Assembly (NCBI GenBank): GCA_026932145.1
Contig: JAIXKT010000001.1
Location: 109,786 to 152,978, forward strand
From: Bacteroidia bacterium
GTDB lineage: Bacteria; Bacteroidota; Bacteroidia; J057; JAIXKT01
Reading direction: 5' to 3'
Length of the DNA: 43,193 nt
The notes beneath the pieces were generated by a model. It saw only the letters and a program-made list of their open reading frames with translations. It was not told the origin of the DNA and did not search any database. Below, one piece after another: positions 1 to 43,193 of the stretch. Position 1 is the stretch's first letter, and every line of letters begins with the position of its first letter. Both the position numbers and the translations under genes were made by a program.

Positions 1-612
1 TTGTGCCGAGGAAGAATGGTAAACATTTGCGAGCGCGACAACGGGCAGTATGATGATTTTAGGACTATCTTTTGGGCTGGTGGTGCCTGTATCTTGGTTA
101 GAAAGTCTGTAATTGCCGAAATAGGGCTTTTTGAGGGGTATTTTTTTGCGCATCAAGAAGAAATAGATTTTTGCTGGCGTGCCCAGTTAGCTGGTTATCA
201 AATTGCAGTAGAGCCACTTAGCCTCGTTTTTCATGTAGGGGGTGGTACTTTGGCACAGCAATCTCCTCGTAAATCATTTTTAAATTTTAGAAATAACTTG
301 ATGATGATTGCGCGGCTGTATCCGGCTCCGCAGGTTTTTTTCTTACTGTTTTTTCGGCTATGCTTAGACGGTTTAGCCGGCTTTGTTTCTTTGATAAAAC
401 TTAACTATCAGCAAACACTTGCTATTCTTCAAGCTCATTTTGCCTTTTATGGGCAATTTTCAGCCATATTTCGTTTTAGAAAGCAGTTTAGATACCCCAG
501 AAGACCTCTTCGCGAGCTAACCGGCGTTTACAAAGGTTGGTTCTTGATTCATTTTTTCCTGCTGAATACCAAAGTATTTTCAAAACTTCCGCCAAAAAGG
601 CTAAAAAACTGA
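1..612 (+). CDS. Family 2 glycosyltransferase, C-terminal part (5' end outside window)
   Basis: The reading frame is open from base 1, so the gene probably begins upstream and only its last ~200 residues are here. The segment around residues 25-75 (WAGGACILVRKSVIAEIGLF, then FFAHQEEIDFCWRAQLAGY) is the acceptor-side part of WbbL/rhamnosyltransferase-like GT2 enzymes, where the acidic HQEEIDFCWR stretch follows the nucleotide-sugar domain. The N-terminal DxD region is missing. The tail is rich in Phe and basic residues, with a hydrophobic stretch near residues 113-133 that may bind the membrane. Such enzymes add a sugar to a lipid-linked glycan at the cytoplasmic face. The substrate cannot be told. 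It converges on the TetR gene with only 25 bp between the stop codons. Confidence 0.85.
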   Translation: MCRGRMVNICERDNGQYDDFRTIFWAGGACILVRKSVIAEIGLFEGYFFAHQEEIDFCWRAQLAGYQIAVEPLSLVFHVGGGTLAQQSPRKSFLNFRNNLMMIARLYPAPQVFFLLFFRLCLDGLAGFVSLIKLNYQQTLAILQAHFAFYGQFSAIFRFRKQFRYPRRPLRELTGVYKGWFLIHFFLLNTKVFSKLPPKRLKN

Positions 613-637
613 CCCTGAAAACCTCCAAAATTTCGTA

Positions 638-1201
638 TTATTTCATAAGATACCTTTCTAAATATAAAGAAGGAATCAAGGCTAAGATGCCGTCTGCTAA
701 CTCTGACGGAGCTAATTTTTGGCAGCTTGCTAATTGAGGGTAAATATTTTTGGCGCTTTCTTGAACCAAAAAGTATCCCGCAACGAAGCAAAATAGGTCA
801 AAAAAAAGCTGTTTTTGCTTGAAACTTACCTCTTGGTAAGGGGGAATTTCTAACTCAAATGTGAGTCCGGCAAAGTTATTTTTAGCTTCAAATACTAAAA
901 ACTGGATTAGTTCCGGCTGTTTTTGGTGAATATCTTCAATTTCTTGCAAGCAAGCAGTAACCTTAGTTTTGGTGCTGGTATGCTCGGCAGCAAACGCTTG
1001 GTAAACAGGCTGTAACTGACTTATAGCATAGTTAACTGCCTCTTGGTAAAGTAGTTCTTTACTTTTAAAGTGATAATGTAATAACGCTTTACTGATTCCG
1101 GCTTCATCTGCAATAGCCTGCATACGTGCGCCCACAAAGCCTTCCCTTAGAAATGCCTTTCGGGAGGCAGCTAATATCTGATTTCGGATAGGTTGTTCCA
1201 T
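638..1201 (-). CDS. TetR/AcrR-family transcriptional regulator
   Basis: 187 residues, the usual TetR length. Residues ~5-50 form the DNA-binding domain: a first helix (ILAASRKAFLREGFVGARM) then AIADEAGISKALLHYHFKSK, the TetR helix-turn-helix ending in the hallmark YHFxSKE. The remaining ~135 residues are the variable ligand-binding and dimerisation domain, from which no ligand can be read. It is divergent from the mnmD-like gene. The spacer holds five palindromic elements of the kind TetR dimers bind, one overlapping this gene's own predicted -7 box, so autorepression and control of the neighbour are both likely (inference). No efflux pump or metabolic enzyme, the usual TetR target, is adjacent. 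Confidence 0.9.
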   Translation of the reverse strand: MEQPIRNQILAASRKAFLREGFVGARMQAIADEAGISKALLHYHFKSKELLYQEAVNYAISQLQPVYQAFAAEHTSTKTKVTACLQEIEDIHQKQPELIQFLVFEAKNNFAGLTFELEIPPYQEVSFKQKQLFFDLFCFVAGYFLVQESAKNIYPQLASCQKLAPSELADGILALIPSLYLERYLMK

Positions 1202-1226
1202 TTTTTAGGGTTGTAAAATCACCGCC

Positions 1227-1376
1227 ACAAAACTAACCAATTAGTCAAAACAAAAAACAGAACACTGACCAATTGGCCAGTCGTTATCCCATAAGACTAA
1301 CCAATTGGTCAGCCTTATATTCATACCTTGACTAATTGGTTAGTTTTGTTTTGTGTTTGCTGACTGCTTGGTTAGT
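1227..1376. promoter_or_regulatory. Array of five phased palindromic operator-like sites
   Basis: Five copies of a 16-bp palindrome with consensus CTGACCAATTGGTCAG lie at 1233-1248, 1265-1280, 1297-1312, 1328-1343 and, degenerate, 1360-1375 (CTGACTGCTTGGTTAG). Centre-to-centre steps are 32, 32, 31 and 32 bp, about three turns of B-DNA, so all sites face the same side of the helix. Sites 1 and 4 with flanks (1227-1248 and 1328-1349) are perfect 22-bp inverted repeats of each other. The array fills the divergent tetR/mnmD spacer and overlaps both predicted promoters. By family knowledge these are binding sites for the adjacent TetR protein; cooperative or looping repression is inference. Confidence 0.8.
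1228..1235 (-). promoter_or_regulatory. Predicted -7 box of the TetR gene
   Basis: On the minus strand this reads TAGTTTTG, matching the Bacteroidota -7 consensus TAnnTTTG. It lies 26 nt before the TetR start codon and overlaps the first operator palindrome, as expected for an autorepressor. Confidence 0.5.
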
Positions 1377-1386
1377 GTTATCTTTG
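1356..1386 (+). promoter_or_regulatory. Predicted promoter of the mnmD-like gene
   Basis: TTTG (1356-1359), a 19-nt spacer, then TATCTTTG (1379-1386) fits the Bacteroidota -33/-7 consensus exactly. The fifth palindrome lies inside the spacer, so a bound repressor would block polymerase. The -7 box ends 4 nt before the GTG start at 1391, implying a leaderless transcript. A second TAGTTTTG match at 1341-1348 overlaps operator 4 but has no good -33 partner. Confidence 0.65.
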
Positions 1387-1390
1387 TGGT

Positions 1391-2068
1391 GTGTTAGATG
1401 TAATTATTACCCAAGACGGCTCTCCTACTGTGTTTGACCACTCAGTTCAAAGCCACTACCACTCCCTATCGGGTGCAATAGGAGAATCTAATCATGTGTT
1501 TATTCAAGGCAGCTACCTTCCTGAACTCCTTAAATACGGAAATGTGTATATCCTCGAAATTGGATTCGGAACAGGATTAAATTTTTTATTGTCTTATTAT
1601 CAATTAGTTATAAATACAAAAAATAAAATTTTCTATACCGCTTTTGAGCCTGATTTGCTACCGGAATTACTTATGGCAGAATATTATCACTCTCTGCCTG
1701 CGTATTTGCCTAAGTTAGATGCCTTAACAACAATTTACCAAAGACCTATCTCTCCAACCATAACAGTTGATTTCTTTCCACTCGCAGAACTAACTGTTTT
1801 TTCATGCCCATTTTCAAAAGAACTAATTAAGAATCAACAATATGACTGTATTTTCTTAGATGCTTTTGACAGCAAAATATCTCCGGAGCTCTGGGACGAA
1901 GATGCTTTTTTAACCTATTTTGAATTGCTGAAAAACGGTGGCTGCTTAGTTAGCTACGGTATAACCGGACAAGTACAACGAATCCTAAAAAAACATGGTT
2001 TTTTCTTTCAAAAGCCAAGCGGATTTGGGAATAAACGCGAAATGCTAAGAGTTTGGAAGCAAGAATAA
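1391..2068 (+). CDS. mnmD: MnmD-like tRNA 5-methylaminomethyl-2-thiouridine methyltransferase
   Basis: 225 residues of the DUF752/Methyltransf_30 family, the stand-alone form of the methyltransferase half of MnmC. It uses SAM to complete mnm5s2U at the tRNA wobble position. Visible are the N-terminal HYHSLSGAIGESNHVFI block, the SAM-binding motif ILEIGFGTGLNFLL (residues ~54-67), and the catalytic-region block FLDAFDSKISPELWDEDAF (~154-172). The FAD oxidase half of MnmC is absent, as usual outside gammaproteobacteria. The start is GTG at 1391, only 4 nt after the -7 box; there is no Shine-Dalgarno. Control by the neighbouring TetR protein through the operator array would be unusual for a tRNA modification gene. 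Confidence 0.85.
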   Translation: MLDVIITQDGSPTVFDHSVQSHYHSLSGAIGESNHVFIQGSYLPELLKYGNVYILEIGFGTGLNFLLSYYQLVINTKNKIFYTAFEPDLLPELLMAEYYHSLPAYLPKLDALTTIYQRPISPTITVDFFPLAELTVFSCPFSKELIKNQQYDCIFLDAFDSKISPELWDEDAFLTYFELLKNGGCLVSYGITGQVQRILKKHGFFFQKPSGFGNKREMLRVWKQE

Positions 2069-2078
2069 TAAAACTATG

Positions 2079-2086
2079 TACCTTTG
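2079..2086 (+). promoter_or_regulatory. Predicted -7 box before the 2101 gene
   Basis: TACCTTTG matches TAnnTTTG and ends 14 nt before the GTG at 2101. It lies after the mnmD stop at 2068, which argues for a separate transcript and against the longer reading frame that opens upstream at 2053. Confidence 0.5.
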
Positions 2087-2100
2087 CGCAGCATAAAGCA

Positions 2101-3549
2101 GTGGTAAAAAAGAATTTTATTTTTTTTATACTTTTGATTTGGGGTTTACTCCTGCGTGTCGGATATTCCCAACAGGGAGAATTTGATAATCAGTTAGGTG
2201 AGTTGATTACCATTTACCAAAGTGCTAATCAAGATAAGCCGAATAAAGACACTAAAACGCTATACGATTTGCTCATTAGCACCCGAGAAGCAATAAACAA
2301 CTATCAGCAAGATTCTACATACTTAAACTATAAAGAACTACAAAACCGAAATAACAATCTTCTGAAATATGCCAAACGATTTGATAGCGATAACGCCCGT
2401 AAGGTTATTTTCTGGTCAGAATCCCTGCGTGATTATCTTCTAAAAAACCCAAAATCCCCCGAAGAATTACCCCAACCGAATACAGAACAACCCAAAGAAA
2501 AAGATTATACCGCAAATACAGCCAACCAACCTAACCAGTCAGAAGAACAAGGCTCTATAATTGTACAATCCTCCCCCATTTCGAGAATCCCCGAAATGAC
2601 AATTATTTACTTTTTATTTGGAATTATAATTTTACTATTCTGTATCACCTGGCTAAATGCCTTTGGAAGAAGAAAAAAGATACTCCAAGCCGTAGAGAAA
2701 AGACTAACAGAACAATCAAAATTGATTGAATCATTAGAAAAAAGACCCCAAATATCCCCCACCGAAATAATGACTACCCAATCTAAAGTAGTTGCAATCG
2801 AAACCAGCATAACTACTTTTTTTCAGGAAGTTGAAGCCAAAATAAATGTTCTGAATTCTAAAATAACAGAAGTTAATACGAAACAACTTGACTTTGGTAA
2901 AACGGTAATTACCGAGATAAACCAGATGAATACTTGGATACAAGAGATTCGGACTTCAACGGATCTCAAGATGCAGCAACTAACAGACAAAATCCACGCT
3001 ATTGAATCCCTAAAAGCAGATTTAGATGCTGCTCCCATTTTAAAAGGAAAAGTCTTGCTGCCCTTAAACTCTTCCCTTCGAGAAACGATTTTAAAAATCG
3101 GTAGTGAATCAAATATACATTCTTTAACCCATTTATCACAAACCTTAGGTTTAAATAACCCTACTCAACAAGGGGACTTATACGCCATAGCTAGATTCGC
3201 CCAACTTTCTTATGTTGCCGCTATCAATGACGGGCAAGCAGCCTATAAACAATTGATTACCCAAATACGCCAATTAGAAGTTGATGTTGATGACCAGACC
3301 ATAGGTCGCTCCCCGCATGCAGAACATTATGCCGATAATGTTACCATAGAAAACTACCGCGAAAGTGCACGATTAAAATCTTCCGAATTTCCTAACCAGC
3401 AACACGTTATATCCGAAATTCAACAAAGAATTTCACAAGGAAATATCGCAAAAGGAGCCATCGTTTATATCTTAATACCTTCCGTTTTTTACCTAAAGGA
3501 CGGCTTAAAACTTATGGTTGCTCGGGGGATTTATATTTTAAATGCATAA
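2101..3549 (+). CDS. Unknown membrane-anchored coiled-coil protein
   Basis: I do not recognise this family. The frame opens at 2053 inside mnmD, but a GTG at 2101 follows a -7 box and begins a convincing signal sequence (MVKKNFIFFILLIWGLLL), giving 482 residues. Then come a helical, Gln/Asn-rich region (~25-115), a Pro/Gln/Asn/Glu-rich linker (~118-160), one transmembrane segment (~166-186, IIYFLFGIIILLFCITWLNA), a basic turn (GRRKK), and about 120 residues of predicted coiled coil. A compact C-terminal region (~310-480) begins GKVLLPLNSSLRE. The topology suggests a periplasmic N-terminus and a long cytoplasmic helical domain, as in a scaffold or signalling adaptor. No enzymatic motif is seen. 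Confidence 0.7.
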   Translation: MVKKNFIFFILLIWGLLLRVGYSQQGEFDNQLGELITIYQSANQDKPNKDTKTLYDLLISTREAINNYQQDSTYLNYKELQNRNNNLLKYAKRFDSDNARKVIFWSESLRDYLLKNPKSPEELPQPNTEQPKEKDYTANTANQPNQSEEQGSIIVQSSPISRIPEMTIIYFLFGIIILLFCITWLNAFGRRKKILQAVEKRLTEQSKLIESLEKRPQISPTEIMTTQSKVVAIETSITTFFQEVEAKINVLNSKITEVNTKQLDFGKTVITEINQMNTWIQEIRTSTDLKMQQLTDKIHAIESLKADLDAAPILKGKVLLPLNSSLRETILKIGSESNIHSLTHLSQTLGLNNPTQQGDLYAIARFAQLSYVAAINDGQAAYKQLITQIRQLEVDVDDQTIGRSPHAEHYADNVTIENYRESARLKSSEFPNQQHVISEIQQRISQGNIAKGAIVYILIPSVFYLKDGLKLMVARGIYILNA

Positions 3550-3575
3550 CAAGAAGATCCACGTAAATTTTAAAT

Positions 3576-4238
3576 ATGCCGTTTATACCTGTCAATATAT
3601 CCAATGAAGATATTTTTATAGGCATTTGGAAAGTTGACCCCAGTGAAAATGAAGATTTCTTTAGAGAACGTTTAGTTCTGTTTGAATCTGAAGAAGAAAA
3701 GTTAGAACGAATCAAAGTGCCCGAAAAGCGTTTAGAATGGTTAGCAAGCCGCTTAGCACTCAAAACTTGTTTGCCATTTACAGATCCCTTAGAAGTAAAA
3801 AACACTTTAACGGGCGAGCCGACATCTCCTCATGTTGAAGGATATTTTTCTTTTTCGCACTGCCCCGGGTTTGGGGGCGGCGTTTATTCAAAAAAATATC
3901 GTGTCGGAATAGATTTAGAAGCACTCAAAACGACTCGCGATTTCGCCGTCAAAAGAATGTTTATGAACCCGACAGAATTAGATTGCTATAATAGTAACCC
4001 AGCACCAGAACGGTGGTTCTTCCTTGTATGGAGCTCCAAAGAAGCTCTCTATAAATGGTATTCTTGGCGGGAATTATCTTTTAGAAATCACTTAGCAATC
4101 CAGCCACAAAATAAAATTTCTGACAATGGGACAATCCAAGCAACGCTCCAAAAAGGATTGTTCAGCAAGGAAATCATTATTCATTACCAATTTTTTGAAA
4201 CCGTACTTTTAACTTATTTGTTTACTGAAATCGAATGA
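3576..4238 (+). CDS. 4'-phosphopantetheinyl transferase (Sfp-like)
   Basis: 220 residues, the usual size of Sfp-type enzymes. These move 4'-phosphopantetheine from CoA to a serine of acyl- or peptidyl-carrier proteins. The magnesium-binding motif VGIDLEA (residues ~109-115) and the downstream W-S-S-K-E-A-L-Y-K motif (~150-159) give the family signature (V/I)G(I/V)D ... (W)SxKEAxxK at the right spacing. An N-terminal EKRLEWLASRLALK segment matches the conserved Arg-rich CoA-contacting region. No polyketide or peptide synthetase is nearby, so it may serve the fatty-acid carrier protein. The stop overlaps the metF start by 4 bp (ATGA), suggesting translational coupling. Confidence 0.85.
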   Translation: MPFIPVNISNEDIFIGIWKVDPSENEDFFRERLVLFESEEEKLERIKVPEKRLEWLASRLALKTCLPFTDPLEVKNTLTGEPTSPHVEGYFSFSHCPGFGGGVYSKKYRVGIDLEALKTTRDFAVKRMFMNPTELDCYNSNPAPERWFFLVWSSKEALYKWYSWRELSFRNHLAIQPQNKISDNGTIQATLQKGLFSKEIIIHYQFFETVLLTYLFTEIE

Positions 4239-5188
4239 AAGTAGTAGAACATTTAGCATTAGCCAAAAATCCGCATATTAGTGTTGAAATTATCCCCCCT
4301 AAGCGAGGTAGCAATATCCATCAACTGCATAAAGCAATAGAGAGCGTTTTACCGTATAAACCGGCCTTTATTGACATTACCAGCCATGCAGCAGAAGCCA
4401 TTTTAGAAGAAATGCCGGACGGAACAATCAAGCGTAGAACCAAAAGAAAAAGTCCCGGCACTTTTGGGCTTTGTGCAGCTATTAAATATAAATACAACGT
4501 TGATCCCGTTCCACACCTACTTTGTAATGGCTTTACCCGTGAAGAAACCGAAGACGCCTTAATAGAACTGAATTATTTGGGGGTTGAAAATCTGCTCCTA
4601 ATTCGTGGAGACGGCCAACCGCGCAGAGACCAAGTAGGTAGAACCGTCAATAATCACGCCTTAGATTTGGTAAAACAAGTAGCTAACATGAATAAAGGTA
4701 TTTACCAAGATACTTTGATTGACGCTTACCCGTCAAATTTTTGCATCGGAGTGGCAGCTTATCCAGAAAAACACTTTGAGTCTCCTAACCTGAATTTTGA
4801 TATTGATAATTTATTAGCCAAGCAAAATGCCGGTGCAGAATATGCCGTTTGCCAAATGTTTTTTAGTAATCAATACTATTTTGATTTTGTAGAACAAGCT
4901 CGTAAAAAGGGGGTTACAATTCCTATTTTGCCAGGACTTAAAATTTTAACCTCAAAAAAACAACTGCACTCAATACCTCGGTCGTTCTTTGTAAACCTAC
5001 CCGAAGAATTAGTATCAGATATTTTAAATGCCACAAATGATAAAACCGTTTTAGAAATAGGTATTAACTGGGCATATCATCAATCTCTTGGGCTATTGGA
5101 AGCCGGCTTGAAAAATCTGCATTTTTATATTATGCAAAACACAAGCCCTTTTATTTCATTAATGAGCAAACTTTCCTCTAAATTATAG
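4235..5188 (+). CDS. metF: Methylenetetrahydrofolate reductase
   Basis: 317 residues, the normal MetF length. This FAD enzyme reduces 5,10-methylene-THF to 5-methyl-THF for methionine synthesis. The N-terminus SVEIIPPKRG carries the catalytic Glu of the family's (F/V)E(F/I)xPPK motif. Further matches are FIDITSHAA (~residue 45), VPHLLCNGFTREE (~90), LLLIRGDG (~117) and FCIGVAAYPEKHFESPN (~168-184). The start is the ATG overlapping the stop of the phosphopantetheinyl transferase gene, so the two form an operon. It converges on mfd with a 17-bp gap and no obvious hairpin between them. A B12-linked operon lies about 14 kb away; methyl-THF feeds MetH, but no metH is in this window. Confidence 0.92.
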   Translation: MKVVEHLALAKNPHISVEIIPPKRGSNIHQLHKAIESVLPYKPAFIDITSHAAEAILEEMPDGTIKRRTKRKSPGTFGLCAAIKYKYNVDPVPHLLCNGFTREETEDALIELNYLGVENLLLIRGDGQPRRDQVGRTVNNHALDLVKQVANMNKGIYQDTLIDAYPSNFCIGVAAYPEKHFESPNLNFDIDNLLAKQNAGAEYAVCQMFFSNQYYFDFVEQARKKGVTIPILPGLKILTSKKQLHSIPRSFFVNLPEELVSDILNATNDKTVLEIGINWAYHQSLGLLEAGLKNLHFYIMQNTSPFISLMSKLSSKL

Positions 5189-5205
5189 TATATTTTACTT
5201 TAATG

Positions 5206-8200
5206 TTATGCATTAACTACCTCACTATAAGAAATATTTAGAAATCTTTTAACTAATAAGGTTAAGTCTTTGAGTGATGCTATATTTCCTATTCGGATAA
5301 CTAAATGACCATCATCTTCTTTTAGTTGAAGGTTAGGTAGTTTATCTAACTCAGCAAGTAGATTCGTAAATTGTTGTGAATTATAGAACTGGGTTTTATT
5401 TTGGTGAGGAAAAACCAATTTTGCAATTCCACTTTTTAATGTAATACGTTCAATTGATAGCTTTCTGGATAATTCCCTGATTCTCACTATGTCAAATAAA
5501 CTCAAAACGGGTCTTGGAATCACCCCGAACCGATCTATCATATCTCTGGAAATCTGTTGAATATCAGTATCTCCCTGAGATTTGCTCAGCCGATTATAGA
5601 AATGTAATCTTTCAGATATGCTTTTTATGTATTCATCGGGGATATACATCTCTAAGTCAGCTTCAACAATACAATCTTTAGCATTAATATTTGCTTTAAC
5701 GATAGCTTCTCCTTTATTGTTAATCAAGTCTTTAAAGCTTTCTTCTTTGATTTCAAGAATAGCTTCTTCTAATATTTTGTTGTATAGTTTATAGCCTATT
5801 TCGGATACGAATCCGGATTGTTCTGCACCGAGAATATCTCCATAGCCGCGAATATCTAAGTCGCGCATAGCAATATGAATCCCGCTGCCAATTTCCGAAA
5901 ACTCTTCAATGGCAGCAAGCCTCTTACGAGCATCTGTACTAAGGATAGAAAGTGGTGGAGAAAATAAATAACAATGTGCTTTTTTATTTGAACGGCCTAC
6001 CCTACCCCGCATCTGATGTAAATCACTCAGACCATACAAGTTAGCATCATAGATAATAATCGTATTAACGTTTGGAATATCTAAGCCCGACTCTATAATA
6101 GTGGTACTAACCAGAATATCATACTCTCTATTTATAAAATTCAGCATGATTTCTTCCACTTTTTCGCCGGACATTTGCCCGTGCGCGATGGCTATCCTGC
6201 TTTCCGGAGCTAACTCTAAAATCTTAGCAACTATTGATTCTAAATCTTGGATTCTGTTTTTTACAACAAAAACCTGCCCTTTTCGCCGTAATTCTACATC
6301 AATAGCATTACGTAAAACTTCTTCGTTATATGTAAATAATTGAGTATCAATTGGCTGTCTATTTGGTGGTGGTGTGTTAATCACCGACATATCCCGTACT
6401 CCCATAAGCGAAAACTGAAGTGTACGCGGAATTGGTGTTGCAGTTAAGGTTAGCGTATCAACATTTGAACGCAGGTTTTTTAGCTTTTCTTTTGCATTAA
6501 CGCCAAATTTTTGTTCCTCATCAACGACTAAAAGCCCTAAGTCTTTGAAAATAACGTCTTTTGACAATATTCGGTGTGTCCCAATCAGTATGTCAATTTT
6601 TCCGTCTGCTAATTTTTTTAGTGTTTCTTTTATTTCTTTGGCTGATTTTAACCTACTTACGTAATCAATTGTAATGGGAAATTTTTGTAATCTTTCAGAA
6701 AATGTTTTGAAATGCTGTAGAGCTAAAACTGTTGTGGGCACTAAAATGGCTGTTTGTTTTCCGTCTATTGCAGCTTTAAATGCTGCACGGATTGCTATTT
6801 CTGTTTTTCCAAAACCTACGTCTGCACAGATGAGCCTATCCATTGGCGCGCTACTTTCCATGTCTTTTTTAACATCTTCATTAGCAGTAAATTGGTCTGG
6901 TGTATCTTCATATAAAAAGGAGGCTTCTAATTCTTTTTGCATATAGGTATCTGCCGAAAAGGCAAATCCGGGTTGGGCTTTTCTTTTAGCATAAAGAGAT
7001 ATTAAGTCAAAAGCCAACTCCTTAACGCGGCTTTTTACGCGGGATTTGGTTCGACTCCACTCTCCACTACCCAGTTTACTTAACTGCGGAGCAGCTCCTT
7101 CTGAACTTGAATACTTAGAAACCTCATGTAACCGGCTGATACTTAGATACAAAATATCATTATCTCGAAAAAAAAGTTTGATGGTTTCTTGCTCAATCTC
7201 TCCCTTTTTGATTTTTTCTAACCCTCCAAAACGGCCTATTCCGTATCCTTCATGCACCACATAATCTCCGGGTTTAAGTTCTATTAATTCTTTAATCGAA
7301 ATTTTATTAGATTGCTGCCGTGCATATTTCGTTTTGGGTCGCTGATAACGTTCAAAAATCTGATGGTCAGTAAAACAGGCTATCTTTAACGCGCTATCTA
7401 TAAAACCGGCATACAATTCTCCTATTCTTAAATGATAATTTATTTTGGGAGCTATTCCAGTCAAAATTTCTTGTAACCGATTAAACTGCTTTTCATTTTC
7501 CACCAATAGATATGTTTTAAAGTCTTTTTCGGCTAAGTTTTCTAACTCTTTGGCTAAGGCAGTCATATCTTTATTCAAAAGTGGCTGCGCATTTCCAGTA
7601 AATATTAAGGTTTCAGTATTTGGGGAAAGCGAAGTAAGGCTTCCGTATTCTATACAAACACGCTGATTAAAAATATCTTGAATAACTGCTGATGAAGCAT
7701 AAACCTTATTTGGTTCTGATAAAAGGCTTGCCCCATTCGTTTTTTCTTGCTGCTGTTCATAATAAACCTGCGCAACTTCTAAATACTTATCTAATTCATG
7801 GTTAATATATTCAAAATTGTTAGCAAAGATTATTGTGTTATTGGGAAGATGATTTAAAAATGGAATATATTCTTCTTGATTTGAAATTTCCTGAAAATTA
7901 ATCAGTAATGAAAATTCATTCGTACTGTGGATTGATAACTGCGTTTCTGCGTTAAAATAACGGATTTCGGAAACAGTATCTCCCTGAAATTCTAAACGAA
8001 CAGGGAACTCATTTGCATAGCTGAAAATATCTACAATTCCTCCACGAACAGCAAATTGGCCGGGTTCGCTTACAAACGGAACTTCCTCAAAATGATACGA
8101 TTCTAAAAGTTCTACAATAAAAGATATACCGCTATTTTCTCCAACCTGAATGCGAAAAATACTCTTTTGGAGCGTTTTTTTATTTAAAACCTTCTCACAA

Positions 8201-8580
8201 AGGGCACTTACATAGGTTACAATACAAAGGTTAGAATCGCCGGTAGTGTAAATTTCATTAATAGTTTCTCCTCTTCTGATAATATTTGCATTGTCAATTT
8301 TATCAACTTGATACGGTTTCTGAAACGTAGCCGGATAATAAAGCCATTTAAGAGATGGTTGCAAATAAGCTAAATCATTCAACAAATAAATAGCCTCTTC
8401 TTTATTATTGCAAATAACCAAAGTAGGTTGCTTAGAAATTTCTGTTACGGCAGCCAGTGCTATACTAAATTGACTACCTGAACAGCCATGCCAACGAAAA
8501 AAAACAGGCTCTTGGGTTAGTTTTTGGCAAAAATCTTGTATAAAAGTTGTATTTTGATAGTGAGATACTAACTCATTCAT
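5206..8580 (-). CDS. mfd: Transcription-repair coupling factor
   Basis: 1124 residues, full length for Mfd, the translocase that removes RNA polymerase stalled at DNA damage and recruits UvrA. Domains in order: a UvrB-like N-terminal region (~1-230, including GQFAVRGGIVDIFSY ~175-188); a linker; the RNA-polymerase-interacting CarD-like domain (GDYVVHEGYGIGRFGGLEK, ~438-456); the SF2 translocase with Walker A DVGFGKTE (~587-594), DEEQ box (687-690) and TATPIPR (713-719); a second RecA-like domain with QMRGRVGRS; and the C-terminal TRCF domain. The start overlaps the last 8 bp of the GMC oxidoreductase gene (ATGAATGA), so it is transcribed as the distal gene of that unit. No defect is visible. 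Confidence 0.97.
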   Translation of the reverse strand: MNELVSHYQNTTFIQDFCQKLTQEPVFFRWHGCSGSQFSIALAAVTEISKQPTLVICNNKEEAIYLLNDLAYLQPSLKWLYYPATFQKPYQVDKIDNANIIRRGETINEIYTTGDSNLCIVTYVSALCEKVLNKKTLQKSIFRIQVGENSGISFIVELLESYHFEEVPFVSEPGQFAVRGGIVDIFSYANEFPVRLEFQGDTVSEIRYFNAETQLSIHSTNEFSLLINFQEISNQEEYIPFLNHLPNNTIIFANNFEYINHELDKYLEVAQVYYEQQQEKTNGASLLSEPNKVYASSAVIQDIFNQRVCIEYGSLTSLSPNTETLIFTGNAQPLLNKDMTALAKELENLAEKDFKTYLLVENEKQFNRLQEILTGIAPKINYHLRIGELYAGFIDSALKIACFTDHQIFERYQRPKTKYARQQSNKISIKELIELKPGDYVVHEGYGIGRFGGLEKIKKGEIEQETIKLFFRDNDILYLSISRLHEVSKYSSSEGAAPQLSKLGSGEWSRTKSRVKSRVKELAFDLISLYAKRKAQPGFAFSADTYMQKELEASFLYEDTPDQFTANEDVKKDMESSAPMDRLICADVGFGKTEIAIRAAFKAAIDGKQTAILVPTTVLALQHFKTFSERLQKFPITIDYVSRLKSAKEIKETLKKLADGKIDILIGTHRILSKDVIFKDLGLLVVDEEQKFGVNAKEKLKNLRSNVDTLTLTATPIPRTLQFSLMGVRDMSVINTPPPNRQPIDTQLFTYNEEVLRNAIDVELRRKGQVFVVKNRIQDLESIVAKILELAPESRIAIAHGQMSGEKVEEIMLNFINREYDILVSTTIIESGLDIPNVNTIIIYDANLYGLSDLHQMRGRVGRSNKKAHCYLFSPPLSILSTDARKRLAAIEEFSEIGSGIHIAMRDLDIRGYGDILGAEQSGFVSEIGYKLYNKILEEAILEIKEESFKDLINNKGEAIVKANINAKDCIVEADLEMYIPDEYIKSISERLHFYNRLSKSQGDTDIQQISRDMIDRFGVIPRPVLSLFDIVRIRELSRKLSIERITLKSGIAKLVFPHQNKTQFYNSQQFTNLLAELDKLPNLQLKEDDGHLVIRIGNIASLKDLTLLVKRFLNISYSEVVNA

Positions 8581-10138
8581 TTACAGTGTCTTGTTTGTTA
8601 GGAATAAAGGATAGTGCATATTCGCTTAAAGCTGTGATTGTAAGACTGGGATTTACGCCGATGTTACAAGGCACAATGGAACCGTCTAAAATAAAGAAAT
8701 TTGGGTATCCCAAAACCTCCATTTTAGGGTTCACAACGCCTTGTTGGGTATCATTTCCCATAGGGCAGCCCCCTAAGATGTGAGCTGTTGTGGTCATATT
8801 AAACATTACTTCGGTAGCGGCGTTCATCGGTTTCCCACCGGTTACACGCGCATAATGATGCATAATCTCCTGACCCTTAGGGATAAAGGCAGGTACTTTC
8901 TCATCTTGGTTAGGTTCTAAGGTTATTCTTCCGCCCAAAATCCCTTTTTTGAAAACCATACGCATTTTAGTATCTATATTTTGCATAACCAGCAAAATAA
9001 TAGTGTTGTTTTCTATCTTGCTTTTAAATAGTAGTTTGAAATAAGAAAAAGGATTTAAGAGTAAATTTCCCAAAAACTTAATTGGTCGTATCCATGGGTG
9101 GGCATCACCGGTAGCCGGTATTGCTAAACGTGCCATCAAGCCTGAGCCTTCCGGATATTTAACTACTTCTATATGAGTGTGTTCATCGGCATTAAAGGCC
9201 GAAGAAATAGCAATACCGTTATTTACTTTCTGAGGAATATCGGTAATTCCGCAGAGCATTTCGGAGTTGGTACGAATCCCAAACCCCAATTTTTCAGAAA
9301 GTTTTGTTAGCGTTTGGTACTTATATTTCTGTTTGAGTAATAAATCTTGTGTGCCGAGTGTACCTGCACTGCAAATTAAGCCTCGAGTTAAAATTATACC
9401 AGACTTTTTGGATGTTGTTGATTTCCAATATATTTTGTAAATATTATCTTGATATTCTATTTTCCAAGCGTATGATTCAGCTTGGATAATAGTGCCCTTT
9501 TTTTCGGCAAAATATAGATAATTTTTGTCAAGAGTATTTTTTGCGTTATAGCGGCAGCCCACCATACAGCCTGCGCAAGCTGTGCATCCGGTTCGTAGAG
9601 GTCCTTCACCGTTGAAATAAGGGTCAGTCGGTTTATCAGTTGGGCCAAAATATACTCCAACATCTAACGAATGGTAATAAGATTCACGATTTAACTCTGT
9701 TGCCACTTTTTTAAGTGCTTCATCTTCAGCACCTAAGAGTGGGTTTTTAGTTACGCCTAACATTCTACGGGCTTCGGCATAATGGGGAGCTAATGTTGTT
9801 TCCCAATCTCCCAGATGAGCCCAAACCGGATTTTTGTAAAATGCCTGCGGAGGCATGAATAAGGTATTTCCATAAACCAGACTTCCGCCGCCTACTCCTG
9901 TCCCACTCAATACAAAGAGTCTCTTGAAAAATGTAAGCTGCTGAAAACCAAAGAATTTTAATTTAGGGAACCATAAGAATTTTGCGGCTTTCCAATTTGA
10001 TTCTGGAAAGTCTTCCTGTTTCCAGCGTTTTCCTTTTTCAAGCACCAAAACCGAATAGCCTTTTTCGCTTAGCCGCATTGCCGAAACCGAACCGCCAAAC
10101 CCAGATCCGATTACTACGTAATCATAAACATTTTCCAA
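8573..10138 (-). CDS. GMC-family FAD oxidoreductase, ChoD/cholesterol-oxidase-like
   Basis: About 521 residues. An N-terminal FAD-binding Rossmann motif (VVIGSGFGGSVSAMRLSEKG) and a C-terminal GMC block near GGCPMGNDTQQGVVNP and NIGVNPSLTITALSEYA place it in the ChoD-type branch of GMC oxidoreductases, which oxidise alcohols such as sterols. Four cysteines in CTACAGCMVGC (spacing C-x2-C-x2-C-x3-C) precede RYNAKNTLDKNYLYFAE; that block is characteristic of this branch, and the spacing is ferredoxin-like. The frame opens at a TTG at 10156, but that TTG lies inside a TATTTTTG promoter box, so I choose the TTG at 10138, 15 nt downstream. It overlaps mfd by 8 bp. The substrate is unknown. Confidence 0.85.
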   Translation of the reverse strand: MENVYDYVVIGSGFGGSVSAMRLSEKGYSVLVLEKGKRWKQEDFPESNWKAAKFLWFPKLKFFGFQQLTFFKRLFVLSGTGVGGGSLVYGNTLFMPPQAFYKNPVWAHLGDWETTLAPHYAEARRMLGVTKNPLLGAEDEALKKVATELNRESYYHSLDVGVYFGPTDKPTDPYFNGEGPLRTGCTACAGCMVGCRYNAKNTLDKNYLYFAEKKGTIIQAESYAWKIEYQDNIYKIYWKSTTSKKSGIILTRGLICSAGTLGTQDLLLKQKYKYQTLTKLSEKLGFGIRTNSEMLCGITDIPQKVNNGIAISSAFNADEHTHIEVVKYPEGSGLMARLAIPATGDAHPWIRPIKFLGNLLLNPFSYFKLLFKSKIENNTIILLVMQNIDTKMRMVFKKGILGGRITLEPNQDEKVPAFIPKGQEIMHHYARVTGGKPMNAATEVMFNMTTTAHILGGCPMGNDTQQGVVNPKMEVLGYPNFFILDGSIVPCNIGVNPSLTITALSEYALSFIPNKQDTVNE

Positions 10139-10153
10139 GTTATTTCTTTTTAG

Positions 10154-10161
10154 CAAAAATA
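10154..10161 (-). promoter_or_regulatory. Predicted -7 box of the GMC oxidoreductase gene
   Basis: The minus strand reads TATTTTTG, a TAnnTTTG match, in the short gap after the exoprotein stop at 10181. Its last three bases are the TTG from which the long reading frame would start, so the true start must lie downstream. Confidence 0.45.
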
Positions 10162-10180
10162 CAATTTTTCAGGTTTCCGG

Positions 10181-13100
10181 TCAAAATTTACCGGCCAATA
10201 CTGCTGTTAGTTTATATTCTTTATGAAATCCGTCAGTTGGGTTGTGGGCAGAAACAAGGAAAATATAACTTCCCACAGATAGTTTTCTGCCTGTTTCGTC
10301 TGTTCCATCCCACAAAACTTGTTCACCTTCGTAAGAAATAGTTACAGAGTTGGCTAATTTTCTGATTTTTCGGCCTTCGGCATCAAAAATTTGTATGCTG
10401 ATAACGGTTCCGGGCGTTGGGAAGTTTAGCTGAATAGCCAGAAAGTCATTAAAGCCATCTTCGTCAGGAGAAAATACTTCAGGCGAAAGACTTACCTCCG
10501 TATTTGATTGATTATCAGGTTTTTTCTGAGAATTTCGATAGCCGGGTGTTCCAAAATTCACATCAGCAGAGGCAGAGAACCAATTACCCGACATATTTGT
10601 AGGTCGGGAATAATCTAATCGTTCCAAAGCAACTCCCCTTTTGTTTAATAAATCCCCAAAATGCATCGAATTAGTATAATTTAATTTATCAATTATCTGA
10701 TTATCAGCTGATAATAAATAGACTTTATCTTTTGAGTCGCTATATGTTGGTAATTCTGCTCGGGCAAATTGTGCAGTATCCGGTGGCAAAAACCAACTTC
10801 GTGTCCACGCTGTGTCTTTACTAAAACAAAGATATTTTCCGGGGCGAATGATTAAATCACTGTTAGATAGCTTTTTAGGTGAAATAATGCTATCCGTAAT
10901 CGCATCTCCTTTAGCTAAGCTCCAGTTAAATAAGGAAATAATTTTGGAACTATTATTATAGAGTTCTACGTGGCGTTGGCCGCCTACCGGAGGGCTAAGT
11001 AAAACTTCACTCAACAGAATATCGCCCGCCGAAGCAGCTACCGGTATAAAAAATTCCCCCCTCAATGTTCCCGCCTGATTTCCAGAGCAATCCTTTTGTC
11101 CATTTATTTGAATCGAATAAACAAAGTTGCTGTCAATATTAGCAGAAAATCTTACTAATAACTGATAATCATTTAGTTGAGTTATTAACATTGGATTTCC
11201 AAGCGTTGGGGAGGCAAAGTATAATGATGGGTTAGCAATAGCATCAGGGTTCATATTTTCAGAAAAAGTAATTATAATTTCCTGATTATTAATTGTTTGA
11301 ATTATTTTTATTTGTGGAATATCTGTATCTATAAAACTTCCTATAACGGAATTTTGCTGTCCGGGTGTTCCGCCTATACTGTTGTTTGAGGCAATCCAGT
11401 TTCCGGTTGTGTGGCAAAATTCGTTTGGGTCAATTCTTTCTAATGTCCAGCCTCCGTCTTTTTTTACATTATCTTGATACCAAGTATCGCTATATGTTAC
11501 GCTATCAACTATTTCTCCTAAGTTGTTGATTAAAACTAATTTATCAGACGAATTATTTAAAGAAGGAAAATTAGAAACCCCAACAGTGCTTCCAAAAGGT
11601 TCAAAAAACTGCTTAACGGCACTCGAAGCGATTAACAGGTATTGTTGTGGCATCAACATAAAGTCATTTATTGTAGCTGTGCTTGAGCCATCTGTTAGTT
11701 TCCAGCCGGCAAGTGAAATTATTTTGGAACTTCTATTAAAAATTTCTACAAATTCATATTCAGGTAAGCCTTGTGTTGGATCAGGATCTGGAAATAACTC
11801 ATTGAATATCACATCTCTTAATAATCCTTGCTCTGGAACACCTATCGAAATCGTTTGGGAATTAGTTAGGTTGCCAATACAATCTTTAAAGTTTGTAACT
11901 GTTAGTTGATAAATTATTCCGGAAGTTATTGGTTGAAGTAAAACCAAACTAACTGTTTGTGCATCAATAAGTAAAATCTGTGTTGGTGAACCTATTGTTG
12001 GAGTTATATTTAACTGATTTATTGATAATGAAGAGAAATCAATACTTTCGTTAAAGTAAAGAGTTAATGTATCATAGGTAGATGTTAAATTATAGCTTAT
12101 AAGTTGTGGTCCGGATGTATCTAAAAACTGGCCGGTTACTGAGTTTGTTTTTCCGGGTGTTCCTCCCGCAGAATCTATACTTGCACGCCAATTTCCTATT
12201 CCAGAACAACTATTTCGAGGTTCAATACGCTCTAAACTCCAACCGCCATTTTGTTTGCTAACATCCTGATACCAAGATAATTGATATGAAACTGAATCTA
12301 TAACATTCCCGAAATTATCCAATAGTTTGAAATTATCGCTACTGTTATTTAGCGAAGGTAAGGTGCTCAATGTCGGGCACACTCGGCCAAAAGGCGAAAA
12401 TAAAGAAACATTAGCCGGAGAACATAAAATAACGATGCTATCCGGTGGCAATAACATCGGCGTTAAAAAACTACCGGTGCTTAAATCCCGAATCTCTAAC
12501 GTCCCTAAATCCAATAACTTACCACTTACATTGATTAACTCAACAAACTCTTGGTTCGGTAGCCCAACCACCGGATCCGGATCCGGTAATAACTCGTTAA
12601 AACGAATATCACCCACCGAAACAACCTCCGGAATACCTAATATCACCGATAAATTACTTTGGGCATTCCCTAAGCAATCTTTTATCTGGTTAATAATCAA
12701 TGTGTAAAGAACTCCCACAGAAAAAGAACTGCCATAAGTCAGTGTTAGTTGTGTTTTATCTCCTGAAAGACTTAAATTAGTAGGTGAACCAAAACCATTG
12801 TTTATATTGTAATTCAGTAAATTAACTGCCGTTACTGAATCTACTGCTTCATTGAATATTAAAGCAACTGAATTTCCGGAAATTGCGCTGCTGAGTAAAT
12901 TAGGAGGATACACATCTAAGGGTTGGTTTAAGACCGAATTGGTTCTTCCGGGGGTTCCACCCGCAGGGTCAATAGAGGCTCGCCAATTGGATATTCCGGG
13001 GCATAACCCGTTCGGGAAAATACGCTCTAAACTCCAACCACCATTTTGTTTGCTAACATCCTGATACCAAGATAATTGATATGCAACTGAATCTATAACA

Positions 13101-15181
13101 TTCCCGAAATTATCCAATAGTTTGAAATTATCGCTACTGTTATTTAGCGAAGGTAAGGTGCTCAATGTCGGGCACACTCGGCCAAAAGGCGAAAATAAAG
13201 AAACATTAGCCGGAGAACATAAAATAACGATGCTATCCGGTGGCAATAACATCGGCGTTAAAAAACTACCGGTGCTTAAATCCCGAATCTCTAACGTCCC
13301 TAAATCCAATAACTTACCACTTACATTGATTAACTCAACAAACTCTTGGTTCGGTAGCCCAACCACCGGATCCGGATCCGGTAATAACTCGTTAAAACGA
13401 ATATCACCCACCGAAACAACCTCCGGAATACCTAATATCACCGATAAATTACTTTGGGCATTCCCTAAGCAATCTTTTATCTGGTTAATAATCAATGTGT
13501 AAAGAACTCCCACAGAAAAAGAACTGCCATAAGTCAGTGTTAGTTGTGTTTTATCTCCTGAAAGACTTAAATTAGTAGGTGAACCAAAACCATTGTTTAT
13601 ATTGTAATTCAGTAAATTAACTGCCGTTACTGAATCTACTGCTTCATTGAATATTAAAGCAACTGAATTTCCGGAAATTGCGCTGCTGAGTAAATTAGGA
13701 GGATACACATCTAAGGGTTGGTTTAAGACCGAATTGGTTCTTCCGGGGGTTCCACCCGCAGGGTCAATAGAGGCTCGCCAATTGGATATTCCGGGGCATA
13801 ACCCGTTCGGGAAAATACGCTCTAAACTCCAACCACCATTTTGTTTGCTAACATCCTGATACCAAGATAATTGATATGAAACAACATCTATTATGTTGCT
13901 GTTAGAATCCTTTATGGTGATTGTATCGCTGGAATTATTTAAGGATGGCCAAGAACTTAATCCAAGCGTAGAACCAAATGGACTGAACAATGAGACGTAA
14001 GTATTTGCGCAGAGAATCAAAAAACTGTCGGGTTTGAGTTGATAGCTTCCCAATGTAGCGGTTGTTGTGCCATCGGTTATTTTCCAACCCGCTAAATCTA
14101 AGACTTTAGTGCTTCGGTTAAAAATCTCCACAAACTCCTGCGCCGGTAATCCCACAACCGGCGTAGGGTCAGGAAGTAATTCGTTTATTACTACATCATT
14201 AAACTGTGGAACTACCGGTGCGTACCAAACAAAAGACATGGTGTCTGGTGCTGAGTTCAGTGCAGCATCTTGTATGTTCTTGATAATTAATTGATAACTC
14301 TGTGAATCTATAAACTTTGAGGCAAAAAATAATTCTACTTGTGAAAAACTCCCTCCGGGTCTATTCACTAAATAAGGATTAGAAATACTGGGAATGACTT
14401 CATAATTTAAGATATTTTCACCAGAAGGTAAAATAAAATTTTCAGAGAAATTAATCCGTAAACTACTATCACTCAGAACTGTAATGTTAGAGATACGTGG
14501 CGGAATAGTATCCAATATTGGGGGCCCAACATAAAAATCATCAAAATAAAAACTTGTTGCTGTGGATGTTGTATGCTTACAATAAACCCCAAAAAAGTTT
14601 GATGTGGTGTAGGTATTGTCTGTTCCTGTTCCTTCCAAAATATAGTTCGTTCCTCCTAATGAATCTGAATAAATTTCCCAAAATCCGGTTGCACTTCTGG
14701 TAACTTTAATTCTGAAAATATTATTATTTCTGGCGGCTCTTCCATTGATTCCTCTGATTACCAACTGGTTAGTAAGTCCGGCTTGGCGATAAAGTTCTAT
14801 TGCATCATTATTACCTGTTTCTCCGCCAAGCTGAAGATAATATCCATTTAAAGCAGCGGTTAAATCACTTTGATTACTTATTAAATAAACCCGAGCTAAA
14901 TTAGTTGTGCTTGGGCTGAAGTTACATCTGGCGTAAAATTCCCATACTATATCATTTGTTAAAGATTGATTAGTAACTAAGTAGTCTATTGCGGTAGCCG
15001 CCGGCCCATTGGTTTGCAACTGTTTTGCTGCATTAACGGTGAAGTTTGCGGTTATTCCCTGCCAAGTAGGATTATTGGTAAAGTCTCCGTCAGAGAAATC
15101 ATCCACTAATTGTCCATAGCTAAATTGAAAAGCAATGAGAAAAATTGCTATCTGAATAGAAAAGAGTTTGAACACATCCAA
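10181..15181 (-). CDS. Secreted multidomain protein with five lamin-tail domains
   Basis: 1666 residues. A signal peptide (~1-23, ending FQFSYGQ) is followed by a concanavalin/LamG-like domain (~25-220), then Ig-like (SbsA/Big_5-type) domains alternating with five lamin-tail domains starting near residues 328, 590, 855, 1123 and 1392. Each opens with an INELLPDPxP-like motif and shows EFVEIFNRS and SLNNSSD. The C-terminal ~100 residues (VFSPDEDGFNDFL ... LWDGTDETGRKLSVGSYIF) are a CHU/FlgD-like Ig domain typical of exported Bacteroidota proteins. The second and third lamin-tail units derive from an essentially identical 795-bp tandem duplication. The start is TTG at 15181 or GTG at 15175. It follows ruvB by 48 bp. 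Probably an adhesin or surface structural protein; partner unknown. Confidence 0.85.
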   Translation of the reverse strand: MDVFKLFSIQIAIFLIAFQFSYGQLVDDFSDGDFTNNPTWQGITANFTVNAAKQLQTNGPAATAIDYLVTNQSLTNDIVWEFYARCNFSPSTTNLARVYLISNQSDLTAALNGYYLQLGGETGNNDAIELYRQAGLTNQLVIRGINGRAARNNNIFRIKVTRSATGFWEIYSDSLGGTNYILEGTGTDNTYTTSNFFGVYCKHTTSTATSFYFDDFYVGPPILDTIPPRISNITVLSDSSLRINFSENFILPSGENILNYEVIPSISNPYLVNRPGGSFSQVELFFASKFIDSQSYQLIIKNIQDAALNSAPDTMSFVWYAPVVPQFNDVVINELLPDPTPVVGLPAQEFVEIFNRSTKVLDLAGWKITDGTTTATLGSYQLKPDSFLILCANTYVSLFSPFGSTLGLSSWPSLNNSSDTITIKDSNSNIIDVVSYQLSWYQDVSKQNGGWSLERIFPNGLCPGISNWRASIDPAGGTPGRTNSVLNQPLDVYPPNLLSSAISGNSVALIFNEAVDSVTAVNLLNYNINNGFGSPTNLSLSGDKTQLTLTYGSSFSVGVLYTLIINQIKDCLGNAQSNLSVILGIPEVVSVGDIRFNELLPDPDPVVGLPNQEFVELINVSGKLLDLGTLEIRDLSTGSFLTPMLLPPDSIVILCSPANVSLFSPFGRVCPTLSTLPSLNNSSDNFKLLDNFGNVIDSVAYQLSWYQDVSKQNGGWSLERIFPNGLCPGISNWRASIDPAGGTPGRTNSVLNQPLDVYPPNLLSSAISGNSVALIFNEAVDSVTAVNLLNYNINNGFGSPTNLSLSGDKTQLTLTYGSSFSVGVLYTLIINQIKDCLGNAQSNLSVILGIPEVVSVGDIRFNELLPDPDPVVGLPNQEFVELINVSGKLLDLGTLEIRDLSTGSFLTPMLLPPDSIVILCSPANVSLFSPFGRVCPTLSTLPSLNNSSDNFKLLDNFGNVIDSVSYQLSWYQDVSKQNGGWSLERIEPRNSCSGIGNWRASIDSAGGTPGKTNSVTGQFLDTSGPQLISYNLTSTYDTLTLYFNESIDFSSLSINQLNITPTIGSPTQILLIDAQTVSLVLLQPITSGIIYQLTVTNFKDCIGNLTNSQTISIGVPEQGLLRDVIFNELFPDPDPTQGLPEYEFVEIFNRSSKIISLAGWKLTDGSSTATINDFMLMPQQYLLIASSAVKQFFEPFGSTVGVSNFPSLNNSSDKLVLINNLGEIVDSVTYSDTWYQDNVKKDGGWTLERIDPNEFCHTTGNWIASNNSIGGTPGQQNSVIGSFIDTDIPQIKIIQTINNQEIIITFSENMNPDAIANPSLYFASPTLGNPMLITQLNDYQLLVRFSANIDSNFVYSIQINGQKDCSGNQAGTLRGEFFIPVAASAGDILLSEVLLSPPVGGQRHVELYNNSSKIISLFNWSLAKGDAITDSIISPKKLSNSDLIIRPGKYLCFSKDTAWTRSWFLPPDTAQFARAELPTYSDSKDKVYLLSADNQIIDKLNYTNSMHFGDLLNKRGVALERLDYSRPTNMSGNWFSASADVNFGTPGYRNSQKKPDNQSNTEVSLSPEVFSPDEDGFNDFLAIQLNFPTPGTVISIQIFDAEGRKIRKLANSVTISYEGEQVLWDGTDETGRKLSVGSYIFLVSAHNPTDGFHKEYKLTAVLAGKF
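12290..13083 (-). repeat. 795-bp tandem duplication, copy 1
   Basis: This stretch recurs at an offset of exactly 795 bp (265 codons, in frame) at 13085-13878; I saw no mismatch inside. Identity breaks at 12289 versus 13084 (a/c, giving Ser or Ala in DSVxYQLSW). Each unit encodes one lamin-tail domain plus one Ig-like domain. Confidence 0.9.
13085..13878 (-). repeat. 795-bp tandem duplication, copy 2
   Basis: Second copy of the 12290-13083 unit. Shadow reading frames on the opposite strand are also identical in both copies, confirming base-level identity over most of the length. A 43-bp piece (12246-12288, 13041-13083, 13836-13878) occurs three times and may be where unequal recombination occurred. 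Confidence 0.9.
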
Positions 15182-15229
15182 AAAAACGAAAAAAAATGAA
15201 GCGAATATAAATTTATTGTTAATATTTTT

Positions 15230-16243
15230 TTAAAATAGCTGGCTATGCTGGGTTGGGGGAATTTTTCCAAAGTGAGTATAGGCTTTTATTGTGGCTTCGC
15301 GCCCACGCGGAGTTCTTTTTAGGAAACCTTCCATAATTAAGTATGGTTCATAAACCTCTTCGATGGTTTCGGCATCTTCTCCAATAGCTGTTGCTAATGT
15401 ATTAATGCCCACCGGTCCGCCGCCAAATTTTTCTAATAACGTCAAAAGTAAGTTGTTATCCATTTTATCAAGTCCTGCGGAATCCACTTCAAGGGCAGCT
15501 AAGGCATATTGGGCAAGCTCTTTGGAAAGGTTGCCTTGATTTTCAATTTGTGCAAAATCTCTGGATCTGCGTAGTAAGCGGTTAGCAATTCGGGGGGTAC
15601 CTCGGCTTCTACGAGCTATTTCTATGGCAGCATCTTCGGATGTATTTATTCTCAGCATTTTAGCAGATCTCACAACAATTTGTTTTAATAGTTCTGTGTC
15701 GTAATACTCTAACCGACATTGAATGCCAAAACGAGCTAACATTGGAGAGGTAAGCAGCCCGGCACGGGTAGTTGCTCCAACTAAGGTAAAGGGGTTCAAT
15801 TTGATTTCAATAGAGCGGGCATTAGGGCCTGTTTCTATCAAAATATCAATTTTAAAATCTTCCATTGCGGAATACAAATATTCTTCTACAACGGGGCTAA
15901 GTCGGTGAATTTCATCAATAAACAGGACATCTCCCTTTTCAAGATTGGTTAATAATCCGGCTAAGTCTCCAGGTTTTTCGATAACGGGGCCACTTGTTGT
16001 TTTGAGGTTAGCTTGTAATTCCTGAGCTATTATAGCCGCTAAGGTTGTTTTTCCCAAACCTGGGGGGCCATGAAGCAATACGTGATCTAAGGCTTCTTGA
16101 CGCAATAACGCCGCCTGAGTAAACACTTTTAGGTTTTTAACATTTTTATGCTGGCCTAAAAAATCTTCAAATCGTTTGGGACGTAAGGCTTTTTCCTCTA
16201 CATCTTCCGGTAAAAACTGCGATTCTATATGTGGATTACGCAT
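15230..16243 (-). CDS. ruvB: Holliday junction branch migration helicase RuvB
   Basis: 337 residues, standard length. RuvB is the hexameric AAA+ motor that, with RuvA, drives branch migration in recombinational repair. Visible are the N-terminal [11 protein letters not shown], Walker [10 protein letters not shown] (59-67), Walker [10 protein letters not shown] (~107-115), sensor 1 GATTRAG (~156-162), the arginine-finger region SPMLARFG, and the C-terminal winged helix with [11 protein letters not shown] and RTPRGREAT. The ATG at 16241-16243 follows a TATCTTTG box by 8 nt, so the mRNA may be almost leaderless. It heads the minus-strand run ruvB, exoprotein, GMC oxidoreductase, mfd, combining two DNA-repair genes with unrelated ones. 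ruvA and ruvC are not here. Confidence 0.97.
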
Positions 16244-16251
16244 TGCTAAAG

Positions 16252-16259
16252 CAAAGATA
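16252..16259 (-). promoter_or_regulatory. Predicted -7 box of ruvB
   Basis: The minus strand reads TATCTTTG, a TAnnTTTG match, ending 8 nt before the ruvB ATG. Confidence 0.6.
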
Positions 16260-16361
16260 GTGTACTATAAGCAAAGCGGCAATAATTACACCTTAAAACG
16301 AACAACAAGCCTACACTTCCGGCAAATTTCCACAACTTTTTAGAACTTTTAGGCATCTAAA

Positions 16362-16395
16362 TTTGTAGAAACCCGCAGTAAAAACCATAATTTTG
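16362..16395 (+). promoter_or_regulatory. Predicted promoter of the EamA transporter gene
   Basis: TTTG (16362-16365), a 22-nt spacer, and TAATTTTG (16388-16395). The longest reading frame begins with a TTG inside this -7 box, which excludes that codon as the start; the next TTG (16402) is 6 nt downstream. Confidence 0.6.
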
Positions 16396-16401
16396 CAGTC
16401 A

Positions 16402-17289
16402 TTGAAAAAGCAAAAAGCAGGATTATATCCGCTACAAGTTTGGCTGGTATATATCTTTTTGGTAATTGTTTGGGGGGCATCTTATTTCTTCATTAAAAGA
16501 GGCTTAGTTGTTTTTAATCCTGCTCAAATTGCCATGATACGTATTGGAGTTGCAAGTGCAGGATTATTACCGGTAGCCATTTTTTATCTAAACAAGCAGA
16601 TAAAACTTCCCTTATTGCCACTATTTTTAGCCGGGATTTTTGGGAACTTAATACCGGCATTTTTGTTTAGTATAGCACAGCAGTTTATCCAGAGTTCTAC
16701 AGCCGGAATTCTAAATTCATTAACGCCGGTATTTACGCTACTTTTCGGGGCATGGTTATTTTCAACCGAAATTACGTGGCGGAAAGTAGCCGGAATCTGC
16801 TTAGGTTTGATTGGTGCTATCAGTTTGGTCTTACTAAAGCCCGGAGGCGGTATAGAGTCAAACGTTAAGTATGGAGCTTTAATTATCTTAGCTACAGGTT
16901 TTTATGGTATAAATATTAATATTTTAAAGAAGCATTTTCACGATGTTCCGGCTGCCGCAGTTTCGGCAATATGTTTGCTTATGATTGGGCCAATATGCTG
17001 GGCAGGGTTGTTTTTTTCAGATGTTTTTTATAAACTTTCTACGGTACAAGGGGCTTGGGAGTCTTTTATGTATTTAGTAATACTGGGCTTTTTGAATACT
17101 GCTATTGCCTTAGTATTATTTAATTGGCTAATTAAGCAAACAAGTGCGCTGTTTGCCTCTACCGGAACATTTTTAACACTGATAATTTCAATACTTTTGG
17201 GAGCCCTTGACCATGAGGCTATTACAGGTATGCACTTAGCAGGTATGTGTGTGATATTAACAGGCGTTTGGCTTACCACACGCAGTTAA
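16402..17289 (+). CDS. EamA/DMT-family transporter
   Basis: About 295 residues with ten hydrophobic segments in two halves, the architecture of drug/metabolite transporters (two EamA repeats). The first helix carries LVIVWGASYFFIKRGL, the conserved WGxxFxxxK-like start of an EamA repeat; SLTPVFTLLFGAWLF ends the first half and ILLGALDHEAITGMHLAGM the second. It acts in the inner membrane; the substrate (amino acid, nucleobase or drug) cannot be inferred. The TTG start at 16402 is chosen because the in-frame TTG at 16393 is part of the promoter box. ruvB is transcribed divergently. The downstream polyprenyl synthase gene has its own promoter box. Confidence 0.85.
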   Translation: MKKQKAGLYPLQVWLVYIFLVIVWGASYFFIKRGLVVFNPAQIAMIRIGVASAGLLPVAIFYLNKQIKLPLLPLFLAGIFGNLIPAFLFSIAQQFIQSSTAGILNSLTPVFTLLFGAWLFSTEITWRKVAGICLGLIGAISLVLLKPGGGIESNVKYGALIILATGFYGININILKKHFHDVPAAAVSAICLLMIGPICWAGLFFSDVFYKLSTVQGAWESFMYLVILGFLNTAIALVLFNWLIKQTSALFASTGTFLTLIISILLGALDHEAITGMHLAGMCVILTGVWLTTRS

Positions 17290-17350
17290 TTGTTGGTAGA
17301 TTCTGGATAAATCTGGATAAATAAATTATCGAATTAGCATATAAAATTTT

Positions 17351-17358
17351 TAATTTTG
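17351..17358 (+). promoter_or_regulatory. Predicted -7 box of the polyprenyl synthase gene
   Basis: TAATTTTG ends 7 nt before the ATG at 17366, implying a leaderless or near-leaderless mRNA. A tandem TCTGGATAAA repeat lies just upstream at about 17301-17320. Confidence 0.55.
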
Positions 17359-17365
17359 CGGGCGA

Positions 17366-18340
17366 ATGGGTGAAACATTGGAAGATATTCAGGCTCCAAT
17401 TGCGCAGGAATTAGCGCAGTTTGAGCGATACTTTAGGTCTTCCATGCAGACGCGCGTTGTTCTGTTAGATACTATTATGCGCTACATCCTGCGGCGAAAA
17501 GGAAAGCAGATGCGCCCATTATTTGTGCTTCTTTCAGCCCAAGTCTGCGGTGGAATACAACCCGCGACCTACCGCGGTGCAGCTTTGGTAGAATTACTGC
17601 ATACTGCTACGCTTGTTCATGATGATGTGGTAGATGACTCCGATCAAAGACGCGGATTCTTCTCCTTAAATGCTCTTTGGAAAAACAAAATAGCTGTTCT
17701 TGTAGGCGATTTTTTGCTCTCCAAGGGATTACTTATGTCTTTGGAACACAATGACTTTGAACTTCTGAAAATTGTTTCTAATGCAGTTAAGATGATGAGT
17801 GAAGGGGAACTTCTTCAAATAGAAAAATCTCGTATCCTGAATATTGATGAGCCTATTTACTTTGACATTATCCGGCAAAAGACCGCTTCCTTAATTGCAT
17901 CCTGCTGCGCCTGCGGAGCTGCCAGTACCAATAATGACCCAGAAATTATTGAAAAAATGCGCCGATTCGGCGAACTCGCCGGAATAGCCTTCCAAATCAA
18001 AGATGACTTATTTGACTACGGAACACAAGCTGTCGGAAAACCACTCGGAATTGATATAAAAGAAAAAAAACTAACCCTCCCGCTAATTCATGCCCTAAAC
18101 CAAGCCTCTTGGATTGAACGCAGAAAAATCTTATTTACAATTAGATACCAAAATACCGACTATAAAAAATTACAGACTCTCTATAAATTTGTGAATGAAC
18201 ATAATGGCATAGAATATGCCAAACAAGCTATGGAAAATTATGTAAAACAAGCATTAGCTATTTTAAACACCTTCCCAGATACCCCGCCCAAAAAATCATT
18301 AGAAGCACTTGTGCAATTTATATTATACAGAACCAATTAA
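17366..18340 (+). CDS. trans-polyprenyl diphosphate synthase (IspB/HepT type)
   Basis: 324 residues, usual for long-chain polyprenyl diphosphate synthases, which extend FPP with isopentenyl units for the quinone side chain. The first Asp-rich motif DDVVDD (86-91, in LVHDDVVDDSDQRRG) and the second DDLFD (213-217, in FQIKDDLFDYG) bind magnesium-diphosphate. GKQMRPLF (~46-53) and KTASLIASC (~172-180) are also conserved. The small residues before the first motif (LLHTATLVHDD) fit a long-chain enzyme; the exact length, probably C35 for menaquinone-7, is inference. The ABM-like gene follows after 27 bp, probably co-transcribed. Confidence 0.9.
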   Translation: MGETLEDIQAPIAQELAQFERYFRSSMQTRVVLLDTIMRYILRRKGKQMRPLFVLLSAQVCGGIQPATYRGAALVELLHTATLVHDDVVDDSDQRRGFFSLNALWKNKIAVLVGDFLLSKGLLMSLEHNDFELLKIVSNAVKMMSEGELLQIEKSRILNIDEPIYFDIIRQKTASLIASCCACGAASTNNDPEIIEKMRRFGELAGIAFQIKDDLFDYGTQAVGKPLGIDIKEKKLTLPLIHALNQASWIERRKILFTIRYQNTDYKKLQTLYKFVNEHNGIEYAKQAMENYVKQALAILNTFPDTPPKKSLEALVQFILYRTN

Positions 18341-18367
18341 ATTTTCCCTAAAAATATTTTATAAACC

Positions 18368-18664
18368 ATGATTCAACGTATTGTTAGACTGGAATTTAGA
18401 CCGGAATACATAACCGAATTTTCACAACTATTCAGTGAGTCTAAGGAATTGATACGAGCTATGCCCGGCTGCCTTTATTTAGAACTCTTAGAAGATTTGG
18501 ATAATAAATCAGTAAGATATACTATAAGCCACTGGGAATCACCTGAACACTTAGAAAACTACCGTAATAGTGAGGTTTTTAAGAATATTTGGACAAAAAC
18601 AAAAACCTTATTCGCAGCAAAGCCGATTGTTTATAGCTTAGTCTCTGAAATGGTTATTTCATAA
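18368..18664 (+). CDS. ABM-domain (antibiotic biosynthesis monooxygenase-like) protein
   Basis: 98 residues forming one dimeric alpha/beta-barrel (ABM) domain. It begins IQRIVRLEFRPEYITEFSQLF, has the central MPGCLYLELLED strand, and YTISHWESPEHLENYRNSEVF with the typical SHWES...Y signature. Members include cofactor-free quinol monooxygenases and heme-degrading enzymes, but many small versions have no known activity. Its place just behind a polyprenyl diphosphate synthase hints at quinone-related chemistry; that is inference only. A perfect 20-bp hairpin terminator follows 46 bp downstream. Confidence 0.75.
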   Translation: MIQRIVRLEFRPEYITEFSQLFSESKELIRAMPGCLYLELLEDLDNKSVRYTISHWESPEHLENYRNSEVFKNIWTKTKTLFAAKPIVYSLVSEMVIS

Positions 18665-18709
18665 TAATCCGAACGTTAGGCATAAAAGCCAATAAACTAC
18701 TTTTTTTAA

Positions 18710-18756
18710 AAAAATGAATGAGGAACACTATTTTGCAGTGTTCCTCATTCATTTTT
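18710..18756. terminator. Bidirectional Rho-independent terminator
   Basis: Perfect 20-bp inverted repeat (18710-18729 and 18737-18756) around a 7-nt loop. The outer arm is A-rich on the left and T-rich on the right, so both strands yield a hairpin followed by U's. It sits between the convergent ABM and DUF4465 genes. Confidence 0.9.
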
Positions 18757-18769
18757 AGCATCTTTAAAA

Positions 18770-19738
18770 TCAATGATTTACAATTATCCGTGTAGTAAAA
18801 TTACCAAATTCAGAGATTGTTTTTACTATGTAAACTCCTGATGCTAAATCATTAACAAGCATTTCACCGGATGCTAAATTTTCTGTTTTTAAGAGTTGGC
18901 CGGTTAAATTGTAGATAAATACTGTTCCTTTTGAGATAGGGTTCCAATATAATTTTTCGGAAACAGGATTTGGATATAGTTGAAAATCTGGATGTTGCAA
19001 AGTATGGTTTGTATTTGTTGGAATCATATATTCGATATTATCAAAACAAACATAAGTAGGTGTGTTAATCCAAGCCATTCCGGTGTCAGAAGAAAACAGT
19101 TCAAATCCAAGTGAATCTATTAATCCGAGTTGGGTCAAATTTATTGAGTGAAATCCTTTTAGGATATAGTCTAAGTTATTGTTTGTGAAGCGATAGTCTG
19201 CGAGATAAAATTCAACAGTGTCTGTGAGGTTTCCTTGCAAAAATCCTTTAAATACAATTTTAAAGTAGTCTGGGTCGTTTCCTGAAGGGCCGCCAAATTT
19301 TTTAGAAAAAGCGTCTCCATCTCGCATTGCCCAAGCCGCATAAGTTGAATTGGCGATTGACAAACTATTCAGATAACCATAACCGCTGGTGAAAGAGGAT
19401 TGTATTTGAAAGCCATTTTGCTGGCCGTAAGAAAGCCCAAACTGCCTGAATGATCCGGGTAAAGGAGTTGCATAAGCACTGTATTGATTTCCCAAACCTG
19501 TTGTAACTGTGTCATACATAAAACTATACGCCCAACCTATCCATGAGTTCCATGTTGAATCATACGAATTCCAGAAATGGCAAATCCCTGAAGAAAAGCC
19601 GCCTGAGCCATCTGACCCATTCCAGTAACCCCTAATCGTAGGCTGAAGGTCATCAAAATCAGCTACTACTTGCGCCTTAGAAACCTGATAACTAAACAAT
19701 ACCGATAAAACGGTCATTCTTAAAAAAAGATTTAACAT
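18770..19738 (-). CDS. DUF4465 secreted protein with T9SS type A sorting domain
   Basis: 322 residues. A signal peptide (~1-22, ending YQVSKA) precedes a DUF4465 domain (~25-240) recognisable by FDDLQPTIRGYWNGSDGSGG, SGICHFWNSYDSTWNSW, SLSIANSTYAAWAMRDGDAF and a closing CFDNIEYM. The last ~70 residues (FQLYPNPVSEKLYW ... GVYIVKTI) are a Por secretion tail, so the protein should be exported by the type IX system and held at the surface. It lies 5 bp behind the TonB receptor gene and under the same cobalamin riboswitch. From memory, DUF4465 proteins recur at B12 uptake loci of Bacteroidota, so a surface cobalamin-binding role is plausible but inferred. Confidence 0.85.
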   Translation of the reverse strand: MLNLFLRMTVLSVLFSYQVSKAQVVADFDDLQPTIRGYWNGSDGSGGFSSGICHFWNSYDSTWNSWIGWAYSFMYDTVTTGLGNQYSAYATPLPGSFRQFGLSYGQQNGFQIQSSFTSGYGYLNSLSIANSTYAAWAMRDGDAFSKKFGGPSGNDPDYFKIVFKGFLQGNLTDTVEFYLADYRFTNNNLDYILKGFHSINLTQLGLIDSLGFELFSSDTGMAWINTPTYVCFDNIEYMIPTNTNHTLQHPDFQLYPNPVSEKLYWNPISKGTVFIYNLTGQLLKTENLASGEMLVNDLASGVYIVKTISEFGNFTTRIIVNH

Positions 19739-19743
19739 AAAAA

Positions 19744-21720
19744 TTAATTGTGTTTATTTTGATTTAATTTATATTGAATTGAATACCAGAAAGTTATTCC
19801 GGGCATTGGCCGCCCCGGCATAATTTCATACATTTGATTCAGGGTATTTTCTACCCCGAATGCTAAGTTCCATGCGGTAGCTTTTATCCTAATATTTCTA
19901 CTAATAGAAAAGTTAAGCAAGTTATAACCCGGTAAAAACGCCGAATTATCTGCTGAAATATACCGAAAACCGCAAAACACATCACTCAAACGAAATTGCC
20001 AATATTTATAGGAAAGTAATATTTGAAAAGAAGAATTTACCAACGGTATGAAAATCATTTGTTTATGCAAGGAAGCATCAGCTATTTGAGTTGTTTTTTC
20101 TTTGGTTATTTGGTTTAAAGCACCCGTTATAGAAGTTCTTACAAAACCTTTTGTGAATTTGGTTTGGTAAGAAAAGTTTGTTTCTAAGCCCCGTGCCCTC
20201 ACCATTGGAATATTTACAGGCGCAAAAAAGCCCCCTACCGGAATCCATTGTATCCAATGATTAACCCATCTGTGAAAAGCAATTACTTGAAAATCAAAAT
20301 TATGGAACTTTAAATTCGTAGCTAACTCTTGTTTCCAACTTTCTTCGGGTAATAAATCCGGATTCCCTCCCGGCATCCAGTAGCGGTCGTTTAGCGTGGG
20401 AATACGCACCTCCCGAGCTATATTTAGCGAGATTTTAAATAAAATATTCCCCTTAATTGCTTTCTGAAAAGGCAGAATTTCAGTTAAAATAGCACCGGTT
20501 AGAGGTACTTTCATTTGTGTAACTTTCTGATACACAGCTCCTAATTGTAATCGTAGCCAATGATTAGTAAAGATTGAGCTACCTTTAATAGTGCCGGTTA
20601 ATTGCTGCTTGGGGGTTTGATACTCACGAACCTCCGCTTGCACCCATTCTCCGGTAATATCCAAATGATTAACCCAGTTTTTAATAATTAAATCTTTGCT
20701 TAAAACTTTTCCAACATATCGTTCAGAGCGGCTAAAGCTATGGATATTAGCCTGTAAGTCTTCAAAATGAATTTGGTCATCTAAACGGGCAATATCAATA
20801 TTTTTTATCCAACAATTTGAAAATAAGATTGTCAATAAATTCCTATAAAAATAATCTTGTTGTACAGCATCCGAATAAGCCTGTGAAAAAGTGGGCGGTA
20901 TTTGCCGCTTTGCATTTTGTAGCCAACCGGAATATAGAAAGGTTGTAGTACGAACTTTTTTGGCAAGATAAAGCATCGTTCCAAGTTGCTCATTTTTAGA
21001 ATGTTCTAACCTTTCCCGTTGGTTATTGTGATAAGGATTAAGGTACGAAATATCATTTTTCTGATTCATCCCATATCCTAATAGTTTGAAATCAAAAGAC
21101 TTGTACCCTTTTTGAAGTTTTAAACTGCCTCTATAATCCTGAAAACTTGCGGCTCTAAAAATTGCCTGAGCAGAAAATAGAGAATCTATTTTTTCATTAG
21201 ACTTTAGTTCAATTGTTCCTCCGGAAGAATTAAGGTTATCAAGTGTAACATTTGGTTGAATTTCAATGGATTCAAAAATAGTAGCTGGTAGTAATGAAAT
21301 ATCGGCTTGCCCCAATTGTGGGTTGTTTAGGTTAATTCCATTCCACTTTAAGGCTACTTGTTCGGCGGAGCTTCCCCGTAAACTGATTGTAGCAATGCCA
21401 TTGATTCCATAACTTTTGGGAAAAGCGCTGCCATTTGAGGCCAATAACTCTGCCAGAGAAACAGCCGGTAAAGTAGTTTTTATGATGGAATCAAGGATTA
21501 TTTTATTCCCTAAGTTTTTCTCTGCATTACCCCAAAAGTCTTCAATTGTTATCTCCGGCAGGCTTCCTTGAACCTTGATAGAATCTTGCTGAGCAATCAG
21601 AGTTTTACAATCAGCTATCCAAATACACATAAGGATGCTGATTAGCCTTGTGAGTAGGTTCAAACGATAATTCCTACTGCCTTTTGACAAAGGTGATAAA
21701 ACAGTATGCCACTTCTCCAT
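19744..21720 (-). CDS. TonB-dependent outer-membrane receptor, BtuB-like
   Basis: 658 residues. After an N-terminal signal region (to about residue 44, ending TLIAQQ), the plug domain spans ~50-165: SLAELLASNGSAFPKSYG, ATISLRGSSAEQVALKWNGI, NPQLGQADISLLP and IEIQPN, then GGTIELKSN. A ~480-residue beta-barrel follows, ending in alternating strands. The length matches BtuB (~600) better than SusC (~1000); there is no carboxypeptidase-like N-terminal extension. A cobalamin riboswitch lies directly upstream on the same strand, so the ligand is almost certainly a cobamide. Periplasmic and inner-membrane partners (BtuF/C/D) are not in the window. The ATG at 21720 is used; a later Met (~31) could also begin a signal peptide. 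Confidence 0.88.
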   Translation of the reverse strand: MEKWHTVLSPLSKGSRNYRLNLLTRLISILMCIWIADCKTLIAQQDSIKVQGSLPEITIEDFWGNAEKNLGNKIILDSIIKTTLPAVSLAELLASNGSAFPKSYGINGIATISLRGSSAEQVALKWNGINLNNPQLGQADISLLPATIFESIEIQPNVTLDNLNSSGGTIELKSNEKIDSLFSAQAIFRAASFQDYRGSLKLQKGYKSFDFKLLGYGMNQKNDISYLNPYHNNQRERLEHSKNEQLGTMLYLAKKVRTTTFLYSGWLQNAKRQIPPTFSQAYSDAVQQDYFYRNLLTILFSNCWIKNIDIARLDDQIHFEDLQANIHSFSRSERYVGKVLSKDLIIKNWVNHLDITGEWVQAEVREYQTPKQQLTGTIKGSSIFTNHWLRLQLGAVYQKVTQMKVPLTGAILTEILPFQKAIKGNILFKISLNIAREVRIPTLNDRYWMPGGNPDLLPEESWKQELATNLKFHNFDFQVIAFHRWVNHWIQWIPVGGFFAPVNIPMVRARGLETNFSYQTKFTKGFVRTSITGALNQITKEKTTQIADASLHKQMIFIPLVNSSFQILLSYKYWQFRLSDVFCGFRYISADNSAFLPGYNLLNFSISRNIRIKATAWNLAFGVENTLNQMYEIMPGRPMPGITFWYSIQYKLNQNKHN

Positions 21721-21723
21721 ATT

Positions 21724-21740
21724 GCTTATACTCCGTAAGC
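21724..21740 (-). promoter_or_regulatory. Small hairpin presenting a GGAG ribosome-binding site
   Basis: On the minus strand GCTTA and TAAGC pair (5 bp) around a 7-nt loop holding GGAG, which is 10 nt before the ATG at 21720. It lies just after the riboswitch and may be its expression platform. Stem stability is low. Confidence 0.3.
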
Positions 21741-21751
21741 GTGGGTTTTTT

Positions 21752-21912
21752 GCTATTGGCAGGTCTTCTGACTGACTCCCGTATTTTTGGCCTTCACTTT
21801 ACAAATACTGCGGCGACGCACTTGCAAAATTGGCGCACTCGAAAAATACGTTTTGGAGAACACAGCATCGGGTAATGTTGAGGATTTTTACCTCATTCCC
21901 TATTATTTAATA
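21752..21912 (-). promoter_or_regulatory. Cobalamin (B12) riboswitch
   Basis: Read on the minus strand, the 5' half has GGGAATGAGGTAAAAATCC, then AACATTACCCGATGCTGTG, matching the class core GGTGAAAATCC..AAC.G.CCCGC.ACTGT. The 3' half has CGCCGCAGT, GTGAAGGC and finally the B12 box AGTCAGAAGACCTGCC (21758-21773), which is nearly invariant in the family. It lies 30-40 nt upstream of the TonB receptor start. Cobalamin binding is expected to shut off expression of the operon. Outer boundaries are approximate. Confidence 0.93.
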
Positions 21913-22059
21913 ATTCGCTCAACTATCAAAACCAATTGCCCCGCAATATTACAACATATATTGAATCACACAAAAGATGAATAATAAATTTGTTATTGCT
22001 CATAATCAATTATTTAGAGTAGATTTTTTTAAATGATATAGAATAATGCGCTAAATGCG

Positions 22060-22067
22060 TAATTTTG
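22060..22067 (+). promoter_or_regulatory. Predicted -7 box of the PGI/PMI gene
   Basis: TAATTTTG ends 4 nt before the ATG at 22072, implying a leaderless mRNA. Confidence 0.55.
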
Positions 22068-22071
22068 CACA

Positions 22072-23055
22072 ATGGAAATGAAAGACTTGATAGCTGGATT
22101 TAGCGGGCAGTTACAGCGCGCCGTTGAGATAGGGACAGCAGCAAAGTTATCACAACCTCGTAATGCTATTCATAATATTGCGTTATTAGGCTTAGGCGGC
22201 TCTGCTTTCGGCGGGGAAATCACCAAAAATGCGGTACAGATAAAAGTACCCTTTCAAATACATCGCAATTATGATGCTCCTCCGTATGTATCTACCAACA
22301 CCTTAGTTATTGTCAGCTCCTATTCAGGAAATACCGAAGAGACTTTACAAGCCGTTTTAGCCTGCCACCAAAGAGGTGCAATGATAGTTTGCATCACATC
22401 CGGCGGAGAGTTAGCTAAGTTTGCCCAGCAAAATGGTTATGACCTTATCATGCTGCCAACAGGCTATCCGCCACGTACCGCAGCCGGATTCTCCTTTGTC
22501 CAACAACTATTTGTTTTAAAACACTTTAACTTAATTGGTGAATTTTTACCGGAGATTCAGGAATCTATTCAGCTATTAAATGATTTTTCAGACCATGCCT
22601 TTGCCCGCGAACTTGCAGCAGATTGTTTTGAAAAAGCAGTTGTTTTATATAGTTCAGACGCATCAGATTCTATCTCTATTCGCTTTCGTCAGCAAATCAA
22701 TGAAAATGCGAAACAATTATGCTGGAATCACTATTTGCCGGAAATGAATCACAATGAATTAGTTGGCTGGGAAAAACCGGACTTTTTGTTACCTAAAACA
22801 ATGGTGATTTTCTTACGTTGGAGCTATGATCATCCGCGTGTAAATCTTCGTTTTGACATAAATAAAGAAATTATTGAGCCTAAAAGCGGTAAATTGACAG
22901 AAGTTTGGGCAAAAGGAACGAGCAAAATTGCTCAGTTGATGTATCTGCTACATTTAGCGGATTGGGTTTCGCTGTATTTAGCAGAGCTTAATGCCGTTGA
23001 GCCAACTCCGGTGCGTGTTATAGATTATCTCAAAAATGCCCTATCCATGCGCTAA
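22072..23055 (+). CDS. Bifunctional phosphoglucose/phosphomannose isomerase
   Basis: 327 residues of the SIS-domain PGI/PMI family. The enzyme interconverts fructose-6-phosphate with glucose-6- or mannose-6-phosphate. Visible are LLGLGGSAFGGEI (~36-48), the sugar-phosphate-binding IVSSYSGNTEETLQA (~80-94), ITSGGELAKFA and PPRTAAGFSFVQQL (~139-152), and a C-terminal half with NHNELVGWE (~224-232), which carries the general-base Glu in this family. Length and motifs match the archaeal/bacterial family rather than classic Pgi. It could supply mannose-6-phosphate for the polysaccharide locus a few kb away. The ATG at 22072 follows a promoter box by 4 nt; a second ATG at 22078 is also possible. 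Confidence 0.88.
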   Translation: MEMKDLIAGFSGQLQRAVEIGTAAKLSQPRNAIHNIALLGLGGSAFGGEITKNAVQIKVPFQIHRNYDAPPYVSTNTLVIVSSYSGNTEETLQAVLACHQRGAMIVCITSGGELAKFAQQNGYDLIMLPTGYPPRTAAGFSFVQQLFVLKHFNLIGEFLPEIQESIQLLNDFSDHAFARELAADCFEKAVVLYSSDASDSISIRFRQQINENAKQLCWNHYLPEMNHNELVGWEKPDFLLPKTMVIFLRWSYDHPRVNLRFDINKEIIEPKSGKLTEVWAKGTSKIAQLMYLLHLADWVSLYLAELNAVEPTPVRVIDYLKNALSMR

Positions 23056-23064
23056 TAAAATCTG

Positions 23065-24030
23065 GTGAAAAAGCGGATTCTGCTTGTTTTCTTTATTATT
23101 CCAGCTTTATTAGGATTATATCTAACCATAGCATGGCTATTACGAACATGGCCATTTTCTACTAACTATCAGATAGTTAGGGTTTATTTTGATAATGTAA
23201 ACGGGCTGAAACGAGCCGATCCAGTAGTGCTTTTCGGCTTTGAAATAGGCTCTGTTCAAGGGTTTGAACAGCAAAAAAATGGAGTTGTAGTTTTGCTCGG
23301 CATTGAACCAACCGTTGAATTGTATGCAGATGCCTCCGCCGAAATCCAGATAAAAGAAATTTTGGGCGGAAAACAAGTCGCATTATTTCCCGGAAAAAAA
23401 ACACAACTACTTGATAATAAATCTATTTTAAAAGGAAAACAAACTTTTGATATAACCACCGGAATTGCCAAAATGGGTAATCTATTGACAGAACTAACCC
23501 CAGAAAGGACACAACAATTATGGAATAGTTTGGATAAAATCACCCAAATTGTAAATAATATTCCGGAACAGCAGCCCAAAGAACTCCTTTTGAATTTGTC
23601 AAATAGCATAACGGGGATCAATAATTTGCTGAACAAAACGAATCAGTTTAGCTTAATTTCCAAAATCACCAGCTTGATTGTGCATATTGATTCTACTTTA
23701 CAGGTAGCAGACGCTAAAATCAACGCCTTAGAACCACTTATGCAAGCCGGCACATCAACGCTAAACAATATGGATACGGTTCTGAAAAATACAGATAAGT
23801 TGATTTATCAGGCTGAGAATCTATTACTTAATGCAAAGTCTATTTTAGATACCTTACAGCAAAGACAAACACTTGCGCATACATTACTCTACGATACCAC
23901 GTTTACCAAAACGGTTCAAGAAACCTTAGATAATCTGAACAAAACAATGGTTCATGTGCGGAGAAAGAAAATTCACGTAACGATGTCTTTTTCACACAAG
24001 CAAAAGAAGGAATATCCCGAAAATGAATAG
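23065..24030 (+). CDS. MCE (MlaD-like) domain protein
   Basis: 321 residues from a GTG at 23065. One N-terminal transmembrane anchor (ILLVFFIIPALLGLYLTIAW, residues 4-23) precedes an MCE domain (~35-120: IVRVYFDNVNGLKRADPV, GFEIGSVQGFEQ, AEIQIKEILGGKQVALFPG). A long helical tail with many Leu/Ile/Asn heptads (~125-310) suits a coiled coil or periplasmic tunnel. MCE proteins form hexamers that carry lipids between the membranes with an ABC transporter (MlaE/MlaF). Those partners are not adjacent; the nearest gene, 9 bp upstream, is the PGI/PMI. The gene converges on a glycosyltransferase gene with a 3-bp gap. Confidence 0.85.
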   Translation: MKKRILLVFFIIPALLGLYLTIAWLLRTWPFSTNYQIVRVYFDNVNGLKRADPVVLFGFEIGSVQGFEQQKNGVVVLLGIEPTVELYADASAEIQIKEILGGKQVALFPGKKTQLLDNKSILKGKQTFDITTGIAKMGNLLTELTPERTQQLWNSLDKITQIVNNIPEQQPKELLLNLSNSITGINNLLNKTNQFSLISKITSLIVHIDSTLQVADAKINALEPLMQAGTSTLNNMDTVLKNTDKLIYQAENLLLNAKSILDTLQQRQTLAHTLLYDTTFTKTVQETLDNLNKTMVHVRRKKIHVTMSFSHKQKKEYPENE

Positions 24031-24033
24031 CTT

Positions 24034-24912
24034 TTAGCTTAAAATCAGGTGTTTAATAATACCTAAAGTTCTTCGGGTAAAAAGTTCTCCGATATTCAGT
24101 TGGATGGCTTTCCATAGATAAGTAACTGCTTTTTTTTTGTGCCCGGTAATTGCTGCGTGTAGAGATATGTAAGAGCACATGTGAGCATCAATTTTAGGTA
24201 GTTTATCTTTGTTCTTGGCAAAAAAAACTTTATCTGCTGCTAAGCTATTTATCAATGCGTTTTTTCTTGCCAGCATTTTTGACTCATTAAATGTCATCAC
24301 ACTTCTTTCATCGTGGTCAATGATAACAGAAGTAACTGTGGGTATCATATAAAAAGGGAATCGTGCGGCTATTCTTAGCGACATTTCCCAGTCTTCAGAA
24401 GCTGATAGTTTTCTGTATTCATTAAATGGGTTTTGTAATGTTACCTCTCTTTTCAAGAAGATACCGTTACAGGATAAATAGTTTCCTTGCCAAAGAACAG
24501 CATTGCAAGTTTCATATTTGAATATGCTGTTTTTTTCAACGCCTGTTTTTACGTTTTTAACGGCATAACTTAGGTGAAAAACTTCGGGAAAGTTATATTT
24601 TTCAACCGCTTTTTGTGCCTCTGCTAAGTGATTACTTAGGGCAATATCGTCTGAATCAAAAAAATTGACATAATCTCCGGTTGCCTTAGTTGCTCCATAG
24701 TTTCTGGCAGCAGCACGTTCACTATTGGCTATCTTATAATACTTAATTTTATCAGCGTTTATTTTCTTGACAACCTCCTCTGTGTTATCCGTGCTACCGT
24801 CATCTACTACAATAATTTCAAAGTCAGGATATGTTTGGTCTAAAAGCGATTGAAGCGTTTTGGTTATTAGATGAGCGCGATTATAGGTAGGAACTACTAT
24901 TGAAAAGAACAT
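24034..24912 (-). CDS. Family 2 glycosyltransferase
   Basis: 292 residues with a complete GT-A fold. FSIVVPTYNRAHLITKTL opens the domain, FEIIVVDDGSTDNTEEVV (~31-48) binds the nucleotide sugar, and the metal-binding DxD is in VNFFDSDDIAL (~87-97). SASEDWEMSLRIAARFPF (~169-186) holds the acceptor-side ED motif. No membrane anchor is seen. It is at the left edge of the polysaccharide genes but on the opposite strand, divergent from the response regulator, so it probably adds a sugar to the same lipid-linked glycan. The sugar is not predictable. Its last codons lie 3 bp from the MCE gene. Confidence 0.9.
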   Translation of the reverse strand: MFFSIVVPTYNRAHLITKTLQSLLDQTYPDFEIIVVDDGSTDNTEEVVKKINADKIKYYKIANSERAAARNYGATKATGDYVNFFDSDDIALSNHLAEAQKAVEKYNFPEVFHLSYAVKNVKTGVEKNSIFKYETCNAVLWQGNYLSCNGIFLKREVTLQNPFNEYRKLSASEDWEMSLRIAARFPFYMIPTVTSVIIDHDERSVMTFNESKMLARKNALINSLAADKVFFAKNKDKLPKIDAHMCSYISLHAAITGHKKKAVTYLWKAIQLNIGELFTRRTLGIIKHLILS

Positions 24913-25265
24913 TGCAATTAGTTAGGTAGAATTATACTATCTTATTGATAATTTCGTGGTTAGGTAAGTTTAATAAATACTTTATCGGAACGAAATATCG
25001 CGCTCCAAAAGTACATAAAAATTTAGTTGTGACTTATCTCTTCGATAATAAGTGTTTTGTAAATAATTACCATCCTGTCTATATCTAACTCACTGATATG
25101 CAGGATTTATATTTATAAACTCATAAATCATATCAAAATAACCATTCAATTTCTACACTATTATATTTCGCATACCAATAAACACTTATTAAAATTTAAT
25201 AAAAACAATACTAATTGAGTAAAATAAAAATATTATCTTTGCGCCAAATAAAGTTAAATGGAATT
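24913..25265. other. Intergenic region between divergent genes
   Basis: About 350 bp of very AT-rich DNA between the glycosyltransferase and the response regulator. It holds the response regulator promoter box at 25234-25241. An 11-bp pair AATAAGTGTTT (25047-25057) and AAACACTTATT (25180-25190) is inverted but 122 bp apart, possibly by chance. No tRNA, small ORF or hairpin terminator is convincing. Confidence 0.6.
25234..25241 (+). promoter_or_regulatory. Predicted -7 box of the response regulator gene
   Basis: TATCTTTG, 24 nt before the ATG at 25266, with a possible TTG at 25215-25217. It lies inside the upstream extension of the reading frame, so the frame's first codons are untranslated. 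Confidence 0.55.
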
Positions 25266-25682
25266 ATGGCTAAAAAGACCATTATGTGTGTAGATGATGA
25301 GAAAATCGTGATAACCAGCTTGATTAGCCAACTCAGAAATGCTTTTGGCCAAAATTTTAAATATGAAGGCTTTGATAATGCAGAAGAAGCTTGGGAATAC
25401 ATTGATGAAGTATATGCCGACGGACTTTCTGTTGATTTAATAATCTGCGATTGGCTAATGCCAAGAGTTCGCGGAGATGAGTTTATGATTCGAGTACACA
25501 AACGGTTTCCTGATGTAGCCTTAATTATGCTATCCGGTCAGGCTGACCAAGACTCCGTAGAAAGAGCCAAAAAAGAAGCTAATATGTATAAGTTTATCTC
25601 AAAACCGTGGGAAAAAGATGAACTTGTCGGAGAAGTCAAAAAAGTATTAAATATGTCCAACGAAGGACTATTAACTATTTAG
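25266..25682 (+). CDS. Stand-alone response regulator (receiver domain only)
   Basis: 138 residues, essentially one CheY-like receiver domain. The acidic pair is D10-D11 (MCVDDEK), the phosphoacceptor D62 (IICDWLMPRVRGDEF), the switch Ser S90 (IMLSGQAD) and the conserved Lys K113 (FISKPWEKDEL). The KPW variant resembles receivers attached to HD-GYP or adenylate-cyclase outputs, but no output domain follows. It must therefore act by protein contact or as a phosphorelay intermediate. The ATG at 25266 is chosen because the promoter box lies between it and the upstream frame opening at 25215. It stands directly before the polysaccharide genes, while a receiver-PAS-kinase gene lies at their far end. 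Confidence 0.88.
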   Translation: MAKKTIMCVDDEKIVITSLISQLRNAFGQNFKYEGFDNAEEAWEYIDEVYADGLSVDLIICDWLMPRVRGDEFMIRVHKRFPDVALIMLSGQADQDSVERAKKEANMYKFISKPWEKDELVGEVKKVLNMSNEGLLTI

Positions 25683-25702
25683 TTTTGTTTTTCACAAAAA
25701 GG

Positions 25703-25731
25703 TTGAACAAGCGCAAGAATTAATATTTTTG
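25703..25731 (+). promoter_or_regulatory. Predicted promoter of the Wzz-like gene
   Basis: TTG (25703-25705), an 18-nt spacer, and TATTTTTG (25724-25731), ending 14 nt before the ATG at 25746. It would drive the three-gene polysaccharide operon. Confidence 0.55.
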
Positions 25732-25745
25732 CGGGCTGAAAGTAA

Positions 25746-26873
25746 ATGCAACCTACACAAACCAACTATAATTTATTAGATCTAATCCAGCTAATACTGC
25801 GTTGGTGGAAAATTATAGCCATCGTTGGGATTATTTCTTTTTTATTGGCTGTTATCATCACATTACCAGCTATTTGGGAAAGAACATATAGCTCGCAGGC
25901 AATATTATACCCCATCAATAAAAATCGGGGAGACCTAAATTATGTCTTAGGAAAAAATGAATTTGATATTTTTGGCAGTGGAGACGATGTAAATCGAATG
26001 ATTGAAATAGGTGAATCAGATGCAATTGCCTTTCGTGTTATCTACAAATTAAAGCTATTTGACCACTACGAAATAGATTCTACCAAAACAGCCAATTTTA
26101 AATTTGACATCTTAGAAGAGTTTCGTAATAATATTGAGATTTCTCGCACTGACGCTGTGGGGGTAAAAATTATCGTAGAAGACAAAGACCCCAAAATAGC
26201 TGCTGATATTTGTAATCAATTAATCTTAGGGATTGAACAGGAATACGACTCAATAGCTCTTGTTCAGCTTGAAAATGTAACAAATCTGTACAAAGTTGGC
26301 TTACAGGCAAAGCAAATAGAAGAAACTCATTTATATGATAGTTTACGTTTAGTGCGTAACCAATACAATGTTTTTCATTATGAACGCCAAACGGAAGCCT
26401 TGATATACCGAATTACCGAATTAGAGGCACAACTAAGTGCAGCTAAAGTTCAATACGAATTTTTGCTAAAAGAAAAAGGAGAACAAAGCCCAGAAACGAA
26501 GCAAGCACTAATGGACTATCATGCAAAGAGAACCATTGTAGATAATCTGACTAAGCCAAACTCAAACAATCAAATTAACTTATCTAAATTTCGGGAAGGT
26601 GTTGATAAAGTACTTAGTTTAGAATCCCTTATAGGGAGAACTCACCACGAAGTGGAGGACTTAAAAAACCGCTATGACCGTGCTATTTTAACCATGCAAA
26701 ACAGCACAAACACCATCTACATTATGGAAAAGCCTTATCCTGCCGATAAGCATATCCGCCCAAAACGTATGGCAGTAGCTATAATCATGGTTCTTCTTTC
26801 TACCTTATTAACGATGGTGATAATCTTATTCTTAGAGCATTACAAAAGCTTACGGAATGAAATTAAACAGTGA
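25746..26873 (+). CDS. Wzz/GumC-type polysaccharide chain-length determinant
   Basis: 375 residues with the polysaccharide co-polymerase layout. Transmembrane helix 1 is at ~24-42 (WKIIAIVGIISFLLAVIIT). A Wzz domain follows with the typical YSSQAILYPI strand, then a long periplasmic helical region (~165-325) rich in Glu, Lys and Gln. Near the second helix come IMEKPYPADKHIRPKR, matching the Pro-rich (P..P..P.RP.R) motif of the family, and helix 2 (VAIIMVLLSTLLTMVIILFL, ~343-362). No C-terminal tyrosine kinase domain is attached. Such proteins set the length of O-antigen or exopolysaccharide chains with Wzy. The downstream ligase/polymerase-like gene overlaps by 17 bp. Confidence 0.85.
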   Translation: MQPTQTNYNLLDLIQLILRWWKIIAIVGIISFLLAVIITLPAIWERTYSSQAILYPINKNRGDLNYVLGKNEFDIFGSGDDVNRMIEIGESDAIAFRVIYKLKLFDHYEIDSTKTANFKFDILEEFRNNIEISRTDAVGVKIIVEDKDPKIAADICNQLILGIEQEYDSIALVQLENVTNLYKVGLQAKQIEETHLYDSLRLVRNQYNVFHYERQTEALIYRITELEAQLSAAKVQYEFLLKEKGEQSPETKQALMDYHAKRTIVDNLTKPNSNNQINLSKFREGVDKVLSLESLIGRTHHEVEDLKNRYDRAILTMQNSTNTIYIMEKPYPADKHIRPKRMAVAIIMVLLSTLLTMVIILFLEHYKSLRNEIKQ

Positions 26874-28320
26874 TTTTTTCTCTGCCAAACAACAGTTTCT
26901 TTTAATAGCCGGTACAGCATTAATCACCATTCCTGTTGTTGTACTGAGCTTTGTATTAGAACGTTATGTTTTGTTAGCTATTCCATTATTGATTGGGCTA
27001 TCTTTTGTAGCAGTAATTAACTATAAAGTTCTATTTTATTTATTTTGGTTTAGCCTCCCTGGCTCGATACCATACGATTTGCCTTCCGGAATGAACTTAG
27101 ATTTATTTTCGGAACCATTAATGTTGGTTTTGTTTTTTATTTTTCTGCTTCGCTTAGGATTAGATTTTTCTTATTTTGCAAAAATACCCATAAATAAAAC
27201 CTATCTAATGTTATTCTTAATGTTTATATGGATTGTTATTTCGAGTATTTTTTCAACGGAGCCATTAATTTCATTAAAATATACCTTATCCAAGGTTTGG
27301 TATTTTGGGTCTATTATAGGATTTAGTTTATTGGTTATACGTGAGCCAGGAGATTTTAGACGATGGTTTTGGGTACTTTATTGGATTTTACTCATCTTAG
27401 CTGTTGTTACAATTATCAGACACGGGCTAATGGGCTTTACTTTTGCCGCTGCACATCATGACCCAATGCATCCATACTATAGCAATCACGTAACCTATGC
27501 TTGCATTATGGCCTTATTTTTCCCCTACTTATTATCCGCCAGAAAATGGTATCCCAAAGATAGCAATCTACGTAAATTATTGAATTTCAGTATTTTATTC
27601 TGGATTGTAGCAATTATTATAAGCTATACCAGAGCTTCTTGGATAGCTATAATATTATTACCCGTTCTATTTCTGATCATAAAATTCAGATTAACAAAGC
27701 TGGTTTTGCTATTGTCATTAGCGATTACCACAATATTTGTTTCATATTTATTGCACAACCAAAACTACCTTCAATTTGCTCCGGTTTATGAAAAGACCGT
27801 TTTTAACAAAAATGACTTTTCAAAACACTTAACTGCTACCTACCAAATGAAAGATGTAAGCGGCGTTGAACGATTATATCGCTGGGTAGCGGCCAAAAAT
27901 ATGATTGCAGAGCACCCAATAACAGGCTTTGGGCCTAACTCTTTTACATTCCAATATAAACCTTTTGCAGAAAGCCGATTTAGAACATACGTAAGTGATA
28001 ATGTAGAACGCTCTTCTACGCATAACTACTTCTTGTTGGTAGCCTCTGAACAAGGAATACCCGGGCTGATTCTATTTACTTTGTTTGTTGCTTTTATTTT
28101 AATACGGGGAGAAAATTTATACCATAATTTAAAATACGAGAGTTCTAAATCTTTGGTAGTAGCAGCTACATTGTCATTTGGGGCTATGATTTTTCATCTC
28201 TTTCTCAATGATTTAGTTGAAGTAGATAAATTGGGAGCGTTGTTCTTTTTTGTTCCGGTCTTATTATTGAAAGTTGAAAAAATGGATTCACAGGATCAAT
28301 ATTTTTCGATATTTGATTAA
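26857..28320 (+). CDS. O-antigen ligase/polymerase-like membrane protein (Wzy_C)
   Basis: 487 residues with about 10-12 transmembrane helices. A large loop (~305-380) contains SGVERLYRWVAAKNMIAEHPITGFGPNSF and SSTHNYFLLVASEQGIPGLILF. That is the Wzy_C/WaaL signature: an Arg-containing loop, the GxGPNxF motif and the H-N in THNYFL. Such proteins join or polymerise lipid-linked polysaccharide repeat units at the periplasmic face. Placement after a Wzz-like gene favours polymerase in a Wzx/Wzy pathway, but ligase cannot be excluded. No flippase is in the window. The ATG start lies inside the 3' end of the Wzz gene. Confidence 0.85.
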   Translation: MKLNSDFFSAKQQFLLIAGTALITIPVVVLSFVLERYVLLAIPLLIGLSFVAVINYKVLFYLFWFSLPGSIPYDLPSGMNLDLFSEPLMLVLFFIFLLRLGLDFSYFAKIPINKTYLMLFLMFIWIVISSIFSTEPLISLKYTLSKVWYFGSIIGFSLLVIREPGDFRRWFWVLYWILLILAVVTIIRHGLMGFTFAAAHHDPMHPYYSNHVTYACIMALFFPYLLSARKWYPKDSNLRKLLNFSILFWIVAIIISYTRASWIAIILLPVLFLIIKFRLTKLVLLLSLAITTIFVSYLLHNQNYLQFAPVYEKTVFNKNDFSKHLTATYQMKDVSGVERLYRWVAAKNMIAEHPITGFGPNSFTFQYKPFAESRFRTYVSDNVERSSTHNYFLLVASEQGIPGLILFTLFVAFILIRGENLYHNLKYESSKSLVVAATLSFGAMIFHLFLNDLVEVDKLGALFFFVPVLLLKVEKMDSQDQYFSIFD

Positions 28321-29611
28321 GTTTGAGCAATTTATAGGTTCAGATACTTTTCGGTTAATCGAGAAACTCGGCTTCTGGCTAAGCCTTTTCGGGCTATTAA
28401 GGTTGATTGTTTGTTTAGGATTTGTCTTTGAAGACGGGCGTGGAATTGTTGTATTAGATAGTTTTGATTTTGAATCTGCGGGAACTGACGGCTATATTCA
28501 ATTGGCAAAAACGTGGTTAGAAACGGGTAAATATGCTTATTTTAAGGATAGTTTTCCGGTTCATACGCGCCCGCCCGTAACCGCTTGGATAATGAAATTT
28601 GTGGCTGCACCGTATCCTACATATTGGTATTGGGGCTGGTTTAGCTTTACAATAGCTTTATTCACAGTAGCTTCTCTCCTATTCTTCTTAACTATTTCTG
28701 TTCGTATTTCAGCTGTTTTTGTTCGCAGATTTATTCTGATTTCTTATTTATTGTTTCCGCCATTGCTGGCAAGTGTTCGTGCCGCTACTTTTTTGCCAAT
28801 AGGCGTTGCTGTTATTACTTGTTGGGCAGTTGCAGTTTATTGGATGTTCCAAAAAAAAGACATTTTTTGGGTGCTTATTGTAGTGGTTTTGGCAATAATT
28901 GCCGCACTTACGCACGCAACGTTGGTGCTGTTGTTTCCTGTTTCCTTGTGGGGAATTTGGAGTTTAGATTCACCATTGAAGAAAAGAATTATCTCGTTAT
29001 TGATATTCTGTACAGTATTTTTTGCGGGAATTTTTCCATGGACACTTAGAAATTATCAGCAATTTCATCAATTTATCCCAATAGCAAGCGGTGCCGGTGC
29101 TCAATATTGGAAGGGAGAAGAATCTATTTTTGGTACTACCGACATTATATTCACGGTTTATCAAAAAAAATATGGTAAAAAGCTGAATATTACGTACTTT
29201 GGAACGGATACTCCTCAGCAAGATAACGAACTGTGGAAATTGGCCACTGATGATATGCTCCAAAATCCCGCCAAGTTATTAGAACGGATTGTGCGAGGTG
29301 CTTTTTTGTTTTGGTTTCCCAATGACAGCTTTCCCATGAAGAGAACGTTATTGCTATTACTAAACCTGCCTTGGATTATTTGGTGGCTTAGCAGAAGTAT
29401 TCAGATTTTAAGAAAGCAATTTCTACAGCCATTATTTTTGTTTTGTGTTTTTATGTGGGCTGCCTTTGCCTTTTTTGGGGCAGAAGCCTCCTATTATGTA
29501 ATGCTTTTACCGCTAATTTGGCTTCAAATTGGTTTTAGTTATGAAAAAAAAAGCTTATTTTCTATCAAAAACTTTACTACTGAAGCAATAAACCCTAAAA
29601 TACCTAAGTAA
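28313..29611 (+). CDS. Polytopic membrane protein, GT-C (PMT/ArnT-like) glycosyltransferase candidate
   Basis: About 432 residues with ~10 transmembrane helices. The first periplasmic loop holds the acidic segment ESAGTDGYIQLAKTWLETG, and HTRPPVTAWIM follows. GT-C enzymes have an acidic D/E pair after helix 1, and an R-P-P motif is common in the ArnT/PMT branch. They move sugar from a polyprenyl carrier at the periplasmic side. The frame opens at a TTG at 28274, overlapping the upstream gene by 47 bp; the TTG at 28313 overlaps only 8 bp and I prefer it. Its 3' end overlaps the convergent PAP2 gene by 73 bp. Assignment rests on topology and one loop, so it is moderate. Confidence 0.6.
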   Translation: MIKFEQFIGSDTFRLIEKLGFWLSLFGLLRLIVCLGFVFEDGRGIVVLDSFDFESAGTDGYIQLAKTWLETGKYAYFKDSFPVHTRPPVTAWIMKFVAAPYPTYWYWGWFSFTIALFTVASLLFFLTISVRISAVFVRRFILISYLLFPPLLASVRAATFLPIGVAVITCWAVAVYWMFQKKDIFWVLIVVVLAIIAALTHATLVLLFPVSLWGIWSLDSPLKKRIISLLIFCTVFFAGIFPWTLRNYQQFHQFIPIASGAGAQYWKGEESIFGTTDIIFTVYQKKYGKKLNITYFGTDTPQQDNELWKLATDDMLQNPAKLLERIVRGAFLFWFPNDSFPMKRTLLLLLNLPWIIWWLSRSIQILRKQFLQPLFLFCVFMWAAFAFFGAEASYYVMLLPLIWLQIGFSYEKKSLFSIKNFTTEAINPKIPK

Positions 29612-30288
29612 AACAATAAATGAGATACCATTTTTTCTCTTGGTGAAACTTTGTTGATTTTATTTTTAATAAAATTTCCCGCAAGAGGAAATGCTATTGT
29701 GCCAAAACACAGTCCAATTAAGCCTCCGGCAAAAACATCACCCAAAAAATGAACGCCTAAGTATATTCTGCTGTAAGCGACAATGCTGGCTATAATAGAT
29801 GCTGCAATTCCGATTAAGAAAAGTTTTTTTTCCAACATATAGGCAACCCAAAGGGAAACTGAAAATGTGGTGCAAGCATGGCCGGAAGGAAAAGAACGAT
29901 AAATTTCAGGGCTACCTGCTGTATAAATATTTTCTAACCCAAGTACAAATCCGGGACGCCCCCATTCTACAAAAATAAATTGTTTCAATATTTGGATAAT
30001 AATACCGGCAAGATGAACAACAATCCAGCAAGTTAGAACATCATCCGGTTTTTTATACGCTAATATGATTGAAATAACAGAGCAAACAAATAGGGAATCA
30101 CCCAAATAAGTAACTGTTAAGTAAAACCAATCCCACTTAGGGTTTCCAAAAGCATTTAGTATCTGAAAACTCTCAACATAACCATACTTAAACAAGAAAC
30201 TACCAGCTGTGGAAAATATCCCTAAACAAGTTAGGAGATAATAACGAACGCTTAGTGTATCATTAAGTAAACGATGTTTCCAATTCAC
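29539..30288 (-). CDS. PAP2-family membrane phosphatase
   Basis: 249 residues with about six transmembrane helices. Two of the three PAP2 active-site motifs are clear: motif 2 in YRSFPSGHACTTF (~132-144, PSGH) and motif 3 in YSRIYLGVHFLGDVFAGGL (~171-189, SRxxxGxHxxxD). Motif 1 (KxxxxxxRP) may be KQFIFVEWGRPGF (~103-115), which has the right spacing. Members dephosphorylate undecaprenyl diphosphate, lipid A or phosphatidate; a carrier-recycling role fits the polysaccharide locus. The start is GTG at 30286-30288, 6 bp after the histidine kinase stop, so the two are co-transcribed. The last 24 codons overlap the membrane glycosyltransferase gene on the other strand. Confidence 0.85.
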   Translation of the reverse strand: MNWKHRLLNDTLSVRYYLLTCLGIFSTAGSFLFKYGYVESFQILNAFGNPKWDWFYLTVTYLGDSLFVCSVISIILAYKKPDDVLTCWIVVHLAGIIIQILKQFIFVEWGRPGFVLGLENIYTAGSPEIYRSFPSGHACTTFSVSLWVAYMLEKKLFLIGIAASIIASIVAYSRIYLGVHFLGDVFAGGLIGLCFGTIAFPLAGNFIKNKINKVSPREKMVSHLLFYLGILGFIASVVKFLIENKLFFS

Positions 30289-30294
30289 AATTAT

Positions 30295-31731
30295 TTAGAA
30301 TTTGTCAATATGTGTTTCAACAATTACCGTAGTTCCATGGTTAGCGGCAGAATCTATATTAAACTGTCCATTTAGGGTTTTGATTCGGGATTCGATATTT
30401 TTCAGCCCAAATCCTTTATTTTTCACATCTGAGGTATCAAATCCCTTACCGTTGTCTTCAACCAATAATACTAAATTATCATTTTCTCTTAGTAAAAGTT
30501 GAATATTTACTTCGGTTGCGTCAGAATGTTTGATGATATTGACAAAGATTTCCTGAATAATACGATAAAAAGTAAACTCTACTTTGAGTGGCAAGCGGCT
30601 ATCAATATTGGTATGAAAATGAATACTTAGTTTTTTGCTTGCTTCAAGTCGTTCAAAATAAGATTCTAAGGTTGAGATTAGCCCAAAATCATACAGAGCA
30701 CCGGGCATTAAGTTATGGGAAATATTACGAGCTTCTTCGATGGCTTGGTCTATCAGGGTTTTAGCTATTTCGAAATTATATTGTTTTTGTTCCGCTATTT
30801 CGGTATTTTCGATTGTATTTAGGTTTAGTTTAGCGGCATATAAGATTTGCCCAAGTCCGTCATGTAAGTCTTCGGCTATTCTACGGCGTTCGTTTTCTTG
30901 GGTTTCTACGATAGTGCTCATCAGATTACGTTCGGCTTCTTCTCGTTGGCGTTGTTTTTCAGACTGCTCTATTCGTTTAGCTGTGATGTCTTTTAAAATC
31001 AGCACACTACCGATACAGTTGTTTTTTTCGTCAATGATAGGAGAGGCTACAAATTCTATGGGAGGCTCCGTTTTGTTTGGCAGCCGGATTCTAAAATCTT
31101 TGTAACTCTCTACTTTACAATTTAATATCAAAGATTGTATCAGCGGGTTTCGGATAGGTTGGCGGGTTTCTTCAGAAATAATGGAGAATAATATGGCTGG
31201 GTCTGCGCCCATAGCTTGGGTAGATGATATTCCAAAAAGCATTTCTGCCCGAATATTAAAAAAGTTTATATTCCCTTGATTATCAACGGCAATAGCGGCA
31301 TCGCCTAAACTCTGCATCATAGAACTAAGCCATTGTTCGCTTCGCATCAGTTTTAGCTCCATTTCATGCTTATACAAAGTCATCTCTATAACTGCATGAA
31401 TTTCACGCTCTTCAAAGGGTTTTACAAGATAGCCAAATGGCTCTATCAGTTTAGCTCGCTGTAAGGTAGCATTATCCGAATATGCCGTTAAAAAAATCAC
31501 CGGAATATTGTATTCTTTACGGAAAATATTGGCTAAGGCTATCCCATCGTCTCCGTCTTTAAGCATAACATCCATCAATGCCAATTGTGGACTATGATGC
31601 CGAAGCAGATCTAACGCCTCTTGCTTATTCACAGCCATCCCAATCACTTCATACTCCAATAGTTCTAAACGTAATTGTAAATCTTTGGCAACGATGAGCT
31701 CATCTTCTACTATCAATATTTGAGTTTTCAT
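30295..31731 (-). CDS. Receiver-PAS-histidine kinase (HisKA_3 type)
   Basis: 478 residues. The N-terminal receiver (1-120) shows E9-D10-E11, phosphoacceptor D54 (LALMDVMLKDGDDG), T82 and K104 (GYLVKPFEE). A PAS domain (~130-250: AAIAVDNQGNINFFNIRAE through GSVLILKDIT) and a short coiled coil follow. The HisKA_3 dimerisation domain has ENERRRIAEDLHDGLGQ, with H290 as phosphorylation site. The HATPase_c domain ends with N, G1 and G2 boxes (IIKHSDATEV, VEDNGKGFD, GFGLKNIESR). No transmembrane segment is present, so it is cytoplasmic and receives input through its own receiver. It heads a two-gene unit with the PAP2 phosphatase. The separate receiver at 25266 is a possible partner (inference). 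Confidence 0.92.
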   Translation of the reverse strand: MKTQILIVEDELIVAKDLQLRLELLEYEVIGMAVNKQEALDLLRHHSPQLALMDVMLKDGDDGIALANIFRKEYNIPVIFLTAYSDNATLQRAKLIEPFGYLVKPFEEREIHAVIEMTLYKHEMELKLMRSEQWLSSMMQSLGDAAIAVDNQGNINFFNIRAEMLFGISSTQAMGADPAILFSIISEETRQPIRNPLIQSLILNCKVESYKDFRIRLPNKTEPPIEFVASPIIDEKNNCIGSVLILKDITAKRIEQSEKQRQREEAERNLMSTIVETQENERRRIAEDLHDGLGQILYAAKLNLNTIENTEIAEQKQYNFEIAKTLIDQAIEEARNISHNLMPGALYDFGLISTLESYFERLEASKKLSIHFHTNIDSRLPLKVEFTFYRIIQEIFVNIIKHSDATEVNIQLLLRENDNLVLLVEDNGKGFDTSDVKNKGFGLKNIESRIKTLNGQFNIDSAANHGTTVIVETHIDKF

Positions 31732-31837
31732 CTAAAACTAATATACAGCTACTTAATCCTTCAACAAAGGTATTGTTTTATTAGTCATCAAACCTAATGA
31801 AAAGGCTAATCTTACAGAGTTGTTTTTTTGATAATTT

Positions 31838-31860
31838 AACTTATTTTAACAAAATAAGTT
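31838..31860. repeat. 10-bp inverted repeat with a third copy
   Basis: AACTTATTTT (31838-31847) and AAAATAAGTT (31851-31860) are perfect inverted copies separated by 3 nt; AAAATAAGTT recurs at 31869-31878. The site lies 107 bp upstream of the divergent kinase gene and about 155 bp upstream of the helicase gene. It could be an operator or a weak hairpin. The rest of the 31732-32013 spacer is featureless AT-rich DNA apart from the helicase promoter box. Confidence 0.55.
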
Positions 31861-32001
31861 ATGTCATTAAAATAAGTTGTTCATAATAAATTTTTTATAT
31901 TTATTTTTAAAATCAATATAAATTAATAGTTTTATAATAAATAATCAATTTGATTAGATTAATTACCGTATTTTCTGTGGTTAAATGAATCTGTATCATT
32001 C

Positions 32002-32009
32002 TAAATTTG
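32002..32009 (+). promoter_or_regulatory. Predicted -7 box of the SF1 helicase gene
   Basis: TAAATTTG ends 4 nt before the GTG start at 32014. The start is nested in ATGTGAGC, so an out-of-frame ATG-TGA start-stop precedes it by 2 nt. Confidence 0.5.
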
Positions 32010-32013
32010 CGAT

Positions 32014-33939
32014 GTGAGCACACGCATAGAAAAACTACAAGAGGCTGTTGAAGCAGAACGGCTTTATGAGCGAACGTTGTTTGAATCAAATTTTAAGAAC
32101 CTTTCCTTAGAGCATCGAATATCAAAAGGTACCACAATTTATCCGGTTCAATATGAAAGTTTTGAATTAGAAACTGGAGATAAATTACTGACTACTATGA
32201 ATTTACCTGAAACCTTTAAACGAGGTTTTTTTCAAGAAGGATGCTCTGTTTCGATATTTGGAAATGACGGTAAAAAATACCCCAGAATAAGCGGTGTTCT
32301 AACCAGCTTTACTAAAAATCAAGCTAAAATTATGCTTTCTTGTTCCGAAATTCCGGAATGGATTGAAGAATTTAAGTTGGGTATGGATTGGTTTTATGAT
32401 GAGCATACTTATGAGGTTATGCTGCAGGCACTAAACCAAGTTCAATCAACAAAAAATAGCCGAGAAACCGCCGAACTATGTCGCGTATTGTTAGGTGAGG
32501 CAGAGCCGGAATTTAATGAAATTCACAACAAACTTATTCTGAATAACTTAAATAAAAGTCAAATTGATGCAGTATCTAAGATGTTAGGTTCTAAGCATAT
32601 AGGTGTTATTCAGGGACCTCCGGGCACGGGCAAGACCACAACTGTTTGTGCGCTTGTTTATGAACTTGTTCAGGTAGAAAAGCGGGTGTTGGTATGCGCT
32701 CCCAGTAACTTAGCTACTGATTTATTAGCTACCAAACTTTCTAAAATGGGCTTACGTGTTTTGAGGGTCGGGCATCCGGGTAGAATTTCTGCTCATGCAC
32801 GTGAACTTTCAGCAGAAGCTAAAATATCCCAACACACTCATTTTCAGGAAATAAAAAAACTACGTCGCCGAGCAAATGAAGCCATTCGCGCCGCTAAACG
32901 CTGGATAAGAACCATAACACAAGAACATATTGAACTAAAAAAACAAGCAAAACAGGATGCCAAAAATTTACGTAAAGAAGCCCAAAACTTAGAAAAATTT
33001 ATAGAGCAAGATATTCTAACCCAAAGCCAAGTAATAGTCTGCACCTGCACCGGAGCCGCCAATGAATGGCTTAAAGAACAATATTTCCAAACTGCAGTTA
33101 TTGACGAGGCCGGCCAAGCCTTAGAACCAGCCTGCTGGATACCAATACTAAAAGCCAAACGCATCATCTTAGCAGGAGACCCTTGCCAGCTTCCGCCTAC
33201 TGTAAAAAATCCTGCCCTCGCTCCTATTCTAAGTAAAACTTTATTAGAAACATTGATGGCAAAATATCCGCAAATTGTAGCCCTTTTAGACCAGCAATAT
33301 AGAATGCATGAAACTATCATGGAGTTTTCTAACCAAAAATTTTATCAAAGCAAACTAATTGCAGATGCCTCTGTGGCCACTAAAAAATGGAATGTACCAG
33401 CAGAAAATATACTTGTAACAAAGCCTGTTTTGTTTTTAGATACTGCCGGCTGTGGCTTCGAAGAAATGCTACATCCTGAATCCCAAAGTTATTACAACCC
33501 CGAAGAAGCGCAAATCTTACTCCGGTTCTTAGATATTTTCTTAAAGCAACTGAAAACAAATTCACCCCAAGAGGCTGATTCATTAACCATTGGAATTATT
33601 TCTCCTTATAAAGAACAAACCTATTATTTAGAATCATTAATAAATGATTTTCAATCTATTATAGCATTTAAGCATAGAATTACCATTGATACAGTTGATG
33701 GTTTTCAGGGTCAAGAGCGTTCTATCATTGCAATCAGCTTAGTGCGTTCAAATCAAGAAAAAAATATTGGTTTCTTAGCCGATAAACGGCGTTTTAATGT
33801 AGCGATAACCCGTGCCAAAATGACATTAATTGTGGCCGGAGATAGCTCTACTATCGGAAATGATTCATTTTACCAAGATTTTGTAACCTATGCAGAAACA
33901 GTTGGCGGATATGAATCAGCATGGAGTTTTATGCAATAA
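32014..33939 (+). CDS. SF1B helicase, SMUBP2/UPF1-like
   Basis: 641 residues. After an N-terminal beta-rich domain (~35-125), the helicase core shows a Q-motif-like LNKSQIDAV (~179-187), Walker A GPPGTGKTTT (201-210), motif Ia CAPSNLATD, an Arg/Lys-rich helical stalk insertion (~275-330), Walker B VIDEAGQALEPA (~360-371), motif III AGDPCQLPPTV, motif IV LDQQYRMHE, motif V TVDGFQGQE and motif VI RRFNVAITRAK. This is the order and length of bacterial SMUBP2-like helicases (AAA_11/AAA_12), acting 5' to 3' on DNA or RNA. No nuclease or defence partner is adjacent, so a general nucleic-acid role is likeliest. It starts at GTG 32014; no other in-frame start is better. Confidence 0.9.
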   Translation: MSTRIEKLQEAVEAERLYERTLFESNFKNLSLEHRISKGTTIYPVQYESFELETGDKLLTTMNLPETFKRGFFQEGCSVSIFGNDGKKYPRISGVLTSFTKNQAKIMLSCSEIPEWIEEFKLGMDWFYDEHTYEVMLQALNQVQSTKNSRETAELCRVLLGEAEPEFNEIHNKLILNNLNKSQIDAVSKMLGSKHIGVIQGPPGTGKTTTVCALVYELVQVEKRVLVCAPSNLATDLLATKLSKMGLRVLRVGHPGRISAHARELSAEAKISQHTHFQEIKKLRRRANEAIRAAKRWIRTITQEHIELKKQAKQDAKNLRKEAQNLEKFIEQDILTQSQVIVCTCTGAANEWLKEQYFQTAVIDEAGQALEPACWIPILKAKRIILAGDPCQLPPTVKNPALAPILSKTLLETLMAKYPQIVALLDQQYRMHETIMEFSNQKFYQSKLIADASVATKKWNVPAENILVTKPVLFLDTAGCGFEEMLHPESQSYYNPEEAQILLRFLDIFLKQLKTNSPQEADSLTIGIISPYKEQTYYLESLINDFQSIIAFKHRITIDTVDGFQGQERSIIAISLVRSNQEKNIGFLADKRRFNVAITRAKMTLIVAGDSSTIGNDSFYQDFVTYAETVGGYESAWSFMQ

Positions 33940-34064
33940 CTCTTTAATACAAACTGTAAATCAGCATCTTAGAATTATTTTTCTCCTAAAATTAGAAAAT
34001 TATAAATCTGTTGAACTCTTTGGATTAGCAAATAGTTGTTAAACCTAACAAAGTATAAACACTA

Positions 34065-34094
34065 AATTGATAAATGTTTCAACATTTATCAATT
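34065..34094. promoter_or_regulatory. 14-bp perfect palindrome upstream of the Sua5 gene
   Basis: AATTGATAAATGTT (34065-34078) and its exact complement AACATTTATCAATT (34081-34094), separated by TC. It lies 27 bp upstream of the predicted -7 box at 34122, around the -33 region. There is no T-tract, so an operator is likelier than a terminator of the helicase gene. Confidence 0.6.
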
Positions 34095-34121
34095 GGGCAC
34101 AAAATGTGTTATGTCAATATG

Positions 34122-34129
34122 TATCTTTG
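34122..34129 (+). promoter_or_regulatory. Predicted -7 box of the Sua5-type gene
   Basis: TATCTTTG ends 14 nt before the ATG at 34144. Confidence 0.55.
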
Positions 34130-34143
34130 TAACTTAATAATAT

Positions 34144-35184
34144 ATGGAAAAGGAAGAAGAAGATAGTTGTTGTAGAATTGGAAAGAACTTACGTATAGCA
34201 GAGACTTATCTACGTGAAGGTAAGTTAGTTGCGATTCCTACGGAAACAGTATATGGGTTAGCCGCAAATGCTTTTGATGAATATGCGGTTGCGAAAATTT
34301 TTGAGGTAAAAAATCGGCCGGATTTTAATCCGCTCATTGTTCATATTGGCTCTTTGGAGCAGTTACCATTTATTGTTTCAGATTTACCTCCGTTAGCGTT
34401 GCTGTTAGCAGAGGCTTTTTGGCCTGGCCCCTTGACCTTAGTGCTGCCCAAAAGCCAGCATATTCCAACTATAGTTACGGCAGGTCTTTCCGGGGTTGCC
34501 GTCCGTATGCCTGCGCATATTTTAACCAATCGGCTATTAACGAACTCCGGTATCCCATTAGCGGCACCAAGTGCTAATTTATCCGGCTCCATTAGCCCCA
34601 CAACGGCAATGCACGTTTATGAACAGTTAGGAAATAAAATTCCATATATTTTAGATGGTGGGCCTTGTGCCGTTGGGTTGGAATCAACTATAGTTTCTTT
34701 TATGAACGATTCACCGGTTATTTTAAGGCAAGGCGGTATTTTGCCGGAAGCAATAGAAGCTATTGTAGGGAAAATTTCTACCTATTCTCAGGCCGCATCT
34801 GACATTCCCATAGCAGCACCTGGCATGACACTTGCCCACTATGCCCCTAAAACCCCTCTAATTTTGGGAAATCCTATCGACTGGCTTATGCTGAATGATT
34901 GTGTGCCGGAAAAAATTGGGATTTTGTCGTTTCAACGAAACTACAATCTGGATGTTCCGGGAGCTACTATCAAGTGTCTTTCCCCTTCGGGAGATATGTA
35001 TCAAGCTGCCCAACGGCTATATGCTGCTCTTTATGAACTTGATGCATCCGGAATTGATGTCATTTTGGCAGAAAAATTCCCGCAAGAAAGTATCGGAATT
35101 GCTATTAATGACAGATTAACTCGAGCCGCTACCAATTCTTTAACTTCTCGGATTTTACCCTTCTCAGATACAATGAAAAATTAA
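34144..35184 (+). CDS. L-threonylcarbamoyladenylate synthase (Sua5 type)
   Basis: 346 residues, the long Sua5 form: an N-terminal YrdC domain (~10-200) plus a C-terminal Sua5 domain (~225-340). It makes threonylcarbamoyl-AMP from threonine, bicarbonate and ATP for the universal t6A37 tRNA modification. Visible are IPTETVYGLAANAFDE (~27-42), IFEVKNRPDFNPLIVHI (~47-63), FWPGPLTLVLPKS (~91-103), VAVRMPAH, PLAAPSANLSGSISPT (~138-153) and ILDGGPCAVGLESTIV (~168-183). A linker (APGMTLAHYAPKTPL, ~224-238) with the conserved AHYxP element joins the domains. The other t6A genes (tsaD, tsaB, tsaE) are not in the window. It is the second tRNA modification gene here after mnmD. Confidence 0.93.
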   Translation: MEKEEEDSCCRIGKNLRIAETYLREGKLVAIPTETVYGLAANAFDEYAVAKIFEVKNRPDFNPLIVHIGSLEQLPFIVSDLPPLALLLAEAFWPGPLTLVLPKSQHIPTIVTAGLSGVAVRMPAHILTNRLLTNSGIPLAAPSANLSGSISPTTAMHVYEQLGNKIPYILDGGPCAVGLESTIVSFMNDSPVILRQGGILPEAIEAIVGKISTYSQAASDIPIAAPGMTLAHYAPKTPLILGNPIDWLMLNDCVPEKIGILSFQRNYNLDVPGATIKCLSPSGDMYQAAQRLYAALYELDASGIDVILAEKFPQESIGIAINDRLTRAATNSLTSRILPFSDTMKN

Positions 35185-35553
35185 CTTTTACTATTTCTCT
35201 TTATCTTAAAAAGTAGAGATTATCAATAAAATATCTCTTGTAAAAAATCATTTAGTAATCAAATAAATAGAATAATATTAATTCTTATAGATAAGTTCTA
35301 ATACATACGAATCATTGATAATAAACAATATAGATTATTAAAACTAAAAATTAATTTGTCGTTACATACTCAGAAATATTTAGGTATTGAAAGCATAAAG
35401 ACACTTAAATTCAAGTGTTTACGTGCATTAAATATAAATATTGAAAATTATTGCAAAAAAATAATAACTATACAGCCGAACTTTCTATTCATAATGTATA
35501 TTTTTCTACCTTTGCCGCCTAAGTCAATCATAGTGTATTCTGGTACCTAAGTT
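35185..35553. other. AT-rich intergenic region before terC
   Basis: About 370 bp with strongly biased AT composition. It holds the TACCTTTG promoter box at 35507-35514. A 64-codon reading frame at 35356-35550 has no ribosome site, odd composition, and runs through that promoter, so I do not call it a gene. No tRNA or strong hairpin is seen. Confidence 0.6.
35507..35514 (+). promoter_or_regulatory. Predicted -7 box of terC
   Basis: TACCTTTG matches TAnnTTTG and leaves 39 nt to the ATG at 35554, the longest predicted leader among the promoters identified in this window. Confidence 0.5.
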
Positions 35554-36525
35554 ATGCATGGTACGTTTTTATTTATTGAGTCTATTTCGCCTGAAAGTTG
35601 GTTATATACGGTTTTCGGGATTATTGTAGTTACGTTTTTGGTACTAGATTTAGGGGTTTTTAACAAAAATCCTCATAGAGTATCTACTACTGCAGCTTTA
35701 ATACAGTCTGCGGCCTTAGTGGCAGTTTCCTTATCGTTTGGAGCCTTAATTTATTATTTTGATGACCAACCTACCGCAGCAGTTGAATATTTATCAGCTT
35801 ATGTTACAGAATACGCGTTATCTGTAGATAATATTTTTGTGATTATATTGATAATGAGATATTTCCACGTTTCAGATCAATATCAGCACAAAGTTTTATT
35901 TTGGGGTATTTTGGGTGCGTTGATTATGCGGGGTATCTTTATTTTTATAGGAGCCATACTAATCCATGAATTTCATTGGATTCTGTACATCTTTGGGGCA
36001 TTTTTGGTTTTTACCGGTGCCAAGATGCTCTTTGGAAAATCCGAAGAAGACGAAGAGGTGAATTTAGATACGAATCCGGTACTTCGGTTTTCCAAGAAAT
36101 TTTTACCCTTTACTACCGTAGAGCACGGAAGTTCTTTTTGGATACGGGATAAGGGAAAACTATTGTTTACCCCCCTTTTCATGGTAATCATTTTGATAGA
36201 GACTACCGACCTGATATTTGCTGTTGATTCTATACCGGCTGTTTTTTCGATTTCTCAAAATGAATTTGTAGTTTATACTTCCAATATTTTTGCCGTACTT
36301 GGCCTTCGGGCAATGTTTTTTGTACTAAGCTCCGTCCTGAATAAATTTTATCTTCTTTCCCGCGGCGTTTCATTTATTTTGATTTTTATTGGAGCTAAAA
36401 TGTTATTAGAACTTATTAATATTAAGATAGATACAATTTTATCTTTTATATTTATTATTTCTGTTTTAGTGTTATCGGTAGTTTTTTCGTTAATTTTTCC
36501 CAAACAAGAAAAGCAAAATTCGTGA
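35554..36525 (+). CDS. TerC-family membrane protein
   Basis: 323 residues with about eight to nine transmembrane helices. The family hallmarks are AYVTEYALSVDNIFVIILIM (~79-98, the conserved E...S.DN motif) and LIETTDLIFAVDSIPAVFSI (~212-231, the repeated E..D..FA.DS motif), whose acidic residues are thought to bind a metal. TerC/Alx proteins export manganese or calcium and aid metal loading of exported proteins; the tellurite name is historical, and no other ter gene is here. It begins the long plus-strand run; aroK overlaps its last 4 bp (GTGA). Confidence 0.92.
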   Translation: MHGTFLFIESISPESWLYTVFGIIVVTFLVLDLGVFNKNPHRVSTTAALIQSAALVAVSLSFGALIYYFDDQPTAAVEYLSAYVTEYALSVDNIFVIILIMRYFHVSDQYQHKVLFWGILGALIMRGIFIFIGAILIHEFHWILYIFGAFLVFTGAKMLFGKSEEDEEVNLDTNPVLRFSKKFLPFTTVEHGSSFWIRDKGKLLFTPLFMVIILIETTDLIFAVDSIPAVFSISQNEFVVYTSNIFAVLGLRAMFFVLSSVLNKFYLLSRGVSFILIFIGAKMLLELINIKIDTILSFIFIISVLVLSVVFSLIFPKQEKQNS

Positions 36526-37064
36526 GGGTTTGTATTTGGGGGCTTCCGGGTGCTGGAAAGTCCAGTCTATTACCCACCTTAGCTAACGCTCTTAACTTAC
36601 CCGCTTTTGATTTAGATAATCTGATTATTCAAGAAAAACAGATTCCTATTGCTCGTTTTTTTCAATTATTCGGAGAGAACTATTTTCGCCAAACAGAATC
36701 CCAACAATTACAATCGTTATTTGCTGACCATGAACGCTTTGTTCTTGCTTGTGGTGGCGGAACACCTTGTTTTCAGGAAAATAACTCTTTAATGTCATCT
36801 AATTCAGTTTGTATTTGGCTAAATCCCAATATTCACATCATTGCCCACCGAATATTATCCCAAAATCCTCATTCAAGACCCGTTATTCAAGGAAAAACAA
36901 AACCAAGTATCTTAAAATCCCTACAAAATCTACTTTCAAATAGAGTTTTCTATTACCAACAAGCACATATTATTTGCGCAGAAGAATCCATAGAAATAGC
37001 TGAACTGGCGATAAAAATCAACAGTTATTGGCATCAATTACGTTCAATTGATAATTTACAATAA
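36522..37064 (+). CDS. aroK: Shikimate kinase
   Basis: 180 residues, normal for AroK. It phosphorylates shikimate at the 3-OH in the chorismate pathway. The P-loop is WGLPGAGKSSL (~5-15), where this family usually has GxxGxGKS/T. FDLDNLII (~30-37) carries the magnesium/shikimate-binding D-x-D, and FGENYFRQTESQQLQ (~50-64) the FRxxE element. CGGGTPC (~76-82) is the shikimate-binding GGG, and SRPVIQG (~118-124) the lid Arg region. The start is GTG overlapping the terC stop, so expression is probably coupled. No other aro gene is near. Confidence 0.9.
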   Translation: MRVCIWGLPGAGKSSLLPTLANALNLPAFDLDNLIIQEKQIPIARFFQLFGENYFRQTESQQLQSLFADHERFVLACGGGTPCFQENNSLMSSNSVCIWLNPNIHIIAHRILSQNPHSRPVIQGKTKPSILKSLQNLLSNRVFYYQQAHIICAEESIEIAELAIKINSYWHQLRSIDNLQ

Positions 37065-37115
37065 TTAATTTTCGATTTTTAAAATAAATATTAGGTATTG
37101 TGTGTTAAAAACACT

Positions 37116-37123
37116 TAGATTTG
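37116..37123 (+). promoter_or_regulatory. Predicted -7 box of floA
   Basis: TAGATTTG, a TAnnTTTG match, ends 14 nt before the ATG at 37138, the same spacing as at the 2101, 25746 and 34144 genes. Confidence 0.45.
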
Positions 37124-37137
37124 TTTTTTTAAATATC

Positions 37138-38100
37138 ATGGAAATTTTAACAGCACTAACAGTTTTTGCGGCCTTTATTGGTATCTTACTGTTTTTTTAT
37201 TTTGTTCCGATAGGGTTGTATATTACAGCCGTTACTTCCGGAGTTGATGTTAGTATCATGCAGTTGGTGGGGATGCGGTTACGTAAGGTTCAGCCATCTA
37301 TAATCGTAAATAACTTAATCACAGCAACAAAAGCCGGAATCAAGATTGGTGTTACAGATATTGAAACTCACTATTTAGCAAAAGGCAATGTAAATGCAGT
37401 GGTAAATGCCTTGATTTCAGCAGATAAAGCACATATAGATTTAGATTTCAACTTAGCAGCAGCTATTGATTTGGCAGGGCGCGATGTTTATCAGGCAGTA
37501 CACGATTCCGTTAATCCAAGAGTTATCAACTCTCCTCCAGTTACAGCAATGTCAAAAGACGGGATTCAGCTTGTCGTTAGCAGCCGAGTAACTGTGCGAG
37601 CAGATATTCACAAGTTAGTAGGTGGTGCTGGTGAAGAAACTATTTTAGCCAGAATTGGAGAAGGTATCGTAACCACAATCGGCTCCTCTGATTCCCATAA
37701 AACAGTATTGGAAAATCCCGACTTAATATCTAAAACAGTGTTAGCCAAAGGCTTAGATAGCGGAACAGCATTTAGTATATTGTCCATAGATATTGCCGAT
37801 ATTGATATTGGAGAGAACGTTGGGGCAAAGCTACAAATAGATCAATCCGAAGCAGATTTACAAGTAGCTCGCGCAAAAGCCGAAGAACGCCGGGCTATGG
37901 CAGTAGCAGCCGAACAAGAATCAATTGCCAAAGCGCAAGAAATGCGTGCCAAAGTGATTGAAGCAGAAGCCCAAATACCGTTAGCTATGGCCGAAGCCCT
38001 CCGCAAAGGTTCCTTGGGAGTAATGGACTATTACCGGCTGAAAAACCTACAAGCCGACACCCAAATGCGCAACACAATTGCAGATGCACCTAAAGAGTAA
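37138..38100 (+). CDS. floA: Flotillin-like protein FloA
   Basis: About 320 residues. A single N-terminal hydrophobic helix ([20 protein letters not shown], ~3-22) anchors it; then the FloA-specific block [20 protein letters not shown] (~38-57) and an SPFH domain with [20 protein letters not shown]. An Ala/Glu-rich helical region ([18 protein letters not shown]) typical of flotillins leads to the C-terminus. FloA scaffolds functional membrane microdomains. A longer frame begins at GTG 37102, but a TAGATTTG box at 37116-37123 lies 14 nt before the ATG at 37138, and family members start just before the membrane helix; hence this start. A hairpin terminator follows 21 bp after the stop. Confidence 0.9.
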
Positions 38101-38121
38101 CTTTTAAATTCTAAAAATATT

Positions 38122-38164
38122 AACGCGCAAGGTTTACAAAAACTGTATATCTTGCGCGTTTTTT
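38122..38164 (+). terminator. Rho-independent terminator abutting the murD start
   Basis: Perfect 10-bp GC-rich arms AACGCGCAAG (38122-38131) and CTTGCGCGTT (38151-38160) with a 19-nt loop, then four more T's (38161-38164), giving a TTTTTT run. The T-tract ends immediately before the murD ATG at 38165. The loop and right arm contain TATATCTTG, a poor -7 match. Confidence 0.75.
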
Positions 38165-39556
38165 ATGCAGTCAATCATTGTGTTGGGCGCAGCCGAAAGT
38201 GGAATCGGTGCTGCTGTCCTTGCAAAAAAACTACACTTTGAAGTCTTTGTATCAGACTCTCAAACAATAAAACCGAAATTCAAAGATGAACTCCTCCATT
38301 ATAATATCGCCTTTGAAGAAAATGGACATTCTGAAACTTGGCTAAAATCCGGCATCACCGTAATCAAAAGTCCTGGAATACCGGAAAAAGCACCCATTAT
38401 CCAAAAACTTTATTCCAACCAAATTGAAGTAATCTCGGAAATAGAATTTGCCTACCGGCATAGAAATAGCGATAATATTATCGCTATTTCAGGAAGCAAT
38501 GGCAAAACTACTACTACGCTGCTGGTTTACCACTTAATGCGCCAAGCCGGTTTTGATATAGGATTGTGCGGAAATGTAGGTTTCAGCTTTGCAAAAATGA
38601 TAGCCGAAGATCCACACCAATGGTATGTCGTAGAAGTAAGCAGCTTTCAATTGGATAATTGTTTTAGCTTTCAACCCAAAATTGCCGTCTTAACAAATAT
38701 CACCGAAAACCATTTAGATAGGTATAATTACGACTTTTCTAAGTATGCAGAAGCCAAAGCAAGACTATATCAGGCTATGGGACCAGCGGATTTTCTGATT
38801 TATTCTCTTGATAGTAAAAAACTTGTAGATATTGTGAAAAAAAACAAACCATTGTGCATAACTTTCGGTTTTTCCTTATCTTACACCCCCGATTCTACTG
38901 CTTGGATAGACGGCGATTTTTTAATGTTCAAAAATATGAAACAAGATACTGACCCAAAAAGCGAGAAACTTTCTGTAGATAAAATTTCTACGAAACACGT
39001 TAAAATTAATAAAGGAAAGCATAACCAACAAAACCTTTTGGCAGCAGGTATTGTCGGGAATATAAGCGGCATTCGGAATGACCAAATCAGAGAAAGTTTT
39101 AATTCCTTTGAAAATGAGCCACATCGGTTAGAACTTGTTACAGAAATTGATAAAGTTACCTTTATTAACGACTCTAAAGCAACTACGGTTAATGCTGTTT
39201 GGTATGCCTTAGACTCTATAACACAGCCCGTTGTCTGGATTGTAGGCGGGGTAGATAAAGGTAATGATTATGGCCAACTGCTTGATTTGGTGTCTAAAAA
39301 AGTGAAAGCTATCGTTGTGTTAGCCAAAAATAAAGCAGCGATTTTTGATGCCTTTGCAACCCTTAAACCGATTGTTCATGTGCTAAGTATGGAAGATGCT
39401 ATCCAAGAATCCATGAAATTTGCTGCCGAAGGAGATACCATTCTGCTAAGCCCCGCCTGCGCAAGTTTTGACCTCTTTGAAGACTATAATGCAAGAGGAG
39501 ATGCCTTCAAAAATATTATCTTGGCTATTTTAAAAGAAAAAAACGAACAAGAGTAA
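38165..39556 (+). CDS. murD: UDP-N-acetylmuramoylalanine--D-glutamate ligase
   Basis: 463 residues. MurD adds D-glutamate to UDP-MurNAc-L-Ala in the cytoplasmic stage of peptidoglycan synthesis. The N-terminal Rossmann domain starts IIVLGAAESGIGAAVLAKK; KSPGIPEKAP (~68-77) is typical of MurD. The ATP loop is ISGSNGKTTTT (108-118), NITENHLDRYNYDFSKYAEAK (~179-199) is the central-domain motif with the catalytic His/Asp region, and the C-terminal domain has FINDSKATTVNA (~334-345) and WIVGGVDKG. The ATG directly follows a terminator T-tract; there is no Shine-Dalgarno, so initiation would be leaderless or depend on an upstream transcript. No other mur gene is adjacent, unlike the usual dcw cluster. 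Confidence 0.95.
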   Translation: MQSIIVLGAAESGIGAAVLAKKLHFEVFVSDSQTIKPKFKDELLHYNIAFEENGHSETWLKSGITVIKSPGIPEKAPIIQKLYSNQIEVISEIEFAYRHRNSDNIIAISGSNGKTTTTLLVYHLMRQAGFDIGLCGNVGFSFAKMIAEDPHQWYVVEVSSFQLDNCFSFQPKIAVLTNITENHLDRYNYDFSKYAEAKARLYQAMGPADFLIYSLDSKKLVDIVKKNKPLCITFGFSLSYTPDSTAWIDGDFLMFKNMKQDTDPKSEKLSVDKISTKHVKINKGKHNQQNLLAAGIVGNISGIRNDQIRESFNSFENEPHRLELVTEIDKVTFINDSKATTVNAVWYALDSITQPVVWIVGGVDKGNDYGQLLDLVSKKVKAIVVLAKNKAAIFDAFATLKPIVHVLSMEDAIQESMKFAAEGDTILLSPACASFDLFEDYNARGDAFKNIILAILKEKNEQE

Positions 39557-39576
39557 ACTTAAATAAAAGTAATAAA

Positions 39577-40029
39577 ATGCTGAAAACAAATAAGTTATTA
39601 TTTTTAATAACATTTTTTGCTTTGCTAAACTGCTTTTTTGCCTTTGCTCAAGCAGAAGCAGACCAGATTATTGGTGATTGGCTAACTACCAATGGACGCT
39701 CAAAAGTCCATATCTACAAATCAAATAATAAATACTTTGGAAAAATTTCTTGGCTCAAAGAGCCCGAAGAAAATGGAAAACCCAAAGTTGATAAAAATAA
39801 CACTGACCCCAAAAAACGCAATAACCCACTGATAGGGCTAAACTTACTGCGAAATTTTGTCTATTACAAAAACAATGTGTGGGAAGACGGTAATATCTAT
39901 GACCCTGAAAATGGCAAAGATTATAGCTGTAAAATGACCTTAACAGACAAAAATACCTTAGAAGTACGAGGCTATATTGGCTTTTCACTTATCGGACGAA
40001 CAGTTATCTGGAAAAGAATAACTAACTGA
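39577..40029 (+). CDS. DUF2147 secreted protein
   Basis: 150 residues with a signal peptide (~1-24, FFALLNCFFAFAQA). The mature part is a DUF2147 domain: IIGDWLTTNGRSKVHIYKSN, KYFGKISWLKEP, NPLIGLNLLRNF, WEDGNIYDPENGKDYSCKM and VRGYIGFSLIGRTVIWKR. The family is a small beta-barrel common in Proteobacteria and Bacteroidota with no established function. It lies 20 bp after murD and 11 bp before the ABC permease gene, so it is probably co-transcribed. Location is periplasmic or extracellular; no lipoprotein Cys is placed for cleavage. Confidence 0.88.
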   Translation: MLKTNKLLFLITFFALLNCFFAFAQAEADQIIGDWLTTNGRSKVHIYKSNNKYFGKISWLKEPEENGKPKVDKNNTDPKKRNNPLIGLNLLRNFVYYKNNVWEDGNIYDPENGKDYSCKMTLTDKNTLEVRGYIGFSLIGRTVIWKRITN

Positions 40030-40040
40030 TTTTCAGAAAT

Positions 40041-41339
40041 ATGCTACGAAACATTGGCCTTGTTTTACGCCGAGAGTATTTTATCAGAGTTAAAAACAAG
40101 GTCTTTTTGCTCATTACATTTTTAGCTCCGATAGGCTTTGCACTGCTGGTGTTTTTGCCAATTTTAGTTACTACTCTTACGGATAACTCTGAAATTGCTA
40201 CTGTTTGGGTAAAAGACCCAACAAACCAAATTATTAAAAACCTACATTCAGATGGTTCTATCTTGTTTGTAAGCCGAAATAATGCCATCCCAGAAATACA
40301 ACAAGAGATACAACAAACTGAAAATCAATATCTTCTGATATTACCGGAAGATATTACTAAAACTCAAATTACGGCTACTTTGTATGCCGCAAAACCATTA
40401 AGTTTATCATTAGACCAAAAAATTCGCAGTAAAATAACAGAAGCCATTCAAGGAATCCGGCTTTCACAGATTAACCTTACATCAGAACAACTTAGCTTTT
40501 TAACCCCAAAAGTTGACTTAAACACATTAAAAATTTCTGCAAAAAGCGAACAATCCATTAATTCAATAGTCGCAGCCGGAATAGGTTATGCTATGAGTAT
40601 GATAATTTACTTATTCTTAGTAATATACGGAACTATGGTCATGCGTGGTGTGATGGAAGAAAAACAAAGTCGCATCGTAGAAATAATCGTTTCCAGTATC
40701 CGACCAATAGAATTGATGATGGGAAAGATTATGGGAATAGCCTTGGTAGGACTTACCCAAATTGCTATCTGGCTTATTTTAATGATATTAATCGTTGTAG
40801 TGGGGGCTTTTATAATGGGAATAACCGGAATAGCATCTCAATCTGTATCGACAGCGCAAGCGTCTCCTGAACAAATAAATCAAACTGCCGAAATCATTCG
40901 TTCACTACAAAATTTTAATATTTCCATTATTTTTTATTTTCTCTTTTACTTTTTATTTGGCTATCTTCTGTATGGGTCAATTTTAGCAGCTATTGGTTCG
41001 GCAATAGACCAAGAAACTGATAGTCAGCAATTTGTATCTATTATTTTTATTCCCTTAGTTTTACCGATTTTATTTATCCCTAATATCTTACAGTATCCGA
41101 ATGGGGTTATCGCGACTATCGGTTCATTAGTACCGCTATTTTCTCCTGTAGTAATGATGATGCGTTTAGCAAGTATAGAAGTTCCTTTTTGGCAAATTGG
41201 GTTATCTATACTGCTTCTTATTGCCGGAGTATTCGGAACTATCTGGTTAGCAGCCCGAATTTATCGCGTTGGGATTTTGATGTACGGAAAAAAACCAACA
41301 TGGAAAGATTTATCTAAGTGGGTTTTTGTAAACCATTAA
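40041..41339 (+). CDS. ABC-2-type transporter permease (NatB-like)
   Basis: 432 residues with the NatB/YhaP layout: an N-terminal helix after LRREYFIRVKNKVFLLITFL, a large extracytoplasmic domain (~45-170), then five or six helices including the conserved GVMEEKQSRIVEIIVSSIRP (~195-214) and PIELMMGKIMGIALVGLTQI. Such permeases export ions or small molecules together with an ATPase of the NatA type. No ATPase gene is next to it, so its partner is elsewhere. It is in a run with DUF2147 (11 bp) and the KdsC-type gene (1 bp). Confidence 0.88.
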   Translation: MLRNIGLVLRREYFIRVKNKVFLLITFLAPIGFALLVFLPILVTTLTDNSEIATVWVKDPTNQIIKNLHSDGSILFVSRNNAIPEIQQEIQQTENQYLLILPEDITKTQITATLYAAKPLSLSLDQKIRSKITEAIQGIRLSQINLTSEQLSFLTPKVDLNTLKISAKSEQSINSIVAAGIGYAMSMIIYLFLVIYGTMVMRGVMEEKQSRIVEIIVSSIRPIELMMGKIMGIALVGLTQIAIWLILMILIVVVGAFIMGITGIASQSVSTAQASPEQINQTAEIIRSLQNFNISIIFYFLFYFLFGYLLYGSILAAIGSAIDQETDSQQFVSIIFIPLVLPILFIPNILQYPNGVIATIGSLVPLFSPVVMMMRLASIEVPFWQIGLSILLLIAGVFGTIWLAARIYRVGILMYGKKPTWKDLSKWVFVNH

Positions 41340-41340
41340 T

Positions 41341-42108
41341 ATGCAGTACACAATTGCATTAAGGCTACCTTATCAGGAAAATATTACTTGCTGGAAAGTA
41401 AAAGAATGCTATATCCCTGCTGGTCAAGTTCAGAGAGGTCAATTACTGATTGAGTTTTGGGCATCAGATAAAACCATTTTTTCCTATTACTCACCCGAAG
41501 ATGGTTTTGTTCAACTATCATTATCTCAATCCGATAAATATTATTTTTCGGGTGAAAAAATCGGAGAGATTCGATATGATTCTATTGTTAGCGAATGTTT
41601 ATCAAGCCTATTACAGCCTATTCGGGCTTTTATCTTTGATATTGATGGTGTTTTAACCACCGGAGAAGTATTTGCTTTTGAGCAAGAAGCAGTTCGAGTG
41701 ATGAATATAAAAGACGGCTTCGCTATACAATTAGCCATTAAATTAGGATTTCAAGTTGCCATTATTTCTGGTGGAACTTCATCGGGAGTACATAAACGTT
41801 TGGCGGGCTTAGGCGTAGAGGACATTTTTATGAGCTGCCATAATAAGCTATCTGTCTATGAATCATATATTTCCCAAAAAGGGCTTAATGACGGCGACGT
41901 GCTGTACGTCGGAGATGATATGCCGGATATTGAAGTCTTAAAGCGTGTGGGCGTATCTACTTGCCCTGCAGATGCAGCTTGGGATATTCAGCAAATAGTA
42001 CGCTGGTTATTGCGCTCAAAAGCCGGAACCGGTTGCGCCCGCGAAGTAATTGAAGCTACATTACGTATTCAAAACCGTTGGTATGGAGACCAAAACTGCT
42101 ATTGGTAA
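41341..42108 (+). CDS. KdsC-type HAD phosphatase with N-terminal lipoyl-like domain
   Basis: 255 residues, ~85 longer than normal KdsC. Residues ~92-250 are a full KdsC: motif I FDIDGVLTTGEV (99-110, D100/D102), NIKDGFAIQ, motif II IISGG (141-145), Lys 169, motif IV GDDMPD (191-196), and the C-terminal TGCAREVIE. KdsC removes phosphate from KDO-8-phosphate for LPS inner core. Residues ~3-80 align with biotinyl/lipoyl domains: VKECYIPAGQVQRGQLLIEF, then SDKT with K44 at the lipoyl-lysine position, SPEDGFV and SGEKIGEI. No alternative start precedes motif I closely, so the extension is translated. The ATG lies 1 bp after the permease stop. The domain's function is unknown. Confidence 0.8.
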   Translation: MQYTIALRLPYQENITCWKVKECYIPAGQVQRGQLLIEFWASDKTIFSYYSPEDGFVQLSLSQSDKYYFSGEKIGEIRYDSIVSECLSSLLQPIRAFIFDIDGVLTTGEVFAFEQEAVRVMNIKDGFAIQLAIKLGFQVAIISGGTSSGVHKRLAGLGVEDIFMSCHNKLSVYESYISQKGLNDGDVLYVGDDMPDIEVLKRVGVSTCPADAAWDIQQIVRWLLRSKAGTGCAREVIEATLRIQNRWYGDQNCYW

Positions 42109-42808
42109 CACAGACATTACGCGTCCGTGTATCTACATAGTTCCTACCCCCATAGGAAACTTAGAGGATATTACTTTCCGAGCAATAAGGATATTGCAAG
42201 AAGCGGATGTAATCGCTGCTGAAGATACCCGCGTTACCCAGCATCTGCTAAAGCATTACGCCATCCAAACCCCGATGATCTCAATTCATGGCCATAATGA
42301 ACATAAAAAAGTCCCACAAATCCTACAAGATGTTCTGGATAAAAAGCTCATCTTAGCTGTAGTCTCAGATGCCGGCACTCCCGGAATATCAGATCCCGGT
42401 TTTTTGATAATCAGAGAGGCTATTTTAAAAAATATCCCCATAACTTGCTTGCCAGGCCCTACTGCCCTCATTCCCGCCTTAGTAATGAGCGGATTCCCCT
42501 GCGACAGATTTGTGTATGAAGGATTCTTGCCAGCCAAAAAAGGTCGAAAAAAAAGAATAGAACAACTAAAACACGAACACCGAACGATTGTGCTTTACGA
42601 ATCTGTTCACCGAATCTTCCAAACACTACAAGACTTGTCAGAAGAACTGGGAAAAGACTGTCCAGCAGCTATTTGCCGTGAAATCAGCAAAAAATTTGAA
42701 CAAGTGCTAAGAGGTACTCTTGAAGAACTAACCTCCTTAAACCAACACAAAATAGCCGAAAAAGGCGAATTTGTCATTATCCTCACTCCCCAACCCAAAA
42801 GCAGCTAA
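42083..42808 (+). CDS. rsmI: 16S rRNA (cytidine-1402-2'-O)-methyltransferase
   Basis: About 241 residues. RsmI methylates the ribose of C1402 in the ribosomal decoding centre. CIYIVPTPIGNLEDITFRAI (~16-35) is the family's signature start, with AAEDTRVTQHLL, VSDAGTPGISDPG (~103-115, the SAM-binding loop) and CLPGPTALIPALVMSG next. FVYEGFLPAKKGRKKRI, IVLYESVHRI and AICREISKKFEQVLRGTL complete the tetrapyrrole-methylase fold. The frame opens at a TTG at 42050, but the ATG at 42083 is better placed and overlaps the KdsC-type gene by 26 bp. It is the last gene of the run. Confidence 0.93.
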   Translation: METKTAIGNTDITRPCIYIVPTPIGNLEDITFRAIRILQEADVIAAEDTRVTQHLLKHYAIQTPMISIHGHNEHKKVPQILQDVLDKKLILAVVSDAGTPGISDPGFLIIREAILKNIPITCLPGPTALIPALVMSGFPCDRFVYEGFLPAKKGRKKRIEQLKHEHRTIVLYESVHRIFQTLQDLSEELGKDCPAAICREISKKFEQVLRGTLEELTSLNQHKIAEKGEFVIILTPQPKSS

Positions 42809-42957
42809 CCCATTTTTATCCTAAAACAGATTTACACAAAAGAAGCGTAACCAAAGATAACTGCCGTTAGCTGCTAAAAAGCAAATTGTGGCTCAGATGG
42901 TTAATCCTTTTTCTGAACCATAACCGGAAATAGAAGGCGTAATACGATAATGATATT

Positions 42958-43193
42958 TTAATTAGACCAAAATGTATCTATATTCATATATTTGAATGTG
43001 CATATAGACATTACCATTTGAGGGCTTAGGTTCTTTATTGCTTGGTCAAAGAATGTGCTGATTTGTTCTAAATTTTCGAAATGTTTATTGGTAAACTTTC
43101 TTTTGATATGTTGCCATATCTTTTCAGCAGGGTTTAACTCTGGGCTGTAAGGAGGTAGAAATAATAGGAAGATATTTTTTGGAATGATTAGTT
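42958..43193 (-). CDS. IS630-family transposase, C-terminal fragment (cut by window edge)
   Basis: On the minus strand an open frame enters from the right edge and ends at TAA 42958-42960, giving 77 residues. It contains FLPPYSPELNPAEKIWQHIK, the C-terminal DDE-domain signature of IS630/Tc1-mariner transposases (usual form PPYSPxLNPIExxW), with the last catalytic Glu in the NPAE motif. The tail KNLSPQMVMSMC is also typical. The upstream two-thirds, with the first two Asp, are outside. I cannot locate the terminal inverted repeat or TA target duplication in the 150 bp between rsmI and the stop, nor tell whether the element is intact. Confidence 0.85.
   Translation of the reverse strand, partial: LIIPKNIFLLFLPPYSPELNPAEKIWQHIKRKFTNKHFENLEQISTFFDQAIKNLSPQMVMSICTFKYMNIDTFWSN

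Follow-up and report, generated by a model that had tools for sequence, protein, structure and literature searches.

Near the end of the analysed stretch of DNA from a Bacteroidetes-type bacterium (43,193 nucleotides, the window) lies a gene in which a lipoyl-like N-terminal domain and a KdsC-family phosphatase are encoded in a single frame. The features of this gene are as follows:

41341 to 42108, plus strand: fused gene for a lipoyl-like N-terminal domain and a KdsC-family phosphatase, one frame of 255 amino acids
41341 to 41580, plus strand: lipoyl-like (barrel-sandwich hybrid) domain, residues 1-80, based on an E2-lipoyl profile, an E2-guided AlphaFold2 model and coding-like codon usage
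41464 to 41475, plus strand: S42-D43-K44-T45 hairpin, with K44 at the position of the lipoyl lysine as judged by glycine spacing
41581 to 41613, plus strand: short linker, residues 81-91, a low-confidence helix in the AlphaFold2 model
41614 to 42105, plus strand: KdsC-family HAD phosphatase, residues 92-255 (TIGR01670, 120 bits; PDB 4hgn, E 2.3e-40; motifs)

The genes in the neighborhood encode TerC, shikimate kinase, FloA, MurD and RsmI, none of which suggests a relation to lipoate. The gene immediately upstream resembles an ABC-2-type permease by eye and had no NCBIfam match at E ≤ 1e-10. The RsmI frame (TIGR00096; window positions 42050-42808, plus strand) extends into the fused gene at its 3' end, and from its likely ATG at 42086 the overlap amounts to 23 bp. 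Positions 42960-43193 of the window (minus strand) encode the C-terminal part of a transposase-like protein with a LPPYSPELNPAEKIWQHIK motif, which runs off the window edge and which we take to be IS630-like.

The ATG of the fused gene is located 1 bp past the stop codon of the upstream gene. After codon 1, no in-frame ATG, GTG or TTG is present before codon 120, which is situated beyond the catalytic aspartates (FDIDG, residues 99-103) of a phosphatase that starts around residue 92. Hence, with these standard start codons the phosphatase can be made only as a fusion, i.e. the fusion is obligatory. Residues 1-92 are encoded with a codon usage like that of the neighboring genes, and only 4 of 5,000 shuffles reached its score. 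The coordinates, the frame and the residues that an earlier note on this DNA had picked out as a lipoyl-domain pattern (V20-x-E22, G28, G33-Q34, S42-D43-K44-T45, S51-P52-x-D54-G55 and G71-E-K-I-G-E-I77) were all found to be correct.

The phosphatase half matched TIGR01670 over residues 95-244 with 120.1 bits (cut-off 106.95), and its HAD motifs are intact (FDIDG at 99, ISGG at 142, NK at 168, GDD at 191 and G-x-G-x-ARE at 229); the KdsC part is complete, as described in the earlier note. The KdsC equivalog model PRK09484 (NF007019) yielded 105.8 bits, under its cut-off of 208, and the phosphatase is therefore filed at the TIGR01670 subfamily level only. In a search of the PDB, the nearest solved protein was 4hgn (141.7 bits, E 2.3e-40), named 2-keto-3-deoxy-D-manno-octulosonate 8-phosphate phosphohydrolase, whereas entries named acylneuraminate cytidylyltransferase reached 72-74 bits. 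With the KdsC/YrbI Kdo-8-phosphate phosphatases (TIGR01670; PDB 4hgn, 2r8e) the fused protein shares the HAD core, the catalytic motifs and the C-terminal G-x-G-x-R-E tail, but it carries about 90 additional N-terminal residues. It is the sole KdsC-like match in its own genome, and KdsA and KdsB are encoded elsewhere in that genome. From family membership, the likeness to 4hgn, the single copy and the presence of kdsA and kdsB, we predict that the phosphatase half most likely catalyzes the ordinary KdsC reaction from Kdo-8-P to Kdo, a sugar of the outer membrane.

The N-terminal domain is not recognized by the curated families. A Pfam scan of residues 1-93 gave no match, a search of the genome with PF00364 up to E 10 gave none at this place, and the best NCBIfam hits were E2 models with E values of 0.014 and 0.29, below the curated family thresholds. 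When residues 1-93 were compared with the PDB by phmmer, no lipoyl domain was retrieved and only chance-level matches to interferon receptors appeared. We built a profile from 42 E2 lipoyl domains of the same genome and its relatives. Against this profile the N-terminal domain scored 13.3 bits, while the best of 20,000 composition-matched shuffles reached 6.3. As a control with real proteins, the profile was run against 1,891 ORFs from the collected loci. All entries above the N-terminal domain were AccB, PYC, E2 or HlyD/RND-type adaptor proteins, as identified from the PF00364 search that had fetched them and from reading of the sequences. Below it, one further adaptor followed with 11.8 bits and then nothing above 7.0 bits. 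The claimed lipoyl-like pattern thus exceeds chance, although it stays below curated thresholds, and together with the TIGR01670 match this score supports the proposed fusion of a lipoyl-like domain with a complete KdsC phosphatase. Profiles of the biotinyl kind did not match (AccB, -1.1 bits; PYC, 0.7 bits). Among the individual E2 subfamilies, the E2o profile gave 9.5 bits against 8.4 for the best shuffle, and the PDH and BCK profiles did no better than their best shuffles. Since biotinyl profiles failed to match and the single E2 subfamily profiles were weak, the signal is one shared with E2 lipoyl domains in general. Of the two kinds left side by side in the earlier note, biotinyl or lipoyl-like, the E2/lipoyl kind is consequently favored.

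In an ungapped comparison anchored on lysine residues, K44 was the best anchor, and its score was reached by 7 of 20,000 shuffles. Glycine is present at positions -16 (G28), +11 (G55) and +27 (G71) relative to K44, and occupies these positions in 42, 42 and 31 of the 42 E2 domains, respectively. In the same alignment the A-S-D-K motif agrees with the E2 domains, and residues V30 to E38 are out of register by one, as are the Val/Ile conserved at -13 and the Glu conserved at -5. The shift implies that a residue has been lost near G28 and another gained ahead of K44. MAFFT instead opened a gap of four residues, thereby pairing W18 with the conserved tryptophan, and the extra residue in front of the DK motif was kept in both alignments. 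Taken together, the N-terminal domain shares length, DK motif, glycine spacing, S-P-x-D-G and a predicted eight-strand topology with the E2 lipoyl domains of 2-oxoacid dehydrogenases (PF00364; PDB 1ghj). It differs from them in its scores below curated thresholds, in the strand before K44 being out of register, in lacking the usual G-E-S loop and in its partner enzyme, which is a phosphatase here and an acyltransferase in E2. The domain probably derives from a lipoyl domain of the E2 type that was recruited to the phosphatase.

Structure prediction, which the earlier note had proposed for this region, gave a divided answer. Submitted to AlphaFold2 as a single sequence, the domain yielded a pLDDT of 35 and no meaningful fold match. 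When 36 E2 lipoyl sequences were provided as the alignment, a model with eight strands and a pLDDT of 76 was obtained, and the best matches in a fold search with this model were lipoyl/biotinyl domains, first of all 1ghj (Z 9.8, rmsd 2.1 over 78 residues). Because lipoyl sequences had been supplied, which makes the procedure partly circular, the model demonstrates compatibility with the fold and is no independent proof of it; a lipoyl fold is likely but not proven. The structural matches also included domains of CphZ (8ein) and EutE (6twm). These hydrolases of the succinylglutamate desuccinylase/aspartoacylase family share the predicted barrel-sandwich fold, used as an appendage to an enzyme, the likeness being one of predicted structure. 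In CphZ and EutE the domain is found in the C-terminal part (matched residues 298-373 and 250-329, respectively), whereas it is N-terminal here. The barrel-sandwich domains of CphZ and EutE are not known to be modified.

Could K44 of the fused protein be modified? Lipoylation of this residue by LipB and LipA, with the lipoyl arm acting as a redox sensor or docking a component of a 2-oxoacid dehydrogenase and so linking Kdo synthesis to central metabolism, is the alternative that survives best, even though we regard it as unlikely. It is in keeping with the conserved glycines, with the presence of lipA and lipB in the genome (no TIGR00545 match for LplA was found there) and with the sequence A41-S42-D43-K44-T45, which two relatives from the same order (L133 and L135) share residue for residue in the lipoyl hairpin of E2o. 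However, in the E2-guided model the turn is formed by S42-D43 and K44 is already part of the next strand. This turn and the extra residue between E38 and K44 would displace the lysine, which renders lipoylation doubtful. The conserved Val/Ile and Glu residues are out of register as well, and we know of no chemistry that links lipoate with Kdo-8-P hydrolysis. Mutants in which the lysine was moved by one residue from the tip of the turn were not lipoylated (PMC6270654). The suggestion in the earlier note that the domain might carry a lipoyl or biotin group is therefore somewhat disfavored, and biotinylation of K44 is unlikely. If K44 were lipoylated and the lipoyl arm served to tether the Kdo-8-P phosphatase or to regulate it, the protein would represent a new class of lipoylated proteins, connecting 2-oxoacid dehydrogenases or the redox state to LPS synthesis, a prospect that we consider distinctly unlikely. 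To our knowledge, the list of lipoylated proteins in bacteria is very short, and the lipoyl-like domains of other proteins usually serve as structural modules without modification.

The explanation that we favor, with reasonable though by no means full confidence, is that the sole KdsC of this organism has acquired a barrel-sandwich domain of the lipoyl/biotinyl type and performs the ordinary KdsC step, the added domain being an unmodified accessory or docking module. The phosphatase half would convert Kdo-8-P to Kdo between the reactions of KdsA and KdsB, and the N-terminal domains, working without modification, would surround a KdsC oligomer and supply it with accessory or docking surfaces. 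Tethering of the phosphatase to a partner and substrate channelling, both raised in the earlier note, are conjectural roles. Among LPS enzymes, the obligatory coupling of a lipoyl-like domain with the sole Kdo-8-P phosphatase would constitute a new architecture and, if the domain is indeed unmodified, a further case in which the barrel-sandwich fold has been reused as an enzyme appendage.

It may be asked whether the first 90 residues form a different small beta domain whose likeness to lipoyl domains is convergent or coincidental. The missing match to curated families, the failure of single-sequence folding, the phmmer search of the PDB devoid of lipoyl domains and the weak subfamily profiles would all fit this idea, but none of the 20,000 shuffles reached the pooled E2 score, the ORF control placed the domain among barrel-sandwich proteins of the HlyD type and above all other ORFs, and the DK motif and the spacing of the three glycines match those of E2 lipoyl domains. 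We judge this explanation quite improbable.

Searches for the same architecture detected the fusion in no other genome, neither among 395 genomes of the class nor in a GTDB scan. In the class genomes no convincing relative of the N-terminal domain was found, and two matches at chance level (E 0.005 and 0.009, in frames of 193 and 728 amino acids) were looked at briefly. None was detected in 22 genomes of the order or in viral contigs, and none of the 16 KdsC loci from the GTDB scan convincingly covered the N-terminal domain. One of the candidates, L006, was discarded; its match from residue 56 onward reaches back beyond the probable start of the gene. Open frames other than the fused gene did not exceed 232 amino acids, and most had 165-215, among the roughly 150 top-scoring KdsC matches that were listed for the 395 class genomes. 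In a literature search, no report combining a lipoyl domain with Kdo-8-P phosphatase was found among open-licence papers. The fusion is a new architecture made from known parts and found in one genome. That genome is the sole representative of its taxonomic family in our data, so the fusion may be family-wide. Its occurrence in one genome would also agree with an artefact of assembly or sequencing, or with readthrough of non-coding DNA ahead of an ordinary KdsC, but this is very improbable in view of the neighbor-like codon usage, the lack of an in-frame start until past the catalytic aspartates, the frame beginning 1 bp after the upstream stop and the significant domain resemblance.

Other front domains were found on KdsC-like proteins of relatives:

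L066, 608-1315, minus strand: HTH_3 and KdsC-like HAD, HTH confirmed by Pfam
L073, 64-792: HTH_3 and KdsC-like HAD, HTH confirmed by Pfam
L076, 530-1276, minus strand: HTH_3 and KdsC-like HAD, HTH confirmed by Pfam
L036, 1486-2799, minus strand: KdsC behind a Rossmann/DUF2520 protein, one frame of 438 amino acids
L084, 1-999: IspD-like cytidylyltransferase and KdsC-like HAD, one frame

Like the protein described here, these fusions contain a KdsC-type HAD core, and they differ from it in the front domain; their matches to KdsC are weaker, and none contains a lipoyl-like domain. Their existence suggests that the HAD core readily gains front domains. KdsC-like frames of about 240 amino acids in relatives had been considered as candidates for sharing the lipoyl-like domain and were dropped, as all three that were scanned have a helix-turn-helix. 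Such KdsC-like HAD proteins of about 235-270 amino acids with an N-terminal Cro/C1-type helix-turn-helix occur mostly within the same order. Frames similar to L066, L073 and L076 were seen in L067, L077, L080, L081 and L083, and these proteins are possibly DNA-binding phosphatases.
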